Source: Nitrosomonas sp. (GTDB lineage: Bacteria > Pseudomonadota > Gammaproteobacteria > Burkholderiales > Nitrosomonadaceae). Taken from it: a stretch of 64,000 nt of DNA. Below, piece by piece: positions 1-64,000 of the stretch. Location of the stretch: the NCBI GenBank assembly GCA_024281675.1, contig JAMXAG010000015.1, positions 1-64,000 of the forward strand. The letters run 5' to 3'. Position 1 is the first letter of the stretch. Every line of letters starts with the position of its first letter. Both the position numbers and the translations under genes were made by a program. The notes under the pieces were generated by a model. That model had not been told where the DNA came from and did no database searches. It worked only from the letters and a program-made list of their open reading frames with translations.

Positions 1-71
1 TTGTGCTAGTTATTGCAGTGGTAGCGTTCTTCTTGATGCGTAAAAAGAAAAATAATCCCAGCGCCGCCTAA
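1..71 (+). CDS. C-terminal end of an unidentified membrane protein (partial)
   Basis: A reading frame open from the window edge ends with TAA at 69-71. The visible 22 residues are a hydrophobic stretch (VLVIAVVAFFLMR) followed by KKKNN and a short polar tail. This looks like one C-terminal transmembrane helix with a positive cytoplasmic end. No family can be named from so little. It converges with suhB; an imperfect hairpin lies between them at about 95-140, but without a clear T-run. Confidence 0.5.
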   Translation, partial: VLVIAVVAFFLMRKKKNNPSAA

Positions 72-157
72 AGAAATTTTTGTAATTTTGTTGGTGCGGA
101 TTGTACTCCTCTCGCTAAAGAGCAGGGGAGTGCTTGTACGGTTTTCGATGTAAGTCT

Positions 158-988
158 CTAGAAATCTGTTGCGTTGCGTTGTGCAGCAATCAATTCTGGA
201 GTTAGATGCGGTGCAATGGTTTGAATTAATTGCGAAAATATTTTGGGATTTGCTGTTACGATCTGACCGCTTTGCAAGTGTTTATTGTTACCTTCCAAAT
301 CACCCACTAATCCGCCTGCTTCGGTAATGAGCAAACAACCTGCAGCCATATCCCAAGGGGCCAGGCCAATTTCCCAAAAACCATCATAGCGCCCACATGC
401 GACATAGCACAAATCTAACGAAGCAGATCCGGGTCTTCGAATGCCAGCAGTACGTGGAACGATTTCCTTGAACATGCCGAAATACGCATCTGCGTGAGTT
501 AAATCACGAAATGGAAAGCCTGTGCCAATCAAGCAGTCTTCTAATCGAATGCGTTTGCTGACGCGAATGCGGCGATCATTCATATAGGCACCGGCGCCTT
601 TGCTGGCAGTGAATAGTTCATTCATCACCGGATCATAAACAACTGCATGCGTTAGCGTGCCGCGATAAGCTAAACCAATCGATACCGAATATTTCGGAAA
701 ACCATGTAAAAAATTGGTCGTGCCATCGAGAGGATCTATAATCCATAAATAATCAGATTTACTCCGATTACCTTGCTGGCCACTTTCTTCCGCCAAAATT
801 GCATGATCCGGATAAGCCGCTTTTAGTACGCTGAGAATTGCATCTTCTGCTGCTCGATCAACTTCACTGACATAATCGCTGTGTGATTTCTTGGTTACTG
901 TAAGCAGATCAATGCTTTGAGAAGCTTGGTTGATGATTTTTCCAGCGCGGCGAGCCGCTTTTACAGCGATCATGAGCATTGGGTGCAT
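158..988 (-). CDS. suhB: Inositol-1-monophosphatase family protein SuhB
   Basis: 276 aa, normal length for the family. It hydrolyses inositol 1-phosphate; in enterobacteria SuhB also joins the rRNA antitermination complex. Mg-binding motifs are visible: AEES near residue 67, [10 protein letters not shown] (Asp85, Asp88) and WDMAAG near residue 213, the last followed by EAGG. Cytosolic, no signal peptide. The start [17 protein letters not shown] matches the usual SuhB N-terminus. It stands alone, convergent with the edge gene. Identification is firm; the antitermination role is inherited from the family and not visible here. Confidence 0.93.
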
Positions 989-1114
989 AGCTTAAATATT
1001 ACTTGGGGCAAGTTAGAAGGCGCGATTTTAATATGAATTGGGAAGCATTGCTTGACTATCGTTGTTTTTGTATATTTACTGTGGCTTGCATGACCAGCTA
1101 TCTTAATGGATTGA

Positions 1115-1918
1115 TCACACTAAACTTATTAACATTCTAATCCCTAGGCTATACAACAATACGACAAAGACCGTTCGAAGTATTGATGTTTTCATGGAAT
1201 ACGTCATTCTTGCTCCTATGGGTGCGGTCAATGTACTGGCTAATACAAGCCAAGCAAATGCGGGTAGATAGATGTAGCCTAGACTATATTTAGGTAACAT
1301 TAAATCTGGCTGAAGAATTCCATTAGTAGCATAGCCAATTGTACCTGCAAGGGCAATTGGAAATCCGATTGCCGCGGCAGTACCAATAGCATGTTGCATT
1401 TTAACTTTACACATGGTTAGGAATGGCACTGAAAGCAAGCCGCCACCGATAGCAACCAAACTGGATATTCCACCAATTAATCCGCCAACACAAAATAAAC
1501 CGATTTTTCCCGGGAGCTGAAACATTGGTCTTGGGCGAAATTGCAGTAGCATTTGTGTGGCTACATAAAAAATAAAGATAACAAAAATGATGTTTAGGAT
1601 ATTGCTTGTCAGTGTGCTAACCAAGATTGTACCGATTAGCGTACCTAGAAAAATACCTGGTGTCATTGGTACAACAATATTCCATTGAACAGCATCGTGA
1701 CGATAATGCGTGTATAAACTACTGATTGAAGTAAATAGAATGGTCGCCATGGTGGTACCTAATGCCATGTGAGAGATGTTGTTAACAGGAAAGCTTTGTG
1801 CGGTAAAAAGAGTGATCAGTACAGGTACAATAATCAAACCTCCACCAATGCCCAGAAGTCCGGCGAAGAAACCGACAAAAGCACCGGTTATTAACAAATA
1901 AATATGCCACCATTCCAT
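1115..1918 (-). CDS. TauE/SafE family membrane permease (sulfite/sulfonate exporter type)
   Basis: 267 aa with about eight hydrophobic segments. The family's internal duplication is visible: a glycine-rich motif (GLLGIGGGLIIVP) at about residues 20-33 recurs as SLVAIGGGLLSVP at about 152-164. Known members move sulfite, sulfonates or other organic anions across the inner membrane. The substrate here cannot be read from sequence and the neighbours (suhB, EVE protein) give no metabolic hint. Confidence 0.85.
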   Translation of the reverse strand: MEWWHIYLLITGAFVGFFAGLLGIGGGLIIVPVLITLFTAQSFPVNNISHMALGTTMATILFTSISSLYTHYRHDAVQWNIVVPMTPGIFLGTLIGTILVSTLTSNILNIIFVIFIFYVATQMLLQFRPRPMFQLPGKIGLFCVGGLIGGISSLVAIGGGLLSVPFLTMCKVKMQHAIGTAAAIGFPIALAGTIGYATNGILQPDLMLPKYSLGYIYLPAFAWLVLASTLTAPIGARMTYSMKTSILRTVFVVLLYSLGIRMLISLV

Positions 1919-1974
1919 GGCTACAATGAATAACGTTGTATTTGAGAGAAAAACAATTTATCTATCACCAGCTA

Positions 1975-2430
1975 TTATAGGATTGTCAAAATGAATTGCC
2001 ATTCCTGTGGATCGACTGATGTGATGGATAAACGATTGCCTGTTTGTAAGACGCGCATGTTGCGTAATTTAGGATATTGCCTCAGCTCTTTAATTGGTAT
2101 AAGCCGAGTTTTTTGCTTCAGTGTAATATCGACATTAAACCATCGTGGACTGTCTCGGTTAGATTTGGGATCAAAGTATTTGCTGCTGGGATTGAACTGC
2201 GTAGCATCCGGATACGCCAACCGACTTACAACCATGATGCCAACAATGCCCGGTTGTTTGCAGCAAGAGTGATAGAAAAAAGCATGATCGCCGACACCCA
2301 TTTGATGATGCATAAAATTGCGCGCTTGGTAATTACGTATACCTTCCCAGGCTATTGTCTGTGGAACTAAAGCAGCCAAATCGTCGATACTAAATTCAGC
2401 CGGTTCGGATTTCATTAACCAATAGCGCAT
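1975..2430 (-). CDS. EVE domain protein
   Basis: 151 aa, a single EVE domain over its whole length. It starts with the family signature MRYWLMKSEPAEFSIDDL and has the conserved AWEGIRNYQARNFM and FFYHS blocks. EVE domains are PUA-like folds that bind modified bases in DNA or RNA. Bacterial stand-alone members are common beside core genes, but their target is not settled. No signal peptide. Monocistronic as far as can be seen. Confidence 0.88.
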   Translation of the reverse strand: MRYWLMKSEPAEFSIDDLAALVPQTIAWEGIRNYQARNFMHHQMGVGDHAFFYHSCCKQPGIVGIMVVSRLAYPDATQFNPSSKYFDPKSNRDSPRWFNVDITLKQKTRLIPIKELRQYPKLRNMRVLQTGNRLSITSVDPQEWQFILTIL

Positions 2431-2595
2431 TTTGAAGTATTAGAATCCTTTGGAATAATATCTCTCAAATAAATGTATGAACTGGTTCAAGTTTTATAGC
2501 ATAGCAGCAGGGTTTGCAAAAAAGTCGAGGTATTGATTGATATGCATATGTAGTGAAATTATTGTGACAAATAGTTCGTTAACAATTAACCGACA

Positions 2596-3180
2596 CTACA
2601 GAAATTCGAAATTTCCCATCATAGTTTGACCTGCTTGTGATCCAGGTGTCAGCTGAAAAATAAAAGGGGTATGCAGGGTATATATTGAGCAGCCTGGAGC
2701 GACCATAGTGGTACCGCAAACTTCCAATCCATTAATATGCTTTGTTTGAAAGTTTTTAATGGTGGCATCGTCTATTTCAGGTACTAACCCCGAACTTCTA
2801 AGCCAATCTTTTAAAGATAAGTGTGATTGAGCCATACGATAAATTTTGAGTTCTAAATCAGCTGGTTCTATACCGGAAAGCTGGCCTGATGCCATGTGAG
2901 GATTCATAAAATAAACAGCACGTTCAGGCGCAGGTGTGAATTTAAGCAACTCATCAGAGTTACGTTCTCGGGCTATAAAGTCACTGGGGTAACTCAACCG
3001 AAATTGCTTTTTGGGATCAACGTAATTTATCCAATTTTGAGTATCCATGTGTCCAGATGTGCGGTTTTGTTGCTCTGCTGCGCCTGGCATACTTTTACTG
3101 CTTAACCATGCTAGCATCAACAAAATTAGGGTTAAGGATAACAAAGATTTTTTTTGAATTTTTGGGGCATGGTACTTCAT
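2596..3180 (-). CDS. Exported protein of unknown function, partner of the upstream serine protease
   Basis: I start it at the ATG at 3180 (194 aa) because MKYHAPKIQKKSLLSLTLILLMLAWLSS is a clean signal peptide with a K-rich n-region. The longer frame adds 35 residues that do not look like an export signal. The mature part has no motif I recognise; two cysteines near the end (VCGTTMVAPGC) may form a disulfide. It lies 147 bp downstream of the protease at 3328-4473 on the same strand. A decayed copy follows the second protease (4640-5032), so the two genes were duplicated as one unit. Confidence 0.6.
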   Translation of the reverse strand: MKYHAPKIQKKSLLSLTLILLMLAWLSSKSMPGAAEQQNRTSGHMDTQNWINYVDPKKQFRLSYPSDFIARERNSDELLKFTPAPERAVYFMNPHMASGQLSGIEPADLELKIYRMAQSHLSLKDWLRSSGLVPEIDDATIKNFQTKHINGLEVCGTTMVAPGCSIYTLHTPFIFQLTPGSQAGQTMMGNFEFL

Positions 3181-3327
3181 AGTGCTTGTCTCAATATTAA
3201 AAATCAATGCCTTTGATCGGAGGCGCCGATGGGACGAAAAAATAATTCTGAATAACATAACAATAGGAATGTTGATAATTCCCATTGTTATTAAAGAACT
3301 TTACTATTCAATCTAGTTGAAATTAGG

Positions 3328-4473
3328 TTAACACCCTTCTGCATCACACAGGACTTTAATGTTTCTGCTTGTAAATCTTGCGCCATAAAGATTATGTTCA
3401 CCAATGAACAGTCCTGAGTTTACGCTGTTAACAGTACTTTGATTTTTAGCGGGAGCATAATTCTTTAACCAGGGGCCACCGCTAATACCACGGCCATAAA
3501 AGCAACCGCTGCCTAGTGTGTCAGTGGTATATTGGAAAGACTCTGCAGTACAAGCTCTAAGATATTGAGCTGGATTTGGAAGAAAATTATCATTTACATC
3601 GTTTGCCGGGTATCCTGCGTTAAAGTGAAGTTGCTGAGAAGGCAAATCCCAGCTACGCCCTGCCCAACCTACGGCGGCATTCAATGTTTGACCAATTGAA
3701 TTGGTGCCAACGTTGCATACAGCAACATCGTGGCGTGTCCAGGTGCTGATGCTATAGCCGCCACTCAGATTCTTCCAAGCAGCTAATACTCTGCAGCTCG
3801 TTATAGGGAAAGTACCGTATGGTGCATTACCGTTGCGGTATGCCGGGGTAAAGGCTTTATTGGTATAAAAGGCATTCCGAGAAGGTGTGTCGTACACGCA
3901 ATGTGCTGCAGTTACAATATGATTGTTGCTAATCGCTGTGGCTGAACATGAAGAATCACCTTCAGGTGTGGTGAAGGTAAATTTTCCGATCCATTTGTGA
4001 GGTAGTATTTTCCAGAGAGCATTAACAGTGTTGACATCATAGTTTATATAAACACCTGATGTCCCCGCTAATACGTTAGCTGAAGCATCTTCATTGTTAG
4101 CATTGGATTGCTGTGCACTTTCAATGTACAGCGCGCCAAACTCTGTTTCTAATTTCTCCCAGTCTTCAGCAAAAGCTTGGCGATGAATTGCATTGGAGCC
4201 GGGAGCAGGCGATCCTCCTTTTGTCGACATCGGGACTTCATTTGTGAGTGCTGTTGTGGAACTTTTCTTGGGTGCAGAAGGTTTTTTCTTGTCGATCATC
4301 ATGATTGCAGGAGCTTTGGCGATACGCTCTCGTGTCCAATAGAAGAGTGTTGAAGATCGATTCTTATCGTCAAAAGCACTTGTCTCTTCAGTTATCGTTA
4401 AAGAATTGGCCTGAGTATTTAGTACTATGAGTAGTAGTAATGCTCCTGTTGTAATATTGTATTGAGTTTTCAT
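3328..4473 (-). CDS. Secreted trypsin-like serine protease, copy 1
   Basis: 381 aa. An N-terminal signal peptide (hydrophobic to about residue 22, TQA-N) is followed by a polar, K/S/T-rich pro-region to about 130 and a chymotrypsin-fold domain. The triad is visible: His191 in VTAAHC, Asp249 in RHDVAVC and Ser331 in GISGGPW. The serine motif has Ile where GDSGGP has Asp. Eight or so cysteines in the catalytic part suggest disulfides and action outside the cytoplasm. The paralogue at 5223-6368 is the same length and near-identical over most of its length. Target unknown. Confidence 0.87.
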   Translation of the reverse strand: MKTQYNITTGALLLLIVLNTQANSLTITEETSAFDDKNRSSTLFYWTRERIAKAPAIMMIDKKKPSAPKKSSTTALTNEVPMSTKGGSPAPGSNAIHRQAFAEDWEKLETEFGALYIESAQQSNANNEDASANVLAGTSGVYINYDVNTVNALWKILPHKWIGKFTFTTPEGDSSCSATAISNNHIVTAAHCVYDTPSRNAFYTNKAFTPAYRNGNAPYGTFPITSCRVLAAWKNLSGGYSISTWTRHDVAVCNVGTNSIGQTLNAAVGWAGRSWDLPSQQLHFNAGYPANDVNDNFLPNPAQYLRACTAESFQYTTDTLGSGCFYGRGISGGPWLKNYAPAKNQSTVNSVNSGLFIGEHNLYGARFTSRNIKVLCDAEGC

Positions 4474-4639
4474 TAATGTTCCTATAATTAGTATATTTTT
4501 TCTAGTATCTATTTCTGTGTAGTAGCTTGGTAGGAAGGTTACCCTGAAACACAGATAACAGAAAAAATATACTGGTTATATTGTAATCTCTTGACGAGTA
4601 GACATCTATATTCTTACAGAGGAGCACTATGCACTTTCT

Positions 4640-5032
4640 TTTAAATAGATCTAAAGATAGATGAGTACGATTGAATCATGCGATAAATTTTGAGTTTTAA
4701 TCGGTTGGCTGGTTTGATATTGGAGAGCTGGCCTGTGATACCTGACGTCTCGTAAAATAAACTGCGCGTTCAGGTGCAAGTGTAAATTTAAGCAACTCAT
4801 CAGAGTTGTTACGCTCGCGAGTTATAAAGTCACTGGGATAATGACGTAGCTGAATTGCTTATTAGAGTCAATGTGGTTTATCTAGTTTTGAGTATCCATG
4901 GTGTTGGGATGTGTTGTCTTGTTGTTGTGCTGCACTCGGAATACTTTCACTGCTTAGCCATATCAGTGTTAACAAGACAATGATTAGAGGTAACAAAGAT
5001 TTTTTTTGAGTTTTTGGGATATGGTATTTCAT
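4640..5032 (-). pseudogene. Decayed copy of the exported partner gene at 2596-3180
   Basis: From ATG at 5032 the first 30 codons read MKYHIPKTQKKSLLPL..., a near copy of the intact gene's signal peptide. The frame then breaks, with a stop at 4868. Nucleotide similarity to the intact gene continues to about 4640: compare 4680-4730 with 2836-2885. The 3' third of the gene is missing. It lies directly downstream of protease copy 2, in the same relative position as the intact gene holds behind copy 1. It may still yield a 54-residue secreted stub. Confidence 0.75.
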
Positions 5033-5222
5033 AGTGCTTGCCTCAATATTGATAATCAATGCTTATGATTGGTTAAAGGTGCTCAGGAATTTAAAAAATA
5101 ATTCTAAGGTAGTATGTTTATTCGATAATTAGATGAATTGGTTCAAAGTAACAACGGGGAATGTTGATAATGTCTCCCGTTGTTGTCAAAGAATGCTTGT
5201 TATTCAATTAATTGCAACTAAA

Positions 5223-6368
5223 CTAACAGCCTTCTGCATCACAAAGAACTTTAATGTTATTGCTTGTGAATCTTGCTCCGTAAAGGTTATGTTGGCCGAT
5301 GAACAGTCCTGAATTCACACTATTGACATTACCTTGAGCTTGAAAAGGAGCATAATTTCTCAACCAGGGACCACCGCTGATTCCACGACCATAGAAGCAG
5401 CCGCTGCCCAGTGTGTCAGTGGTTTGCTGGAAGGATTCTGCGGTACAGGCTCTAAGATACTGAGCTGGGCTTGGAAGAAAATTATCGTTTACATCACGTG
5501 CTGGGTAACCTGCGTTGAAGTGAAGTTGCTGAGAAGACCAATCCCAGCTACGCCCTGCCCAACCTACAGCAGCATTCAATGTTTGACCAATGGAATTGGT
5601 GCCAACGTTGCAAACTGCGACATCGTGGCGAGCCCATGTGTTAATGCTATAACTGCCACTCAGATTCACCCAAGCAGTCAGTACTCTACAACCAGTTGTT
5701 GGGAATGTGCCGTATGGTGCGCTTCCGTTGCGATATGCCGGAGTGAAGGCTTTATTGGTATAAAATGTATTCCGCGAAGGTGTGTCATATACACAATGCG
5801 CTGCAGTTACAATGTGATTGTTGCTGATCGCTGTGGCGGAACATGAGGAATCCCCTGAAGGGGTGGTGAAGGTGAATTTTCCCATCCATTTATGAGGAAA
5901 TACTTTCCAGAATGCATCGAAAGTATTGACGTCATAGTTTATATAAACACCTGATGTTCCCGCTAGTACGTTGGCTAAAGAATCTTCATTGCCAGCATTA
6001 AGTTGCTCATTTTCAAGGTACAAAGTACCAAACTCTGTTTCTAATTTCTTCCAGTCTTCTGCAAAAGCCTGACGATGAATTGCGTTTGAATCAGGAGCAG
6101 GTGATCCTCCATTTGTTGACATCGGGGCTTCATGTGTGAGTGCTGTCGTGGAACTTTTCTTAGGTGCAGAAGGTTTTTTCTTGTCGATCATCATGATTGC
6201 GGGAGCTTTAGCGATACGTTCCCGCGTCCAATGGGAAAGCGTTGATGAGCGGTTCTTGCTATTGTCGGCGGCACTGAATTCTTCGGTTACTGTTAAAGAA
6301 CCTGCCTGTGTGTGTAGAGCTACGAGAGAAAGTAGCGCTCCAGTTATAATGTTGTCTCGAATGTTCAT
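5223..6368 (-). CDS. Secreted trypsin-like serine protease, copy 2
   Basis: 381 aa, collinear with the copy at 3328-4473. Signal peptide MNIRDNIITGALLSLVALHTQAG, a proline/lysine/serine-rich pro-segment, then the protease domain with His191, Asp249 and Ser331 all kept (TAAHC, RHDVAVC, GISGGPW). Substitutions are scattered and concentrated in the signal peptide and around residues 30-45 and 115-155, as expected of an expressed paralogue. The ATG is preceded by CAGGAG. Its downstream partner gene is broken, unlike copy 1's. Confidence 0.87.
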   Translation of the reverse strand: MNIRDNIITGALLSLVALHTQAGSLTVTEEFSAADNSKNRSSTLSHWTRERIAKAPAIMMIDKKKPSAPKKSSTTALTHEAPMSTNGGSPAPDSNAIHRQAFAEDWKKLETEFGTLYLENEQLNAGNEDSLANVLAGTSGVYINYDVNTFDAFWKVFPHKWMGKFTFTTPSGDSSCSATAISNNHIVTAAHCVYDTPSRNTFYTNKAFTPAYRNGSAPYGTFPTTGCRVLTAWVNLSGSYSINTWARHDVAVCNVGTNSIGQTLNAAVGWAGRSWDWSSQQLHFNAGYPARDVNDNFLPSPAQYLRACTAESFQQTTDTLGSGCFYGRGISGGPWLRNYAPFQAQGNVNSVNSGLFIGQHNLYGARFTSNNIKVLCDAEGC

Positions 6369-6686
6369 TTTATGCTCCTGTGATTGATTAGAGTAAAATT
6401 TTCTGGTATTCCGTTTGGTTTATTAAAATAGACCGCGGTTAGGGAGATTTTCCTAAAATCTAAACGCCAGAAAAATTAATGGTTATTTTTTGCATTGCAT
6501 GATGGATAAGCCTCCATGCTTTTGCAGAGACTATGCTAAGTATTTTCTTCCAAATAGAATGTGGGTTTTCTCACAAACACAGTCAAGGCTAATAAATTAT
6601 TAGTCGCACAAATGTGGAACCCTGTATTCGTTGATTTTCTAAACTGACGTGGGATATGTGATAGGCTATCAACAGATTATTTTTCT
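6369..6686. other. Non-coding gap between protease copy 2 and the redoxin gene
   Basis: 318 bp between two divergent genes, so it should hold both promoters. I could not pick convincing -35/-10 pairs. A short stretch at about 6525-6560 (CAGAG, then CTATGC, then TTTTCTTCCAAATAGA) resembles 4615-4650, suggesting the protease duplication included some upstream DNA. No ORF or RNA gene seen. Confidence 0.4.
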
Positions 6687-7352
6687 TTGATTGTTATGAC
6701 ACTATTACTGTCTGATATTACGGTGGATGCTTGGGCTCAAGGTGGGCCTATTTCTCTGAATGATTTGGTTGGTTCGGTGGTGATGATTGAAGTGTTTCAG
6801 GTAAATTGCCCGGGTTGTTTTATTTATTCGTTACCGAAAGCGGTTGAATTATATGAAAAGTATCATGAGCATGGTCTTGTCGTGATTGGCCTAGCCACTG
6901 CATTTGAAGATTATGATAAAAACACTTTTGAGAATTTACAGAAGTTGATTGTAAATGGCGAAGTAATCGGGGAAACTTACAAAGCGCTCAATCGCTACGA
7001 CAAATTAACCGAAGATCATAAACTTTCGTGGAAAATCCCTTTTCCAGTAGGAATGGATCGTGTTGTGACTGATACCGAACCGGTAACTGACGAACGCGTG
7101 CTTCAGTACGCGCAAAACTTTCTAAATGGATTCGATGATTTTAATGAAAGGAAGAAATATGCAGTGCTTCAGCAAGTCAAACACTATTTAGAACAGAAAA
7201 CAAAAAAAGCAGAAACTTTCGAGAAATTTGGGTTGCAGGGAACGCCTTCCAGTATTACGTTTGATCGCAAGGGGCAGTTACGCGATATTTCATTTGGACA
7301 GATTGATTACAAACAAGCCATGATTGAAGAGCTCGTAGCTGACAAGCGCTGA
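6687..7352 (+). CDS. Thioredoxin-fold redoxin with a CPGC motif
   Basis: 221 aa from a TTG at 6687; the ATG at 6696 is an equally possible start. The N-terminal half is an AhpC/TSA-TlpA-like fold: LNDLVGSVVMIEVFQVNCPGC puts the redox pair at Cys41/Cys44, followed by KAVELYEKYHEHGLVVIGLATAFE. A cis-Pro-like GTPSSITFDRKGQ segment lies near 190. Residues 75-175 form a charged insert uncommon in short thioredoxins. There is no clear signal peptide, so cytosolic is likeliest. Substrate unknown. No strong ribosome-binding site is seen at either start. Confidence 0.7.
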   Translation: MIVMTLLLSDITVDAWAQGGPISLNDLVGSVVMIEVFQVNCPGCFIYSLPKAVELYEKYHEHGLVVIGLATAFEDYDKNTFENLQKLIVNGEVIGETYKALNRYDKLTEDHKLSWKIPFPVGMDRVVTDTEPVTDERVLQYAQNFLNGFDDFNERKKYAVLQQVKHYLEQKTKKAETFEKFGLQGTPSSITFDRKGQLRDISFGQIDYKQAMIEELVADKR

Positions 7353-7388
7353 TTGTGTCAGAGTTTTTGTGGGAATTTATAAGAAACA

Positions 7389-7413
7389 GGCTAACGGGAG
7401 TGGTCCGTTAGCC
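7389..7413. terminator. Hairpin between convergent genes, likely bidirectional terminator
   Basis: A perfect 9-bp stem (GGCTAACGG / CCGTTAGCC) with a 7-nt loop sits between the ends of the redoxin gene (+) and the small exported protein gene (-). Neither side has a long T-run; the minus-strand side is followed by TGTTTCTT. Position and perfection of the stem support a terminator role. Confidence 0.6.
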
Positions 7414-7438
7414 TAGAGTGAATTTCTAACTATAAGAA

Positions 7439-7744
7439 TTAATAGCTTTTTCTTACAACTGGATCAGTAGCATTGCTGGGTGTTACTGAAGGACTAACAG
7501 GGTTAATTCCAGAAGGTAATCGAAAGTTTTCTTCTGAGCTTTTTGTTTGAGCGACTTTTTCTTGATCCAGAATCAAATCTGTCCGGGGTGCAGGCCCGAT
7601 TGCTTCGAATCCGATAAATCGATGATTAAAGAAATCAATATATTTTCCATCATCGACGTTTTCTCTTTCGATAGCAAATGCACTACTTGCAAATAAAACT
7701 GCACTAATAAAAGAAGTAATGGCTATTTTTTTTCCTTGAGTCAT
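7439..7744 (-). CDS. Small exported protein, unknown
   Basis: 101 aa from the ATG at 7744, which follows a strong GGAGAG site. The longer frame (to 7855) has no such site and would bury the signal peptide. Signal peptide MTQGKKIAITSFISAVLFASSAFA, cleavage likely after AFA. The mature part is about 77 residues, polar, proline- and serine-rich, with no cysteine. No family recognised. It ends at a shared hairpin with the convergent redoxin gene. Confidence 0.6.
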   Translation of the reverse strand: MTQGKKIAITSFISAVLFASSAFAIERENVDDGKYIDFFNHRFIGFEAIGPAPRTDLILDQEKVAQTKSSEENFRLPSGINPVSPSVTPSNATDPVVRKSY

Positions 7745-7913
7745 AATGTGCTCTCCTGTTTCATCGTTTAATTTAAAGAATGTATAGGCTATTTTGCGTA
7801 TCGATTTGTATGATATAACATATTTAAAACCGCTGACCATAATAAATAACAACATTACCTAACTTACTCGCCGCTTTGACGTTTAGAATACAACAAAGTC
7901 GCACTCCAAAGCT

Positions 7914-8537
7914 ATGCAATGCGATCAATGCTCCCGTTTGAGCAGCTTCCTACAATCACTCAAAAGTAAGTATCCCGATTATCATGCACAGCCTGTCGCC
8001 GCTTTTGGCGATGAATACCCTGAAATTCTCATCGTTGGCCTCGCGCCGGGTATGCATGGTGCAAATCGCACTGGGCGTCCTTTTACTGGGGATTATGCTG
8101 GTATTTTGTTGTATCGAACATTATACAAATATGGGCTTGCTACAAAACCAGAATCCCTAACTGCTGATGATGAGTTACGATTGCTTCGATGTCGTATTAC
8201 CAACGCAGTCAAATGCTTGCCACCGGAAAACAAGCCGCTGCCCCAGGAAATTCGGCAATGCAATCAATATTTGCAGTTTGAGCTCAATGAATTCCTCAAT
8301 CATAATGGTAAGGCAATTATTGCGCTAGGATTAGTGGCACATAAAGCGGTGCTTATGGGGTTGCAACTTCCATTAAAGCCATATCCGTTCGGTCATGGCA
8401 ACATTCACACATTAACAATGAAAAAAACTATTAAGCTCTATGATAGCTATCATTGCAGTCGCTACAACACACAAACTAAGCGGTTAACTACTGAGATGTT
8501 TGAACAGGTTTTTGCTAAAATTACGGGTGAACTATAA
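7914..8537 (+). CDS. Family 5 (UDGb-type) uracil-DNA glycosylase
   Basis: 207 aa. It removes uracil, and in this family also other deaminated bases, from DNA. The motif LAPGMHGANRTGRPFTGD (about 43-60) and the C-terminal SYHCSRYNTQTKRLT (about 180-195) are characteristic of family 5 rather than family 4. Cys3, Cys6, Cys101 and Cys116 could hold the family's [4Fe-4S] cluster. It is followed within 28 bp by a tautomerase gene and then uvrC, so it may share a transcript with another DNA repair gene. Confidence 0.85.
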   Translation: MQCDQCSRLSSFLQSLKSKYPDYHAQPVAAFGDEYPEILIVGLAPGMHGANRTGRPFTGDYAGILLYRTLYKYGLATKPESLTADDELRLLRCRITNAVKCLPPENKPLPQEIRQCNQYLQFELNEFLNHNGKAIIALGLVAHKAVLMGLQLPLKPYPFGHGNIHTLTMKKTIKLYDSYHCSRYNTQTKRLTTEMFEQVFAKITGEL

Positions 8538-8565
8538 GCACCAAACATCTAAGGAGAAAATTGCT

Positions 8566-8754
8566 ATGCCGTATGTCAATATTCGTGTCGCTGGAACGCT
8601 AACACGCGAACAGAAAAAACAAATTGCTGCTGAATTCACTGATACCCTTGAACGGATTGCTAAAAAACCTAAATCGTATACTTATATTTGTTTTGACGAA
8701 TTGCCAGATGAGAACTGGGCGGTAGCAGGTAATTTACTCGATGGTACAGACTAA
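8566..8754 (+). CDS. 4-oxalocrotonate tautomerase family protein
   Basis: 62 aa from ATG at 8566, chosen because AAGGAG lies 10 bases upstream and because the start gives the essential Pro after Met (MPYVNIRVAG). The longer frame would abolish the N-terminal Pro general base. Length equals the usual 60-75 aa subunit. No aromatic degradation genes are nearby, so the substrate is unknown. Its end overlaps the uvrC start by 14 bp, implying translational coupling. Confidence 0.85.
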   Translation: MPYVNIRVAGTLTREQKKQIAAEFTDTLERIAKKPKSYTYICFDELPDENWAVAGNLLDGTD

Positions 8755-10591
8755 CGAAACTTCTATCAGTCCATGTGATAGCAAGTTTGATGCTAAGCGT
8801 TTTTGTGTAAATCTACCGCTTCAACCTGGTGTTTATCGCATGATGAATGCAAAAGGCGAGGTGATTTATGTCGGTAAAGCGGTAAGCCTAAAAAAACGTG
8901 TTTCTTCCTATTTCCAGAAAACCAATTTGAGTCCGAGAATTCGGATGATGGTTTCACAGATTGTCAGTGTTGAAACGACTGCGACGCGTTCTGAAGCCGA
9001 AGCGCTATTGCTTGAAAATAATCTGATCAAGAGTCTTAAGCCGCGTTATAACATCCTGTTTCGAGATGATAAATCTTATCCCTATGTCATTCTGAGCAAG
9101 CATGATTTTCCGCGACTGGGATTTTATCGTGGTGCTTTAGACAAAACGCAACGTTACTTCGGTCCTTTTCCAAACGCTGGAATCGTTCGTGAAAGTATTC
9201 AATTATTGCAAAAAGTTTTTCGCCTACGCACCTGTGAAGACAGTGTGTTTGGAAACCGCACACGCCCTTGTTTGTTGTTTCAAATCAAACGTTGCAGTGC
9301 ACCTTGCATCGATCAGATTTCTACACAGGAATACCAAACCGATGTGAAAAATGCTGAATTATTCTTACAAGGTAGGCAAACCGAAGTGATAGGTGCTATT
9401 GATAACAAAATGCAACAGGCAGCAGAGCGTATGGAATTTGAAAAAGCAGCTGTTTTGCGTGATCAAATTCAAGCGTTACGTAAGATTCGAGAGAGACAGT
9501 TTATTGATAGTGGTAAGGCAATGGATGCTGATGTCATTGCTCTAGCTACCTTGAAAGAAGAGACGCACAAAGTATGCGTTAATCTGGCCATGATTCGCGG
9601 TGGCCGTCACTTGGGCGATAAAAGCTTTTTTCCACATAATGCTGATGATTGTGATGCTTCTGCTATTATTGAAGCTTTTCTAGCACAACATTATTTAAAC
9701 CGTAGTGTGCCGCCATTGATTATCATCAGCCAAAAAATTCAACGCGAAGTACTCGAAGAATTATTAACGCAACAGTGTGGCCATAAAATCACATTGCAGT
9801 TTAATCCTATTGGTGAAAAGCGTGTATGGTTGGAAATGGCAACAGAAAATGCGCATCTGGCTTTAAAGCAAATGTGTGCCCGGCAATCGAGCCAAGAGAA
9901 ACGTTTGTTGGCATTGCAAGATGTATTGCAAATGCCTGGTTTGAATCGTATTGAATGTTTCGATATCAGTCATACTATGGGAGAAGCTACGGTAGCTTCT
10001 TGTGTGGTGTATGATAATTTTGCTATGCGCAATCAAGAATATCGCCGCTATAACATCACCGGTATAACGCCTGGTGATGATTATGCGGCTATGCGTGAAG
10101 CATTGTTTCGACGCTATCAAAAAATTGTCAGCGGTGAAAGCCAATTACCGGATCTGATATTAATCGATGGTGGCAAAGGACAAGTGAGCGCAGCGCAGGA
10201 TGCTTTGCAGGAGCTAGGTATCAACGAAGGGGTATTGCTCGGTGTGGCCAAAGGGGAAGCACGAAAACCAGGTCTGGAACAACTGATCCTTCCTCACGCT
10301 TCTAATGATCCAATGCAATTGCCCAGTGAACACCCTGCGTTACATTTGATTCAGCAAATCCGAGATGAAGCACATCGTTTTGCTATTCAAGGACATCGTA
10401 ACAAACGCGCCAAAATTAGAACCAGTTCTAGTCTGGAGAGTATCAGCGGTGTTGGCTCTAAACGGCGACAGCACTTACTGAGTCGTTTCGGTGGGTTAAA
10501 AGGTGTGTTGACGGCAAGTATTGAAGAATTGCAGAAAACGGAAGGAATCAGCCGGAGATTGGCAGAAAAAATATATCGCGAGCTCCATTAA
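8741..10591 (+). CDS. uvrC: Excinuclease ABC subunit C
   Basis: 616 aa, standard length. UvrC makes both incisions in nucleotide excision repair. Domains in order: GIY-YIG nuclease at about 26-105 (PGVYRMM, VIYVGKA, LLENNLIKSLKPRYN); Cys-rich linker (CLLFQIKRCSAPC) at about 175-190; UVR UvrB-binding motif (FEKAAVLRDQIQALRKI) at about 225-245; RNase H-like nuclease with FDISHTMGE and LILIDGGKGQ; and a C-terminal helix-hairpin-helix pair (SISGVGSKRRQHLLSRFGG). It overlaps the tautomerase gene and precedes pgsA, a common neighbour of uvrC. Confidence 0.96.
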   Translation: MVQTNETSISPCDSKFDAKRFCVNLPLQPGVYRMMNAKGEVIYVGKAVSLKKRVSSYFQKTNLSPRIRMMVSQIVSVETTATRSEAEALLLENNLIKSLKPRYNILFRDDKSYPYVILSKHDFPRLGFYRGALDKTQRYFGPFPNAGIVRESIQLLQKVFRLRTCEDSVFGNRTRPCLLFQIKRCSAPCIDQISTQEYQTDVKNAELFLQGRQTEVIGAIDNKMQQAAERMEFEKAAVLRDQIQALRKIRERQFIDSGKAMDADVIALATLKEETHKVCVNLAMIRGGRHLGDKSFFPHNADDCDASAIIEAFLAQHYLNRSVPPLIIISQKIQREVLEELLTQQCGHKITLQFNPIGEKRVWLEMATENAHLALKQMCARQSSQEKRLLALQDVLQMPGLNRIECFDISHTMGEATVASCVVYDNFAMRNQEYRRYNITGITPGDDYAAMREALFRRYQKIVSGESQLPDLILIDGGKGQVSAAQDALQELGINEGVLLGVAKGEARKPGLEQLILPHASNDPMQLPSEHPALHLIQQIRDEAHRFAIQGHRNKRAKIRTSSSLESISGVGSKRRQHLLSRFGGLKGVLTASIEELQKTEGISRRLAEKIYRELH

Positions 10592-10654
10592 ATTTGGCAA
10601 CCAAACATCTTTCTCATCTGTTTATTTACAATCTCTTATGAATCCTTTTTGAGA

Positions 10655-11239
10655 ATGCTTTACAACCTACCTAATTTTCTTACTTTTTTACGAATACTGG
10701 CTATCCCGTTATTTGTCGGAATTTTCTATTTTCCGCATACTTGGTTATTACCGGCCAATCAGAATTTGATTGCCACTTTGATTTTTGCGGGTGCTGCAAT
10801 TACCGATTGGCTGGATGGCTATTTAGCGCGTGTTATGAATCAGACATCTGCCTTTGGCGCTTTTCTCGATCCAGTGGCTGATAAGTTAATGGTCTCCGCT
10901 GCATTGATTGTCCTGGTATATTTAGGACGATTAGACGCACCGATTGCACTGATTATCATTGGTCGAGAAATTGCCGTGTCAGCATTGCGTGAATGGATGG
11001 CTCAAATTGGTAAATCAAAAAGTGTGGCGGTTTCTTTTTTGGGAAAAATCAAAACATCATCTCAAATGGTTGCTATCCCGTTGCTGCTCTATCATGACAC
11101 TATCGGCGAAGATTTTGATGCGCAGCAAATTGGCACATGGTTGATCTACGTTGCTGCTGTCTTAACACTTTGGTCGATGTTTTATTATTTAAAAGCCGCG
11201 TTACCGCAAGCACTTAAGGAAGAAAAGAAGAATTTTTGA
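10655..11239 (+). CDS. pgsA: CDP-diacylglycerol-glycerol-3-phosphate 3-phosphatidyltransferase
   Basis: 194 aa from ATG 10655 (a TTG two codons earlier is possible). It makes phosphatidylglycerol phosphate from CDP-diacylglycerol in the inner membrane. The CDP-alcohol phosphotransferase signature is complete near residues 50-75: DWLDGYLAR, then G, DPVAD with the four spaced aspartates. Several hydrophobic helices and the N-terminal MLYNLPNFLTFLRI are typical. It follows uvrC by 63 bp, the usual proteobacterial order. Confidence 0.94.
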   Translation: MLYNLPNFLTFLRILAIPLFVGIFYFPHTWLLPANQNLIATLIFAGAAITDWLDGYLARVMNQTSAFGAFLDPVADKLMVSAALIVLVYLGRLDAPIALIIIGREIAVSALREWMAQIGKSKSVAVSFLGKIKTSSQMVAIPLLLYHDTIGEDFDAQQIGTWLIYVAAVLTLWSMFYYLKAALPQALKEEKKNF

Positions 11240-11282
11240 TGGCGGCTATTTATTCTGATTGCAGTAGCGATCTTTGTTGTCT

Positions 11283-11316
11283 CGTTAATGAGCAAGTATT
11301 GCACTCCGATTCGGGT
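11283..11316. repeat. Short repeat related to 12604-12637
   Basis: The 34 bp around CTCGTTAATGAG...TCCGATT recur with a few changes at 12604-12637, in the same orientation, on the other side of the lipoprotein gene. Read on the minus strand both give similar peptides (IGVQYLLINE and IGLRHFLINE). This may be a gene remnant or a dispersed repeat. Nothing else in 11240-11414 looks like a gene. Confidence 0.35.
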
Positions 11317-11414
11317 TTAAATCGTATGGTAGGCTTTCAAATAACTTGCTGAGTCAAACAGAATGATCAGACCATGCATTCAGATGGCCCCAATTTATAT
11401 AGCTATTTCTCCAA

Positions 11415-12410
11415 CTAATGCTGGGGGGATAAAGTTTCGCGGAAGGTCTCCACAAGATCCTTCAGATCTTGAATGACTTGCCGGGCCTCATTTTCTTTAA
11501 GAGCTCGAATGTGACGATGATGGTCTATGGCAATATCATCAAGTTTCATGGTGCTATAGGGAAGTGTTGCTTTTGCGACATAACCTTTCACTTCCTGTAA
11601 TAATTCTTCCGGCGTCAACCCAAAGGTCGATAGTAAGGCTTCATCATACTCGTATCCATTATTAACCAAGTAGATATATTGCCCAAGTTTAGCCATATTT
11701 TGTTTATTCCCAAATATAAAATAATGCATAAGAGCCCAAGCTTGCGAATGCGCATGAGTGGGCTCGTTATTATCATGATAGTTCGTTTGATCTGAGAGGA
11801 ATTCTTTCATTGGAATCCAGCTGGCCTGATGCTTCATGAGCATCCACCTATCATATTGAGGGTTTCCGAATGTCACAAGGCCACGGTTAAATTCGAAGGT
11901 TTCAAACATAGTTGCCAAACCTTCATTGAACCAACTGGGAATAATGGCAGGATGTTTGGAAAGCAGATAATGGATGTATTCATGGTAGACAATCGGGTAT
12001 TGAGGATTTTCTTCGAAGGGAATGGCATATAGTGCAATATAATTTTCCCCTTGAATAAAGTACCCAGCAGTGTTCTCTGACGGTCGGAATGGAGCAAACG
12101 AGTTTTGATTCTTGAAAAGATAGATCCTGACAGGGACAGTTTCTTCAAACGGTGGAATGGTTGTAATTTTTAGTGCAGTGGCACGAAAAACTTCAAATTC
12201 TTTCACAAAATTAAGCGCAACTTTTTCCTGAGCATTCGTGTAGACGATAAAGTTTTTACTTTGGATTTCTTTCCACTCATCAAGATTGGCAAAGGGGTCG
12301 ACAGTTGCACATCCACCTAGTAACAAGATCCACCAGAACACACTTATGCGCAGTGCAGCATTCTTACACCAGCCCCAAACCACATTATTATTTAAAAAAT
12401 TTCGCCTCAT
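11415..12410 (-). CDS. Outer-surface or periplasmic lipoprotein with a gluzincin metallopeptidase domain
   Basis: 331 aa. A signal sequence ends in a lipobox (LLLGGC, lipidated Cys34). The body is a peptidase MA-like domain: HEYIH supplies His143, Glu144 and His147, and FNEGLA supplies the third zinc ligand Glu163, the classic gluzincin spacing. Flanking sequence (VRIYLFKNQNSFAPF, GYFIQGENYIALYA) resembles the DUF1570-type uncharacterised peptidases. Substrate unknown. It is the last gene of a packed minus-strand run and begins 8 bases after the small ORF's stop. Confidence 0.78.
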   Translation of the reverse strand: MRRNFLNNNVVWGWCKNAALRISVFWWILLLGGCATVDPFANLDEWKEIQSKNFIVYTNAQEKVALNFVKEFEVFRATALKITTIPPFEETVPVRIYLFKNQNSFAPFRPSENTAGYFIQGENYIALYAIPFEENPQYPIVYHEYIHYLLSKHPAIIPSWFNEGLATMFETFEFNRGLVTFGNPQYDRWMLMKHQASWIPMKEFLSDQTNYHDNNEPTHAHSQAWALMHYFIFGNKQNMAKLGQYIYLVNNGYEYDEALLSTFGLTPEELLQEVKGYVAKATLPYSTMKLDDIAIDHHRHIRALKENEARQVIQDLKDLVETFRETLSPQH

Positions 12411-12418
12411 TCTGTCAA

Positions 12419-12742
12419 TCAGCGTTCAATGTTGATTAAGCTCTGTTTCTGGCAACGGCCAAGAAATCCGAACAAAGAATTATGCTCACTCGGATCGTGG
12501 CGGCCAGTACTGCGCATATGATTTCCAGAGACTATTGAAGCAATGGGCATAACCATGTCCGTGGGATGGGGTGCATCAAGCAAGTTCATTTTTGTTAAGA
12601 CTGCCTCGTTAATGAGAAAGTGCCGCAGTCCGATTAGGCCTCTTACCAGTGGTTCGAGGAATTTCATGAAACAATCATAAAAAAGGATTGAAGAGTAGTT
12701 CGAAACCGCCAGACCAAGCAAAACAAATTTCCAAGCCATCAT
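12419..12742 (-). CDS. Hypothetical small protein
   Basis: 107 aa; its ATG directly follows the ferredoxin stop codon (TAAATG) and its stop lies 8 bases before the lipoprotein gene. The spacing fits a translationally coupled member of the run. The N-terminus is hydrophobic (MMAWKFVLLGLAV), the rest polar, with no motif known to me. Part of it (LIGLRHFLINEAV) resembles a remnant downstream at 11283-11316. It could also be a decayed gene, so confidence is low. Confidence 0.4.
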   Translation of the reverse strand: MMAWKFVLLGLAVSNYSSILFYDCFMKFLEPLVRGLIGLRHFLINEAVLTKMNLLDAPHPTDMVMPIASIVSGNHMRSTGRHDPSEHNSLFGFLGRCQKQSLINIER

Positions 12743-13505
<763 letters not shown>

Positions 13506-14048
13506 TTAGTTTTTTTCCAAAAGCTGATAAAAAACTTCACCCGCTTTTCCATTTCTACGCACAACCCAAGGGTCACCTGGGATCCAGTGGTTATTGCTTT
13601 CGATATAAATCTTTCCATTGGCCTCAAGATGCGGTGGTATTTTTTCTAATATTTCTGGCAACAAACCAAGGCGATAAGGTGGATCAAGAAAAATGAGGTT
13701 GAATTTTTGTGCATTCGCTTGAAGAAATGCAATTGCGTCCATTTTTAGCACAGAAATTTGCGTGGCTTGAAGTTTCTCCTTATTTTCATGTAATGCACGT
13801 AATGTCACTGAATCATTATCAATCATGATCACTGATCGTGCGCCACGTGAAGCCGCCTCAAAACCCAGTACACCACTTCCCGCGAACAGATCCAAACAAT
13901 TCAATCCTGTTAAATCTTGTCCTAGCCAATTAAATAAGGTTTCGCGTATACGGTTTGCGGTAGGTCGGAGATCGGTACGATTAGGAAAATGAATCAATCG
14001 GCTGCGCCAGTAACCCCCGATAATACGGATTTTTCTTGCAGTTACCAT
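13506..14048 (-). CDS. rsmD: 16S rRNA (guanine966-N2)-methyltransferase
   Basis: 180 aa from ATG 14048; a TTG at 14066 immediately after the M16 stop is an alternative. RsmD methylates G966 of 16S rRNA in the assembled 30S subunit. Visible motifs: RIIGGYWRSR, the substrate motif RPTANRIRETLFNWL, the SAM-binding LDLFAGSGVLGFEAASRGA, and the catalytic FLDPPY. It is sandwiched between the M16 homologue and coaD with almost no spacing; rsmD-coaD is a widespread pair. Confidence 0.94.
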   Translation of the reverse strand: MVTARKIRIIGGYWRSRLIHFPNRTDLRPTANRIRETLFNWLGQDLTGLNCLDLFAGSGVLGFEAASRGARSVIMIDNDSVTLRALHENKEKLQATQISVLKMDAIAFLQANAQKFNLIFLDPPYRLGLLPEILEKIPPHLEANGKIYIESNNHWIPGDPWVVRRNGKAGEVFYQLLEKN

Positions 14049-14066
14049 CAATGTTTGCAAATTCAA

Positions 14067-15371
14067 TTATTCAGCAGCACCCACGATGACAGCCACCATA
14101 CCATTCGGTTGAATTCGACGCTTGAAGGCTTCGTGTACTTGTTCTACGGTTACCGTTTCAACTGCGACCAGATAATCGGACAAATAGGTGAGTGGTAATT
14201 GATAAAAACCGATCATGGCAAGAAATCCCAGTATTTTGCTGTTACTATCGATACGCAGCGGAAATCCCCCAATCAGATTTTGTTTAGCTGCATCCAATTC
14301 TGCTTGAGTTGGGCCAGAAGCAACAAAATCGATTAACACTTTTTGGGTCAATGAAAAGGCTTCTTCTGATTGCTCTTTTTTGGTTTGTAGTCCGACCAAA
14401 AAAGGCCCTTGTTGTTTGAAGGGTGAGAAAAAGCTATAAACACTATAAGCTAATCCGCGTTTTTGACGAATTTCTTCCATCAAACGTGATACAAATCCAC
14501 CGCCGCCTAGAATATGGTTTCCCACCAATAATGGAAAATAATCAGGATCGGCACGACGTAATCCTGGATAGGCAAAATGAATGTGACTTTGTGTTGCCGG
14601 ATGGGGAATTTTTTTTGTTCCCGCTGCCGGTATTTGAACCTGCGGGATATCAGCTTGTTTTTCTCCAATAGGTAAATGCTTTGTTAATGACTCTGCAATC
14701 TCTTTGGCTTGTTGATGTGTTACATCACCAATCATAGCGACAACGGTATTTTTCGCGACATAGTACGAGCGGTAAAAAGCTAACAAATCATCACGGTGTA
14801 ATGCGTTGAGCGTTTCGATTTCTCCCGCATCATTGAGTCCATAAGGATGAGTGCCATAAAGCATTTTGTTCAGTTCCCGATCTGCAATGTAATCCGGCTT
14901 CATGCTTGATTCTTTAATACTGGCTACAATTCTTGCTTTCTCGCGTGTCAAGACGGCTTCTGGAAACTGTGGAAACTGAATGATGTTTGCTAAGATATTT
15001 AACGCCTGAACACGTTCACGCTCACTGCTTAAAGTCCTTAAAGCTACACCAGCCCTATCGCGGTCAAAATTACCGTTCAATTGTGCGCCGATATCGGCTA
15101 ATGCTGTTGCAATTTGATCTTCGGATAGTTCTTTTGCGCCCAAGTTAAGTAAATGGCGCACTAGATTGGCTAAACCTGATTGATCGCGCGTATCCATACT
15201 GCTGCCAGCCGCGAATTCAATACTGACATCAAGAATTGGCAAATCATGGTTTTCAACAAAGTATACCTTGACGCCATTGGCTGTTTGCCAGTGTTGAATG
15301 TTGAGCGATGCCAATGCATCTTGTACTAACACACCCAATAGAAAAATAACTATATATAATATTTTATGCAT
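14067..15371 (-). CDS. M16 peptidase homologue, non-catalytic type
   Basis: 434 aa with a signal peptide (MHKILYIVIFLLGVLVQDALA), so periplasmic. The M16 fold is clear: VKVYFVENHDLPILDVSIEF at the start, an internal second domain (LLVGNHILGGGGFVSRLMEEIRQKRGLAYSVYS). Where active members have HxxEH this protein has RHLLNLGA, so it cannot bind zinc that way. The R...Y motif of the second subunit (RQKRGLAYSVY) is kept. Known systems pair this type with an active M16 encoded next door; here the upstream gene is ppc, so the partner is elsewhere or absent. Confidence 0.85.
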   Translation of the reverse strand: MHKILYIVIFLLGVLVQDALASLNIQHWQTANGVKVYFVENHDLPILDVSIEFAAGSSMDTRDQSGLANLVRHLLNLGAKELSEDQIATALADIGAQLNGNFDRDRAGVALRTLSSERERVQALNILANIIQFPQFPEAVLTREKARIVASIKESSMKPDYIADRELNKMLYGTHPYGLNDAGEIETLNALHRDDLLAFYRSYYVAKNTVVAMIGDVTHQQAKEIAESLTKHLPIGEKQADIPQVQIPAAGTKKIPHPATQSHIHFAYPGLRRADPDYFPLLVGNHILGGGGFVSRLMEEIRQKRGLAYSVYSFFSPFKQQGPFLVGLQTKKEQSEEAFSLTQKVLIDFVASGPTQAELDAAKQNLIGGFPLRIDSNSKILGFLAMIGFYQLPLTYLSDYLVAVETVTVEQVHEAFKRRIQPNGMVAVIVGAAE

Positions 15372-15429
15372 TTAACAAACCTGTAACTTTTCCAATACTA
15401 TAAATTGTAATCATTGATTTTTGTATGGA

Positions 15430-18240
15430 CTAACCGCTATTTCTCAATCCAGCCGATACACCATTGATGGTCAAATGAATAGCGCGCTTTACCTCTGGGC
15501 TATCTTCACCGGATCGATAGCGGCGTAATAATTCCACCTGCAAATGATTCAGTGGATCAATATAGGGTGTCCGATTGCGGATGCTGCGTGCTAGTGTCGG
15601 ATTGTCTTGTAACAATTCGGTATTGCCAGTAACAGCGAAAAGCCATTTATTACTTCTCTTCCACTCTTCCTGAATACGCGCAAAGATTTGTTCACGTACA
15701 GTGATATTGCCCACCAATTCTGCGTAGCGCGAAGCGATGCCCATATCAGTTTTAGCCAACACCATATCCATATTTGACAACAAGGTTTGCATAAAAGGCC
15801 AGTTCCGATACATTTCCTGCAATAGCGCTAAGCCTTGTCCGGGCTGCTTTTCATTGGTTACAAAAGTTTCTACTGCAAAACCAAAACCATACCAGCCCGG
15901 CAACATTATGCGATTCAAACTCCAACTGAATACCCAAGGTATTGCACGTAAATCTTCAATGGCTTCCGAATTCGTTCGAGATGGAGGACGGCTACCAATA
16001 TGCAATCCTGACATTTCTCGAATCGCGGTCGATTCGAGGAAAAATTCTTTAAATTCTGGAGTTTCATAAATCAGGCTGCGATATGCTGCAAACGAAGTCG
16101 ATGCCAAAGATTCCATCGCCTGATAATAACGTTCTGCGTTTTCACCAATCGTGTCGTGACCGAAAAGAGTCGCTTCTATCGTTGCCGCCGCGAGTGTCTC
16201 AAGGTTACGTCGGCCTATTTCGCGTTCCGCATATTTACTGCTGATGACTTCTCCTTGTTCAGTCAAGCGGATTTGACCATTCACACTACCTGGCGGTTGC
16301 GCCAAAATGCTTTGATAACTGGGTCCGCCGCCGCGACCAACCGTGCCGCCACGTCCGTGAAACAAGCGCAATTGGATGTTATGTTTGGCAAAAATCTTGG
16401 TCAAGTTGATTTCAGCTTTGTAGATTTCCCAGTTGGATGAAATGAATCCCCCATCTTTATTGCTATCCGAGTAACCCAACATCACCTCTTGCACGTTTCC
16501 TCGCGATGCGAGTAACTCACGATAGTAAGGCAAAGAGAATAGTTGATGCATAATATCGCCGCAGCTTCGTAAATCAGCAATGGTCTCAAATAAAGGAATA
16601 ATATTGACATGCAACACTGCATTTGACCCGGCCTGCAACAACCCTACTTCCTGGAGCATATAGGCCACTTCCAGTACATTAACAATGCTCGTTGTCATGG
16701 AAATGATGTAGTTGGGCATAGCTGCACAGCCAAAGCGCCGCTGAATATCTGCCGCACATTGCAGTATGTGTAATTCCGACTGGGCAATTTCAGAACACTG
16801 TTGATACGAAGCGAAAGGCGTTCTCGGCTTGCTAATCTGTGACAACAACCATTCAATACGCGCTGCTTCATTCAACGATAAGTAATCCTGACTGGTTGGT
16901 GTGCTCAAGCGAAACAATTCCGCCACTACTTGCTCGTGCACCTTACTGTGCTGCCGCATATCTAATGGTGCCAAATGAAAGCCAAAAACATCCACGGCAC
17001 GTCGGAAATTGCGTAATGATCTGCGCGCTATCCAGTGGGATTTATGTTGTTGAAGCGAATCGATGATGATGTCGAGATCTTGCAAGAATTCCGTGCTATT
17101 GGCATACGGCGGTTCAGAATTTGCAGTATCGGATAGTGCCAATTGATTATTTAAGCATCGACTGGTGGCTGCTAAGCGCGCGCCAATTTTAACGAAGATG
17201 CGACGATAAGGTTCGTCGGATCGATTGGGAATATCCGGTGAAGTGGCCGCGAGTGCTTTTACAGCATCACTCACAGTAACGATACGTTCTGTAATACTCA
17301 TGGATTGACTGAGTTTACGGACTTCCTCCAAATAGAATTCCATTGCCACGGAGGATTGACGTTCCATTGCGCGTAACATCACTTCATGCGTCACAAATGG
17401 ATTGCCGTCACGATCACCACCTATCCAACTACCAATACGTAGGAAAGAAGCCACCGGTGGTGCTTTGTCCTGCAGATGCGATTCCAGAAGGTCCTCTATT
17501 TTTGCGTAAATATAGGGGATTTCTGTCAAAAAGGTATAGCTGTAATAAGCGAGTCCATTCTCGATTTCGTCATAGACCGATAATCGTGTAGTGCGTAACA
17601 TGCGGGTTTGCCACAACAATTGAATGGTTGCGCGTAAACCTTCTTCATTATGTCGTTTTTCATTGGGTGTCATTTCCATTTGCGCACGCTCTCTGAGCAA
17701 GCGTTCAATGGTTAACTGGCAATCCAAAATACTGCGTCGTTGTACTTCCGTGGGGTGCGCTGTTAAAACGGGTGATACCATTGCTTTACTGAAGAAACCA
17801 GCCAGGAAGGATAAATCTCTTCCGCTGTTTAATACTCGCTCGAGTGCCAGCGTAACGCCACCAGGTTGAGGCGCTGATGCTCTGCGTAAATGCATACGGC
17901 GGCGGCGATTGTGATGTACGTCTTCAGCAATGTTGGATAACAGTGAAAAATAACTAAAGGCACGAACGACGGGTAAAGATACCTTGTCGCTTAACTGGCT
18001 CAATATCACTTTCAGTTCTTGGCGTGCTTGTGGGTCTTGATCGCGGCGAAAACGAATCGCTGTTTGGCGAATATTTTCCACCAATTCGAAAGCAGCGTCA
18101 CCTTCTTGTTCGCGCAGCGTATCCCCAAGCATTCTGCCTAGGAAACGTATATCTTCACGTAGCGGCAAGTCTTTATCATGTTCATCCAAAGTTTCCTCAA
18201 TGGATTGATTCGAATCATTCATTCCGGTGATATCCATCAT
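15430..18240 (-). CDS. ppc: Phosphoenolpyruvate carboxylase
   Basis: 936 aa, normal length. It carboxylates PEP to oxaloacetate to refill the TCA cycle, useful in an autotroph. The first signature, LTAHPTEVQRRS, holds the catalytic histidine near residue 158. The second, LFHGRGGTVGRGGGP, holds the glycine loop with its arginine near 600. The substrate-binding GYSDSNKDGG precedes it, and the protein ends in the conserved AGLRNSG (usually AGxRNTG). It is monocistronic and divergent from hemC. Confidence 0.96.
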   Translation of the reverse strand: MMDITGMNDSNQSIEETLDEHDKDLPLREDIRFLGRMLGDTLREQEGDAAFELVENIRQTAIRFRRDQDPQARQELKVILSQLSDKVSLPVVRAFSYFSLLSNIAEDVHHNRRRRMHLRRASAPQPGGVTLALERVLNSGRDLSFLAGFFSKAMVSPVLTAHPTEVQRRSILDCQLTIERLLRERAQMEMTPNEKRHNEEGLRATIQLLWQTRMLRTTRLSVYDEIENGLAYYSYTFLTEIPYIYAKIEDLLESHLQDKAPPVASFLRIGSWIGGDRDGNPFVTHEVMLRAMERQSSVAMEFYLEEVRKLSQSMSITERIVTVSDAVKALAATSPDIPNRSDEPYRRIFVKIGARLAATSRCLNNQLALSDTANSEPPYANSTEFLQDLDIIIDSLQQHKSHWIARRSLRNFRRAVDVFGFHLAPLDMRQHSKVHEQVVAELFRLSTPTSQDYLSLNEAARIEWLLSQISKPRTPFASYQQCSEIAQSELHILQCAADIQRRFGCAAMPNYIISMTTSIVNVLEVAYMLQEVGLLQAGSNAVLHVNIIPLFETIADLRSCGDIMHQLFSLPYYRELLASRGNVQEVMLGYSDSNKDGGFISSNWEIYKAEINLTKIFAKHNIQLRLFHGRGGTVGRGGGPSYQSILAQPPGSVNGQIRLTEQGEVISSKYAEREIGRRNLETLAAATIEATLFGHDTIGENAERYYQAMESLASTSFAAYRSLIYETPEFKEFFLESTAIREMSGLHIGSRPPSRTNSEAIEDLRAIPWVFSWSLNRIMLPGWYGFGFAVETFVTNEKQPGQGLALLQEMYRNWPFMQTLLSNMDMVLAKTDMGIASRYAELVGNITVREQIFARIQEEWKRSNKWLFAVTGNTELLQDNPTLARSIRNRTPYIDPLNHLQVELLRRYRSGEDSPEVKRAIHLTINGVSAGLRNSG

Positions 18241-18357
18241 GCGATTGCACGCACTGCAAAATACGCAACGTACGTAAAACAGCCATGACTATTATCGACC
18301 ATGTTAAAATGACTATCAGTAAAAAGTTTTTGTATTTCTTTCATTTTTATAATTTTA

Positions 18358-19314
18358 ATGTCCAATTCTTATACATTACCCAAAAAAATTGTCATCGCTT
18401 CACGTGAAAGCTTATTGGCTATGTGGCAAGCTGAACATATTCAGCATCGTTTACTTGAATTATACCCGCAAACTGACATCAGCATACTCGGCATGACAAC
18501 TCGAGGCGATCAAATACTCGATCAATCACTCTCTAAAATAGGCGGCAAAGGTTTGTTCATCAAAGAGTTAGAGCAAGCCTTGGAAGATGGCAGTGCCGAC
18601 ATCGCCGTGCATTCCATGAAAGATATGCCGATGAATGTGCCAGAAGGCTTTAAGCTTGCCGTGATTACTGAGAGGGAAGATCCTCATGACGCGTTTGTTT
18701 CCAATCAGTATAGTAGTTTGGATGCATTACCGCCAGGCAGCATTGTCGGTACTTCCAGTTTGCGGCGAGAAAGTCAGTTACGCGCACGATTTCCCCATCT
18801 CAAGGTACAACCATTACGCGGTAATGTGCAAACTCGGTTACGCAAGCTCGATGAAGGCCAGTATGCAGCGATTATTCTTGCTGCGGCTGGATTGAAGAGG
18901 CTTGGCTTGTCTGATCGCATCGCGGCATTATTACCTTCGGAACAGAGTCTACCAGCAGTGGGGCAAGGTGCATTAGGGATTGAGTGCCGCGCCGATCGCC
19001 CAGATCTGGTGGAATGGTTACAACCGCTGCATCATCAAACCACGGCATATTGTGTCGAAGCCGAGCGTGCAATGAGCCGCGTGTTGGGTGGTAGTTGCCA
19101 AGTTCCTTTAGGAGCGTTTGGTGAAATTTTTGATGGCGTACTACAATTACGCGGCTTTGTTGCGCAACCGGATGGGTTACGTATCGTCAGTGATACCATT
19201 TCTGGACAACCAACACAGGGCTTACAATTGGGTCAACTATTGGCAGAAAAATTAATTCATCAAGGAGCGGGTGAAATTCTAGCGGCGCTCGTTCCTGCAG
19301 AAGGCTGGAAATAA
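18358..19314 (+). CDS. hemC: Hydroxymethylbilane synthase (porphobilinogen deaminase)
   Basis: 318 aa. It joins four porphobilinogens into hydroxymethylbilane. Visible: [40 protein letters not shown] (catalytic Asp in the KD pair), the GTSSLRR substrate motif, and [11 protein letters not shown], in which Cys247 carries the dipyrromethane cofactor. First gene of hemC-hemD-hemY; the hemD frame opens two bases after its stop. Confidence 0.96.
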
Positions 19315-19316
19315 TT

Positions 19317-20105
19317 TTGTCTGCAGCAAATCTACTGGCCGGGGTGAATGTATTGGTGACTCGTCCGCAACACCAGTGTGCTTATCTTGCCAATAGTATT
19401 CGCGCAGAGGGTGGCAATCCAATTCTTTTTCCGGTGTTAGCAATTACCGATATTGAGCATCCTGATAGTCTGATTCAGATTGTAAAGCGACTGGATCAAT
19501 TTGATTGGGCGTTTTTTGTCAGTCCCAATGCGGTACACAAAGCCATGCAATTCATTTCGCAACATAGCGCTTTTCCGCCTCATCTCAAGATAGCGGCTGT
19601 TGGCAAAGGTAGTGCCGATGCCTTAAAGCATTACGGTGTCAATGAGATACTTACGCCAGTGGAACAATTCGATAGCGAAGCATTGCTTCGACTAGAACCG
19701 CTGCAAGACATGACCGGCAAGCGTGTGGTGATTTTTCGGGGCGTGGGTGGTCGACCGTTGTTAGGTGATACACTCATACAACGCAATGCTTCATTGGAAT
19801 ACGCAGAATGTTATCAACGTAAAAAACCTGCGGGTGATATCGCTTCTTTATTAGCAGCCTGGTCGCAGGGTGAAATACATGCTGTAATTATCACCAGTAG
19901 CGAAGGATTACATAATTTATTTGACATGTTAGGCAAGCTTGGCCAACAATTACTGAAATCGACTCCAATCTTTACAAGTTATGAACGTATTGTTCGAACC
20001 GCTCAAGAATTAGGGCTCGAAAAAATTATTAAAACAACGATGGCTGGGGATGAGGGATTACTTGATAGCTTGCAGGGGTACTTTGGCAAGATGATTGTGA
20101 AATAA
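19317..20105 (+). CDS. hemD: Uroporphyrinogen-III synthase
   Basis: 262 aa from a TTG at 19317, the only start that keeps the conserved N-terminal GVNVLVTRP in frame. HemD closes and inverts ring D of hydroxymethylbilane. The family is poorly conserved; visible blocks are WAFFVSPNAVHKA (about 62-75), IAAVGKGSADAL, VVIFRGVGGRPLL and AVIITSSEGLHNL. The two-base gap to hemC implies translational coupling. Confidence 0.9.
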   Translation: MSAANLLAGVNVLVTRPQHQCAYLANSIRAEGGNPILFPVLAITDIEHPDSLIQIVKRLDQFDWAFFVSPNAVHKAMQFISQHSAFPPHLKIAAVGKGSADALKHYGVNEILTPVEQFDSEALLRLEPLQDMTGKRVVIFRGVGGRPLLGDTLIQRNASLEYAECYQRKKPAGDIASLLAAWSQGEIHAVIITSSEGLHNLFDMLGKLGQQLLKSTPIFTSYERIVRTAQELGLEKIIKTTMAGDEGLLDSLQGYFGKMIVK

Positions 20106-20264
20106 CCATGACAACAAAATTGAAAGTGCAGTTATGTCGAAAACATTGTTAATAATATCCAATACAATCTATTCCACGGTTTCATTCTCGTCTGCCTTCA
20201 CTCAAAACGCTTATCCTGTTAGTTTTAGATCCTGTTATTTCCATTTTCGAAACGAGGAGAACAA

Positions 20265-21449
20265 ATGAAAGCAACTCTTTGGCTATTAGCGTTATTTACT
20301 GCCGCAGTAGCGATCGTATATGTAGCAAAGAACACCCCAGGTTATGCTACCTTGGTGCTCGATTCTTATGATGTGAATTTAAAGTTACCGTTGGATGAAT
20401 TGGTCATTTCAATCATCGTATTGTCTTTCGTTTCCTATGTCTTGATCCGATTCGCTTTGGGGGTACTCGAGTTTGGTGAACGGCATCGTATTAAAAAAAC
20501 CGATGAAATGCTTTTATCCAGCTTAAAGGCCTACTTTGAAAGCGATTACATCAAAGCCAAGAAGAATGCCGCGATTGCTTTGAAACTTTCCGATTCATCG
20601 TTGATAACAGCACTAAGCGGAGCTATTGCAGCACGTTCGGCACATGAATTGGATAAGGTTTCGGATCGTGATAAATATATTGATTCCGCCATTACCAAAG
20701 CGCCCGAAGATAAATCCTTAAGTATTATTGCCAAAGCCGACTTTTTGATTAGTGAAGGGCGACACAAAGAAGCGTTGAGTGCATTACAGTCTTTATATGC
20801 CGATGGGGGATTGCAATCATCCTCTGTATTATTGTTGGAAATCAAGGCGCAGCAGCAAGCCAAGAATTGGGACGCGGTTTTGGAACTCACCGATACCTTG
20901 GCCAACCGTTCTTCTGCTAACCAAAATTTGGTCAAGCAACTACACCGCGATGCGCAAATTGAAAAAATAAAAAGTAAATTCACCGATGTACGGTCATTAG
21001 ATCAATATTGGCAGCAACATGTATCGCCGATGGAAAAAATGGATAGTAAATTAGCTGTTGCTGCAGCACGTGCATATATGGCACTGAATAACTGTAATTC
21101 TGCGCACCAAATTATCGAACATAATCTACCTATAACCTGGGATGTTGAACTCATCGAGCTTTACGCGGAATGCTTAGGTTCGCATGTCAGCCGGCAAATT
21201 GAGTTGGCTGAAGTGTGGTTGAGGGCGCACCCTAACAATGCAACTTTGTTGCTCACGCTCGGTAAATTATGCGCTTACTGTGAAATTTGGGGTAAAGCCG
21301 AAAATTATCTCGAGGCAAGCTTGTCGGTCGAACCGAGCCATAAAGCACATCTCGCGTTAGCGCAATTATATGAAAAACTTGGCAAACACGAAGCGGCCAT
21401 TACCCACTACAACAAAGGATTGGAGTTTACGCTTAAAAAACTCAACTAA
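20265..21449 (+). CDS. hemY: HemY-type membrane protein with TPR repeats
   Basis: 394 aa, preceded by CGAGGAGAACAA, a strong ribosome-binding site. Two N-terminal transmembrane helices (about 5-22 and 44-66) bracket the HemY signature around YDVNLKLPLDELVISIIV. The remainder is helical TPR-like sequence ending in LAQLYEKLGKHEAAITHYNKGL. Enterobacterial HemY is linked to porphyrin synthesis but its activity is unresolved. The companion hemX usual between hemD and hemY is not here; the 159-bp gap has no ORF of its own. Confidence 0.88.
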   Translation: MKATLWLLALFTAAVAIVYVAKNTPGYATLVLDSYDVNLKLPLDELVISIIVLSFVSYVLIRFALGVLEFGERHRIKKTDEMLLSSLKAYFESDYIKAKKNAAIALKLSDSSLITALSGAIAARSAHELDKVSDRDKYIDSAITKAPEDKSLSIIAKADFLISEGRHKEALSALQSLYADGGLQSSSVLLLEIKAQQQAKNWDAVLELTDTLANRSSANQNLVKQLHRDAQIEKIKSKFTDVRSLDQYWQQHVSPMEKMDSKLAVAAARAYMALNNCNSAHQIIEHNLPITWDVELIELYAECLGSHVSRQIELAEVWLRAHPNNATLLLTLGKLCAYCEIWGKAENYLEASLSVEPSHKAHLALAQLYEKLGKHEAAITHYNKGLEFTLKKLN

Positions 21450-22495
21450 CCTGGATTCGGCGTGATTGTTGAAGGTGTAAATATGTCAGAGAAAAAGGCA
21501 TTGTTTGGTAAATGCCTTTGACTGGTAAAATCATGATAAGCAGCCTTGATCACGATCGGGGAGCCGCAAGCGTAGACTTGGTATGCTTGCAGATCAGTAT
21601 GGTCTTGTATTACCGCATGATGGACAAATCCTGTTCGCCCTTGCCAATGATCTCTCGGTAGGGGTTCTGACAAAACGGGAATAAAATTAAAGTTCGGGTG
21701 CTGTTGCTGCCATTCGTTGATTAAGTTCGTCAAATATAAATCGTCTTTGATGCGAACCCCCCAGTAGAGTGTCATTGGTTTGCGATAAAATGGATTACTA
21801 GCACAGTAAAAAATATGCTCCAGGATACTTTTGATCGGCGCAAAACCCGTGCCACTGGCCAAGAAAATAATCGGCGTATTTTCTGCAGGTGTGTCGCGCA
21901 GGAAGAAAGATCCTAATGGGCCCGTGAAACGCAGCATATCTTTGACTTTCATGTGCGTAAAAACATGCTCAGTGAATGCGCCCCCCGGATAATTACGCAC
22001 ATGCAATTGCAATACTTCATCATCGTGAGGAGCATTCGCTAATGAAAAACTCCTGCGTTGACCTTCTTTAAGCAGAATATCGATGTATTGCCCAGGCAGG
22101 AATTGTAGGCGTTGATTCGCCGGTAATTTCAACGAAACAATCATCACATCGGGTGCAACCAATTCAAGTTTTTCGACGCGGCATGGCAGTGTTTTTATTT
22201 CTATGCCTTTTGTTGCGCTAATCTCATCCAAATGTATCACTAAGTCCGTGAGCGGTGATGCGCAACATAATAAGGCACGCCCTTCACGCTTTTCGGTTTC
22301 GGTCAAAGTTTCCTCATTATGCTGACCATAATCGACAGTTCCCTGTATGATTTCACCTTTACAAAGACCGCAAGAACCATTCCGGCAACCATACGGCAGT
22401 GATAATCCTGCGCGCAAAGCGGCTTCTAAAATGGTTTCTCCGGATTCGACCGTAAGCACATGCCCACTGGGTTGAATGATGATTTGATGCGACAT
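21446..22495 (-). CDS. 2Fe-2S ferredoxin/FNR-type NAD(P)H reductase (AscD-like)
   Basis: 349 aa from ATG 22495; the longer frame overlaps the divergent gene and lacks family similarity. A plant-type ferredoxin domain comes first, with the cluster cysteines in CRNGSCGLCKG (about 36-46) and a fourth Cys in LLCCASPL. Then a flavin domain (RSFSLANAP) and NAD-binding domain (IFLASGTGFAPIKSIL, YACGSP). Such proteins are annotated as CDP-6-deoxy-delta-3,4-glucoseen reductase, but no dideoxysugar genes are nearby, so I treat it as a general electron-transfer reductase. It converges with hemY, overlapping it by 4 bases. Confidence 0.85.
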   Translation of the reverse strand: MSHQIIIQPSGHVLTVESGETILEAALRAGLSLPYGCRNGSCGLCKGEIIQGTVDYGQHNEETLTETEKREGRALLCCASPLTDLVIHLDEISATKGIEIKTLPCRVEKLELVAPDVMIVSLKLPANQRLQFLPGQYIDILLKEGQRRSFSLANAPHDDEVLQLHVRNYPGGAFTEHVFTHMKVKDMLRFTGPLGSFFLRDTPAENTPIIFLASGTGFAPIKSILEHIFYCASNPFYRKPMTLYWGVRIKDDLYLTNLINEWQQQHPNFNFIPVLSEPLPRDHWQGRTGFVHHAVIQDHTDLQAYQVYACGSPIVIKAAYHDFTSQRHLPNNAFFSDIFTPSTITPNPG

Positions 22496-22538
22496 TACAT
22501 GAAGGTTAATAAACTGCGTAACAAAATTAAAATAAGCA

Positions 22539-23438
22539 ATGAAAAAAACACTATTAATTGTCGGTAGTGGCGATATTGCACTGCGGACAGCGCCCTTATT
22601 CAAAAACCATTACCGCATTTTTGGACTGTACCGAAATTCCAATAATATCGGCTCTCTCCGGTCTCACGGCATGACGCCGATTTACGGAGACCTCGATTTA
22701 CCGCAAACGCTTGAGCGAATTTCCGGAATCGCGCAACTCGTCATTCATTTGGCGCCGCCGCAGAGTGAAGGATTACGGGATAATCGCACCAATCACTTGC
22801 TATCTGCATTGTCACGACAACCCAGAAATACTGCGACAATTCTACCACAGCGGCTTATTTATATCAGCACCAGCGGGGTCTATGGCGATTGCCAAGGGGC
22901 AATGATAGATGAAACCCATTCAGTGAATCCCACCAATGAACGCGCCATTCGGCGAGTGGACGCCGAAAAAAAAATCCGCGCATGGGGGACACGCAATCAC
23001 GTCGCCGTATCGATTCTGCGCGTACCGGGCATTTATGCCGCAGATCGGTTGCCGCTTTTGCGTTTGCAACAAAACTTACCGGCATTATCGGAAAACGAAG
23101 ACAGCTATACCAATCATATCCATGCCGACGATTTGGCGCGAATCATTTACGCCGCCGCACAATATGGCAAACCGGGTAGGCTGTATCATGCGTGCGATGA
23201 CTCGCAACTCAAAATGGGCGCTTATTTCGATTTGGTCGCGGATCATTTTGGCTATCCCCGCCCGCCGCGGATCAACCGTGATGAGGCCGAAAAACGGATC
23301 TCACCGGGCATGATGTCTTTCATGCGGGAATCCCGGCGGTTAGTCAACGTAAGGTTAAAAAAAGAACTGTACGTCAAGCTGCTGTATCCAACCGTTGTAT
23401 CGGGTATACAAGCAGCACGGAACGAACGGCAGGAATAG
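22539..23438 (+). CDS. NAD(P)-dependent SDR/epimerase family protein
   Basis: 299 aa. Rossmann N-terminus KTLLIVGSGDIALRTAPLF has a GxGxxA-like loop. YISTSGVYGDCQGAMIDET matches the Ser-Tyr part of extended SDRs, but the YxxxK pair is not obvious (RRVDAEKK at that point), as in atypical SDRs of the YeeZ group. A later RVPGIY segment is also typical. Substrate unknown. It starts 43 bp from the divergent ferredoxin-reductase gene, so the two promoters must overlap. Confidence 0.78.
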   Translation: MKKTLLIVGSGDIALRTAPLFKNHYRIFGLYRNSNNIGSLRSHGMTPIYGDLDLPQTLERISGIAQLVIHLAPPQSEGLRDNRTNHLLSALSRQPRNTATILPQRLIYISTSGVYGDCQGAMIDETHSVNPTNERAIRRVDAEKKIRAWGTRNHVAVSILRVPGIYAADRLPLLRLQQNLPALSENEDSYTNHIHADDLARIIYAAAQYGKPGRLYHACDDSQLKMGAYFDLVADHFGYPRPPRINRDEAEKRISPGMMSFMRESRRLVNVRLKKELYVKLLYPTVVSGIQAARNERQE

Positions 23439-23575
23439 TGTAATTTATAAAGAGAGCATTGTCATCGATATAAAACTCAGATGAAAATTCTTTTACTATA
23501 AGACTATTTGTACAGAATTATTTACACTTTCGTCGTTGATATTTGGTTCTTACGTTACTGATTTTAGTTTGGTTT

Positions 23576-23602
23576 AGCCAGACCCAATATCCGAATCTGG
23601 CT
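23576..23602. terminator. Hairpin between convergent genes
   Basis: A perfect 7-bp stem (AGCCAGA / TCTGGCT) with a 13-nt loop, 8 bases past the stop of the minus-strand gene at 23611 and about 140 bp past the SDR gene. No T-run on either side, so only a tentative terminator. Confidence 0.4.
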
Positions 23603-23610
23603 CGTTAGAT

Positions 23611-24072
23611 TTAAGGCTGTGGAAGAACCGTTAATTGTAAGCTTCCACCCCATGCAGAAAGTTGACCGCTGTTGCAACCACCACTCCGACCTTCCGCGTT
23701 AATGCTAACCACGTGAATACCAGGTTTTACCAGAGGCAAAGGTAGATCAGCTGTTAGCGGCAAAGTATCGAATGGAGGCTCAGCGCTAATCCATCCAAGG
23801 AAACCAGTAGTTTTAACTAATTTTCCATCAACAAATATATGGAGCCTTATTGGTGAGCAATGGCGATTCGCAAGGATGTCATATTTTAGTTGAACTGCTT
23901 GCAGTGGCTTAGTGGTCTTGATAGATACAGAAAATGGTGGCTCACATAATTGTATTCCAGATGCACAAGCAACTTCAAAGTGAGGAACCGTAGTTGTATT
24001 AGCAGCCAAAACAGAAGAACCATTAACTAACAGTGCTGCAAATAAGCTAAGAATTGATAAGTTCGTTTTCAT
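23611..24072 (-). CDS. Exported protein of unknown function
   Basis: 153 aa with a clean signal peptide (MKTNLSILSLFAALLVNGSSVLA) and an excellent ribosome-binding site (GGAAGGAG) 6-8 bases before the ATG. The mature protein looks beta-rich (VSIKTTKPLQAVQLKYDI, LHIFVDGKLV, GIHVVSINAEGR), similar in feel to Ig-like adhesin or Ca-binding folds. Four cysteines could form two disulfides. I do not recognise a family. Confidence 0.65.
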   Translation of the reverse strand: MKTNLSILSLFAALLVNGSSVLAANTTTVPHFEVACASGIQLCEPPFSVSIKTTKPLQAVQLKYDILANRHCSPIRLHIFVDGKLVKTTGFLGWISAEPPFDTLPLTADLPLPLVKPGIHVVSINAEGRSGGCNSGQLSAWGGSLQLTVLPQP

Positions 24073-24384
24073 TTTTTCTCCTTCCTATTGTTTAATCGAA
24101 ACTATTCCGTGTTAATAAACACTCACTCATGAATAAAAACTTCTAGTACGACCTTCGTTGTATATCTTCGTACTGCGACCCGATTAAACCTACCCAATAA
24201 CAATCTTGTAAGGTGCAAAAAAAGTACTCTTACTTGTATATAAAAATGTATTTTGCAATTTCATTATGGGGATTTTATAAAAGAGAAAATGTGAAAAAAA
24301 TCACTTTATTTGGAATTAAAAGCTATAACGATTGAATCGTTCCAGAAAATCCGGGGCGATTCATAATTGAGAAAATCTACTGAA
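24073..24384. other. Non-coding gap upstream of the exported protein gene
   Basis: 312 bp between the start of the exported protein gene and the mutS stop. It is AT-rich. A small perfect inverted repeat AACGAT-TGA-ATCGTT at about 24329-24343 lies 40 bp beyond mutS and, read on the minus strand, is followed by TATAGCTTTTAATT; it is a weak terminator candidate. No ORF or RNA gene seen. Confidence 0.4.
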
Positions 24385-26976
24385 TCAATCATCCTCAAGT
24401 GCTTTCTTTAACGCATAAATCTTTTCCAGGGCTTGTTTCGGCGTCAATTCATCCGGTGATAATGCTTCCAACATTGCGATGAGGTGTATGTGTTGCGGTT
24501 TGGATTCAAGCGTTTCCGGAGGTTGAATCGAAAAAAGGTCTGGCTGGATATTTTTCTTCAGGCTGTCTTGTTCCAATTGAACCAGGTGATTGCGCGCCAC
24601 TTTGATGACATTACCCGGAACACCGGCGAGTGCGGCGACTTGCAAACCATAACTTTGATTCGCTGGTCCTTCGGTGACTTTATGCAGAAAAACAATATGA
24701 TTTTTATATTCGGCGGCACTCAGGTGCACATTGTGGATTTGCGGAAATTCTTCGGTCAGTTTGGTGAGTTCGAAATAGTGTGTGGCAAATAACGTCAAGC
24801 TGCGGTTGTGTGTTGCCAAGTGCCGCGCAATGGCGAACGCAAGCGCTAATCCATCAAAGGTCGATGTGCCGCGTCCCACTTCGTCCATCAGCACCAGGCT
24901 GCGCTGGGTCGCATGATGCAAAATATTGGCGGTTTCCGTCATTTCCACCATGAAGGTCGAGCGGCCGCTGGCCAAATCATCCGATGCGCCAATGCGCGTG
25001 AATATTTGATCCAACATCCCCAGCTGCGCTTGTTTAGCGGGTACATAGCTACCGCAGTGCGCCAGTAATGCAATCAAGGCGGCTTGGCGCATGTAGGTCG
25101 ATTTTCCTCCCATATTGGGGCCGGTGATCAGTAACATTTGCGGTTTTTGATCGGATTCACCAGAAAGATCAATGTCATTCGCGACAAAATGTTCAACCTG
25201 ACTTTCCACAACCGGATGCCGCCCCGCATCAATATTAAAAATATTCTCTTCCGATAGCTGCGGTTGAACGTAGTCCAATGTCCTTGCACGTTCTGCGAAG
25301 GCACACAACACATCGATTTCAGCGATACTGGCAGACAGTTTCTGCAAGACTGGCACAAAAGGTTGGAGCTGATGCAACAGTTCCTGATACAGCTGTTTTT
25401 CGCGCGCCAAGGCACGGTCACGCGCAGACAGCGCTTTGTCTTCAAACGCTTTGAGCTCTGGCGTGATGTAGCGCTCGGCGTTTTTTAACGTTTGCCTGCG
25501 TCGATAATCGATCGGTATTTTTTCGCTATGCGCATGCGTCACTTCGATATAAAAACCGTGCACGCGGTTATATTCGACTTTTAAGCTCGGAATGCCGGTG
25601 CGTTCTTTTTCTCGAATTTCTAATTGCAACAAAAATTCACCGCAATTATTTTGTAAAGCGCGTAACTCATCCAATTCCGCATCGTAACCATCGGCAATTA
25701 CATTGCCTTCACGCAACATCGTAGCCGGTTCTTCGAGCAAGGATTCGTTAAGACAATTTACCCAGGCGGCATCGATCTGAAATATTTGGATCAATGGCTG
25801 TAAAGCTTCACTGTGACAAGGAGTGAGAATCTCATTCAATTCGGGTATCAATTTAAGGCTATCGCGCAACCCGGATAAATCTCTGGGCCGGGCTGATTGG
25901 AGTGCAATGCGTGCGGCAATCCGTTCGATATCCACAAACTTTCGCAACAGTATGCGCGTCGGTACGTAGTAATTGGATGCTGAATCACCCAACAAAGCGG
26001 TGACACAATCCAGACGGTTCTGAATTACCCGTGCATCGCGTAACGGACGATGCAGCCAAAATTGCATTAAGCGGCTACCCATGTTGGTCGAGCAGGTATC
26101 CAATAACGACAACAGCGTCGGTGATTGCTCACCGCGTAGGGTTTCGGAAATTTCTAAATTGCGCCGAGTCGATACGTCCATCCGTACATAAGCCGTGTCA
26201 AATTCAGCGTGTAATGAAGTAACAGGGCACACCTTTGTGCTTTGGGTCAGGTGGATATATTCCAGCAAAGCACCTGCCGCAGCCATCGCGATGAACAAAT
26301 CGTCGCAACCGAAACCGGATAGACTCTGTGTTGCCAATTGCCGGGTCAGCGCTTGGATTGCGCTATCGTGATCAAATTGCCAATCGGGTATTCGTTTCAG
26401 TACCGAGTGCGGTCGTTGTGTTTCCGGTATGGCCAACGATTCGGGAATCAGAATTTCGGCAGGCCGAATGCGCTCTAGCTCACTGGATAGATTTTGCTGC
26501 GAGGTTTCCGTGACCCGGAGCTGCCCGGCCGCTAGATTAAGCCAAGCCAATCCCACAGTTTCTTCGCGTACCAACATTGCCAACAGAATGCAATCGCGTT
26601 TATCTTCCAAAAATGCCGCGTCGGTGAGTGTTCCTGGCGTATAAATACGGGTAACTTCACGAGCGACAGGGCCCTTAGAAGTTGCCGGATCGCCGACTTG
26701 CTCGCACAATACAACAGATTCTCCCAATTTCACCAATTTGGCGAGGTATTGTTCCGCTGCATGATAGGGTACACCCGCCATTTTGATTGGTTCTCCGGCA
26801 GAAGAACCTCGCTGTGTCAAAGTAATGCCCAGTAATTTCGCTGCTTTTTCCGCGTCATCAAAAAATAACTCATAGAAGTCCCCCATGCGATAAAACATCA
26901 GCACGTCAGGGTGCTGGCTCTTGAGATGCAGATACTGCTGCATCATTGGTGTGTGTTGTTCTTTTGCAGCACTCAT
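24385..26976 (-). CDS. mutS: DNA mismatch repair protein MutS
   Basis: 863 aa from ATG 26976 (GTG two codons earlier is possible). It recognises mismatches as a dimer. The mismatch-binding motif is visible as [11 protein letters not shown] near residue 35. The ATPase has Walker A ([10 protein letters not shown], near 625), Walker B ([13 protein letters not shown]) and the ATHYFELT block. The C-terminus retains the short tetramerisation-like tail ([17 protein letters not shown]). Solitary gene, no mutL nearby. Confidence 0.96.
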
Positions 26977-27146
26977 ACGCACAGCAGGAAATTTATCAGA
27001 GATTCAAATGAGAGGTTTAATCAAGGCTGATACTGGAATTAATGGTATTTAAAGTCCCGTGTTCTACGAAGAGGAAAACGATCATGCTCATGAGTGCATA
27101 AATCCATCGGTCTTTTTGATTGATTCATTCTGAAATAGGCCATCAA

Positions 27147-28529
27147 TTAATTGATTAGAAAATAACACACCGACGTAATGACGATGACACCGATAAAATT
27201 TAGCATGAGCCCTTCTCGAATCATATCGGTAATCGAAAGGTGTCCGCTGCTAAAAACAATCGCATTAGGTGCTGTGGCAACTGGTAGCATAAAAGCGCAA
27301 CTGGCGCTCATCGCGGCTGGAACCATTAACAGACTTGGTTCGAGCCCGGCCGCAATCGCTGCCGGTGCAAGAATCGGCATTAATAACAAAGTCGTTGCGG
27401 TGTTACTGGTAGTTTCGGTAAGAAAAGTAACCATCAACGCGATAGAAGCGATGATTACCAGCGGATGTAAATTTGCAAGCACCGTTAATTGATCACCGAT
27501 GGCTTTTGACAAACCCGACTCAACAAATGCTTGCGCGATGGCAATGCCGCCCGCAAATAAAATCAAAATACCCCAAGGCACTTTCTCTGCCGATTGCCAA
27601 TCGAGTAATTTGGATCCCCGACCGTTGGGAACGAGAAATAGGATGATTACCGCGATCAACGCCACGATGGCATCATTAGCGTTTTTTAAATCCAACCAAT
27701 GACTCCAGCCACCAAAAGGTTCCAATCGTGTCATCCAGGCGATGGCCGTCAAGCCAAAAATGATCAACACCCGGCGTTCTTCTGATCTCCAGTTACCCAC
27801 CGGCGGCATCGTTAATTTTCCGTGATAATCTAGGTGGCGCGTCAACCATAATGCGGTAATCGGGATAAACACAAAAACCACTGGCAACCCCCAACTCATC
27901 CACTGTACGAAGCTTACCGAGTGATCGGTGAATTTTTCATACTGTTGCATGAAAACCAAATTGGGTGGTGTTCCAATCGGAGTTCCCAGGCCGCCGATGC
28001 TGCTACCGTAAGCAATTGATAGCAACAGTGGAATGGCCAATTTTTTGTCGGGGCTTTGATGGATTACCGCAAGTGCTATTGGTAGCATCATCAGTGCTGT
28101 AGCCGTATTGGAAATCCACATACTCAACATGGCGCTAGCAATGATGAAGCCAAACACAATGCGCCGACTGCTATCGCCACCTATTAAACGAATCATGCCG
28201 AGCGCAATCCGATGATGCGCACCCGAACGCTCCATGGCTGCAGAAATCAAGAAACCGCCAAGCATCAACAATATTAATTCATTGCCAAAAGCCAAAGCAA
28301 TTTTTTCTTGCGACAAAACGCCTACCAACGGTAATACCGTCAACGGAACCAACGCAGTAGCCGGAATCGGAATGGGCTCGAAAATCCACCAAATAACGCA
28401 CAGTATGGAAATTGCGCCAGTCCAGCAGGCTTGCTGCTGCCAGCCAGATAAGTGCATGGCAATGGCAAGCAGAATTGCTAACAAAGGCCCTGCAAATAAT
28501 GCCCACTGTTTATGGTGTGGAATCGTCAT
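27147..28529 (-). CDS. SLC13/DASS family sodium-anion symporter
   Basis: 460 aa from ATG 28529; the longer frame adds 26 residues unlike the family. Around a dozen hydrophobic segments. Family hallmarks: WWIFEPIPIPATALVPLTVLP early, the first SNT motif as WISNTATALMMLP, the IGGLGTPIGTPPN loop, and the second SNT motif as ETTSNTATTLLLMP. Members import dicarboxylates, citrate, sulfate or phosphate with Na+. The substrate cannot be assigned. A MITE-like repeat lies between its start and radC. Confidence 0.88.
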   Translation of the reverse strand: MTIPHHKQWALFAGPLLAILLAIAMHLSGWQQQACWTGAISILCVIWWIFEPIPIPATALVPLTVLPLVGVLSQEKIALAFGNELILLMLGGFLISAAMERSGAHHRIALGMIRLIGGDSSRRIVFGFIIASAMLSMWISNTATALMMLPIALAVIHQSPDKKLAIPLLLSIAYGSSIGGLGTPIGTPPNLVFMQQYEKFTDHSVSFVQWMSWGLPVVFVFIPITALWLTRHLDYHGKLTMPPVGNWRSEERRVLIIFGLTAIAWMTRLEPFGGWSHWLDLKNANDAIVALIAVIILFLVPNGRGSKLLDWQSAEKVPWGILILFAGGIAIAQAFVESGLSKAIGDQLTVLANLHPLVIIASIALMVTFLTETTSNTATTLLLMPILAPAAIAAGLEPSLLMVPAAMSASCAFMLPVATAPNAIVFSSGHLSITDMIREGLMLNFIGVIVITSVCYFLIN

Positions 28530-28668
28530 GCAATATACTGTGAAAGGAGTAAATAGCCGCAATAGTATGACAAACTTGCCCGATTCACACGAAAATATTC
28601 GATACATCGATCTAATAGTCTACTCAAGTGCAATCGACTAAGACGCGATTTGAATTGGCGAATTCTGC

Positions 28669-28806
28669 AGGCCGTTGAGAAACTATCTGCGTTGCCGCAG
28701 CGGTGTTAAAAACAGGCTAAAGATGCTTATTTATTAAGCATAAACTGCGCTTTTCCGCCTGTTTTTGCCTTGCATCGGTTGCCTCGAATACGTTTTTCAA
28801 CGGCCT
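28669..28806 (-). repeat. MITE-like repeat, copy 1
   Basis: About 140 bp with imperfect inverted ends (AGGCCGTTGAGAAAC at the left, GTTTTTCAACGGCCT at the right). The interior matches the copy at 52881-53024 in opposite orientation over nearly its whole length, including GGTGTTAAAAACAGGCT and GCATCGGTTGCCTCGAATAC. By comparison with copy 2 the element may extend to 28665 and 28810, which would include the radC stop codon. No coding capacity, so a non-autonomous element is the likely reading. Confidence 0.8.
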
Positions 28807-28807
28807 A

Positions 28808-29485
28808 CTAAATAAAATTTTGCTCGGAAAAGGACAGAATTTCTTTGTTACTGGTGATGATGAAATGGTCGAACAGCTTGACATCAATCATCGCGAGCGC
28901 TTCTTTTAATGTTTGCGTCAATAGCAGATCGGCTTGGCTAGGTTCTGCTTTGCCTGAAGGATGGTTGTGCGCGAAAATGACGCTCGCCGCATTGTGGTGT
29001 AGTGTGCGCTTAATGACTTCTCGAGGATAAACGCTGGTTTCTGTCAAAGTGCCGCTGGAGAGTTCTTCGCTGGCGATGATCTGGTTGCAAGTATCCAAAA
29101 AAATGCCTATAAAAACCTCATGAGGCTTTCGAGCAAGGCTGAGTCGTAAGAAATCGCGTACCGATTGCGGCGAGTTGAGTACGTTGCTGCATTTCAGTTC
29201 TTCTTCTAACGCACGACGAGACATTTCCAATACCGCCTGAAGCTGTACATATTTTGCACTGCCTAAACCGGGTAGTTGACAGAATTCACTTTGACTCGAC
29301 GAAAAAACATTACCGAGGCTACCTAAATGTTGCAGCAAATCTCGCGCAAGATCTACTGCACTTTTGCCTGCAATGCCGGTGCGTAAGAAAATAGCCAGTA
29401 GCTCGGCATCAGAAAGAGCCATGGCACCTTTTTGTAATAGTTTTTCCCGTGGGCGTTCGGATACAGGCCAATGAATAATAGTCAT
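28808..29485 (-). CDS. radC: RadC/YeeS family JAB-domain protein
   Basis: 225 aa. N-terminal helix-hairpin-helix-like part ([21 protein letters not shown]) and C-terminal MPN+/JAMM domain with the metal motif [14 protein letters not shown] near 173-186. The historic link to RecG-like repair is doubtful; function is unresolved. Starts [17 protein letters not shown], the usual RadC opening. The stop TAG lies at or inside the end of the MITE-like repeat. Divergent from coaBC. Confidence 0.93.
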
Positions 29486-29665
29486 AATGTTATGATGATA
29501 GAAAGAATTAATACCCCAAACGCAGATTCAGAAGTAAAATTTGCGGTAATCCTTCTGATGCTTGGTTATTAGCGGCATGATGAACGAGGGATTGAATCAC
29601 CCATATTGACAATTATTGACCATAACCGCGAGAAAACTGTTTTCCTAGAAGCGATTTTTATTTCC

Positions 29666-30886
29666 ATGACCATGCACGAATCATCTTTCCGGCAATCATT
29701 ATGCAATGAAAAAAAACGGATATTACTTGGTATTACCGGCGGTATCGCGGCTTATAAGGTTGCGGAATTAGCGCATGTATTGTCGCAAAGCGCTGTTGCT
29801 GTACAAACAGTGATGACACGATCCGCGTGCCAATTTATTACACCACTTACTTTCCAGTCGCTGACAGGCAATCCTGTTCATACAGATTTATGGGAAAGCA
29901 GTGCGTCTAGTTCTATGGCACATATCAATTTGTCGCGGGAAGTTGATGTCATTATGATAGCTCCCGCCAGCGCTGATTTCATTGCGAAACTTGCACATGG
30001 TATTGCCGATGATTTGCTCTCGACCTTATGTCTTGCACGTAATTGCCCACTGCTGATCGCACCGGCAATGAATCGCCAAATGTGGGAAAATCCCGCCACG
30101 CAGCGTAATCTCGCGATATTACGCAACGACGGTATCCGAATAATAGGCCCGGCTAGTGGTATTCAGGCTTGCGGTGAAATTGGTATGGGGCGAATGGTAG
30201 AACCGGTTGAGTTAGCAGAAGCAATCACTGCTTTTTGGCAAAATAAACGTTTATTGAGCAATAAAAAAATCGTGATCACGGCCGGGCCTACATTCGAAGC
30301 AATCGACCCTGTGCGAGGCCTTACAAATAAAAGCTCTGGAAAAATGGGCTATGCCATTGCTCAAGCGGCAGTAGAAGCCGGCGCAAACGTAACATTGGTG
30401 TCAGGCCCGACGGGTTTAACGCCACCAGCGGTTGATAAATTTGTTGCTGTGATAAGCGCCAATGAAATGTTGGCTGTTGTACAGCATGAAATCCCATCCG
30501 TGGATATATTCATCAGTGTGGCAGCTGTTGCTGATTACCGTTTAGCAACGATGAATGCGCAAAAAATTAAAAAAACCAATCACAATTTAACTTTAGAATT
30601 GACACCCAATCCGGATATTCTCATGGCCATAGCAACTGCGCAGAATCCTCCGTTTTGCGTTGGTTTTGCTGCGGAAACTGAAAATCTACTGGAAAACGCG
30701 CAAGCAAAGCGGATCAAAAAAAGATTACCTTTAATGGTTGCGAATTGGGCGCAAAATGCAATCGGTTCCGATGATAATGAATTGATACTTTTAGATGACA
30801 TGGGCGAACACGTTCTTCCGAGAGCGCCAAAAATTGAACAAGCGAAACATCTAATCAAACACATCAGCACATTTTTTAAACAATAA
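29666..30886 (+). CDS. coaBC: Bifunctional phosphopantothenoylcysteine decarboxylase/phosphopantothenate-cysteine ligase
   Basis: 406 aa from ATG 29666; a TTG at 29606 would add 20 residues absent from the family. The N-terminal flavoprotein CoaC half begins RILLGITGGIAAYKVAEL and includes the substrate clamp GPASGIQACGEIGMGRM. The C-terminal CoaB half begins KKIVITAGPTFEAIDPVRGLTN and carries SSGKMGYAIAQAA. With coaD it supplies three steps of CoA synthesis in this window. dut follows directly, the classical coaBC-dut order. Confidence 0.95.
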   Translation: MTMHESSFRQSLCNEKKRILLGITGGIAAYKVAELAHVLSQSAVAVQTVMTRSACQFITPLTFQSLTGNPVHTDLWESSASSSMAHINLSREVDVIMIAPASADFIAKLAHGIADDLLSTLCLARNCPLLIAPAMNRQMWENPATQRNLAILRNDGIRIIGPASGIQACGEIGMGRMVEPVELAEAITAFWQNKRLLSNKKIVITAGPTFEAIDPVRGLTNKSSGKMGYAIAQAAVEAGANVTLVSGPTGLTPPAVDKFVAVISANEMLAVVQHEIPSVDIFISVAAVADYRLATMNAQKIKKTNHNLTLELTPNPDILMAIATAQNPPFCVGFAAETENLLENAQAKRIKKRLPLMVANWAQNAIGSDDNELILLDDMGEHVLPRAPKIEQAKHLIKHISTFFKQ

Positions 30887-30908
30887 TTAACGTTACTTGA
30901 ATTCCTGT

Positions 30909-31358
30909 ATGAAAAAAATCGCTATCAAAATTCTTGATGATCGCTTAAATGAGCGTTTTCCAGCCTACGCGACGCCAGGATCTGCAGGTTTGGATCTACG
31001 CGCTTGCATTGCGGAGACCATTCAACTGAATCCTGGAGACACTTGTCTTATTCCCACCGGCATCGCCATTCATTTGGCTGATGCTCATTTGGCAGCGTTA
31101 GTTTTGCCACGATCCGGGCTTGGCCATAAGCACGGCATCGTATTGGGTAACTTGGTTGGATTGATTGATTCCGATTACCAGGGACAAATTCTTGTTTCAT
31201 GTTGGAACCGGGGACAAGATAGCTTTCAGCTCAATCCACTGGAACGGATTGCACAATTGGTGATTGTTCCTATTGTTCAGGTTGAATTTAATCAAGTCGA
31301 GAGCTTTGATCAAAGCTTCCGTGGTGAAGATGGTTTTGGTAGTACAGGCAAGCACTAA
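30909..31358 (+). CDS. dut: dUTP diphosphatase
   Basis: 149 aa from ATG 30909 (an upstream TTG in frame is less likely). It hydrolyses dUTP to dUMP as a homotrimer. All five motifs are visible in order: [41 protein letters not shown] and [10 protein letters not shown]. It complements the uracil glycosylase at 7914 in keeping uracil out of DNA. Lies 22 bp after coaBC. Confidence 0.96.
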
Positions 31359-31413
31359 TTAAAGCTTTTTTTTTAAGACTGAATGATAGCTTGTCCATTC
31401 TTCCTTAGGATTT

Positions 31414-32763
31414 TTATCCTAAACGCGGCATCATTCCTTTTAAGCCACGCATCATTTTTGCCATACCGCCTTTATTCATCATTTTCATCATTTTTTGCGC
31501 TTGCTCAAATTGTGCGAGAAGACGATTAACTTCCTGTACAGAAACACCAGATCCGGCTGCAATTCTACGTTTACGCGAGGCTTTTAGAATTTCGGGTTTT
31601 CTACGTTCCAGTTTGGTCATCGAATTAATGATGCCTTCGGTACGATTAATGACTTTGTCATCGACTTTGACATTTTGCGCTGCTTGACTGAATTGCGCCG
31701 GCAGTTTGTCCATTAATGCATTGATACCCCCCATATTCCGCATTTGCTGAAACTGGGCTTTGAAGTCATCCAAATCGAAAGCTTTGCCTGATTTCATTTT
31801 TTTCATCAGCTTTTCAGCTTCTTGCTGATCTGCTTTGCGATGCGCTTCTTCAATCAACCCTAGTACATCACCCATCCCGAGTATGCGTGAGGCCATGCGA
31901 TCTGGATAAAAGGGCTCTAGCCCCGTTAGTTTCTCTGCAACACCGGCAAACTTGATCGGTTTGCCGGTGATTTCTTTTACCGATAATGCCGCGCCGCCAC
32001 GTGCATCGCCGTCCAGTTTCGTCAAAATAACGCCGGTCAACGGTAATGCATCAGAAAAAGCTTTGGCTGTGTTGACAGCGTCTTGACCTTGCATCGCATC
32101 GACCACAAATAAAGTTTCGATCGGTTTTAATAAGGCTTCTAATTCCATGATCTCTTGCATCATCACTTCATCAATACCTAATCGTCCGGCGGTGTCAACG
32201 ATCATGACATCGTGGTGCTGTATGCGTGCAAAATTTAAAGCGTTAGTGGCGATTTCTCCTGGTTTTTGTCCTGTGATAACCGGATAAAAATCTGCTCCCG
32301 TTTGATTGGCTAGTACTTCAAGCTGCTGAATCGCCGCAGGACGATAGACGTCACAAGAAACCAATAATACTTTCTTCTTTTTATTTTCCATGAGCCACTT
32401 AGCTAATTTGCCACTGCTCGTGGTTTTACCCGCACCCTGTAAACCAGCCATCAGAATAACGGCTGGTGGTGTAGTCGCGAGATTTATCTCAGATTTTTCT
32501 CCTCCCAGAATATTGATAAGCTCTTGATGAACGATTCCGATAAGAGCTTGATCCGGTGTCAAACTGGCCATGACTTCCTGGCCAATCACTTTCTCTTTGA
32601 TGCGTGCAATAAAAGTTTTGACTACCGCTAATGCGACATCCGCCTCTAGTAAAGCTAAGCGAACTTCACGCAAAGCTTGTTCGATATTGCTTTCAGTTAA
32701 TCGCGCTTCACCGCGTAAGGTTCGAATAATGCCCGTGAATCTGTTCGTCAAATTATCAAACAT
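31414..32763 (-). CDS. ffh: Signal recognition particle protein Ffh
   Basis: 449 aa. The GTPase of the signal recognition particle, targeting nascent membrane proteins to FtsY. N domain (1-90), G domain with G1 GLQGAGKTT near 107, DTAGRLG and TKLDGDARGG, then the methionine-rich M domain (MKKMKSGKAFDLDDF, LNRLLAQFEQ-like, MMKMMNKGGMAKMMRGLKGMMP). Divergent from a YpjD-like gene, the usual partner. Confidence 0.97.
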   Translation of the reverse strand: MFDNLTNRFTGIIRTLRGEARLTESNIEQALREVRLALLEADVALAVVKTFIARIKEKVIGQEVMASLTPDQALIGIVHQELINILGGEKSEINLATTPPAVILMAGLQGAGKTTSSGKLAKWLMENKKKKVLLVSCDVYRPAAIQQLEVLANQTGADFYPVITGQKPGEIATNALNFARIQHHDVMIVDTAGRLGIDEVMMQEIMELEALLKPIETLFVVDAMQGQDAVNTAKAFSDALPLTGVILTKLDGDARGGAALSVKEITGKPIKFAGVAEKLTGLEPFYPDRMASRILGMGDVLGLIEEAHRKADQQEAEKLMKKMKSGKAFDLDDFKAQFQQMRNMGGINALMDKLPAQFSQAAQNVKVDDKVINRTEGIINSMTKLERRKPEILKASRKRRIAAGSGVSVQEVNRLLAQFEQAQKMMKMMNKGGMAKMMRGLKGMMPRLG

Positions 32764-32900
32764 GGTTATTAGTAAATCCCGAAATATATGAAATGCATCG
32801 CTTATTGCAACACTATTGTTAAATAAAATTGGATTAGCGCTTTGAATTTATTGTAGCGCAATGTAGACTACCTTGGTTACTTGTGTTTTTAATACCTGTG

Positions 32901-33758
32901 ATGCCAATACCCATCATTTTAACTGATCTCGTTGCTTTTTTGCTGTATGCACTTATTGGTGCCTATTTTTGGCAAAATAAATGGAAGAAACCGCAAACCG
33001 ATCTTAATCCTGAAAACAATGGCCAAAAGTCAGCAATCAGTGGTTGGATGCGTTATGCGTTATTAATACCGTTGGTGCTTCATGCATGGATATTATACCA
33101 ATCGATACTTGCCGATGAAGGCCTAAGATTTGGATTGGGAAATGCGGTGTCTCTAATTGTATGGCTGACCGCATTTATCTATTGGATTTTAAGTTTTTTT
33201 AATCGACTTCAGGGATTGCAATTCTTGATTGCTCCAATTGCAATCGTCGCGGCGGTTGCGGTTTTGTTGCCGCTTATTTTTCCATCTTCTCGTGTTCTCG
33301 GAAATACCGAATTACCTGCTTTTAAGGCGCATTTGCTTGGTGCAATGCTGGCATATAGTTTGCTGACGATAGCCGCATTTCATGCAATGTTGATGATAGT
33401 GGTAGAACGACATCTGCATCACCCTGCAGGCCATCTGGCTTTGGTCAATCTACCGCCTCTATTGGTCATGGAACGGTTGTTATTTCGTATTATTGGGGCA
33501 GGCTTTATTTTACTGACGTTGACATTGGTCAGCGGTATCTTTTTTTCCACCGAAGTTTTCGGTCAACCATTTACGTTTACCCATAAGACTTTTTTTGGTG
33601 TTGTGTCTTGGAGTGTTTTTGCTGCACTGCTTGCGGGTAGACAAGTTTATGGATGGCGAGGACGTATTGCGATTCGCTGGACACTAACCGGATTTATGAT
33701 CTTGTTGCTGGCTTATATCGGTAGCAAATTTGTATTGGAAATTATTCTAAATCGCTAA
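32901..33758 (+). CDS. CcsA/YpjD-family inner membrane protein
   Basis: 285 aa from ATG 32901 (an in-frame GTG lies 18 bp upstream). Eight or so transmembrane helices; conserved cytochrome c assembly (CcsA/CcmC/HemX) features are KAHLLGAMLAYSLLTIAAFHA and THKTFFGVVSW with spaced histidines. It lacks the WWD motif of true haem handlers. E. coli YpjD sits beside ffh exactly like this. Function unproven. Confidence 0.85.
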   Translation: MPIPIILTDLVAFLLYALIGAYFWQNKWKKPQTDLNPENNGQKSAISGWMRYALLIPLVLHAWILYQSILADEGLRFGLGNAVSLIVWLTAFIYWILSFFNRLQGLQFLIAPIAIVAAVAVLLPLIFPSSRVLGNTELPAFKAHLLGAMLAYSLLTIAAFHAMLMIVVERHLHHPAGHLALVNLPPLLVMERLLFRIIGAGFILLTLTLVSGIFFSTEVFGQPFTFTHKTFFGVVSWSVFAALLAGRQVYGWRGRIAIRWTLTGFMILLLAYIGSKFVLEIILNR

Positions 33759-33854
33759 ATCCTTGCACATGAAGCTTTCATTCTTGATCTGCTGAATGTG
33801 ATAACTGATTGGTAATTATCTGATAGAAATGATTTTTCGAGAGAATCTATTGAA

Positions 33855-34643
33855 ATGACACAATCTTCCTTATTAAGTACGTATTATTGGGTATCGCAAA
33901 CTCGGTTGGATGGCTTGATGATTAAGTTTTTTTGTTTGTTGGTGGCTGTGATTATTTCAGGATGCGTTTCTCACGAAAAAATACTGATTCCAGCGGACGA
34001 ACCAAAACTGCCAATAGTTTCTGAAAATGAGCAAAATTGGAAGAAAGAAATTGCGCGACTTGAGAAGTTAGTTGCAGAGAAAGATCAGCTCATCAAAAAT
34101 CAAAAAGTACATCAAACCGATCAAGCCAATGTCATTCGAGAAACACATAAAGAAGTAACGCGTACACAAGTAAAACTGCATCGCCTAGCCACAAAACCAG
34201 GTACTGCGTCTGCAATTGCTGAATTGGAGGCTTCTTTGAAGCAATTCAATCAAGAAAAGAACACACCTTTTGATCGAATGCTAAGAATCCAAGCACAGCG
34301 CTTATTAGAGATTTCCACAATCTTTTATTCAAAAGATCAATATGCCACAGCCATGAATTACGTCGGTCAAGCAAACAACTTTGTTAAATCGATTCAATCT
34401 GATCTTACACAAAAGAAAGCTGCAAATGTTGGTTATCCACAGCTTGATTTTCATATTCCAGTAAAATTGCGTACGAATAAAATCTCCAAGTTGTACAAAA
34501 CGCCTGACGCTCAGTCTCAAGTACTGTTGTCGCTTAAAAAGGATACTGTATTGAAGGCAACTGCGAGCCAGGGAGCTTGGTTAAAAGTATTGACCGATAA
34601 GAATCAAGGATGGATCCAAAATACTGGATTTGAATTAGAGTGA
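33855..34643 (+). CDS. Lipoprotein with coiled coil and SH3-like domain
   Basis: 262 aa. The start at 33855 has GAGAG about 11 bases upstream. The internal ATG at 33918 gives a textbook short lipoprotein signal (MIKFFCLLVAVIISGC) and may be the true start. After the lipidated Cys come a charged helical stretch likely to form a coiled coil (NWKKEIARLEKLVAEKD, about 61-110), a helical middle part, and a C-terminal SH3b-like domain (KLRTNKISKLYKTPDAQSQVLLSL, GAWLKVL, GWIQNTGFELE). Such proteins act at the cell envelope; no precise role. Confidence 0.72.
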   Translation: MTQSSLLSTYYWVSQTRLDGLMIKFFCLLVAVIISGCVSHEKILIPADEPKLPIVSENEQNWKKEIARLEKLVAEKDQLIKNQKVHQTDQANVIRETHKEVTRTQVKLHRLATKPGTASAIAELEASLKQFNQEKNTPFDRMLRIQAQRLLEISTIFYSKDQYATAMNYVGQANNFVKSIQSDLTQKKAANVGYPQLDFHIPVKLRTNKISKLYKTPDAQSQVLLSLKKDTVLKATASQGAWLKVLTDKNQGWIQNTGFELE

Positions 34644-34669
34644 TCTATTGCCAGTAGCAACAATAATTT

Positions 34670-36343
34670 TTAACCGTTTGCAGCCATTAGTCTTGGCCGT
34701 ATGCAGTAAGTTTGGTTTCTTCCGGCATGCTTAGCTTGGTATAGGGCACTATCAACCCTGGAAAGCAGATGAGTCAAAGAAGTATCTTCGGTTTCGCTTT
34801 GTATAACACCGATACTTAGAGTGATCGCTTTGGTAAGCTTATTAGGTTCGTTATACTGGATATTAGCTACATGCGATCGTATTCGCTCAGCAGTTTTGAT
34901 GGCTTCTTCAGCAATCGTTTCGGTCAAAATAATCACAAATTCGTCCCCTCCATATCGAGCTGCAAAATCAACACTGCGAATACAGTGTGATATTTTTTGC
35001 GCTACAGACACAATGATTTCATCCCCTGCAATATGCCCGAGACTGTCATTTAAGGATTTGAAATAATCAATATCAATCATCAGTATTGCAAAGGGACGGT
35101 TGTTACGAGAAAATCTCGCTAATTGATCATTTATAATTGAATTGAGTTTATTACGGTTAAAAAGACCCGTAAGGCTATCGGTTACAGAGAGCGTTTCGAG
35201 TAATTTGTTTTTTTCCTGCATGGTACGGCTTGCACTCGTAATTTCTGCCTGATTTTGTTGTAATTTATCAGCCATCTGATTAAACATTTGAGTTAGTTTG
35301 CCTAATTCATTACGTTGTGAAGTTTTTAAGTCGACGTTGAAATTGCCCTTAACAATATCTTCGGTTGCGGCTATTAGTTTTCGCAAAGGGACAACGATCG
35401 CGTGGCCCATTCTAAAGGCAATGATGGCGACGATGGCTAGAATGGCACTGACTAAGCTGATAAATAGGTCGCGCTGTTGTTTCCAAGCAGCATAGACAGA
35501 ATCGTAACTTCTGTGTGCAATGATAGTAATGGGTGGGTTTTCGGATACATAAGCCAGACCAATGACTTTTTCATTACCTAAACCCTGCGGAATTTGTAAT
35601 ATCTCAGGATTTATCTGTAATTCTTTTAAATCTTCGGCATCGTAAGAGAATGTCATGTCGTTTTTACTATCATGCAGAAATCTATCATCGCTCGACAGCA
35701 TGATTTGCCCCTCCTGATCCAATATTAATATCTCACCTAGCGGTGACTTTATGGGATCTTTAAGAATGGCATGAATATTTTTCAGATCAAAAGTTGCAAC
35801 AAGTGCGCCTAAAATATAATCATCCACTGATAATATGGGGACTAGAATACTAAGTGTGGCGGTCGCATAGTACTTATTCCAATGGGGCGGAATAATGACA
35901 TTTCCTTGGATCGAAGCCATTTCAGTCCAGTTCTGAGGAAATGGCATTGTGTCTTGAAAATCGATAGTACTTGCCAGTATCTGTCCGTTGGTGTCGATTG
36001 CTGTCAATGCAAGCACAGTATCCAGTTTATTGTGTACTGATTTTAAATAGTCCTCGATGAAAATTTTCTGCCTTGCAGATTTATCTTTTTGTGATTGACT
36101 GGCCAGCACAACTCCTTCAGTCAGGATTTTAGAGTGTGAAAGTTCACGAACCGTATAAATTTGTTCCTTAATCCATAAGGTTAATTCGTGATCAGCGTAA
36201 TTGGTCAGTGCGCGTAATTCGCGCGTAAGGTTTTCTTTAATCATCATTTCATTTTGATAAAATGACAATACACCTAACCCAATTGAAGGAATTAGCGTGG
36301 CTAGGATGGAGAAAACAATAATTTTGTTTCTGATGCTTTTCAA
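34670..36343 (-). CDS. Membrane-bound diguanylate cyclase
   Basis: 557 aa. TM1 (about 9-28), a periplasmic Cache-like sensor (about 30-295), TM2 (about 297-315), a HAMP domain (VVPLRKLIAATEDIVKGNFNVDL) and a GGDEF domain. The active site reads RYGGDEF near residue 470, so it should make cyclic di-GMP from two GTP. An RxxD inhibitory site (RSVD) precedes it by five residues, so product inhibition is likely. No EAL domain. Ligand unknown. Confidence 0.93.
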   Translation of the reverse strand: MKSIRNKIIVFSILATLIPSIGLGVLSFYQNEMMIKENLTRELRALTNYADHELTLWIKEQIYTVRELSHSKILTEGVVLASQSQKDKSARQKIFIEDYLKSVHNKLDTVLALTAIDTNGQILASTIDFQDTMPFPQNWTEMASIQGNVIIPPHWNKYYATATLSILVPILSVDDYILGALVATFDLKNIHAILKDPIKSPLGEILILDQEGQIMLSSDDRFLHDSKNDMTFSYDAEDLKELQINPEILQIPQGLGNEKVIGLAYVSENPPITIIAHRSYDSVYAAWKQQRDLFISLVSAILAIVAIIAFRMGHAIVVPLRKLIAATEDIVKGNFNVDLKTSQRNELGKLTQMFNQMADKLQQNQAEITSASRTMQEKNKLLETLSVTDSLTGLFNRNKLNSIINDQLARFSRNNRPFAILMIDIDYFKSLNDSLGHIAGDEIIVSVAQKISHCIRSVDFAARYGGDEFVIILTETIAEEAIKTAERIRSHVANIQYNEPNKLTKAITLSIGVIQSETEDTSLTHLLSRVDSALYQAKHAGRNQTYCIRPRLMAANG

Positions 36344-36530
36344 AGTAAGAAGATCCCCATATGAAAAACAATACTACGCTTCTGTCACTCTATGATTCGA
36401 TTGAATAAGGCTATTTTTGTTCTTCTTATTACCAAATTATCTGATATTTAACACCGAATAATTTGCAGATTCAACATATCAATAGCCTTAGCCTTATTAA
36501 GATAAAGGCACTGCTTACAAGATTAAGACA

Positions 36531-36956
36531 TTAATTAATACGTAACGGTATGAAATCTTTATCTGGATAGTTGTTCATTTGATAGCCCTGCCAAAGCCGT
36601 GTAGCAATGAATCCGGCAATGGTGTTGGCATGATGCTGAAGATTGGCATTGCCCAATTCTTCTGTTGTTTGACGAAAAAGTTGTAACCAACGCTCAAACA
36701 ATTCAGCATTAAGATCAGGCAAAGCGATATGTTTGGGCATCGGCGCACCTCGAAAACGCGAAGTTCCACGCAATTGTGCTGACCAGAAGTTGGTCATTTG
36801 CACAAAATGAGCGTCCCAGTCAATCACGTGTGATTCAAAAATAGGTCCTAGGTCGGGATCTTTTCTGGCTTTTTCATAAAACTGATGAACCAGTGCTGCC
36901 ACCTCTTCTTCAGTATATAAATCGGGATCAGGTACTGGAAATGGTGAATGACTCAT
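36531..36956 (-). CDS. Group III truncated haemoglobin
   Basis: 141 aa, the length of the group. The globin core runs from EEEVAALVHQFYEKARKDPDLGPIFE to FIATRLWQGY, with the group III pattern HFVQMTNFWSAQLRGTSRFRGAPMPKHIAL and FERWLQLFR. His76 in KHIAL is a candidate haem ligand. Related proteins bind O2 and NO; in a nitrifier NO handling is a reasonable guess. Monocistronic. Confidence 0.88.
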   Translation of the reverse strand: MSHSPFPVPDPDLYTEEEVAALVHQFYEKARKDPDLGPIFESHVIDWDAHFVQMTNFWSAQLRGTSRFRGAPMPKHIALPDLNAELFERWLQLFRQTTEELGNANLQHHANTIAGFIATRLWQGYQMNNYPDKDFIPLRIN

Positions 36957-37081
36957 GATGTCGGGTAAAATATGGGTAAGATTCTATTGAATTGTCTGAG
37001 TATTATACAGCTTTTATTTATGTATTCTCATGCTGGATCGTAGTAGGTCGATTTGCCTTATTTTTTCCTTACAAATACAAC

Positions 37082-38026
37082 TCAAGGTTTTGGCAAAGGA
37101 AACACCACTGATTCCACTACGCCGCTAAGCTCTTCGATTTCGACTTCTTCGCCAATCTGCTTAGCGCCAATTTCCTTAAGCCTGGATATGACTTGTTGTA
37201 CTAAGATCTCTGGTGCTGAAGCACCAGCGGTAATACCGATAATCTTCTTTCCAAGAAACCATTTTTCTTGTAATTGCTCTGCGCGATCAACCATATAAGC
37301 CTCGACATTAGCATTTCTTGCAACTTCACAAAGGCGGTTAGAATTCGAGCTATTAGGGGATCCCACTACAATTACCAAATCACATTGATTGACCATTTTT
37401 TTTACCGCATCTTGGCGGTTTTGCGTGGCATAGCAAATGTCATCTTTTTTCGGGCCGATTATCTTAGGAAATCGGCGTTTCAGCGCATCTACAATACGCG
37501 CCGCATCGTCTACAGACAAAGTGGTTTGGGTTACATAAGCCAAATTATTTTCATTTTTAACTTGTAAATTCTCGACATCAGTTTCAGTTTCAACCAGATA
37601 CATGCCCCTGTCATTACCTTCCGCTTGCCCCATAGTTCCTTCAACTTCTGGGTGGCCTTGATGACCGATCATGATAATTTCCTTACCTTCTTTGCGCATT
37701 TTTGCTACTTCAACGTGAACTTTGGTCACTAGAGGACAAGTTGCATCAAAGACTTTTAATTTTCGATCGGCTGCTTCACGGCGTACGGCATGTGATACAC
37801 CATGCGCGCTAAATATCAAAATGCTGTCCTGTGGTACTTCATCGAGGTTTTCTACAAAAACGGCCCCTTTTTTTTCAAGTCCTTCAACAACAAAACGATT
37901 ATGCACGACTTCATGCCGAACATAGATTGGCGCACCATGCATTTTAAGCGCACGTTCAACGATTTCAATGGCGCGATCAACGCCAGCGCAAAAACCTCTT
38001 GGATTAGATAGTAATACTCTGATCAT
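37082..38026 (-). CDS. ispH: 4-hydroxy-3-methylbut-2-enyl diphosphate reductase
   Basis: 314 aa. Last enzyme of the MEP isoprenoid pathway, giving IPP and DMAPP. The three cluster cysteines are visible in [10 protein letters not shown] (Cys12), DATCPLVTK (about 96) and [10 protein letters not shown] (about 198). The conserved HEVVHN, EGTMGQ and [11 protein letters not shown] blocks line the substrate site. The start and length match the family. Confidence 0.96.
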
Positions 38027-38102
38027 ATTTTTCCCAATGCAAAGAACGTCTAAGAATAGATTGAGCTAATTTGTAGCAAACTTTTATTATCAAATAAGAC
38101 TT

Positions 38103-39233
38103 TTAATTAAGCGCTGATTGTTCCAAATACCGTTGGGCTAGTGCGACACGTTTCTCATACGTTTCCCTAACCAACTGAATATCTTCTAGGAAATGTGGAA
38201 ATTCTTTCATTAAAAGCGCTTGCGGTCCATCAACCAATGCTTTACTAGGAGCTGGATGAAAATCAACCAGCACCATGTTAGCACCGGCGATAATACCTTG
38301 CGCAGTTGCCTGCATGATATCTAATAAGCCATCCGGCGATTCCGCACGCGTTCCGACGGAATGTGAGGGGTCGATACACACAGGCATACGTGTTAAACGT
38401 TTGACTACAGGCACATGCGAAAAATCGACAAAATTTCGATGAGGATCTCCCATATTGGTTTTCATTCCACGTAATCCAAAAATCACTTTGCGGTTGCCTT
38501 CCGAAGCTAAATACTCGGCAGCATTCAATGATTCATCCAAAGTAATTCCAAAACCACGTTTTATCAGAACAGGAAAATCTTGTTGTCGACCTACGATTTT
38601 GAGTAACTCGAAATTTTGTGTGTTTCTCGTGCCAATTTGTAGCATAACACCGGTTGCATTACCAGTTTGAAACAATGCATTACGTATTTCTTCCAAATGA
38701 GACTCGTGGGTTATTTCCATCGCAATCACTTTAATGCCATATTTGCCTGCCAAATCGAACACATAGGGCAGGCAAGCTTTCCCATGTCCTTGGAAAGCAT
38801 AAGGACTTGTGCGCGGTTTATAGGCTCCCATCCGCGTACACACCTGATTGTTTTCGCGTAACGCTTTCATCATCATCTCTACATGTTCCAGCGTATCGAC
38901 AGCGCACAATCCAGCAAATACATTGAGTGTATCTTGACCAAAATTCACACCATTGTATGTGAAATATGTTGGCCGATCATCATCCTTATGGCGCCCTAGT
39001 ACGCGATATTCTTCAGAAACCCGGACAACACGATCAACACAAGGAAATCCGCTTACATCTTCGATCGATAAGGCTTTAGTGTTGCCAATCAAATAGACTT
39101 CCGTGAGAGATTGCTCAGTGCCCATTTCTTTATGAACACGAGTAGATATGCCAGGAAGGGCATCCAATCGGCACATCAATTGTTTATATTCCGGGCTATC
39201 CGGTTGCGTATTTGGAACAAGAATAAGAATCAT
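38103..39233 (-). CDS. 3-deoxy-7-phosphoheptulonate synthase, type I-beta with N-terminal regulatory domain
   Basis: 376 aa. It condenses PEP and erythrose 4-phosphate, the first step of the shikimate pathway. The first 90 residues form the ferredoxin-like (ACT-like) regulatory domain of the I-beta type. The barrel has GAYKPRTSPYAFQGHG, the metal and PEP ligands in IGTRNTQNFELL, VLIKRGFG, FGLRGMKT, and VCIDPSHSVGTR. Feedback control by an aromatic amino acid is expected from the domain, but which one is not readable. Monocistronic. Confidence 0.93.
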   Translation of the reverse strand: MILILVPNTQPDSPEYKQLMCRLDALPGISTRVHKEMGTEQSLTEVYLIGNTKALSIEDVSGFPCVDRVVRVSEEYRVLGRHKDDDRPTYFTYNGVNFGQDTLNVFAGLCAVDTLEHVEMMMKALRENNQVCTRMGAYKPRTSPYAFQGHGKACLPYVFDLAGKYGIKVIAMEITHESHLEEIRNALFQTGNATGVMLQIGTRNTQNFELLKIVGRQQDFPVLIKRGFGITLDESLNAAEYLASEGNRKVIFGLRGMKTNMGDPHRNFVDFSHVPVVKRLTRMPVCIDPSHSVGTRAESPDGLLDIMQATAQGIIAGANMVLVDFHPAPSKALVDGPQALLMKEFPHFLEDIQLVRETYEKRVALAQRYLEQSALN

Positions 39234-39378
39234 AGGTTATATTTAGAAATCTAAATGCCGACTTACTATTGGAAATAATCTGTGATTCTAACCCAAAATA
39301 TTGTCGGCTACTATGCTTGCCGGTGAAAGCAAATCCTTAATGTAACTCTTTTGCGCCTCATCATCCTGTAGCATCCTA

Positions 39379-40389
39379 TTAATTAACGTTATTGCGCCCC
39401 AACAATAATGCAATAAACTTTTCCCGTGTCTGTTTAGATGAATCCCGATAGAGATTATATTTCGCGTGTTGATCGGGTCGTTCTGGATTGATTTCTATTC
39501 CCCACAGCGGCGCAAACGTATTGGGCAAATTGGAGTAGCGTACATCGATGAGTATATTGGGTTGTTCGGGGCGAATTGCAATCAATCCAGCTGAAAAATG
39601 ACTAAAGCGCTCAATATCTTTCGCCAATACCGAGGAATCCGGGACAGCACTCAGATCGCGCGACCGATCAAATTGCATAATTGATTCCCCTGGGTAAAGT
39701 TGCGGTCCTGTTATTAAACCGACGCGAATAGCGTCCACGTATAATGAACCTTGATAGCGATAAATTGAACGCCACAATATTATATTTCCAAGTGTCGGTT
39801 TTACTAATAATGTTTCGGCTGTTTGTCCTCGTTCAGCAATGATTGTCTTGGCAAAAGTTTCAACGCGTTGGGATTGTACCCAGCCGAGTGTAAGATAAGT
39901 AGCCGCTAGAAATAATCCCAGATAAGCAGCTAGTCGGTTGTTTTTTTTGAAAGCAATGATTGCGGCTACCAATAAAATCAATGTGAAAATTGGATCGATG
40001 ACCGATATGATGCTCCACGCGACACGTTCATTACTCAGTGGCCATAGCAAGTGGGTGCCATAACTGGTAAAAGCATCAAGCACGCCACTCAAACAATATC
40101 CGAGGAGTGTAAAAAGATACAGTCGCGCAAAGGATAAGCGTCGTCTTAATAAAAACCACAGCGCCATCGCCACGATTAAAGCACCGAACGGAACAAAAAA
40201 TAACGAGTGCGAGAAGTGGCGATGGAATTCGATATTCAGCAGTGGATCTTGTTCTGATTGAATTAAGATATCCGCGTCTGCAGCGATTCCCGCAACAAAA
40301 CCTATGCCAGTAGCAATACGAGTTTCCCGTTGCTGAGCGCCAGCTTGCGCCATCGTGGCACCTAATAAACCTTGTGTGAACAAATCCAT
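39379..40389 (-). CDS. YdjM-type (DUF457) membrane-bound putative metal-dependent hydrolase
   Basis: 336 aa. Starts MDLFTQGLLGATMAQAG, with the family motifs GFVAGIAADADIL and FHRHFSHSLFFVPFGAL (about 53-69), whose histidines may bind metal. About six transmembrane helices follow; a soluble C-terminal part holds the rest. YdjM in E. coli is SOS-induced but its activity is unproven. Divergent from the YdbH-like gene. Confidence 0.82.
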   Translation of the reverse strand: MDLFTQGLLGATMAQAGAQQRETRIATGIGFVAGIAADADILIQSEQDPLLNIEFHRHFSHSLFFVPFGALIVAMALWFLLRRRLSFARLYLFTLLGYCLSGVLDAFTSYGTHLLWPLSNERVAWSIISVIDPIFTLILLVAAIIAFKKNNRLAAYLGLFLAATYLTLGWVQSQRVETFAKTIIAERGQTAETLLVKPTLGNIILWRSIYRYQGSLYVDAIRVGLITGPQLYPGESIMQFDRSRDLSAVPDSSVLAKDIERFSHFSAGLIAIRPEQPNILIDVRYSNLPNTFAPLWGIEINPERPDQHAKYNLYRDSSKQTREKFIALLLGRNNVN

Positions 40390-40498
40390 AATAATTGAAA
40401 ATCAAAAAGAGGAGAAAGATTGTTCAGTTATGATATCTCTTTTGTAACCACGTACCAACACAAAGGAATCCAGCAAAAATCGATACTCCGCTGAATTT

Positions 40499-42988
40499 AT
40501 GAACAACGCAACGTCAAAAATTAGCGCACCTAATCATCAGTGGAAAATCCGATTTTCAATGCTAATGATTGTGTTGCTTGTAATTGGTGCCGGGCTTTAC
40601 CATTCTCGCAATCATTTTGCTGAGATTCTTCTTAGTAATCAATTAGGTAGGCTGGGATATCCACTGCAATCGATCGCTGTAATTGATCTCACGATTAATC
40701 AACTTATTATGCGTAATTTAATCGCGGGCAATAATAGAGAATTGCATTTGAATGAAATTCGTGCAAATTGGAATTGGCAGGGTTTGTTGAGTGGCAATCT
40801 TGATTCATTAGCCATAGATGGCTTACACATTTCACCCAATCTACAGCAAATAAATACAGAACCTACAGTTTCAAATTCGCAATCTTTGTCTTTATTCAAT
40901 GAAAAAGCTATTCGTATACCGAAACTGCCAATTTTATCTATCAATGACTTAGTTATCGAACTCAATGATGGCAATCGTGCTGTCACGATACTTTTATCGG
41001 GACAGAGTAGGCCACATGAGAATCCAGAAATGCAAGCCGTTCATTTGAGTGTCGCTACTTTGGGGGCACCGGGAGAAATAAGAGCACAATTACAAGCGAC
41101 CTTAGATACACAAGGTAATATACAAGGTCATATTGTGTTTTCTAAGGGGGTGGTTAACTTACCTGAAGTCCAAATCGCTGGTTTGACAGGCCATGCAACG
41201 TTTACTTTGGCAGATCTGACATTACAGCAACTACAAACAGAGTTGATTATGGTTGGTATCCAACAAACAACATTATCAAAAGCTTCGCAACTCAGAACAC
41301 TAAAAGCAGATGAATTCATTATCAAAAGTGATATTCGACAAATCAATGAATCCTGGCGAGCTAATTTAGATTTGCAGCTTAACAAAGGGCAGTTTGTTGC
41401 TGATCATAATCTGAATATAGGAAAGATTTCCGTATCGCTACCTCTCCACATCAAAAATGAGCAGAATATCTGGCGTATCGGTTTGCGTAATGCCGGACAA
41501 ATGCATTTTAACCAATTAAATTCCGGTTTTCCTGTAGTTATCAAAAAACCGTTATCGCTCGAAATTACCCGAGCGAACATTGAATTAGAAAAAAACAGAT
41601 CGGAAATCAATATAAAGCACGATATTTTAGTTAATCCGAACAAATTTTCTGTGTTTTATCAAGATACGCGCAGTAAAAAATCAATCATCCGTGAAATTCA
41701 GCTTGAAGCGGGATCAGTCAATGTCACCGGCACGCAATCTTTTAATGATGAATATCGTGGCAGCATCTTACTCAATGAGACCACATTAATCTTGCCGGAA
41801 GATCAACTGAAGCTGGATGGTATTTCTGCACATTGGTTGGCGGACTCATCCATTACAAATCGGATTGCGGATTTTTCGATTAAGCAAATTAAGCATCTTG
41901 CTCAAGATCCTTTTTTTGCACCCTTATCTCTTTCCGGAAATGTTATTCAGCAAACCAACGTGGATAAACGGGCGCCATACTTGTTGAGTCTTACTGCCGG
42001 CACATCATCTTTAAGCTATCTAAAAATGGATGGCGAATATGCAATTGAAAATGGCAATGGTCAATTAATCTTACAAATCTCACCCATAAAATTTGCCAGC
42101 AGTAAATTGCAACCAAAGCAGCTTTTTCCGCCGTTAGCTGCACTGGGAAATGTAAATGGCCAGATCCGTGGCAAAGCAACTATTCGGTGGTCGAAAAAGG
42201 GTGTTTCGAAAAGTAATGCCGTGATTTCTGCAAAAGATTTTTCTTTTGCGTATGGCAGTACGCAAGTAAAGGGCTTGAATACCAAACTCAGTTTAAATAA
42301 TTTATTGCCAATCCGAAGCGAACCCAAACAAAATATTTCTATTCAAGCACTCGATTTTGGCATACCGATACAGGATTTGCTGGTTTCTTATCAAATTAAC
42401 ACACGTGACACTCCGCGGGTTTTGCTAGATCAAGTACATTTTCTTATTTTGGGTGGCGAGGTAACAATAAACCCTGTTGTCATCAACCTTGATCCTAATG
42501 CAGAGGCATCTCAAATCGAGGCGCATCTCAACAATATCGATTTGAATACATTTTTTAAATGGATCGAAATGGATGGGTTGACCGGTGATGGGCAGCTATC
42601 AGGAAAGATCCCACTGACTCTGGGTCACGATCGCATTGCCATCACAAATGGGTATCTTGCAGCCAAGGCACCAGGGACGTTAAGCCTTCAATCAGAAAAA
42701 GCAAAGGAATTACTGGTAAATCAAGGAAAAGAAGTCGATTTGTTGTTGCAAGCAATCGAGAATTTTCATTTCAAAGAGTTAACACTGAATCTTAATAAAT
42801 CCGATACACATGATCTGAATGTTAAGCTTTCTTTACTGGGCAACAACCCAAATGTCAAGAACGGACAGGATTTTCGCTTGAATATTCAATTGGAATCCAA
42901 AATTGATAAGCTTTTGCATGCTATTCAGCAGGGATTGGTATTTTCAAACGAGATGTTGCGCGATTCGTTACAAATGGGCAATCCTTAA
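40499..42988 (+). CDS. YdbH-like AsmA-family envelope protein
   Basis: 829 aa. One N-terminal membrane anchor (about 18-36) then a long beta-rich periplasmic part. The C-terminal domain (GLTGDGQLSGKIPLTLG, LLLQAIENFHFKELTLNLN, LLGNNPNVKNGQDFRLNIQLE) matches the YdbH-type domain once labelled dicarboxylate transport. YdbH, TamB and YhdP are AsmA-like bridges moving phospholipid to the outer membrane; the same role is inferred here. An IS5-like element is inserted 35 bp past the stop. Confidence 0.82.
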   Translation: MNNATSKISAPNHQWKIRFSMLMIVLLVIGAGLYHSRNHFAEILLSNQLGRLGYPLQSIAVIDLTINQLIMRNLIAGNNRELHLNEIRANWNWQGLLSGNLDSLAIDGLHISPNLQQINTEPTVSNSQSLSLFNEKAIRIPKLPILSINDLVIELNDGNRAVTILLSGQSRPHENPEMQAVHLSVATLGAPGEIRAQLQATLDTQGNIQGHIVFSKGVVNLPEVQIAGLTGHATFTLADLTLQQLQTELIMVGIQQTTLSKASQLRTLKADEFIIKSDIRQINESWRANLDLQLNKGQFVADHNLNIGKISVSLPLHIKNEQNIWRIGLRNAGQMHFNQLNSGFPVVIKKPLSLEITRANIELEKNRSEINIKHDILVNPNKFSVFYQDTRSKKSIIREIQLEAGSVNVTGTQSFNDEYRGSILLNETTLILPEDQLKLDGISAHWLADSSITNRIADFSIKQIKHLAQDPFFAPLSLSGNVIQQTNVDKRAPYLLSLTAGTSSLSYLKMDGEYAIENGNGQLILQISPIKFASSKLQPKQLFPPLAALGNVNGQIRGKATIRWSKKGVSKSNAVISAKDFSFAYGSTQVKGLNTKLSLNNLLPIRSEPKQNISIQALDFGIPIQDLLVSYQINTRDTPRVLLDQVHFLILGGEVTINPVVINLDPNAEASQIEAHLNNIDLNTFFKWIEMDGLTGDGQLSGKIPLTLGHDRIAITNGYLAAKAPGTLSLQSEKAKELLVNQGKEVDLLLQAIENFHFKELTLNLNKSDTHDLNVKLSLLGNNPNVKNGQDFRLNIQLESKIDKLLHAIQQGLVFSNEMLRDSLQMGNP

Positions 42989-43018
42989 TAGAAGATGCGA
43001 TTACAAAATACGAATGAC

Positions 43019-43023
43019 TTCTA
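43019..43023. repeat. Target-site duplication, left
   Basis: TTCTA immediately left of the IS element; the same five bases follow its right end at 44299-44303. Confidence 0.65.
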
Positions 43024-44298
43024 AAGACCTCTGCACAACCGCGAGAATTTAGCTGTAGTGACAGAGAAAAATATCCAACTGAGAGTTATTGCACGTCATT
43101 TTGGTAGAAAGCGAAGTTTTTTTCCTTTTTTAGGGAATTTTCCCCCTTTATGCAACATTTGGACGGATTGCTCTCCTTAATGGTTGGTCTACGAAGATTT
43201 TGTTGGCTGCTTTTTTCAGGTTCATGCAGATACTTTTCAGTATGACTTGGGCGTTGACTTTTACCGTACCGAAGTAGCTGGCGCGCCCCATTCTGAATAA
43301 GCGTTTGATTGTGCCAAAACACTGTTCGACAATATAACGTTTTTTGCTGATCAATTGATTCGCCAGCTTCTGGCGTGCCAAGAAGTGGTTTGTTCTTGTA
43401 CGCACGATGCATGGTAGCTTATTTGATCTTTTGCTTTCTTAGAAACTGCCGATTGGCATTGCTGGCAGATCCCTTGTCAGCATATACCCGATTCGCCTCG
43501 ATATGCGCACCATCGATAGCTGCTTCGAAATGCATCATTTCACTCTGGTTGGCGGGAGTCGTGTGAACCCCGCGCACATAGCCGTCTTGTGCGTCCACCA
43601 CCAGGTAACTGCAGATAGCCAAACTGCGACTTCTTGCCTTTCTTTAGCCAAGTCGCATCCGGATCCGCACTTTGTTCTTCGGTACAGCTGATTCCAGGCT
43701 GACTGCCATCTTCAAACTGAACAGCCTTACCTTCGGTATCTACCTCAAGTAGGATGGTCTTTCTGGGCGTGCCGCTGACTCAATCAGCGTGGCATCAATG
43801 ACCGCTCCTGTCGCACCCTTGATCATCAATCCGTGTGATTGAAGCTGCTCATTAATAAACCTAGCAAACCATCTAGTCGGTCGTTGATTACCAGACGGTT
43901 ACGGGAACCGGCACAAAGTGGTTTGGTCCGGTATCGCATCCGACAAGGACAATCCACAAAATTGTAGAAAATCAATCATTACACAGCGCTTGCTCCAACG
44001 CAGCATCCGATAAACTATGCCACTGACCCAGCAGGATCGCTTTGAACATCAACAACACATCAAACGGTTCCTGTCCTCCACCATGCGATAACTCGCGCTT
44101 GTATAAACCCGTAAGCTTCGGACGTAACTCCTCCCACTCAATCAGCGCATCAATCTTCATCAGAACATTATCTCGCTTCAATCGCTCTGCCAATTCCAGT
44201 GCTCCAAAACTCATCTGCATCTTTTGCTCCAACTCTCTTTTAACTACCTCTATTTTAGTGGGTTATTGCAAGGGCAGGCGAGGTTGTGCAGGAGTCTT
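43024..44298 (-). mobile_element. Degenerate IS5-family insertion sequence
   Basis: 1,275 bp. Terminal inverted repeats are visible: AAGACCTCTGCACAACCGCG at the left and, read from the right end inwards, AAGACTCCTGCACAACCTCG, matching at 17 of 20 positions. TTCTA flanks both sides. The interior carries one IS5-type transposase on the minus strand, broken by several frameshifts, so it cannot move by itself but could be mobilised. It lies between the YdbH-like gene and a candidate sRNA without breaking either. Confidence 0.88.
43148..44232 (-). pseudogene. IS5-family transposase, several frameshifts
   Basis: Reading from ATG 44232 (MEQKMQMSFGALELAERLKR, then SHGGGQEPFDVLLMFKAILLGQW) the frame stops at 43972. 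It resumes in other frames: DAIPDQTTLCRFRNRL, VIDATLIESAARP, DPDATWLKKGKKSQFGY, VVDAQDGYVRGVHTTPANQSE at 43419-43622, and RYIVEQCFGTIKRLFRMGRA at 43148-43405. These are in the right order for one full IS5 transposase, with DDE-type acidic residues in VIDAT, DGYV and VEQCFG. At least four frame breaks are needed. Confidence 0.85.
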
Positions 44299-44303
44299 TT
44301 CTA
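44299..44303. repeat. Target-site duplication, right
   Basis: TTCTA directly after the right terminal repeat, identical to 43019-43023. Confidence 0.65.
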
Positions 44304-44339
44304 GATAATATTGAACAGTGGCTGCGACAATCTGTCACA

Positions 44340-44368
44340 TTCTCAAAGCTTATTGATTAGTTCATAAT
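44340..44368 (+). promoter_or_regulatory. Candidate sigma-70 promoter for a small RNA
   Basis: TTCTCA (44340-44345, 4 of 6 consensus) and CATAAT (44363-44368, 5 of 6) are separated by exactly 17 bases. Predicted start near 44375. There is no plus-strand ORF downstream, but a terminator-type hairpin ends at 44458. Confidence 0.4.
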
Positions 44369-44374
44369 GCTACT

Positions 44375-44458
44375 CAGATTCGATTACTACCTGTCCCTCG
44401 TAATCATCCGCGCCGTCCCTCCTTACCCCTCCTCTCATTATGGCGCGGATGATTTTTT
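44375..44458 (+). ncRNA. Candidate small RNA with C/U-rich terminator loop
   Basis: About 84 nt. Its 3' part is a perfect 13-bp stem (AATCATCCGCGCC at 44402-44414, GGCGCGGATGATT at 44442-44454) running into six T, a textbook factor-independent terminator on the plus strand. No plus-strand gene precedes it for over 1 kb. The 27-nt loop is almost pure C/T and contains CCTCCTTA and CCCCTCCTCTC, complementary to Shine-Dalgarno sequences. C/U-rich terminator loops that pair with G-rich leaders are known in RepG-type sRNAs. Inferred, not demonstrated. Confidence 0.5.
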
Positions 44459-44505
44459 CGGAGTTCTGTTTAAAGCTGGGCTATTCAAATTTGATTTCTC
44501 AGCAC

Positions 44506-45162
44506 TTAGTGTTTTTCAGAAATCCAGCGAGTGGCGTAACGTATCAGGTCAGCACCGTCTTTTAAATTTAATTTGGTTCGAATATTGAATCGATGTGTTT
44601 CAATGGTTTTAATGCTGCGGCATAGAAGATCTGAAATTTCCTGACTGCTTCGCCCTTGCCCAATCAAATGAAGAATTTCAAACTCGCTCGGAGTGAGCGT
44701 GTTGATTAAATCTTCAGGCGTGGCGCTTCCCCCAGAGACAAACCGCTGCAACATCTTTTCATTCATTTGTTTACTCAGATAAACATTGCCTTTCAGTACA
44801 TCACGTAGCGCAGATAACATTACATCACCTGCTTCTTGTTTCATCACATATCCCCGGGCGCCAGCACGTAACGCACGTTCTGCATATACAGACTCGTCGT
44901 GCATAGAAATGAATAGCACTGGAATTGTAGGGATCAATGCATGTATGCTCTTTATGACCTCGAAACCTGAAACGGTTTTAAGCGTCACATCTAGGGAAAT
45001 CAAATCGGGAGGAGGATTTTTTTTCAAATAAGCGATCGCTTCATTACCATCGCCCGCTTCAGCAACAACCTCCATATCCGGTTCCATATTAATCAACATC
45101 GCCATACCGTGACGGAGCATGGCATGATCATCAATCAACATGATTTTGGCTTTAGTTTTCAT
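44506..45162 (-). CDS. NarL/FixJ-type response regulator
   Basis: 218 aa. Receiver domain with acidic pocket Asp11/Asp12, phospho-acceptor Asp58 (LISLDVT), the T/S position in LFISMHDE and the Lys in YVMKQEAG. A LuxR-type helix-turn-helix follows (LTPSEFEILHLIGQGRSSQEISDLLCRSIKTIETHRFNI, about 150-190). It starts 8 bases after the stop of the histidine kinase gene, so they form a two-component pair. Targets unknown. Confidence 0.94.
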   Translation of the reverse strand: MKTKAKIMLIDDHAMLRHGMAMLINMEPDMEVVAEAGDGNEAIAYLKKNPPPDLISLDVTLKTVSGFEVIKSIHALIPTIPVLFISMHDESVYAERALRAGARGYVMKQEAGDVMLSALRDVLKGNVYLSKQMNEKMLQRFVSGGSATPEDLINTLTPSEFEILHLIGQGRSSQEISDLLCRSIKTIETHRFNIRTKLNLKDGADLIRYATRWISEKH

Positions 45163-45170
45163 AAAATACT

Positions 45171-48056
45171 TTAAGTCATTTGCATTTCTAGCCGGATTTC
45201 CATTCCGTTTTCATCTGGTTGTAAAATTTCGAATTTCGCACCCAGTTGCTTAGCACGGTATTGCATAATCTTAATTCCCATTCCTGAAGTTGACTGATGG
45301 TCGTCCTTTGAACTAGATAAGCCTACTCCATCATCACGGATTGATAAACGTAATATATCGCCGTCAAGTACCAGAGAAATATATAAATGTTGCGCTTGGC
45401 CATGACGAATGGCGTTATTGATAGCCTCTTGCGTAATTCGATATAAATTAAGCGACAAAATATTATCATCGATCATGATATTACCTTCGCAAGTAAAATC
45501 ACAAACAATCTTATAAGTTGTTGTTATTCTAGCTGCTAAAGTCCTTAATGCTGGAATTAATCCATTGGCTTCTAGTTCAAACGGCAGCAAACCTTGCGCA
45601 AGCTGTTTAATCTGTATAACAGCTGTTTGTGCTTGTGAGGCAATCGAGGCAGCAGTGGTCGACATATTGTCATCGCCTATCGCAGCAATTTGTTTCTCGA
45701 GGGCTCGTGTCTGATAACTAATTGCAGCAACCTGTTGCCCGAGATTATCGTGTAACTCCTGTCCGATGGTATGCGCCTGTTCTTCTGCGACTAAAACGAG
45801 TGCTTGTTCAAGTCGTTTGCGTTCAAGCCAACTCTCCAAATCACTGGCGATTGCGTTAACCAATTTCTGCTCTTCCGGGAGTAGTAAAGGTTTGTCGATG
45901 GGATAGAACACACGCAGTTGACCGCATACCTTGCCATTGACGCTAATCGCAGACCAACAAGTGCATGCAGGATTCCGTTCCGCACGCCTAGGCCGTGATT
46001 GTTGTTCGACTAGTTTAGTTTTGGAAAAAATTCGTTGCGCTGTGTATTGATCATGCTTTCCTGAGGTAAAGCGCCATCCATTCAATTCAATAACAGCAGT
46101 TGCAATTTCAGGAAATTGTAAAGCAGGTATCAGATGCGTAAAAATATTTTGGCACACATTATCGATTAGAGACTCAGCGCCAATTCCTCGACGAATTTCA
46201 TACAAGCAGGTCATTTCCTTTAACCGCTCATGCAATAATTCATCCACTTTTTTGCGTTCTAACCACTTAGATAAATCGCTAGCAATTGCATCGATCAAGT
46301 TTTGTTCTTCTGACACCAAATATGGCTGATTGTCAGGGTAAAATATACTTAAATAACCGCAAAATCGGTTATCCACTATAATTTTTGACTGCAGGAATGA
46401 CCCAATCACATCACTTTCCCTATAGCACTCAAGGCATACTTTTTCGTAATTAGGTAAAACCGCTAAAGATTTACTGTCAAAACTCAGGTGATAATCTTTA
46501 GAGTTGAAACGTTTTCCATAAATTTCAATGATCACTGTAGTGATCTCAGGAAATTGTATGGCAGGAATCAAAAATTCAAAAATATTTTGGCAAACACTTT
46601 CTATTGACAAATCATGTGCCAGGCCACGTCTAATTTTATATAAACACGTGATTTCTCTTAGGCGTATATGCAGTAATTCATCGACTTGCTTGCGTTCCAA
46701 CCATCTTGAGAAATCCGCTGTAATCGCATCCATTAGTTTCTGCTCTTCAGCAAGAAACTTTTTATCCGCAGGATAAAAAACTCTAAGCTGACCACATGTC
46801 TTGCCATTGATGATGATGGCAGAATGTAATTCCTGCAATAAGCTTTTGATATCATAATTGACTGATGCAATCTGCTTTCCGTCTAATTCGACTATTGCTG
46901 AAACATCGTCGGGATATCGTAGAGCGGGAATTAAATGCGTGAAGATTCGCTGACAAAGATCATGGACGGGTAATTCCAAATTAATATTGCTGCGTATTTC
47001 ATACAAACAGGTTATTTCTTTAAGTCGTTCCTGTAATTGGCTTTCTTTATGACTTAATTCGGTAGAGAATTTCTCGGCTATTTCTTTAGCGTTACGCGCT
47101 TTTTGTTCGGATGTAATGAGTTTGCCTACAAACCAGTTAAGCAACAATATTTCAGCGATGATTAAACTGGCAAGATAAAGAATAATGATTTTTAATTCTT
47201 TATTGATGGGTTTGAATAATTCTGCTTCATCCAGTTTTAAAACCATCCCTAATCCAATGGTGCGAAGGGGATGGTAAGCTTCGATAACTGGAATATCGCG
47301 ATAGTCTCTCACGGCAACGACACCATTTTTCCCCTCGAATGCGAAACTGATTGGCTGCATTTCTGTTGCAGCAACTTGTTTTAAGCGCTTAAACTTCACA
47401 CCATCCGTTTGGCTGACTAAACAAGGCATTTCACTATCTCCCTGATTGGGCGGTGCGCATAAAATAAATTCTCCCGTTTCGCCAATTAAACGAATTTCGC
47501 TGAAACGTCTGGTTAATTTTGGTAGCGCAATCTCTACTGTCACCCTGGCAATACGACGCTTTTCCTGATCCAAGATGTCTTTACTCGTATGTAGGATGAA
47601 TTGCCCATCCCAAAATAAAAAAGTCTTGTTGCCTTTATTTAAAGTGAGTGATTGTTCTTTTTTGATCGAAAAATGACCTGTTTGTATTAATAAAGTATCA
47701 CTGGCGTTGTGTAAGGTGACACCCAAAAAACCAGATTGAAGTAGCGATTCTGTGCTGCGCTGCAAATTTTCCAAGGTCTTAGTGTCATTGGGCGCTATGT
47801 TCAGCCTTTGTAATGCCTGATTCCAGAAAGGACGAAGCGTCAGAGCACGTGTATCCGTCAGCGCTTTTTCTACCTGGTTTTCAAGCAGCAATGCTTTGCC
47901 TTGTAAAGCAACGCTAAGCCCGCGTCCTAGTACTGATTCAATTTGTTGCCGCATGGTATAGTACACCGCAAGCCCAGTCGTCAGCGTCAATCCTAATAAC
48001 AGAAAACCACTGATAATGCTGATTCTGCGATCGTCACGTAATAAAAACAATTTCAT
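45171..48056 (-). CDS. Sensor histidine kinase with three GAF-like modules
   Basis: 961 aa from ATG 48056; the frame can extend to a TTG at 48140. TM1 about 15-35, a periplasmic Cache-like sensor (with CAPPNQGDSEMPC), TM2 about 295-315. Then three related cytoplasmic modules of about 135-150 aa, each opening with LxEITCLYEIR-type sequence and closing with WLERK. The kinase core is HisKA_3: phospho-acceptor His in GQELHDNLGQQ, then ATPase motifs EAINNAIRHGQ and IRDDGVGL. Modules 2 and 3 carry extra close cysteines (VCLEC, ACTC). Paired with the downstream LuxR regulator. Confidence 0.9.
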   Translation of the reverse strand: MKLFLLRDDRRISIISGFLLLGLTLTTGLAVYYTMRQQIESVLGRGLSVALQGKALLLENQVEKALTDTRALTLRPFWNQALQRLNIAPNDTKTLENLQRSTESLLQSGFLGVTLHNASDTLLIQTGHFSIKKEQSLTLNKGNKTFLFWDGQFILHTSKDILDQEKRRIARVTVEIALPKLTRRFSEIRLIGETGEFILCAPPNQGDSEMPCLVSQTDGVKFKRLKQVAATEMQPISFAFEGKNGVVAVRDYRDIPVIEAYHPLRTIGLGMVLKLDEAELFKPINKELKIIILYLASLIIAEILLLNWFVGKLITSEQKARNAKEIAEKFSTELSHKESQLQERLKEITCLYEIRSNINLELPVHDLCQRIFTHLIPALRYPDDVSAIVELDGKQIASVNYDIKSLLQELHSAIIINGKTCGQLRVFYPADKKFLAEEQKLMDAITADFSRWLERKQVDELLHIRLREITCLYKIRRGLAHDLSIESVCQNIFEFLIPAIQFPEITTVIIEIYGKRFNSKDYHLSFDSKSLAVLPNYEKVCLECYRESDVIGSFLQSKIIVDNRFCGYLSIFYPDNQPYLVSEEQNLIDAIASDLSKWLERKKVDELLHERLKEMTCLYEIRRGIGAESLIDNVCQNIFTHLIPALQFPEIATAVIELNGWRFTSGKHDQYTAQRIFSKTKLVEQQSRPRRAERNPACTCWSAISVNGKVCGQLRVFYPIDKPLLLPEEQKLVNAIASDLESWLERKRLEQALVLVAEEQAHTIGQELHDNLGQQVAAISYQTRALEKQIAAIGDDNMSTTAASIASQAQTAVIQIKQLAQGLLPFELEANGLIPALRTLAARITTTYKIVCDFTCEGNIMIDDNILSLNLYRITQEAINNAIRHGQAQHLYISLVLDGDILRLSIRDDGVGLSSSKDDHQSTSGMGIKIMQYRAKQLGAKFEILQPDENGMEIRLEMQMT

Positions 48057-48176
48057 GCTCCGTAATTGGGTATTTAGATCATAAGCGACAATTGAATTAG
48101 CTGGAAGGTTGAAAATGGTATCCAAGCAATTTTGCGACAAAAAGACGAAACAATCATGGGGATGGCCACTACAGAT

Positions 48177-49289
48177 TTAGATCCACTTCTTTTTTCTAAA
48201 GAAAATGAACATGCCGATGCCAAGAAAAATAAAAATCACCCAAATGGCAGGATAACCCCAACGCCATTTTAATTCCGGCATGTATTCAAAGTTCATGCCA
48301 TACACGCCGGCAACAAAGGTCAATGGTATGAAAATCGACGTAAAAATGGTCAAAATTTTGATGGTTTCATTCATTTTATTACTGATATTGGATAGGTAGA
48401 TGTCATGCATATCAGAAACCCTGTCGCGAAAAGAATCCAATGAATCCATAACACGCAGCACATGATCGTACACATCACCAAAGTAACGAAAGGTTTTTTC
48501 GTGAATCAAATCAGAACCTGAGCGTTGCACTGCAGCCAACAATTCCCGTACAGGCGCGATATTACGACGCATGAAAATCAGGTTTCGCTTAATTTGTTGA
48601 ATGGTTTGCAAGAAATTTGTGTCCGAATTAAAAAAAACATTGTTTTCCAACGGCCCCAACATTTCATCCAGATACTCTTCGATGGCAAAATATTTATCGA
48701 CGATGGTATCAATAATGGCATAAGCTAAATAATCGCTACCGTACTGCCGGATACGGCTATTCCGGTTTTTTAAATGCCCGTATATTGGTGTAAATGTATC
48801 GTCTGTCTTTTCTTTGAAAGTAATGACAAAATTAGCTAATAAAAGCACGCTAATCTGCTCATATTGCAAATCAAATTCCTGATCTGAGCCTATTTCGATA
48901 TCTTTGATAACAAGATATAAGAAATTGTCGTATTCTTCTATTTTTGGGCGTTGATGCGTGCTTAAAATGTCTTCGAGTACGAGCGGATGAATACTAAGAA
49001 ATTGTCCGATGCTTTCGATCGTATCTATATCGCTTAAACCATCTACATTGAGCCAAGTAATCAATTGGTCATTCTTGAATTGCTCTAATTCTGTAATCGA
49101 GCAAATTTCACGCTGTATCAGAGTATCTTTGGAATATTGCGTAACAGATATTTTACAACCTAACTCATGCTCCTTGCCGACATGAACCAGTGCGCCAGGG
49201 GGCAATCCGGCTTTTTCTGCGGCACTCTTGAAAATTCTTTTTCGAGCCGACTGATCGGCTGGGGGTGTATTGAAAGGGGTGTCATTCAT
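48177..49289 (-). CDS. corA: Magnesium/cobalt transporter CorA
   Basis: 370 aa. Long N-terminal cytoplasmic domain, then two C-terminal transmembrane helices with the channel signature YGMNFEYMPELKW near 325-337 and a basic tail (FFRKKKWI). The pentameric channel imports Mg2+ and also Co2+/Ni2+. Length and C-terminal arrangement are standard. Monocistronic between the kinase and lipoxygenase operons. Confidence 0.95.
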   Translation of the reverse strand: MNDTPFNTPPADQSARKRIFKSAAEKAGLPPGALVHVGKEHELGCKISVTQYSKDTLIQREICSITELEQFKNDQLITWLNVDGLSDIDTIESIGQFLSIHPLVLEDILSTHQRPKIEEYDNFLYLVIKDIEIGSDQEFDLQYEQISVLLLANFVITFKEKTDDTFTPIYGHLKNRNSRIRQYGSDYLAYAIIDTIVDKYFAIEEYLDEMLGPLENNVFFNSDTNFLQTIQQIKRNLIFMRRNIAPVRELLAAVQRSGSDLIHEKTFRYFGDVYDHVLRVMDSLDSFRDRVSDMHDIYLSNISNKMNETIKILTIFTSIFIPLTFVAGVYGMNFEYMPELKWRWGYPAIWVIFIFLGIGMFIFFRKKKWI

Positions 49290-49450
49290 AATAACTAACT
49301 TAGGTTAACGAGTAGTTTATTTTAAACCCAGAAATTTCAGTTAATCGTACGAGTGGGTATTGTGCATGATGAGCGATGAAGTGAAAAATCAAAATCAATT
49401 CCCTGAATCAGCGAAATTTGCTTTCAGCACAGATCAGTGCGCTTATCCCC

Positions 49451-49469
49451 CGCCAGCTTTTAGCTGGCG
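49451..49469 (-). terminator. Hairpin downstream of the lipoxygenase gene
   Basis: A perfect 8-bp stem (CGCCAGCT / AGCTGGCG) with a 3-nt loop, 17 bases past the lipoxygenase stop. No T-run follows on the minus strand, so a terminator role is likely by position only. Confidence 0.5.
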
Positions 49470-49486
49470 AAGTATCTACACTAACA

Positions 49487-51151
49487 TCAAACAGTTACAC
49501 CATTTGGGATGAGTCTTGGATTCATCCGGTCATAAGTCACAGAACGATTGCTATTTCTTTGGTCAATTTGTCCTTCTATTTCTTTTAGCTGGCTTCTGAA
49601 TCGTTCGATCACATCGCGCGCTGCCGGATCAAATTGCCCTAATGGGTATTGACCAATGCGATTGACGGTAAAATTTGTCTGAAAGTAGGTCCAGGTTTGT
49701 GAGTTGGCCGCGCGAAATGCTGGTTGAAGCTTGAATAGTCCAGCGGCATCGATTTCAGTATTTTTTCCCATTGGTGGTGGTGCATAAGCGGAATGTGGCA
49801 TAATGGGAACAAATCCCGGATATTTGTATTGGTTGAAGTGAATGCAGGAATGAAAAGCCGTGCATAGAAAAATGACATGACCAAACGTTTCAGCTAATTC
49901 CTGTTTAGATTCGAATCTGGCAGGAAATCCAGGTATTCTGCCACGATCCTGCGCACTGACATCGTTTGTCCATGCTTGGATTTCATAATCTTCGATAACA
50001 TCTGCATCAGAGCGATAATAGACATCGATATATTCTTTTACAAAACTTTGAATTGCATTCCATAACAACATACCATCATCGCGAAAGGGGTAGAAAAGTG
50101 CAGGATTATCGACTTCCCTTTTTGCAATATCGTTAGGAAAAGCCGATGCTTTGAAATTGAAGCTTGTCATAGCATTAGCCATGCATTGAGTCGTTGCATC
50201 ATAGTCTCCAGCAAATAATTCACCGTACCGGCCAGGTTGACCTTTTTGATTCCGTAGGAAAGTGTGCTGGTGGTTTACATTGAGTGTATGTTGCAGATGT
50301 GGATTTAAGAGCACAGAAAGCGGATGGGATTTATAAAGCTGACGGCGTGACGCCATAATGATGGCCTCCATGACATAATGAATACGGGTGGCATGGGTAT
50401 ACAGGATGTGGTGATTACCATCGGCGACTTGGGCGAACATTTTGGCTGCCAACCAAAGATTGCCATCCTTTGGTGTATAGACTGGATTATCAGGCCTGGC
50501 ATCTTGGTATAACTGTATGGCAAGCGGTTGCAACAAACCATCCGATTGCAAAAATAACACCACGATCGGGGTCGTGACATATTGTTTGCGGCCACCGTCG
50601 ATAGATCCGGGGTTTTGCTGCAATATCTCCAAGGATGCATAATCCAGGACATACACGCGCTTTTGTTCAAGGGCAGCCGCATAATCGACCTCGATAATTT
50701 GCTCTGCAAAAATGCGTCGTATTTCAGATTCCGGTAATGCTGCCGGCAGGGGATTTTGACGGGTAACCGCGCGCAATACCACAGGATTGACGCCAATGAC
50801 ACGTTGCAATCCGAATGTCAGATCCTGTTGGAAGGTATCGACCAGCCTTGGATTTGGCGGGCTGAACGGATAAAAAACATAGTCTTGGTAATTTTCTAAG
50901 GGTTTGCCTAGCAAATAGCGCGAAAAAGTAACCAATAGATTCGGTAAGCTGGGAATCAATTGCAACAGATTTATTCCTCCGCGCAACCAATAGCCAATGC
51001 CAGGTATTTCCCGACAGGGTAATTTGCGTACGACGGCAATCGTATGGGCATATTCATAGGCGTATTGATATTGAGTCTGCCTATGCAGAAGATAGCTCTT
51101 CCGGTTTTCTACTGCGTGACTATTTTCTTCATGTTGTGGTAGCTTGTTCAT
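49487..51151 (-). CDS. Bacterial lipoxygenase (non-haem iron fatty acid dioxygenase)
   Basis: 554 aa without a PLAT domain, as in short bacterial lipoxygenases. The iron ligands align with known enzymes: His248 and His253 (HILYTHATRIHYVME), His434 and His438 (FHSCIHFNQYKYPGF) and the C-terminal carboxylate of Val554 (IPNGVTV at the very end). Family blocks LWLAAKMFAQVADGNHH, RRQLYKSHPLSVLLNPH and RFRSQLKEIEGQI are also clear. It should insert O2 into polyunsaturated fatty acids to give hydroperoxides. GAGGGG lies 11-12 bases before the ATG. No signal peptide. It lies 76 bp after a cyclooxygenase-like gene, probably one transcript. Confidence 0.92.
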   Translation of the reverse strand: MNKLPQHEENSHAVENRKSYLLHRQTQYQYAYEYAHTIAVVRKLPCREIPGIGYWLRGGINLLQLIPSLPNLLVTFSRYLLGKPLENYQDYVFYPFSPPNPRLVDTFQQDLTFGLQRVIGVNPVVLRAVTRQNPLPAALPESEIRRIFAEQIIEVDYAAALEQKRVYVLDYASLEILQQNPGSIDGGRKQYVTTPIVVLFLQSDGLLQPLAIQLYQDARPDNPVYTPKDGNLWLAAKMFAQVADGNHHILYTHATRIHYVMEAIIMASRRQLYKSHPLSVLLNPHLQHTLNVNHQHTFLRNQKGQPGRYGELFAGDYDATTQCMANAMTSFNFKASAFPNDIAKREVDNPALFYPFRDDGMLLWNAIQSFVKEYIDVYYRSDADVIEDYEIQAWTNDVSAQDRGRIPGFPARFESKQELAETFGHVIFLCTAFHSCIHFNQYKYPGFVPIMPHSAYAPPPMGKNTEIDAAGLFKLQPAFRAANSQTWTYFQTNFTVNRIGQYPLGQFDPAARDVIERFRSQLKEIEGQIDQRNSNRSVTYDRMNPRLIPNGVTV

Positions 51152-51227
51152 GATGCGGTACCCCTCTACAAAAAATAAAATCCGGGATTATTTCCTCGTT
51201 AACTTACCTATTTCAGCCGCGTGATCC

Positions 51228-52835
51228 TTAGTTAACCGATGGCCGCGTAGATGTTTTAAAGCTGGCAACGACCTTATCGCTATCCTTTACATTACGTTGC
51301 ACAATATCCGCAAGTGAGTTCGTTTCCTCAATAACCAACTGCCCAATTTTCGAAAATGTCGCTTCGTTGTGTACGTAAGTCGAGACCAATGGGTTGGTCA
51401 GGGCATGGGTAAACGCATCGTAACCGACCATGCGCACCATCAGGCGGCCAAGGCTAAAACCTTCATCATGATCCTCGGCGAATATGCCAACTTGCCATTC
51501 GAGGTCGTCGATACGGTCATGATAGAGTTCCTTGAGTTCTCGCTGCAGTTCAGCATCGCTTGTCAATTCCTCAAAACTTCTCAAGCGCGGCATGCTGAAT
51601 GCTTCGCGATAGTCATTAAATGAGCGCAGCTTGGCTTGCCGCCCCATCTCAATGGTGCGCGCCATGACACTTTGATTTTCAGTGCCAAAGGGCAGAGGAT
51701 CGAAAAAGAAACCGTGGGTGTTATACAAGCCAATGCGCCCGGCCTTTTGCGTCGAAGCAGCCGTTATCAATGACCCAATCCCATAGTGCATTACCAGGGG
51801 TATATTGTTGCGAAATTCATCGAGCGTGTATGAATTATTTCCGACTAGGTAATGCTCCGGTACCATTGAGTGCCATCGGTAGAGGAGGTTAAATTCCAAG
51901 GAAATCCAATTGGTGCGGTACCAACGCTGCTTTTCCGCCATGCCAGGTGTGGGATCGAGAGTGAAATTAAACTGTGTAAAGCGCGAAACGTAATCCTTTA
52001 AGACGACTTGAATCAGCAATACAATCATGACGTTTCTGGCGGTCTGAAACAAGCGCTCATCATCCCATTGTGAATGGGTTTCTTTCAGTAAATCACAAAT
52101 TCGATTGTGCTCGCGCAACATAATGGTATTCATGATGGTGTAGCCAATCGATGAATTGCCGTGCTCCAAACCAGTGGCAAACATGCGTTTCAACCGCTCT
52201 TCAGGAACGTTGTTAAAAACGAAATCCAAGGCGAAGCGGGGGTGTAACTTCTCAAACTCTTCACTCGCGAACACCCAGTTGCCCTGGGTCGTTTCTTCAA
52301 CGTTAAAAAGGAAAGGAGGATACATTTCTCCATCAATGATTTGATACTTTAGCTTCCCATCTTTTTTTAATCGTAAACGATAGGTCACTTCTTCACGCAA
52401 GCCATAGATTTGGCAAAGATCAATTTCGTGATTTGACGTATTTTTCCGGCGGTCGCGAAAATCCGTCCTCAGAAAACTATCTGTAAACCATTGAGCAAAG
52501 AAAGAAAACAGTATGCTGGTGTCAACTGAAGGTATTTCCTTATGCTCTTTTCTTTTCCACAGATTAACGACTCGCTCCAGATTCGGGAGATTTTGGTCAC
52601 CCTCCGCTTCTGGCAAATGCCGCCCGGTGAATGTTCTATCCGTCAATGATTGCCATGTGGTATACGGTGAAGCCATTGAAAATGGCCTGGGACGAGGGTT
52701 TGTGGCATAGGCTTGCCAATTGACAAAAATATCACTAATCAATCGCCGCAACCATGGAATGCGTGAGGCAATCCTGCCAATCCATGGGAATCTATTGACA
52801 AGCCGAAAAACAATCTGGAAAAAAAAGTCATCCAT
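51228..52835 (-). CDS. Cyclooxygenase-like haem dioxygenase (prostaglandin G/H synthase homologue)
   Basis: 535 aa from ATG 52835, preceded by AGGGAGA; the longer frame's first 22 codons are MITE sequence. The body resembles animal prostaglandin synthase: DLCQIYG, LKKDGKLKYQIIDGEMYPP, MLREHNRICDLLKETH and ISLEFNLLYRWHSMVPEHY. In the last, Tyr319 and His322 match the catalytic Tyr385 and haem-binding His388 of ovine COX-1. In FFAQWFTDSF, Gln115 matches Gln203, but Asp119 replaces the distal His207. The position of Ser530 appears to be Ala. EGF-like and signal sequences are absent. First gene of an apparent operon with the lipoxygenase. Confidence 0.9.
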   Translation of the reverse strand: MDDFFFQIVFRLVNRFPWIGRIASRIPWLRRLISDIFVNWQAYATNPRPRPFSMASPYTTWQSLTDRTFTGRHLPEAEGDQNLPNLERVVNLWKRKEHKEIPSVDTSILFSFFAQWFTDSFLRTDFRDRRKNTSNHEIDLCQIYGLREEVTYRLRLKKDGKLKYQIIDGEMYPPFLFNVEETTQGNWVFASEEFEKLHPRFALDFVFNNVPEERLKRMFATGLEHGNSSIGYTIMNTIMLREHNRICDLLKETHSQWDDERLFQTARNVMIVLLIQVVLKDYVSRFTQFNFTLDPTPGMAEKQRWYRTNWISLEFNLLYRWHSMVPEHYLVGNNSYTLDEFRNNIPLVMHYGIGSLITAASTQKAGRIGLYNTHGFFFDPLPFGTENQSVMARTIEMGRQAKLRSFNDYREAFSMPRLRSFEELTSDAELQRELKELYHDRIDDLEWQVGIFAEDHDEGFSLGRLMVRMVGYDAFTHALTNPLVSTYVHNEATFSKIGQLVIEETNSLADIVQRNVKDSDKVVASFKTSTRPSVN

Positions 52836-52880
52836 GGTTTCATTCTCCCTTCGTTTATGTGGTGAGTCTTTATATTTTTC

Positions 52881-53024
52881 TAACAGGCTGCTGAAAAACG
52901 TATTCGAGGCAACCGATGCTAGGTAAGAACAGGAGAAAAAGCGCATTTTATGTACGATATGAGCATTTTGAGCCTGTTTTTAACACCGCAACGGTAACGC
53001 AGATAATTTTTCAGCGATCTGTTA
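52881..53024 (+). repeat. MITE-like repeat, copy 2
   Basis: 144 bp with 18-bp ends matching at 15 positions: TAACAGGCTGCTGAAAAA on the left and TAACAGATCGCTGAAAAA read inwards from the right. The interior is an inverted copy of 28669-28806. It begins 45 bp upstream of the cyclooxygenase start codon, so that operon's promoter must lie inside or beyond it. Confidence 0.82.
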
Positions 53025-53264
53025 ACTCCTTAGAATCTTAGCGTTGGCGTATACACAACCCATTTACAACTAACTTTTGCTCAACTTTGAAGCGAAATGC
53101 GATCCAAAAACTAGCAATGGACAGACAAACTCTGGAATGAATAGTGATTGAGGTTAATTATGGTAGACAAAAAAAGCAAGCGTATCTTAGGAAGATTTGA
53201 TTAAGCCGGTTATTTTTATCCTTTCCAAGGAAGTGAAGTCATGAGCCTAAGCATATCTAGTGAG

Positions 53265-53516
53265 TTAGGTGTTATTTTGCGTATATTCAATCTGCATCTT
53301 TTCAGAGTGATACGAATGACCATGAGAAATCAATTGGTTAGAGATGCATGTTTGTTTTTCAAGCCAGAAACTGACATACTTGTGGACGAATTTTCCCAAT
53401 GTTGAAGAATTAAAGTAATCCCTCGGTTCTGCCACATTTGCGATTTCATTTTCAAGATTCTTACGTTCATTACTTAACTCATTGGAAGAAGATAGAAAGA
53501 TTCTGATTTTCTTCAT
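53265..53516 (-). pseudogene. Truncated DUF4062-like gene fragment
   Basis: From ATG 53516, [20 protein letters not shown] and the next few residues match the N-terminus of large NTPase-associated DUF4062-type proteins, and AGAGGGG lies upstream. After about residue 28 the similarity ends and the frame stops at codon 84. Intact members are many hundreds of residues long, so this is the 5' stump of a lost gene. The plus-strand frame 53241-53405 opposite is probably a shadow. Confidence 0.5.
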
Positions 53517-53572
53517 CTCCATCAGTCCCCTCTGTTGTTTGGAATACACAAAAATTTTTCTTTACTTCAGCT

Positions 53573-54316
53573 ATGATAATGCGCATGGAAAAAATACGCT
53601 TATCGAAATTGATGTCTGAACAAGGGTTGTGCTCGCGCCGCGAGGCCGATCGCTTCATTGAATTGGGTTGGGTATTTGTCGACGGGGAGAAAATTTCTGA
53701 ATTGGGCACAAAAATCCATCCTTCCCAAAAGATCACCCTGAATAAGGCTGCGCAGTCAGAGCAAACGCAATGGGTGACGATTCTGCTCAATAAGCCGATT
53801 GGGTATGTTTCCGGACAACCCGAACCGGGATATGAACCGGCGATTGTGCTGATCAAACCGGAAAACCAGTTTGCCAGCAACGCTACTACCAAACGTTTTC
53901 AGCGGGCACATTTAAAAAACCTGGTGCCAGCGGGACGATTGGATATCGATTCACAAGGCTTGCTCGTACTGACACAGGATGGGCGTATCGCGAAACAGTT
54001 GATTGGCGATCGTTCTAGGATCGAAAAAGAATATTTGGTGCGAGTTGAGGGCAGCTTGCCTGCGGCAAAGCTCGCGTTGTTGAATCATGGTTTGAGCTTG
54101 GATGGCCATGCGTTGAAACCTGCACAAGTCAGCTGGCAAAATCAGGATCAATTGCGGTTTATTCTGCATGAGGGCAAAAAGCGCCAAATTCGCCGCATGT
54201 GTGAGCTCGTCAATCTGAAGGTCATTGGGTTAAAACGCGTGCGCATCGGCCAAGTCACACTGGGCAATTTACCGGAAGGGCAATGGCGTTATTTACACGA
54301 GCATGAGAGGTTTTGA
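53573..54316 (+). CDS. rluF: RsuA/RluF-family pseudouridine synthase
   Basis: 247 aa. N-terminal S4 RNA-binding domain ([32 protein letters not shown], about 8-40). The catalytic motif [18 protein letters not shown] holds the essential Asp near 123. EKEYLVRV and the C-terminal [27 protein letters not shown] are typical. The length and the sequence after the S4 domain ([12 protein letters not shown]) fit RluF, which modifies 23S U2604, better than RluB/RsuA; RluE lacks S4. Divergent from the DUF4062 fragment. Confidence 0.85.
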
Positions 54317-54343
54317 AACACATTTTTATTCCATCGATAACCT

Positions 54344-54571
54344 ATGCACCAACATGTCCGCGTCGTTTTAAAAATACCGGAATATCAACTGCTGGCTTAC
54401 TATGAAGGTAATGTCGATACCGTAGCGGCGAAAACAATCGACGGACGCATCATTCATTTTCCAGCGAATGTTTTGCGTTCCGTGGTACAAAGCCACGGTG
54501 TTTACGGTACGTTTGAACTGGTTTTTGACGAGCACCATAAGTTTGTGTCAATTAACCGCGTGAGTGACTGA
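54344..54571 (+). CDS. DUF2835 family protein
   Basis: 75 aa. It matches the DUF2835 pattern: a first strand RVVLKIPEYQLLAYYEG, then VAAKTIDGRIIHFPANVLRSVVQSHGVYGTFEL and FVSINRV. Function unknown across the family. It follows the pseudouridine synthase by 27 bp on the same strand and may share its transcript. Confidence 0.85.
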   Translation: MHQHVRVVLKIPEYQLLAYYEGNVDTVAAKTIDGRIIHFPANVLRSVVQSHGVYGTFELVFDEHHKFVSINRVSD

Positions 54572-54672
54572 AAACGATTCCATGCGTAACAGCTTTCTTT
54601 GCACTTTGACGTACGCTACACTCTGAACTATCAAGTTTTTTCCTTTTATCTTTTTAAACAACGGTTAAATTC

Positions 54673-56337
54673 ATGGCTCAATATGTAATGTCGATGCTCC
54701 GCGTGAGCAAAATAGTTCCACCCAAACGTCAGATCATCAAAGATATTTCTTTGAGCTTCTTTCCTGGAGCCAAAATTGGTTTGCTGGGATTGAATGGTTC
54801 AGGAAAATCCACAGTACTCAAAATCATGGCGGGGGCTGATACTGAAATCGAAGGCGAAGTGCAGCGTTTGCCGAACATCCGCATCGGTTATCTACCGCAA
54901 GAGCCGCAATTGAACCCTGACCATACCGTCCGGCAGGAGGTCGAGGAAGGTTTGGGTGAAGTGATGCAGGCACAGAAAAAACTGGATGAAGTGTATGCCG
55001 CGTATGCCGAAGAGGGCGCGGATTTTGATGCCTTGGCAGAAGAGCAGGCGCGTCTGGAAGCGATCATTGCTACTGCAGGCAGCGACAGCTCGCACCAAAT
55101 GGATATTGCCGCCGATGCGCTACGTTTGCCGCCGTGGGATGCGGCCATTAAAAACCTATCAGGGGGAGAAAAACGCCGCGTTGCATTGTGTAAGCTATTG
55201 CTGGAAAAACCGGATATGTTGCTGCTGGATGAACCGACCAACCATTTGGATGCCGAATCCGTCGAATGGCTGGAACAATTTCTGGTGCGCTTTCCAGGCA
55301 CCGTCGTTGCTGTCACGCATGATCGTTATTTTCTCGATAATGCGGCCGAATGGATTTTAGAACTCGATCGCGGTCATGGCATTCCTTGGAAAGGCAATTA
55401 TTCCAGTTGGTTGGAACAAAAAGAAGCGCGATTGGAGCAGGAAAACAAGCAGATTGATGCGCATATGAAGGCGATGAAGCAAGAACTGGAGTGGGTGAGG
55501 CAGAATCCGAAAGGACGTCAAGCCAAATCTAAAGCGCGTTTGGCTCGTTTTGACGAATTGAATTCGCAGGAATACCAGAAACGCAATGAAACCCAGGAGA
55601 TATTCATTCCGGTTGGGGAGCGTCTGGGTAATGAAGTCATTGAATTTAATGGTGTATCCAAATCGTATGGCGACCGGCTGTTGATCGATAATCTCAGCTT
55701 CAAAGTGCCACCGGGCGCTATCGTCGGGATCATCGGCCCGAACGGCGCAGGTAAATCGACTTTATTCAAACTGATTACCGGCAAGGAACAACCCGATTCC
55801 GGCGAAGTGAAAATCGGTCCGACGGTCAAGATCGCGCATGTCGATCAGGCGCGTGATTCACTGGAAAACGACAAAACCGTGTTCGATGCCATTTCCGGCG
55901 GCAACGATAATTTAATCGTTGGTAAATACACTACGCCCGCACGCGCCTACTTGGGACGATTCAATTTCAAAGGCGGCGATCAGCAAAAAATCATCGGGCA
56001 GCTTTCGGGTGGAGAACGCGGCCGGCTCCATTTGGCGCAAACCTTGATTGCAGGCGGTAACGTATTGCTACTTGATGAGCCTTCCAACGATCTGGACGTG
56101 GAAACGCTGCGCGCATTGGAAGATGCATTGCTGGAGTTTGCCGGTTGTGTATTGGTGATCTCGCACGACCGTTGGTTTCTCGACCGCATCGCTACGCATA
56201 TCCTCGCTGCTGAAGGCGATTCGCAATGGACTTTCTTCAATGGTAACTATCAAGAATACGAAGCCGATAAGAAAAAACGTCTGGGTGAAGAAGGTGCTAA
56301 ACCAAAACGCATACGGTACAAACCGATTAGTAGGTAA
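54673..56337 (+). CDS. ettA: Energy-dependent translational throttle protein EttA
   Basis: 554 aa ABC-F protein. Two ABC cassettes with no membrane part: Walker A GLNGSGKST (39-47), signature LSGGEKRRVAL, Walker B LLLDEPTNHLDAE; second Walker A GPNGAGKST, signature LSGGERGRLHLAQ, Walker B LLLDEPSNDLD. The linker and arm (ENKQIDAHMKAMKQELEWVR, RQAKSKARLARFDEL) are those of EttA. It binds the ribosomal E site and gates the first peptide bond according to ATP/ADP. Confidence 0.95.
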   Translation: MAQYVMSMLRVSKIVPPKRQIIKDISLSFFPGAKIGLLGLNGSGKSTVLKIMAGADTEIEGEVQRLPNIRIGYLPQEPQLNPDHTVRQEVEEGLGEVMQAQKKLDEVYAAYAEEGADFDALAEEQARLEAIIATAGSDSSHQMDIAADALRLPPWDAAIKNLSGGEKRRVALCKLLLEKPDMLLLDEPTNHLDAESVEWLEQFLVRFPGTVVAVTHDRYFLDNAAEWILELDRGHGIPWKGNYSSWLEQKEARLEQENKQIDAHMKAMKQELEWVRQNPKGRQAKSKARLARFDELNSQEYQKRNETQEIFIPVGERLGNEVIEFNGVSKSYGDRLLIDNLSFKVPPGAIVGIIGPNGAGKSTLFKLITGKEQPDSGEVKIGPTVKIAHVDQARDSLENDKTVFDAISGGNDNLIVGKYTTPARAYLGRFNFKGGDQQKIIGQLSGGERGRLHLAQTLIAGGNVLLLDEPSNDLDVETLRALEDALLEFAGCVLVISHDRWFLDRIATHILAAEGDSQWTFFNGNYQEYEADKKKRLGEEGAKPKRIRYKPISR

Positions 56338-56366
56338 CTATAAACTTTCTTCCGCACAGGAACAGT

Positions 56367-56627
56367 ATGCCGACGATCAGTCAGTTTTTTGGAATCGTGA
56401 TTCAAATGTTCTGGCGCGAACATGCACCGCCGCATTTCCACGCTTTATACGCCGAATATGAAGTATTAATTGATATAAGAACATTGGAGATCATCAAAGG
56501 GAGTTTACCAAAACGCGCATTAGCTATGGTTTTAGAATGGGCGGTACAACATCGCACCGAATTGATGGAGGATTGGAATCTATGTCAACAAAAACAGCTG
56601 CCCAAGAGCATTGCCCCCCTGGAATAA
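56367..56627 (+). CDS. DUF4160 family protein
   Basis: 86 aa. PTISQFFGIVIQMFWREHAPPHFHALYAEYEVLIDI is the DUF4160 signature, with the conserved HxPPHFH histidines near 19-25. Usually found next to a DUF2442 protein, as here. The pair resembles a toxin-antitoxin arrangement, but activity is not established. It ends 46 bp inside the next gene. Confidence 0.85.
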   Translation: MPTISQFFGIVIQMFWREHAPPHFHALYAEYEVLIDIRTLEIIKGSLPKRALAMVLEWAVQHRTELMEDWNLCQQKQLPKSIAPLE

Positions 56628-56902
56628 CTGCTGCAGCACCATGGCGTATTCGTTCAGTGACTGTACTGCCTGACTATCGTCTTTCTGTAATTTGTAATGA
56701 CGGCACCACAGGTATGGTCAATTTATCGCAACTAATTTTCAGCGAAAATCCGGGTATATTCGTTGCACTGAAGGATGAGCAATATTTCAATCAAGTTCGC
56801 ATCGAATTGGGCGCACTCACATGGCCTAATGGCGCGGATCTTGACCCTGTGTGGATGCATGAGGAGATTGGGAAAAATAAAACGTGGTGTGTTCCAGGGT
56901 AA
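56582..56902 (+). CDS. DUF2442 family protein
   Basis: 106 aa from ATG 56582, chosen because GGAGG lies just upstream and the protein then begins MSTKTAAQEHC. The longer frame is overlap with DUF4160. The core PWRIRSVTVLPDYRLSVICNDGTTGMVNLSQLI and ALTWPNGADLDPVWMHEEI is the DUF2442 signature. The 46-bp overlap with DUF4160 implies coupled expression; this member is the likelier antitoxin if the pair is a toxin-antitoxin module. Confidence 0.85.
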   Translation: MSTKTAAQEHCPPGITAAAPWRIRSVTVLPDYRLSVICNDGTTGMVNLSQLIFSENPGIFVALKDEQYFNQVRIELGALTWPNGADLDPVWMHEEIGKNKTWCVPG

Positions 56903-56960
56903 ATGCTTTATTACGAGATATTGAGAATCAGAAATTTTGTTTTTGTTGATTTGCCACTAT

Positions 56961-57569
56961 ATGACACTTAACGAGATTATTAAAATTGCTGAAGAGCTCG
57001 AAGCATGGATTCATGGGCACACCAATGAGAAAGAGTATCCCAATAAACCCGAACTAGCCCTCTTGCAACAATCACAAGATATTTGTTCTGCCATAAGCAT
57101 TTTATTGGAAGCTAAATTGCCGGGTCCGGCTTACGCTTTGGCTCGTCCCATGTTGGATACCTATGTTCGCGGGTTGTGGTTGCTCAATCATGCGTCGGAT
57201 ATGGAAATTAAAAAGTTTCTTGAAGGAAAAGAGCCGCCTGGATTTAATAAGCTTCTGAATGCAATTGGTAATGATGAGGAGACGGGTGGAGCATGGATAC
57301 ACAAAATTTGTGAATTTAATCGCCAGGCTTTTCATGATCTTACCCATGGAGGAATTGAACATGTATTACGAAGAACGACTATCAATTCTACCGAACCTAA
57401 TTATCCAGAAGATGAGCAAATAAGGTTAATGCAAATTCAAATAGGAATACAGTTCGCTATTGGCTATAAATTACTTGCTTTGGTGAATAATCAAGCGGGA
57501 ATAGAAATGCAAATGCTTGAAGAAATGGCGCGGCGATATGGAACAGCAGTTCGCGATGTTATAAGTTGA
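56961..57569 (+). CDS. Hypothetical helical protein
   Basis: 202 aa from ATG 56961. All-helical appearance: QQSQDICSAISILLEAKLPGPAYALARPMLDTYVRGLWL, then FHDLTHGGIEHVL with two histidines, and a long C-terminal helix. It resembles the uncharacterised DUF5677/DUF6988-like proteins of accessory regions; I cannot decide between them. No signal peptide. It follows the DUF2442 gene by 58 bp and abuts the YoeB remnant. Confidence 0.6.
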   Translation: MTLNEIIKIAEELEAWIHGHTNEKEYPNKPELALLQQSQDICSAISILLEAKLPGPAYALARPMLDTYVRGLWLLNHASDMEIKKFLEGKEPPGFNKLLNAIGNDEETGGAWIHKICEFNRQAFHDLTHGGIEHVLRRTTINSTEPNYPEDEQIRLMQIQIGIQFAIGYKLLALVNNQAGIEMQMLEEMARRYGTAVRDVIS

Positions 57570-57571
57570 CC

Positions 57572-57745
57572 TCTTAAGTTGATTAAAGCTATCCAACAAA
57601 ATCCCTTTGAAGGAATTGGAAAGCCAGAGCCACTAAAGCATCGCTTGTCGAGTTATGGGTCAAGGCGCATTAATGATGAGCACAGAATTTCTATAAAATC
57701 ATTAACGACGATTTATTCATCGCTCAGCTTCGCTATCACTATTAA
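57572..57745 (+). pseudogene. YoeB-type toxin remnant
   Basis: [20 protein letters not shown] and then [10 protein letters not shown] match the middle and C-terminal part of YoeB (usually [20 protein letters not shown]). A one-step frame change near 57690 restores [18 protein letters not shown] and a stop at 57743-57745, the usual end of YoeB. The first 30 or so residues are missing and no YefM antitoxin gene precedes it. Non-functional. Confidence 0.85.
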
Positions 57746-57755
57746 TTTTGCACCA

Positions 57756-59249
57756 TTACGTCCCGCAAAACGTTTGATACACACATTCCGATGGTGCTGG
57801 TGGCGTGCGATAATCGTTAAATTCCGCTAGATCATCATAGGGTTTTGCAATTGCTGCCAGTAATTGGTGCGCCAAAGTGTAGTCGCCATGTTCTGAGGCA
57901 GCCGATAATGCCGCTTCGACGCGATGGTTGCGCGGAATGATTGCAGGGTTATTCGCTTTCATCAGTTCCAATGACATCGATTGAGGGTGAGTTTGTCGGG
58001 CTAGCCGTTCCTGCCAGCGTGCATGCCAGGACTTGAATTCTGTATCGCCAAACTGTGCGTCGTTGGGGAGAATTTCCTCAGAAAGCGCGCGGAAGGTATT
58101 TGTGTAATCCGCGTAATGATGTTGCATCCATGTGAATAGGGCGGTAATGAGTTCAGTATCGGTATTTTCTTCGGTCAACAATCCCAATTTTTTGCGCATA
58201 CCGATCATCCAATAGGATTGATATATCCGAGGAAATGCACCGATTGCTTCTTCAGCTAAGGTAAGCGCTTTTTCAGGTACCGGATCGAGCAGTGGCAGCA
58301 AGGTTTCAGCCAGACGCACCAAATTCCATTGTGCCATCTGTGGTTGATGGCTATAGCGGTAACGGCCATATTGATCGATCGAACTGAACACGGTGTTGGG
58401 ATCATACGCATCCATGAATGCACAGGGCCCATAGTCTATGGTTTCACCATTGATGCTCATGTTATCTGTATTCATGACGCCATGAATAAAACCGATTAAT
58501 AGCCACCTTACAATGAGTTCGGCCTGGCGGTCGATGATCCGATTCAGCAGCAGTAAATAAGGATTGTCGGTATCGAGTAAATCGGGAAAATGGCGTTGTA
58601 TCGTGTAATCCGCCAGGATCTTGATGGCATTCGTATCGCGTTGCCGAGCGGCGTATTCAAATGTTCCAACACGGATATGGCTTATCGCTATACGGGTAAG
58701 AATGGCGCCGGGCAGCAAGGCTTCGCGCATGACCTGCTCGCCGGTTGTGACGACGGCGAGACTGCGTGTGGAAGGTATGCCCAACGCATGCATCGCTTCG
58801 CTGATGATATATTCACGCAACATCGGCGCCAACGCGGCGCGACCGTCTCCACGGCGTGAAAAAGGTGTTTGACCTGAACCTTTGAGTTGAATATCGAATC
58901 GGTCGCCTGTTGGAGTAATATGTTCACCCAATAATATCGCCCTGCCGTCACCCAGCATCGTAAAATGACCAAACTGATGGCCTGCATAAGCTTGCGCAAT
59001 CGGTTGCGCGCCATCCGGCAAAACATTTCCAGCGAATAAAGATGCAGCTTCCGGCGTCGACAAAGCATCGACATCCAATCCCAGTGATTTTGCCAAGCTA
59101 AGGTTTAGCATGACAACCTGCGGTGATTGCACGGGAATGGGGGAAAGTTGCGCAAAAAAATAGTCAGGTAAGCGTGCATAGCTATTGTCAAAATGCCACC
59201 CGACCGGGTTATTTTTCAGGATATTCAGTGCCTTCTCATTTGGCTTCAT
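57756..59249 (-). CDS. selO: Protein adenylyltransferase SelO (YdiU/UPF0061)
   Basis: 497 aa, full length. SelO is a pseudokinase-fold enzyme that transfers AMP to proteins. Visible: [93 protein letters not shown] (catalytic loop and metal-binding Asn/Asp), and the C-terminal YQTFCGT, which in many species carries a redox cysteine (as in CGT here). Monocistronic. Confidence 0.94.
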
Positions 59250-59364
59250 ATTTTTTTACAGTAAAAAATAGCACATTGCACCATCAAGCTTTCGTTTGTA
59301 ACAGAAATTTACATCAGGGCGTCAATTACTTTATCAGCAAAATGTTGGACGTGCGGAGTTACAG

Positions 59365-60642
59365 CTAAGCAGATTTTCCAGCGGACATTTGTTGCAATTT
59401 TTTTAGATAAGGGTAGTAATGCACCTCTAGCGAATGGCGTGGGCGTGTTATAAACTGGTTTGCCCAATACTCTCCCTCTCGCGCAGCTTGCTCGCGCCAA
59501 TTTGACGGCAACTGGGCTTTGCCTATCAAATATTGTGCAATGAGATAGGATTGCGCCTCTGTGAGTGTCCAAATGCAACCTTGGGGTTGTATCAATCCGA
59601 CGAAAAATAGGCTTGAATGCTCGGGATGAAAGACGCGTAAATAAAGTGGAATATGCTTGGCTTCTCCCCAATCAATGAAATTCCTATCAAAAAATGGAAA
59701 ATTGATTGTATAACCTGTCGCAGCAATGATGACATCATATTCGGACGATGTGCCATCTGTAAAATAAACCCTGTGTCCGGCGATACTTTCAATACCGGAA
59801 CGAGGATGTATTTTTCCGTGGCGGATTTTATCCAGGATTTCTGAATTGACTGTCGGATGTGCTTGCGTTGGCAAGAAATTGGGTTCGGGCAAACCATAGT
59901 CACGATAGCGTCCAATCTGGATACGCAGGGAAAGTATTTGCAACCAATTTTGTATGCGTTGTGGAAGCCACTGCAATGAAGCCGCAAACGTATCGGTAGG
60001 TTTCCCCATGATCAGTTTGGGAATGATATATTGCGGTGAACGTAAACTGAGATCGACCGAAGCTGCATTCCGACTTGCCTCAATTGCGCAATCACATCCG
60101 GAATTTCCCGCCCCGACTACAAGTACCCGTTTATCGTCTAAGTCTTCATTGGTTTTAAATTCATGCGCATGCAAATACTTCCCAGAAAAATCGGTTTTCC
60201 AACTTGGATGACGCGGAACTGCATGGTGTCCGTTGGCAACAATAAGATAATCAAACTCTGTTTGCGTGCCATCGCACAGACTCAAACGCCACCGCTCGTT
60301 GGTTGTTTTTTCCACATGCAAGACGGTTGCATTGAAGTGGATATACTTTTCCAACTGAAAATGACGCGCATAAGCTTGAAAATAAGCAAGAATTTGTTTG
60401 TGGCTAGGGTAATCGGGATAGTCTTCTGGCATTGCAAAATCACTGAACTGCGACATAGCCTTGCTCGAAATGACGTGTGTTGTTTTGCTGATGCTGCTAT
60501 GGCTTGAGTTCGCTGTATATACCCAGTTGCCACCGATTTGATCGTTCTTTTCGTAGCAAACGATATCTTTCAATCCTGCGGCTGCCAGTTGTTTGATTGC
60601 GGAGAGACCGGAGCAACCGGCACCGATAATAGCAATGCGCAT
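59365..60642 (-). CDS. Flavin-containing monooxygenase
   Basis: 425 aa. FAD-binding GxGxxG at 7-12 (IIGAGCSG), the FMO fingerprint FxGxxxHxxxF as FSGKYLHAHEF at 152-162, and the NADPH-binding GxGxxG at 177-182 (VVGAGNSGCD). C-terminal ATGYTINFPFF is also typical. Members oxygenate soft nucleophiles (N or S) with NADPH and O2. The substrate is unknown. It ends 116 bp upstream of selO on the same strand. Confidence 0.9.
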   Translation of the reverse strand: MRIAIIGAGCSGLSAIKQLAAAGLKDIVCYEKNDQIGGNWVYTANSSHSSISKTTHVISSKAMSQFSDFAMPEDYPDYPSHKQILAYFQAYARHFQLEKYIHFNATVLHVEKTTNERWRLSLCDGTQTEFDYLIVANGHHAVPRHPSWKTDFSGKYLHAHEFKTNEDLDDKRVLVVGAGNSGCDCAIEASRNAASVDLSLRSPQYIIPKLIMGKPTDTFAASLQWLPQRIQNWLQILSLRIQIGRYRDYGLPEPNFLPTQAHPTVNSEILDKIRHGKIHPRSGIESIAGHRVYFTDGTSSEYDVIIAATGYTINFPFFDRNFIDWGEAKHIPLYLRVFHPEHSSLFFVGLIQPQGCIWTLTEAQSYLIAQYLIGKAQLPSNWREQAAREGEYWANQFITRPRHSLEVHYYPYLKKLQQMSAGKSA

Positions 60643-60729
60643 TCGTTAGTTTCGATTTGAGTTTATATTGTTGAGTGTTACATTGTCAGTGTGAAGATCA
60701 AGAATTATCAATCTTTCCAAGTTATCAAG

Positions 60730-61353
60730 TTATAGCTCCTGAACGATGCTGTTGATTTGCTGCAGCATCGTTCGATGATCACGATAATCTAAAGCTATCA
60801 CGTGCAAGCTATCATTATGCTGTAATCGCAACGAGGGATACGAGCTCACATCCAAACTACGAGCAAACTGAATCTCTTCATGTAACTCACTGTCAATCTC
60901 AGCGCTAGCCAAGTCTTTAGCGAATTGAACCTCATCCAAACCGATTTCACGTGCACATTCTTGCAAAGTTTCGGACAACGATGGATTTTTAGCTTTTTGG
61001 TAATACGCGGTTTGAATAGCGCGAATCATTTCCACTTCAGAGGTTTGCCGTTGCTTCTTGGCTGCAAGTACTGCACGGCAAGCTAGATACGTGGAACGGT
61101 AAGGCGTATTGCGCGTCCAAAAATCCCAATTAAAAGATACCTTCGGAACAGTTTGTTCGATTTTTTGCCATGCTTGCTGCACCATCTTCTGTGTATGCAA
61201 CGGCATCGGCTCTGTGGTATCGGATGCCAAACCGCCGACTACACTAATAATTGGTATATTTACGGATAACGTTTCCTGCAATTTTGTCCAGCTTTGCGTA
61301 AATGCGTAACACCAACTGCACATGGGGTCATGGATATAGATAAGACGAACCAT
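60730..61353 (-). CDS. DsbA/FrnE-family thiol oxidoreductase
   Basis: 207 aa from ATG 61353, which gives the usual start MVRLIYIHDPMCSWCYAF; an ATG eight codons upstream is possible. Active-site CSWC at residues 12-15 in a thioredoxin fold with the helical insert of FrnE-type proteins. The cis-Pro loop is DVSSYPSLRL near 180. No signal peptide, so cytosolic. Such proteins also include glutathione-linked isomerases; the substrate is unknown. Confidence 0.82.
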   Translation of the reverse strand: MVRLIYIHDPMCSWCYAFTQSWTKLQETLSVNIPIISVVGGLASDTTEPMPLHTQKMVQQAWQKIEQTVPKVSFNWDFWTRNTPYRSTYLACRAVLAAKKQRQTSEVEMIRAIQTAYYQKAKNPSLSETLQECAREIGLDEVQFAKDLASAEIDSELHEEIQFARSLDVSSYPSLRLQHNDSLHVIALDYRDHRTMLQQINSIVQEL

Positions 61354-61983
61354 GTGATTGAATAAATAAGCTTTCATTGTATAAGTTCGCCAAACAGGCG
61401 TGTTCTGCTTCCTATGGAGTCAGTGTAGGTAACCGAATATATAGTCATTTTAACATTCATGGTTGCGGATGATCCTCAGAAGATAATAATTCTGCTTTTA
61501 TTTTCAAACATTTGAATATGTTTCAGGGATGGCTAATTATTCTCTTCAATTTAATAATTTTCAATCTCAAAAAACTAAAATTCGATAATCGTGTTTGACC
61601 GATATTCTTATTAGTGGTAAATTTGCCCACGATATTTTTTATTCGTGGGAATTTTTTCCAGCATTGTGAGGTATTTGTTCTAAGAAATAGGGCCATAATT
61701 CTAACAATCCTTCCTGTTTTGTTTTAATAAATCAGAGATATCCTTAATCCCGATTTTGCTGGATATAAATAGTAACGTATCTGTAATACAAGCAGAATTT
61801 AGCATTCCGACGATAGATTATTTCTTAACTTATTGAGTTCTAGAAATTGTGTTTGCTTCTTGAAGCTATCTCTTCTCCAGCTAAATTCATTTCAACTGAA
61901 TTTCTTATGAATTTGACTCATTGGTCTTGGATCAATTGGGTTTTTGTTAAATCGTGTCTTAGCACACCATCTTGGAGGATTTT
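61354..61983. other. Long non-coding gap
   Basis: 630 bp between the DsbA-like gene and the beta-helix gene, both transcribed outwards. It is AT-rich (roughly two thirds). It holds one hairpin at 61626-61649 (separate entry) and a 26-codon hydrophobic frame at 61518 that I do not credit. Room enough for promoters and leader regions of both genes. GGAGGATTTT precedes the beta-helix gene. Confidence 0.4.
61626..61657 (+). terminator. Orphan terminator-like hairpin
   Basis: CCCACGA, a 10-nt AT loop, TCGTGGG, then AATTTTTT on the plus strand: a 7-bp stem followed by a T-run. No plus-strand gene precedes it, so it may end an unrecognised small RNA or be a remnant. Confidence 0.4.
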
Positions 61984-63468
61984 ATGAAAAAAAAACTACT
62001 TATGTTTCTGGCGGGATTAGCTACTGGAACTGTAATTTGTTTGACAACTGTACAAGCCAAATCGATTGGCCCAGCGCCAATCGTAAAAACAGATCTCTCT
62101 AAAGGTACTATTTTTGCAAAACCAGGTGGCAGTGGTACAACTTGCTCATTAGCTGTTCCATGTGATCTTTGGAGTGCGATTTCTAAAGCAAAAGCAGGAA
62201 GCGTTGTGTTTCTGAGGGGAGGCACATACCAGGTTTCCAAGCATGTAAGGTTTGAAGCTAGCGGTACGGCTACGGCCCCAATTATTTTTGAAAGTTATCC
62301 TGGTGAGCACGCTGTGTTGGATGGTGGTCAGCTTGCCAAAGGCACAGATATCCACATAAGAATACTCGGAAAATATATCCATTTACGAGGTATCGAAATT
62401 AGAAACATGCCCCGGCAAGGAATTGCCATATTCGGCAGTAATAACGTACTTGATGGTGTGCATACTCACCATAATGTTTTATCTGGAATTCAAATACTTA
62501 GTGAAGATGATGGCTTGGTACGTGGACGGTATGGCTCGAACAATACCATTCGAAATTGCATATCGAGTCATAACTCTGCGGTTGGCTTAACAGGTACTAC
62601 ATTTGCAAATGGGGGAAACTCCGATGGAATCGCGCTATCGAGCGGAACTGACAATCGTGTTGAAAACTGTTTGGTACATAATAATTCTGATGATGGCATT
62701 GATACTTGGAGAACGATATATGGCTATGTCGGATATAGCATTTCGCACTCAAATGGTAGTACTGATGGCGATGGAAACGGAATCAAAGGAGGCGGCATTT
62801 ATCCAAGTGCTTACACGATTCTTGAACATAATCTGTCATACTCAAATAAAACCCGGGGTATTACCAGCAATGGCGGTGTAAATCTAACGATTAGAAATAA
62901 TACGACATGGAATAATCAAATGGCTGGGTATTCGTTGGATTCTGATGCCATCGTTTCTGATAATATTTCAAAGGATACTATCATTAAGTGGGGGAAAGGT
63001 ATAGAAAGCGATAATTCATGGCAGCGTGCGGGTACTGTTTCATTTATCAGCACAGATAGTACTTCCACAAATTTTTTAGCCCCAAAAGCTGATGGAGGGT
63101 TTGACGACATTGGTGCCTATTCGAATACTGATGGGCTTGGCAATACGCTTCTGCCCGATCTTGTCGTTACGCAAGTTTCCTATGCTAATGGCATTTTTAC
63201 AAGTACAGTAAAGAATCAAGGAAGCGGACCAACACCTTCGGGAATACCTGTCAGCGTAGCCTATTTAGTCAATGGCCAATGGCGAACTTGGGGTGGAGTG
63301 TGGGGACCATTGGCGGCAGGAGCTTCTGTTACTATTGGTACGAAAGGTGGGGCATATAATATTCCTGTCGGTACGCATACGATTGTGGCACACGTCGATG
63401 ACGGAAGAAAAGTTAGCGAATTGGATGATGGCAACAATAAACTTTCTCGTTCAATCTCAGTTCCTTAG
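61984..63468 (+). CDS. Secreted right-handed beta-helix protein with C-terminal CARDB domain
   Basis: 494 aa from ATG 61984, 6-10 bases after GGAGG. Signal peptide MKKKLLMFLAGLATGTVICLTTVQA. Residues about 40-355 are a parallel beta-helix: repeated N-rich turns such as GIEIRNMPRQGIAIFGSNN, NTIRNCISSH, NRVENCLVHNNSDDGIDTW and LTIRNNTTWNNQ. The start of this part (GSGTTCSLAVPCDLWSAI, VFLRGGTY) resembles PL9-type pectate lyases. The last 100 residues (LLPDLVVTQVSY, SGPTPSGIPVSVAYLVNG, VGTHTIVAHVDD) form a CARDB adhesion-like domain. Likely binds or cleaves an acidic polysaccharide outside the cell. Confidence 0.82.
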   Translation: MKKKLLMFLAGLATGTVICLTTVQAKSIGPAPIVKTDLSKGTIFAKPGGSGTTCSLAVPCDLWSAISKAKAGSVVFLRGGTYQVSKHVRFEASGTATAPIIFESYPGEHAVLDGGQLAKGTDIHIRILGKYIHLRGIEIRNMPRQGIAIFGSNNVLDGVHTHHNVLSGIQILSEDDGLVRGRYGSNNTIRNCISSHNSAVGLTGTTFANGGNSDGIALSSGTDNRVENCLVHNNSDDGIDTWRTIYGYVGYSISHSNGSTDGDGNGIKGGGIYPSAYTILEHNLSYSNKTRGITSNGGVNLTIRNNTTWNNQMAGYSLDSDAIVSDNISKDTIIKWGKGIESDNSWQRAGTVSFISTDSTSTNFLAPKADGGFDDIGAYSNTDGLGNTLLPDLVVTQVSYANGIFTSTVKNQGSGPTPSGIPVSVAYLVNGQWRTWGGVWGPLAAGASVTIGTKGGAYNIPVGTHTIVAHVDDGRKVSELDDGNNKLSRSISVP

Positions 63469-63488
63469 TACGATATAGACGTTAATCT

Positions 63489-63527
63489 GACAATCACTTT
63501 ATTCAATGGGTGGTGTAAGTGATTGTC
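63489..63527 (+). terminator. Hairpin downstream of the beta-helix gene
   Basis: A perfect 11-bp stem (GACAATCACTT / AAGTGATTGTC) with a 17-nt loop, 20 bases past the stop. No clear T-run; a terminator by position. A second weak palindrome AGTTCTC-TG-GAGAACT followed by GATTTTG lies at 63558-63573. Confidence 0.5.
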
Positions 63528-63796
63528 TAACAAATCGCTTTGGGAAAACACTTACTTAGTTCTCTGGAGAACTGATTTTGTTAACATATGGCGGCGCAGC
63601 CAAGTTGATCAACATCTTCTGCATAAAATAACCGTGTGTACGCCTTGCTTTTATACCAGTGTTGTCGATACGGCTAGGTGAATTTTGCAGAGAGATGCAG
63701 TCTTTAATTAATCTCTTGCAATTTTGTGTACTAATAAATAAAAGGCTCTAAAATTTCACCAGCAAATAACGGTATACCTGCGTTAATTGTATTTAA
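63528..63796. other. Non-coding stretch near the window end
   Basis: Apart from the small palindrome at 63558-63573 I see no gene, repeat or RNA here. Confidence 0.3.
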
Positions 63797-64000
63797 TCAG
63801 TTCTCATTTTTTTCAGAGTTATCGAAGATTCCCAGACATGCAATAACTGTAAGTGTTTCTTCCACCATAGACCAATGCTGAGCGTAAGCACGATTGAGAA
63901 ATGGCGTTTTGCCATTCAAGATTTTTTAGACAGTTTAAAAATTCTGGTGAATTATAATTTGAGGTATATGCATAACAGTGATTGACCATCCGCTGTTGTT
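63797..64000 (-). pseudogene. Possible 3' end of a frameshifted gene running off the window
   Basis: Two overlapping minus-strand frames both read like protein. One is open from the edge (or ATG 63989) to TAA at 63819-63821 and includes NSPEFLNCLKNLEWQNAI. The other, ending at 63797, includes FLNRAYAQHWSMVEETLTVI. A single frame change near 63905 would join them. Too short to name. A hairpin AATGGC-GTTTT-GCCATT at 63900-63916 lies inside. Confidence 0.25.

Follow-up and report, generated by a model that had tools for sequence, protein, structure and literature searches.

A predicted haem dioxygenase with a cyclooxygenase (COX) fold, here DOX, and a predicted lipoxygenase, LOX, are encoded side by side in the 64,000-nucleotide stretch of Nitrosomonas sp. 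DNA that we analyzed (the window), and comparison across the family indicates that the two are conserved as a unit, probably acting in one pathway. Both great oxylipin-forming enzyme classes are joined in this one conserved bacterial unit, and its retention together with peroxidase genes suggests an undescribed bacterial pathway of oxidised lipids. As a small two-protein system with clear genetic partners, the pair makes the function of bacterial LOXs directly testable.

Organization of the locus and features of the two proteins

DOX is the upstream gene; LOX has the same orientation and begins after a 76-bp gap. The preliminary description had reported two adjacent, co-oriented fatty-acid-oxygenase families at this spacing, and the open reading frames (ORFs) and the matches to PF00305 and PF03098 bear this out. 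The features of the locus are listed below.

51228..52835, minus strand: COX-like DOX gene, 535 aa, first of the pair (ORF call and PF03098)
49487..51151, minus strand: LOX gene, 554 aa, second of the pair (ORF call and PF00305)
51152..51227, minus strand: DOX-LOX intergenic spacer, 76 bp
51161..51167, minus strand: Shine-Dalgarno-like AGAGGGG, 5' of the LOX start (read by eye)
52845..52851, minus strand: Shine-Dalgarno-like AAGGGAG, 5' of the DOX start (read by eye)
49448..49472, minus strand: stem-loop ~15–40 nt 3' of the LOX stop (folding, z −4.2)

An in-frame ATG at 52946 provides an alternative DOX start, giving 572 aa. The two Shine-Dalgarno-like sequences agree with the ribosome-binding sites earlier noted before both genes. 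The hairpin claimed after the second gene is recovered by folding (−26 kcal/mol, z −4.2), but it has no U-tract and is not among the predictions of the terminator scan; it is possibly a terminator or a processing hairpin, and a similar, less perfect sequence lies 3' of the LOX of locus L055. Scans for sigma-70 promoters and terminators gave no signal above chance level.

DOX matches PF03098 (E = 3.8e-44), the peroxidase domain being the only one that Pfam detects, and mammalian COX-2 at ~230 bits; its AF2 model (pLDDT 91) has COX-2 as the best PDB match (TM 0.84). The catalytic Tyr and proximal His claimed previously are both kept (Y319 and H322, equivalent to COX Y385 and H388). The label “cyclooxygenase-like” is accurate for the fold and these two residues, but the remainder of the active site has features of bacterial 10S-dioxygenases (10S-DOX). 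D119 occupies the column of COX His207, replacing the distal His of the peroxidase site (Asp in 16/16 pair-clade rows and in 93 of 94 bacterial DOX rows, with one gap), A474 corresponds to COX Ser530 (Ala in 92/94 bacterial DOX rows), and Gln stands in the loosely aligned Arg120 column in all 16 pair-clade rows. Therefore, prostaglandin-type chemistry is not expected, and we rejected a cyclooxygenase or prostaglandin identity for DOX on these three replacements.

The sequence also contains the 10S-DOX motifs FTDSF (F117–F121) and GxDAFxxA (G471–A478), and the model displays three N-terminal helices (residues 2–15, 17–25 and 27–42), as in 10S-DOX. The Nostoc 10S-DOX B2J5P4, with ~540 aa and three N-terminal helices resembling COX helices B–D, is described as having an FTDSF helix and a GxDAFxxA terminal motif (PMC13049297, excerpt); the motifs were compared as published there, the Nostoc protein being outside our alignment. 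DOX is 41–42% identical to the cyanobacterial DOX loci that were kept. Judged by these residues, the predicted haem protein of the window has a bacterial 10S-DOX-type signature on a COX fold.

LOX matches PF00305 (E = 2.2e-58) and the solved LOX 5MED (248 bits), and alignment to 5MED predicts the full iron-ligand set, as had been claimed: H253, H258, H434, H438 and the C-terminal carboxylate of V554. The usual C-terminal ligand residue in LOXs is Ile, with which some relatives end; the window protein ends in Val instead. By profile and predicted ligand set, the window LOX is complete as a family member, and Pfam gave no match to a PLAT domain. The AlphaFold model (14 close orthologues) had a pLDDT of 42 and was set aside. 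The Ala/Gly (Coffa) site, which sets the oxygenation position in LOXs, could not be placed, because the N291–H296 region aligns with gaps and the model is poor.

Conservation of the pair and a co-inherited peroxidase island

Of the 125 family genomes, 17 have DOX and the same 17 have LOX; the two genes are adjacent in 17/17, in a single order, which confirms the conservation in other Nitrosomonadaceae that the preliminary description had proposed to check. The spacer measures 35–184 bp in all but one of the 17 loci; in that one, for which the longest ORF start was used, it is 3 bp. The surroundings of the pair differ among genomes although the adjacency is constant. Median dN/dS is ~0.08 for DOX and ~0.10 for LOX (each over 106 of 136 genome pairs, at a high median dS of ~1.1); by these estimates, both genes are under purifying selection. 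The DOX and LOX distance matrices correlate with r = 0.93 over 136 pairs, relatedness uncorrected.

The preliminary description did not include a peroxidase island that is co-inherited with the pair; its members are a DyP peroxidase, a catalase-related protein, a GMC oxidoreductase, a large haem peroxidase and a cytochrome. The catalase-related orthologue (89–100% identity; next match 41%) is present in 18 of 125 family genomes, namely all 17 pair genomes and G080, that is, in one of 108 pair-free genomes. Alignment to G010 shows that ~6.1 kb, the region of the pair included, is missing from G080; the corresponding G010 segment encodes LOX, DOX and three further short ORFs, which are unvetted, and in G080 the gene for the large peroxidase next to the gap is split over three ORFs. 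Thus, the pair belongs to a larger co-inherited peroxidase island. Island blocks are contiguous with the pair in G010, G012, G014 and G021, and the catalase-related gene lies at most ~1.4 kb from LOX in 8/8 pair-bearing genomes of genus g3. The island of the window's genome is on a different contig from the pair, and mapping of three g3 genomes placed the large peroxidase and the remainder of block B away from the pair. The RoxA-like model NF040606 scores above its cut-off in 10/17 pair genomes, but with hits on contigs other than that of the pair or at a large distance from it, and weak matches under the cut-off correspond to the block B cytochrome.

The catalase-related family profile, built with relatives from other loci included, matches 3E4W (E = 5.1e-10), 1U5U (AOS-LOX, 9.5e-07) and catalase (4.0e-06). 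The island orthologue scanned first had no catalase Pfam match, and this domain is found in four of seven catalase-related members, with E up to 0.1. All 18 orthologues carry GNTKTHG, which places Asn at the presumed distal His, a position deduced from the motif; relatives read AH[PS]K (L185, L210 and L211) or VHPK (L137) at this position. Hence, the island protein may not be a hydroperoxide lyase.

Among 79 DOX loci, a P450 is fused in four and adjacent in 12, and a desaturase-like gene lies within ~2.7 kb in 10 of these 12. L100 and L106, the closest neighbours of the pair clade among the rows, are DOX-P450 fusions (Pfam; FastTree support 100 for 20 rows), and the fused P450 of L100 has CYP74A as its closest PDB match. 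Where DOXs elsewhere have a visible partner, it is either a catalase-related protein or a P450 that is fused to the DOX or encoded next to it; 57/94 DOX rows carry no partner tag. The 65 other loci kept for DOX, of which 64 come from outside the family and one from a Nitrosomonas, show no LOX next to DOX (15 of these loci extend <2 kb on one side), and any LOX is present in only three of the 50 searched genomes behind them. Plasmid records (DOX in 16, LOX in eight) contained no DOX-LOX pair, one Acaryochloris plasmid having both genes ~82 kb apart, and no LOX was found in phage records. In another family, a LOX 40–44% identical to that of the window adjoins a RoxA-like di-haem protein in 5/5 LOX-bearing genomes, and DOX was found in 0/5 of the f34 LOX genomes. 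The LOX-RoxA-like pairing suggests a possible rule, that a haem oxygenase or peroxidase is the working partner of LOXs of this bacterial branch.

A candidate pathway and its alternatives

Gene content, active-site residues, conservation and co-inheritance form the basis of a pathway view. We tentatively favor a model, a little short of an even prospect, in which the DOX-LOX pair would be a two-gene unit of an oxylipin pathway, with the DOX hydroperoxide used by LOX and the island enzymes. As its family membership suggests, the DOX tyrosyl radical would abstract hydrogen beside an acyl-chain double bond, probably Δ9, and DOX would add O2 to form a hydroperoxide. LOX iron becomes active on oxidation by hydroperoxide, and LOX may work with the DOX product as a hydroperoxide-activated second oxygenase or a hydroperoxide isomerase, filling the place taken by a P450 or a catalase-related protein beside some other DOXs. 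The catalase-related protein, DyP, GMC oxidoreductase, large haem peroxidase and cytochrome would then process or remove peroxides. Canonical LOX chemistry requires a 1,4-diene and the 10S-DOX product should lack one, so sequential action would need a less usual LOX reaction. Of the joint lipid pathway put forward earlier, the conserved, co-oriented oxygenase unit stands and a single pathway is probable, but prostaglandin-type products are not to be expected.

The preliminary description had also seen a puzzle in the substrate, polyunsaturated fatty acids not being thought to occur in most ammonia oxidisers. The puzzle is smaller than claimed: 10S-DOX also accepts oleic acid (PMC13049297, excerpt), so the DOX step may not depend on polyunsaturated lipids, and a DesA-type desaturase gene is present in 122/125 family genomes. 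We looked for an association of DesA desaturases with the pair and found none, DesA occurring regardless of the pair. Only two PF00487 proteins of the window's genome are nameable, both DesA-family, and no dedicated Δ12 desaturase was recognised among them. In a more specific and rather unlikely version, the pair would serve an ammonia-oxidiser membrane-lipid peroxide pathway, in which DOX acts on the cell's own Δ9 monounsaturated chains, LOX is a hydroperoxide isomerase with no need for polyunsaturates and the island peroxidases are dedicated to the pathway; if this is true, the LOX family would gain a new role, that of acting on monounsaturate hydroperoxides.

Alternatively, DOX and LOX may independently oxidise polyunsaturates from algae, protozoa or detritus, yielding a hydroperoxide mixture for signalling, food or use as a weapon. 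Characterised LOXs oxygenate linoleate, and the diene requirement of LOXs, together with the lack of a recognised Δ12 desaturase in the window's genome, fits this scheme, as does the oxygenation of linoleate by the characterised 10S-DOX (PMC13049297, excerpt). We regard such parallel oxygenation as unlikely, though a serious contender: alone, it leaves unexplained the strict pairing, the joint absence in G080 and the co-inheritance with the catalase-related gene, and the DOX partners visible elsewhere are a P450 or a catalase-related protein. The several peroxidase-type proteins of the island and its GMC oxidoreductase, a possible H2O2 maker, would suit peroxide handling or chemical defence, with lipid hydroperoxides acting as oxidant for DyP and the large haem peroxidase or as toxins against neighbours; we consider this improbable, since block B, the large peroxidase included, lies away from the pair in the three mapped g3 genomes and no immunity or export gene was noticed in passing.

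DyP and GMC enzymes serve in polymer oxidation, and a related LOX adjoins a RoxA-like protein, which could point to another unsaturated polymer or an isoprenoid as substrate of a RoxA-, DyP- and GMC-like oxidative set. However, DOX and LOX both fall within fatty-acid oxygenase families, and desaturase-like genes lie near 10/12 DOX loci with an adjacent P450, leaving a non-fatty-acid substrate quite doubtful. A chance adjacency of two unrelated genes would agree with the pair being unseen outside the family (65 other DOX loci, 50 genomes searched), but it is exceedingly improbable given 17/17 adjacency in differing surroundings and purifying selection on both genes.

Relation to known systems

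A 2015 review by Gupta and Selinsky reportedly covers bacterial PGHS orthologues, one from Nitrosomonas europaea. A LOX was also reported previously in N. europaea (PMC11941309, excerpt, citing Vance 2004), so LOX alone is not new. The DOX-LOX pair was not found in the literature covered (titles and abstract openings, with most subscription journals outside coverage), nor, at title and abstract level, was oxylipin work on such chemolithotrophs. The first 300,000 of the 522,781 characters of PMC11719350 contain no mention of Nitrosomonas or catalase-related.

The P. aeruginosa oleate diol synthase operon PA2077-PA2078 likewise combines a 10S-DOX with an adjacent partner and uses oleate, but both of its proteins are di-haem and RoxA-like, unrelated to COX and LOX (PMC4496055, excerpt). 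Plasmid-expressed PA2077 was lethal without PA2078, yet toxic even with functional PA2078 (same excerpt), so this case does not show a partner removing danger. Fungal DOX-P450 fusions (LDS, AOS and EAS; PMC13049297, excerpt) couple a COX-like DOX to a hydroperoxide-processing enzyme; here, LOX replaces the P450 and the genes are separate. Coral AOS-LOX fusions (Plexaura and Capnella; PMC5617202, excerpt) couple a LOX to a catalase-related protein, whereas the genes here are separate and DOX is a third oxygenase.

Mammalian COX-1 and COX-2 share with DOX the fold (TM 0.84), Tyr385, Tyr348 and His388, but their His207, Arg120 and Ser530 are replaced, and only the peroxidase domain is detected in DOX by Pfam. 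Brash and co-workers are said to have described, in 2014, a Nostoc punctiforme linoleate 10S-dioxygenase together with a catalase-related hydroperoxide lyase. This system resembles ours in its COX-fold DOX with FTDSF, Ala at Ser530 and GxDAF (PMC13049297, excerpt), and a catalase-related gene is also co-inherited with the window-type pair; the differences are that here LOX directly adjoins DOX and that Asn takes the presumed distal His position in the catalase-related protein.

The gene pair and its haem protein

That two oxygenase genes lie adjacent, co-oriented and 76 bp apart, as the preliminary description had it, is borne out by the open reading frames:

51228-52835, minus strand: DOX, the haem protein, 535 aa; An_peroxidase (Pfam), mammalian COX-2/COX-1 (PDB)
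49487-51151, minus strand: LOX, lipoxygenase, 554 aa; Lipoxygenase (Pfam), closest PDB chain 5MED

Neither protein matched an NCBIfam model at E 0.001. The AlphaFold model of DOX (mean pLDDT 91; 36 sequences) compares with COX-2 at a TM of 0.84 over 540 columns.

Just upstream of DOX, positions 52882-53022 hold a possible small inverted-repeat (MITE-like) element with AACAGGCTGCTGAAAAA, the imperfect inverted copy of which matches at about 14/17 as judged by eye. LOX is followed on the same strand by a CorA-type transporter gene (48177-49289), which was seen by eye at locus L055 too and not seen by eye in the eight other pair loci examined. In one Nitrosomonas genome, the gene directly 3′ of LOX (L058:9959-11794) encodes a protein that carries Sel1 repeats and a caspase domain (Peptidase_C14). 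Elsewhere in the window's genome, an animal haem peroxidase domain sits within a 1632-aa open frame (G000:C3:9317-11287, L072).

Bacterial PGHS-like proteins are reportedly covered by an earlier review. We aligned 94 bacterial DOX rows, the window's among them, with COX-2. The COX residues Tyr385, Tyr348 and Trp387 are retained in all 94 rows and His388 in 93, while the column of the distal His207 holds Asp in 93 rows (the remaining one has a gap) and that of Ser530 holds Ala in 92. The Arg120 column, where the alignment is loose, is variable, with Gln in the pair clade. A 2026 review (PMC13049297) describes Nostoc 10S-DOX as a 542-aa protein with three N-terminal helices, active on oleic and linoleic acid, in which FtdsF replaces FthqF, Ala487 stands for Ser530 and a GxDAF motif is present. 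The active-site features of the window's DOX agree with that published description (PMC13049297). Judged by its sequence, DOX fits best among haem dioxygenases of the 10S-DOX type, with a putative 10S regiospecificity.

Conservation of the pair and a peroxidase island

PF00305 (LOX) occurs in 17 of the 125 genomes of the window's family, and close DOX homologues (about 75-100% identity) occur in exactly those 17. The preliminary description had called for a check of adjacency in other Nitrosomonadaceae; when run across the 125 genomes, adjacency was kept in 17/17 pair genomes, always as DOX then LOX on one strand, with a spacing of 35-184 bp in 16 and of 3 bp in one that has an overlong start. 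No internal stop codons were found in either gene in the 17 genomes, median dN/dS was 0.08 for DOX and 0.10 for LOX (106/136 genome pairs, with dS high), and the DOX and LOX distance matrices correlate at r 0.93, kinship ignored. More distant DOX homologues (39-51% identity) are present in eight of the pair genomes and also in G079, G094, G037 and G052, genomes of the family that have no LOX.

A scan of named genomes found 224 DOX relatives, of which the best 80, representing 79 loci, were kept. LOX adjoins DOX in 14 of these 79 loci, all Nitrosomonadaceae (Nitrosomonas, Nitrosospira and Nitrosovibrio). The remaining 65 loci, 15 of which have <2 kb on one side, show no LOX next to DOX. The 14 loci and the 17 genomes overlap (locus L087, for example, lies within genome G066), so the two counts are not independent. 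LOX was found anywhere in the genome in 3 of the 50 genomes searched from the 65 loci (49 outside Nitrosomonadaceae, plus Nitrosomonas sp. Nm166). FastTree, run on the 94 rows, places the 18 pair rows in a single group with support 99. The DOX-P450 fusions L100 and L106 stand next to it, L100 on a long branch, and the resulting set of 20 rows has support 100.

A catalase-related protein of 401 aa, near LOX in Nitrosospira, has orthologues (89-100% identical; next match 41%) in 18/125 genomes: all 17 pair genomes and one of the 108 others, G080. In genus g3, no more than about 1.4 kb separates its gene from LOX in any of the eight pair genomes. The distance is 11-17 kb in six further pair genomes, and in three the gene is on a different contig from the pair, the window's genome being one of these (G000:C1:408061-409269, within a seven-gene island at G000:C1:404732-417113, L218). 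The island was mapped in 13 genomes (10 of genus g1, three of g3), namely G080 and 12 of the 17 that have the pair. Block A (150-aa, 434-aa, DyP-type peroxidase and catalase-related proteins) is present in all 13. In the 10 g1 genomes, block B comprises a cytochrome lipoprotein (10/10), a GMC oxidoreductase (10/10) and a large haem peroxidase that is whole in seven; it is absent from the mapped stretch of the three g3 genomes. Both blocks and the pair share a single stretch in G010, G012, G014 and G021. The L065 catalase-related copy matched neither Pfam nor NCBIfam models.

When G080, the single exception, is aligned to G010, about 6.1 kb is missing and about 0.6 kb replaces it. The corresponding stretch of G010 encodes LOX and DOX, along with three short ORFs of 161, 169 and 146 aa that are unvetted. 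Because LOX and DOX are missing together and the adjacent large haem peroxidase is split into three ORFs (L223, G080:C58:100000-119500), G080 looks like a joint loss of the two genes, although the gap may instead be an assembly error.

Partners elsewhere and a proposed pathway

Among the 79 loci (best 80 of 224 relatives), DOX is fused to a P450 in four by Pfam and has a separate P450 gene beside it in 12, five of these identified by Pfam (L148, L150, L153, L155, L163) and seven by similarity to those five. The bacterial DOX-P450 fusions are as follows:

L100:5971-8838
L106:1-2544
L135:5983-8889
L149:5959-9120

A gene resembling the L155 desaturase lies within about 2.7 kb in 10 of the 12 loci with an adjacent P450. 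The Streptomyces and actinomycete MAG loci L150-L156, L159 and L163-L165, with DOX beside a P450 and a desaturase-like gene nearby in 10/11, look like an oxylipin cluster. In Roseovarius a catalase family-like gene lies 56 bp before DOX. On a Methylobacterium currus plasmid (L185, NZ_CP089299.1), a catalase family gene comes after DOX; the arrangement, flanked by IS elements, recalls that of Nostoc. Most loci, 57 of the 94 DOX rows, carry no partner tag.

Where seen, the partners of DOX are families acting on fatty-acid hydroperoxides, and in the pair LOX occupies that place. On the strength of these partners, we propose that DOX would make a hydroperoxide, that LOX would take it as activator or substrate, and that the island enzymes would act downstream of both. 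A monounsaturated chain may suffice for the DOX step. The window's genome encodes two DesA-family desaturases, their position of desaturation being presumed, and two other PF00487 proteins; a DesA relative is present in 122/125 genomes of the family. The weak point of the proposal is that the classical LOX reaction requires a 1,4-diene, so that the proposal calls for linoleate-type substrates or, failing these, for an unusual reaction by LOX. Further caution comes from the sequence of the catalase-related protein, in which the presumed distal His is Asn in 18/18 orthologues (L065:11518-12720; L192-L209), unlike its kin. We also count as a weakness that P. aeruginosa PA2077 was toxic when expressed from a plasmid, even though its partner was functional (PMC4496055).

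An earlier publication (PMC11941309) mentions that Nitrosomonas europaea has a LOX. Our search of open-access literature turned up no account of the pair, of how it is conserved or of the island, and within that literature the oxylipin gene set has not been seen before in this combination. A second family in this class, f34, has in 5/42 genomes a LOX that shares 40-44% identity with that of the window; none of the five has DOX, and in each (L172-L176) the immediate same-strand neighbour of LOX is a RoxA-like di-haem protein (cytochrome c peroxidase). Both 10S-DOX and the diol synthase of P. aeruginosa are RoxA-like proteins (PMC4496055), and the f34 neighbours may or may not share that activity. 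The P450 fused to DOX in L100 has CYP74A as its closest PDB match (E 2.5e-19), and the bacterial DOX-P450 fusions are possible counterparts of the fungal dioxygenase-P450 fusions.
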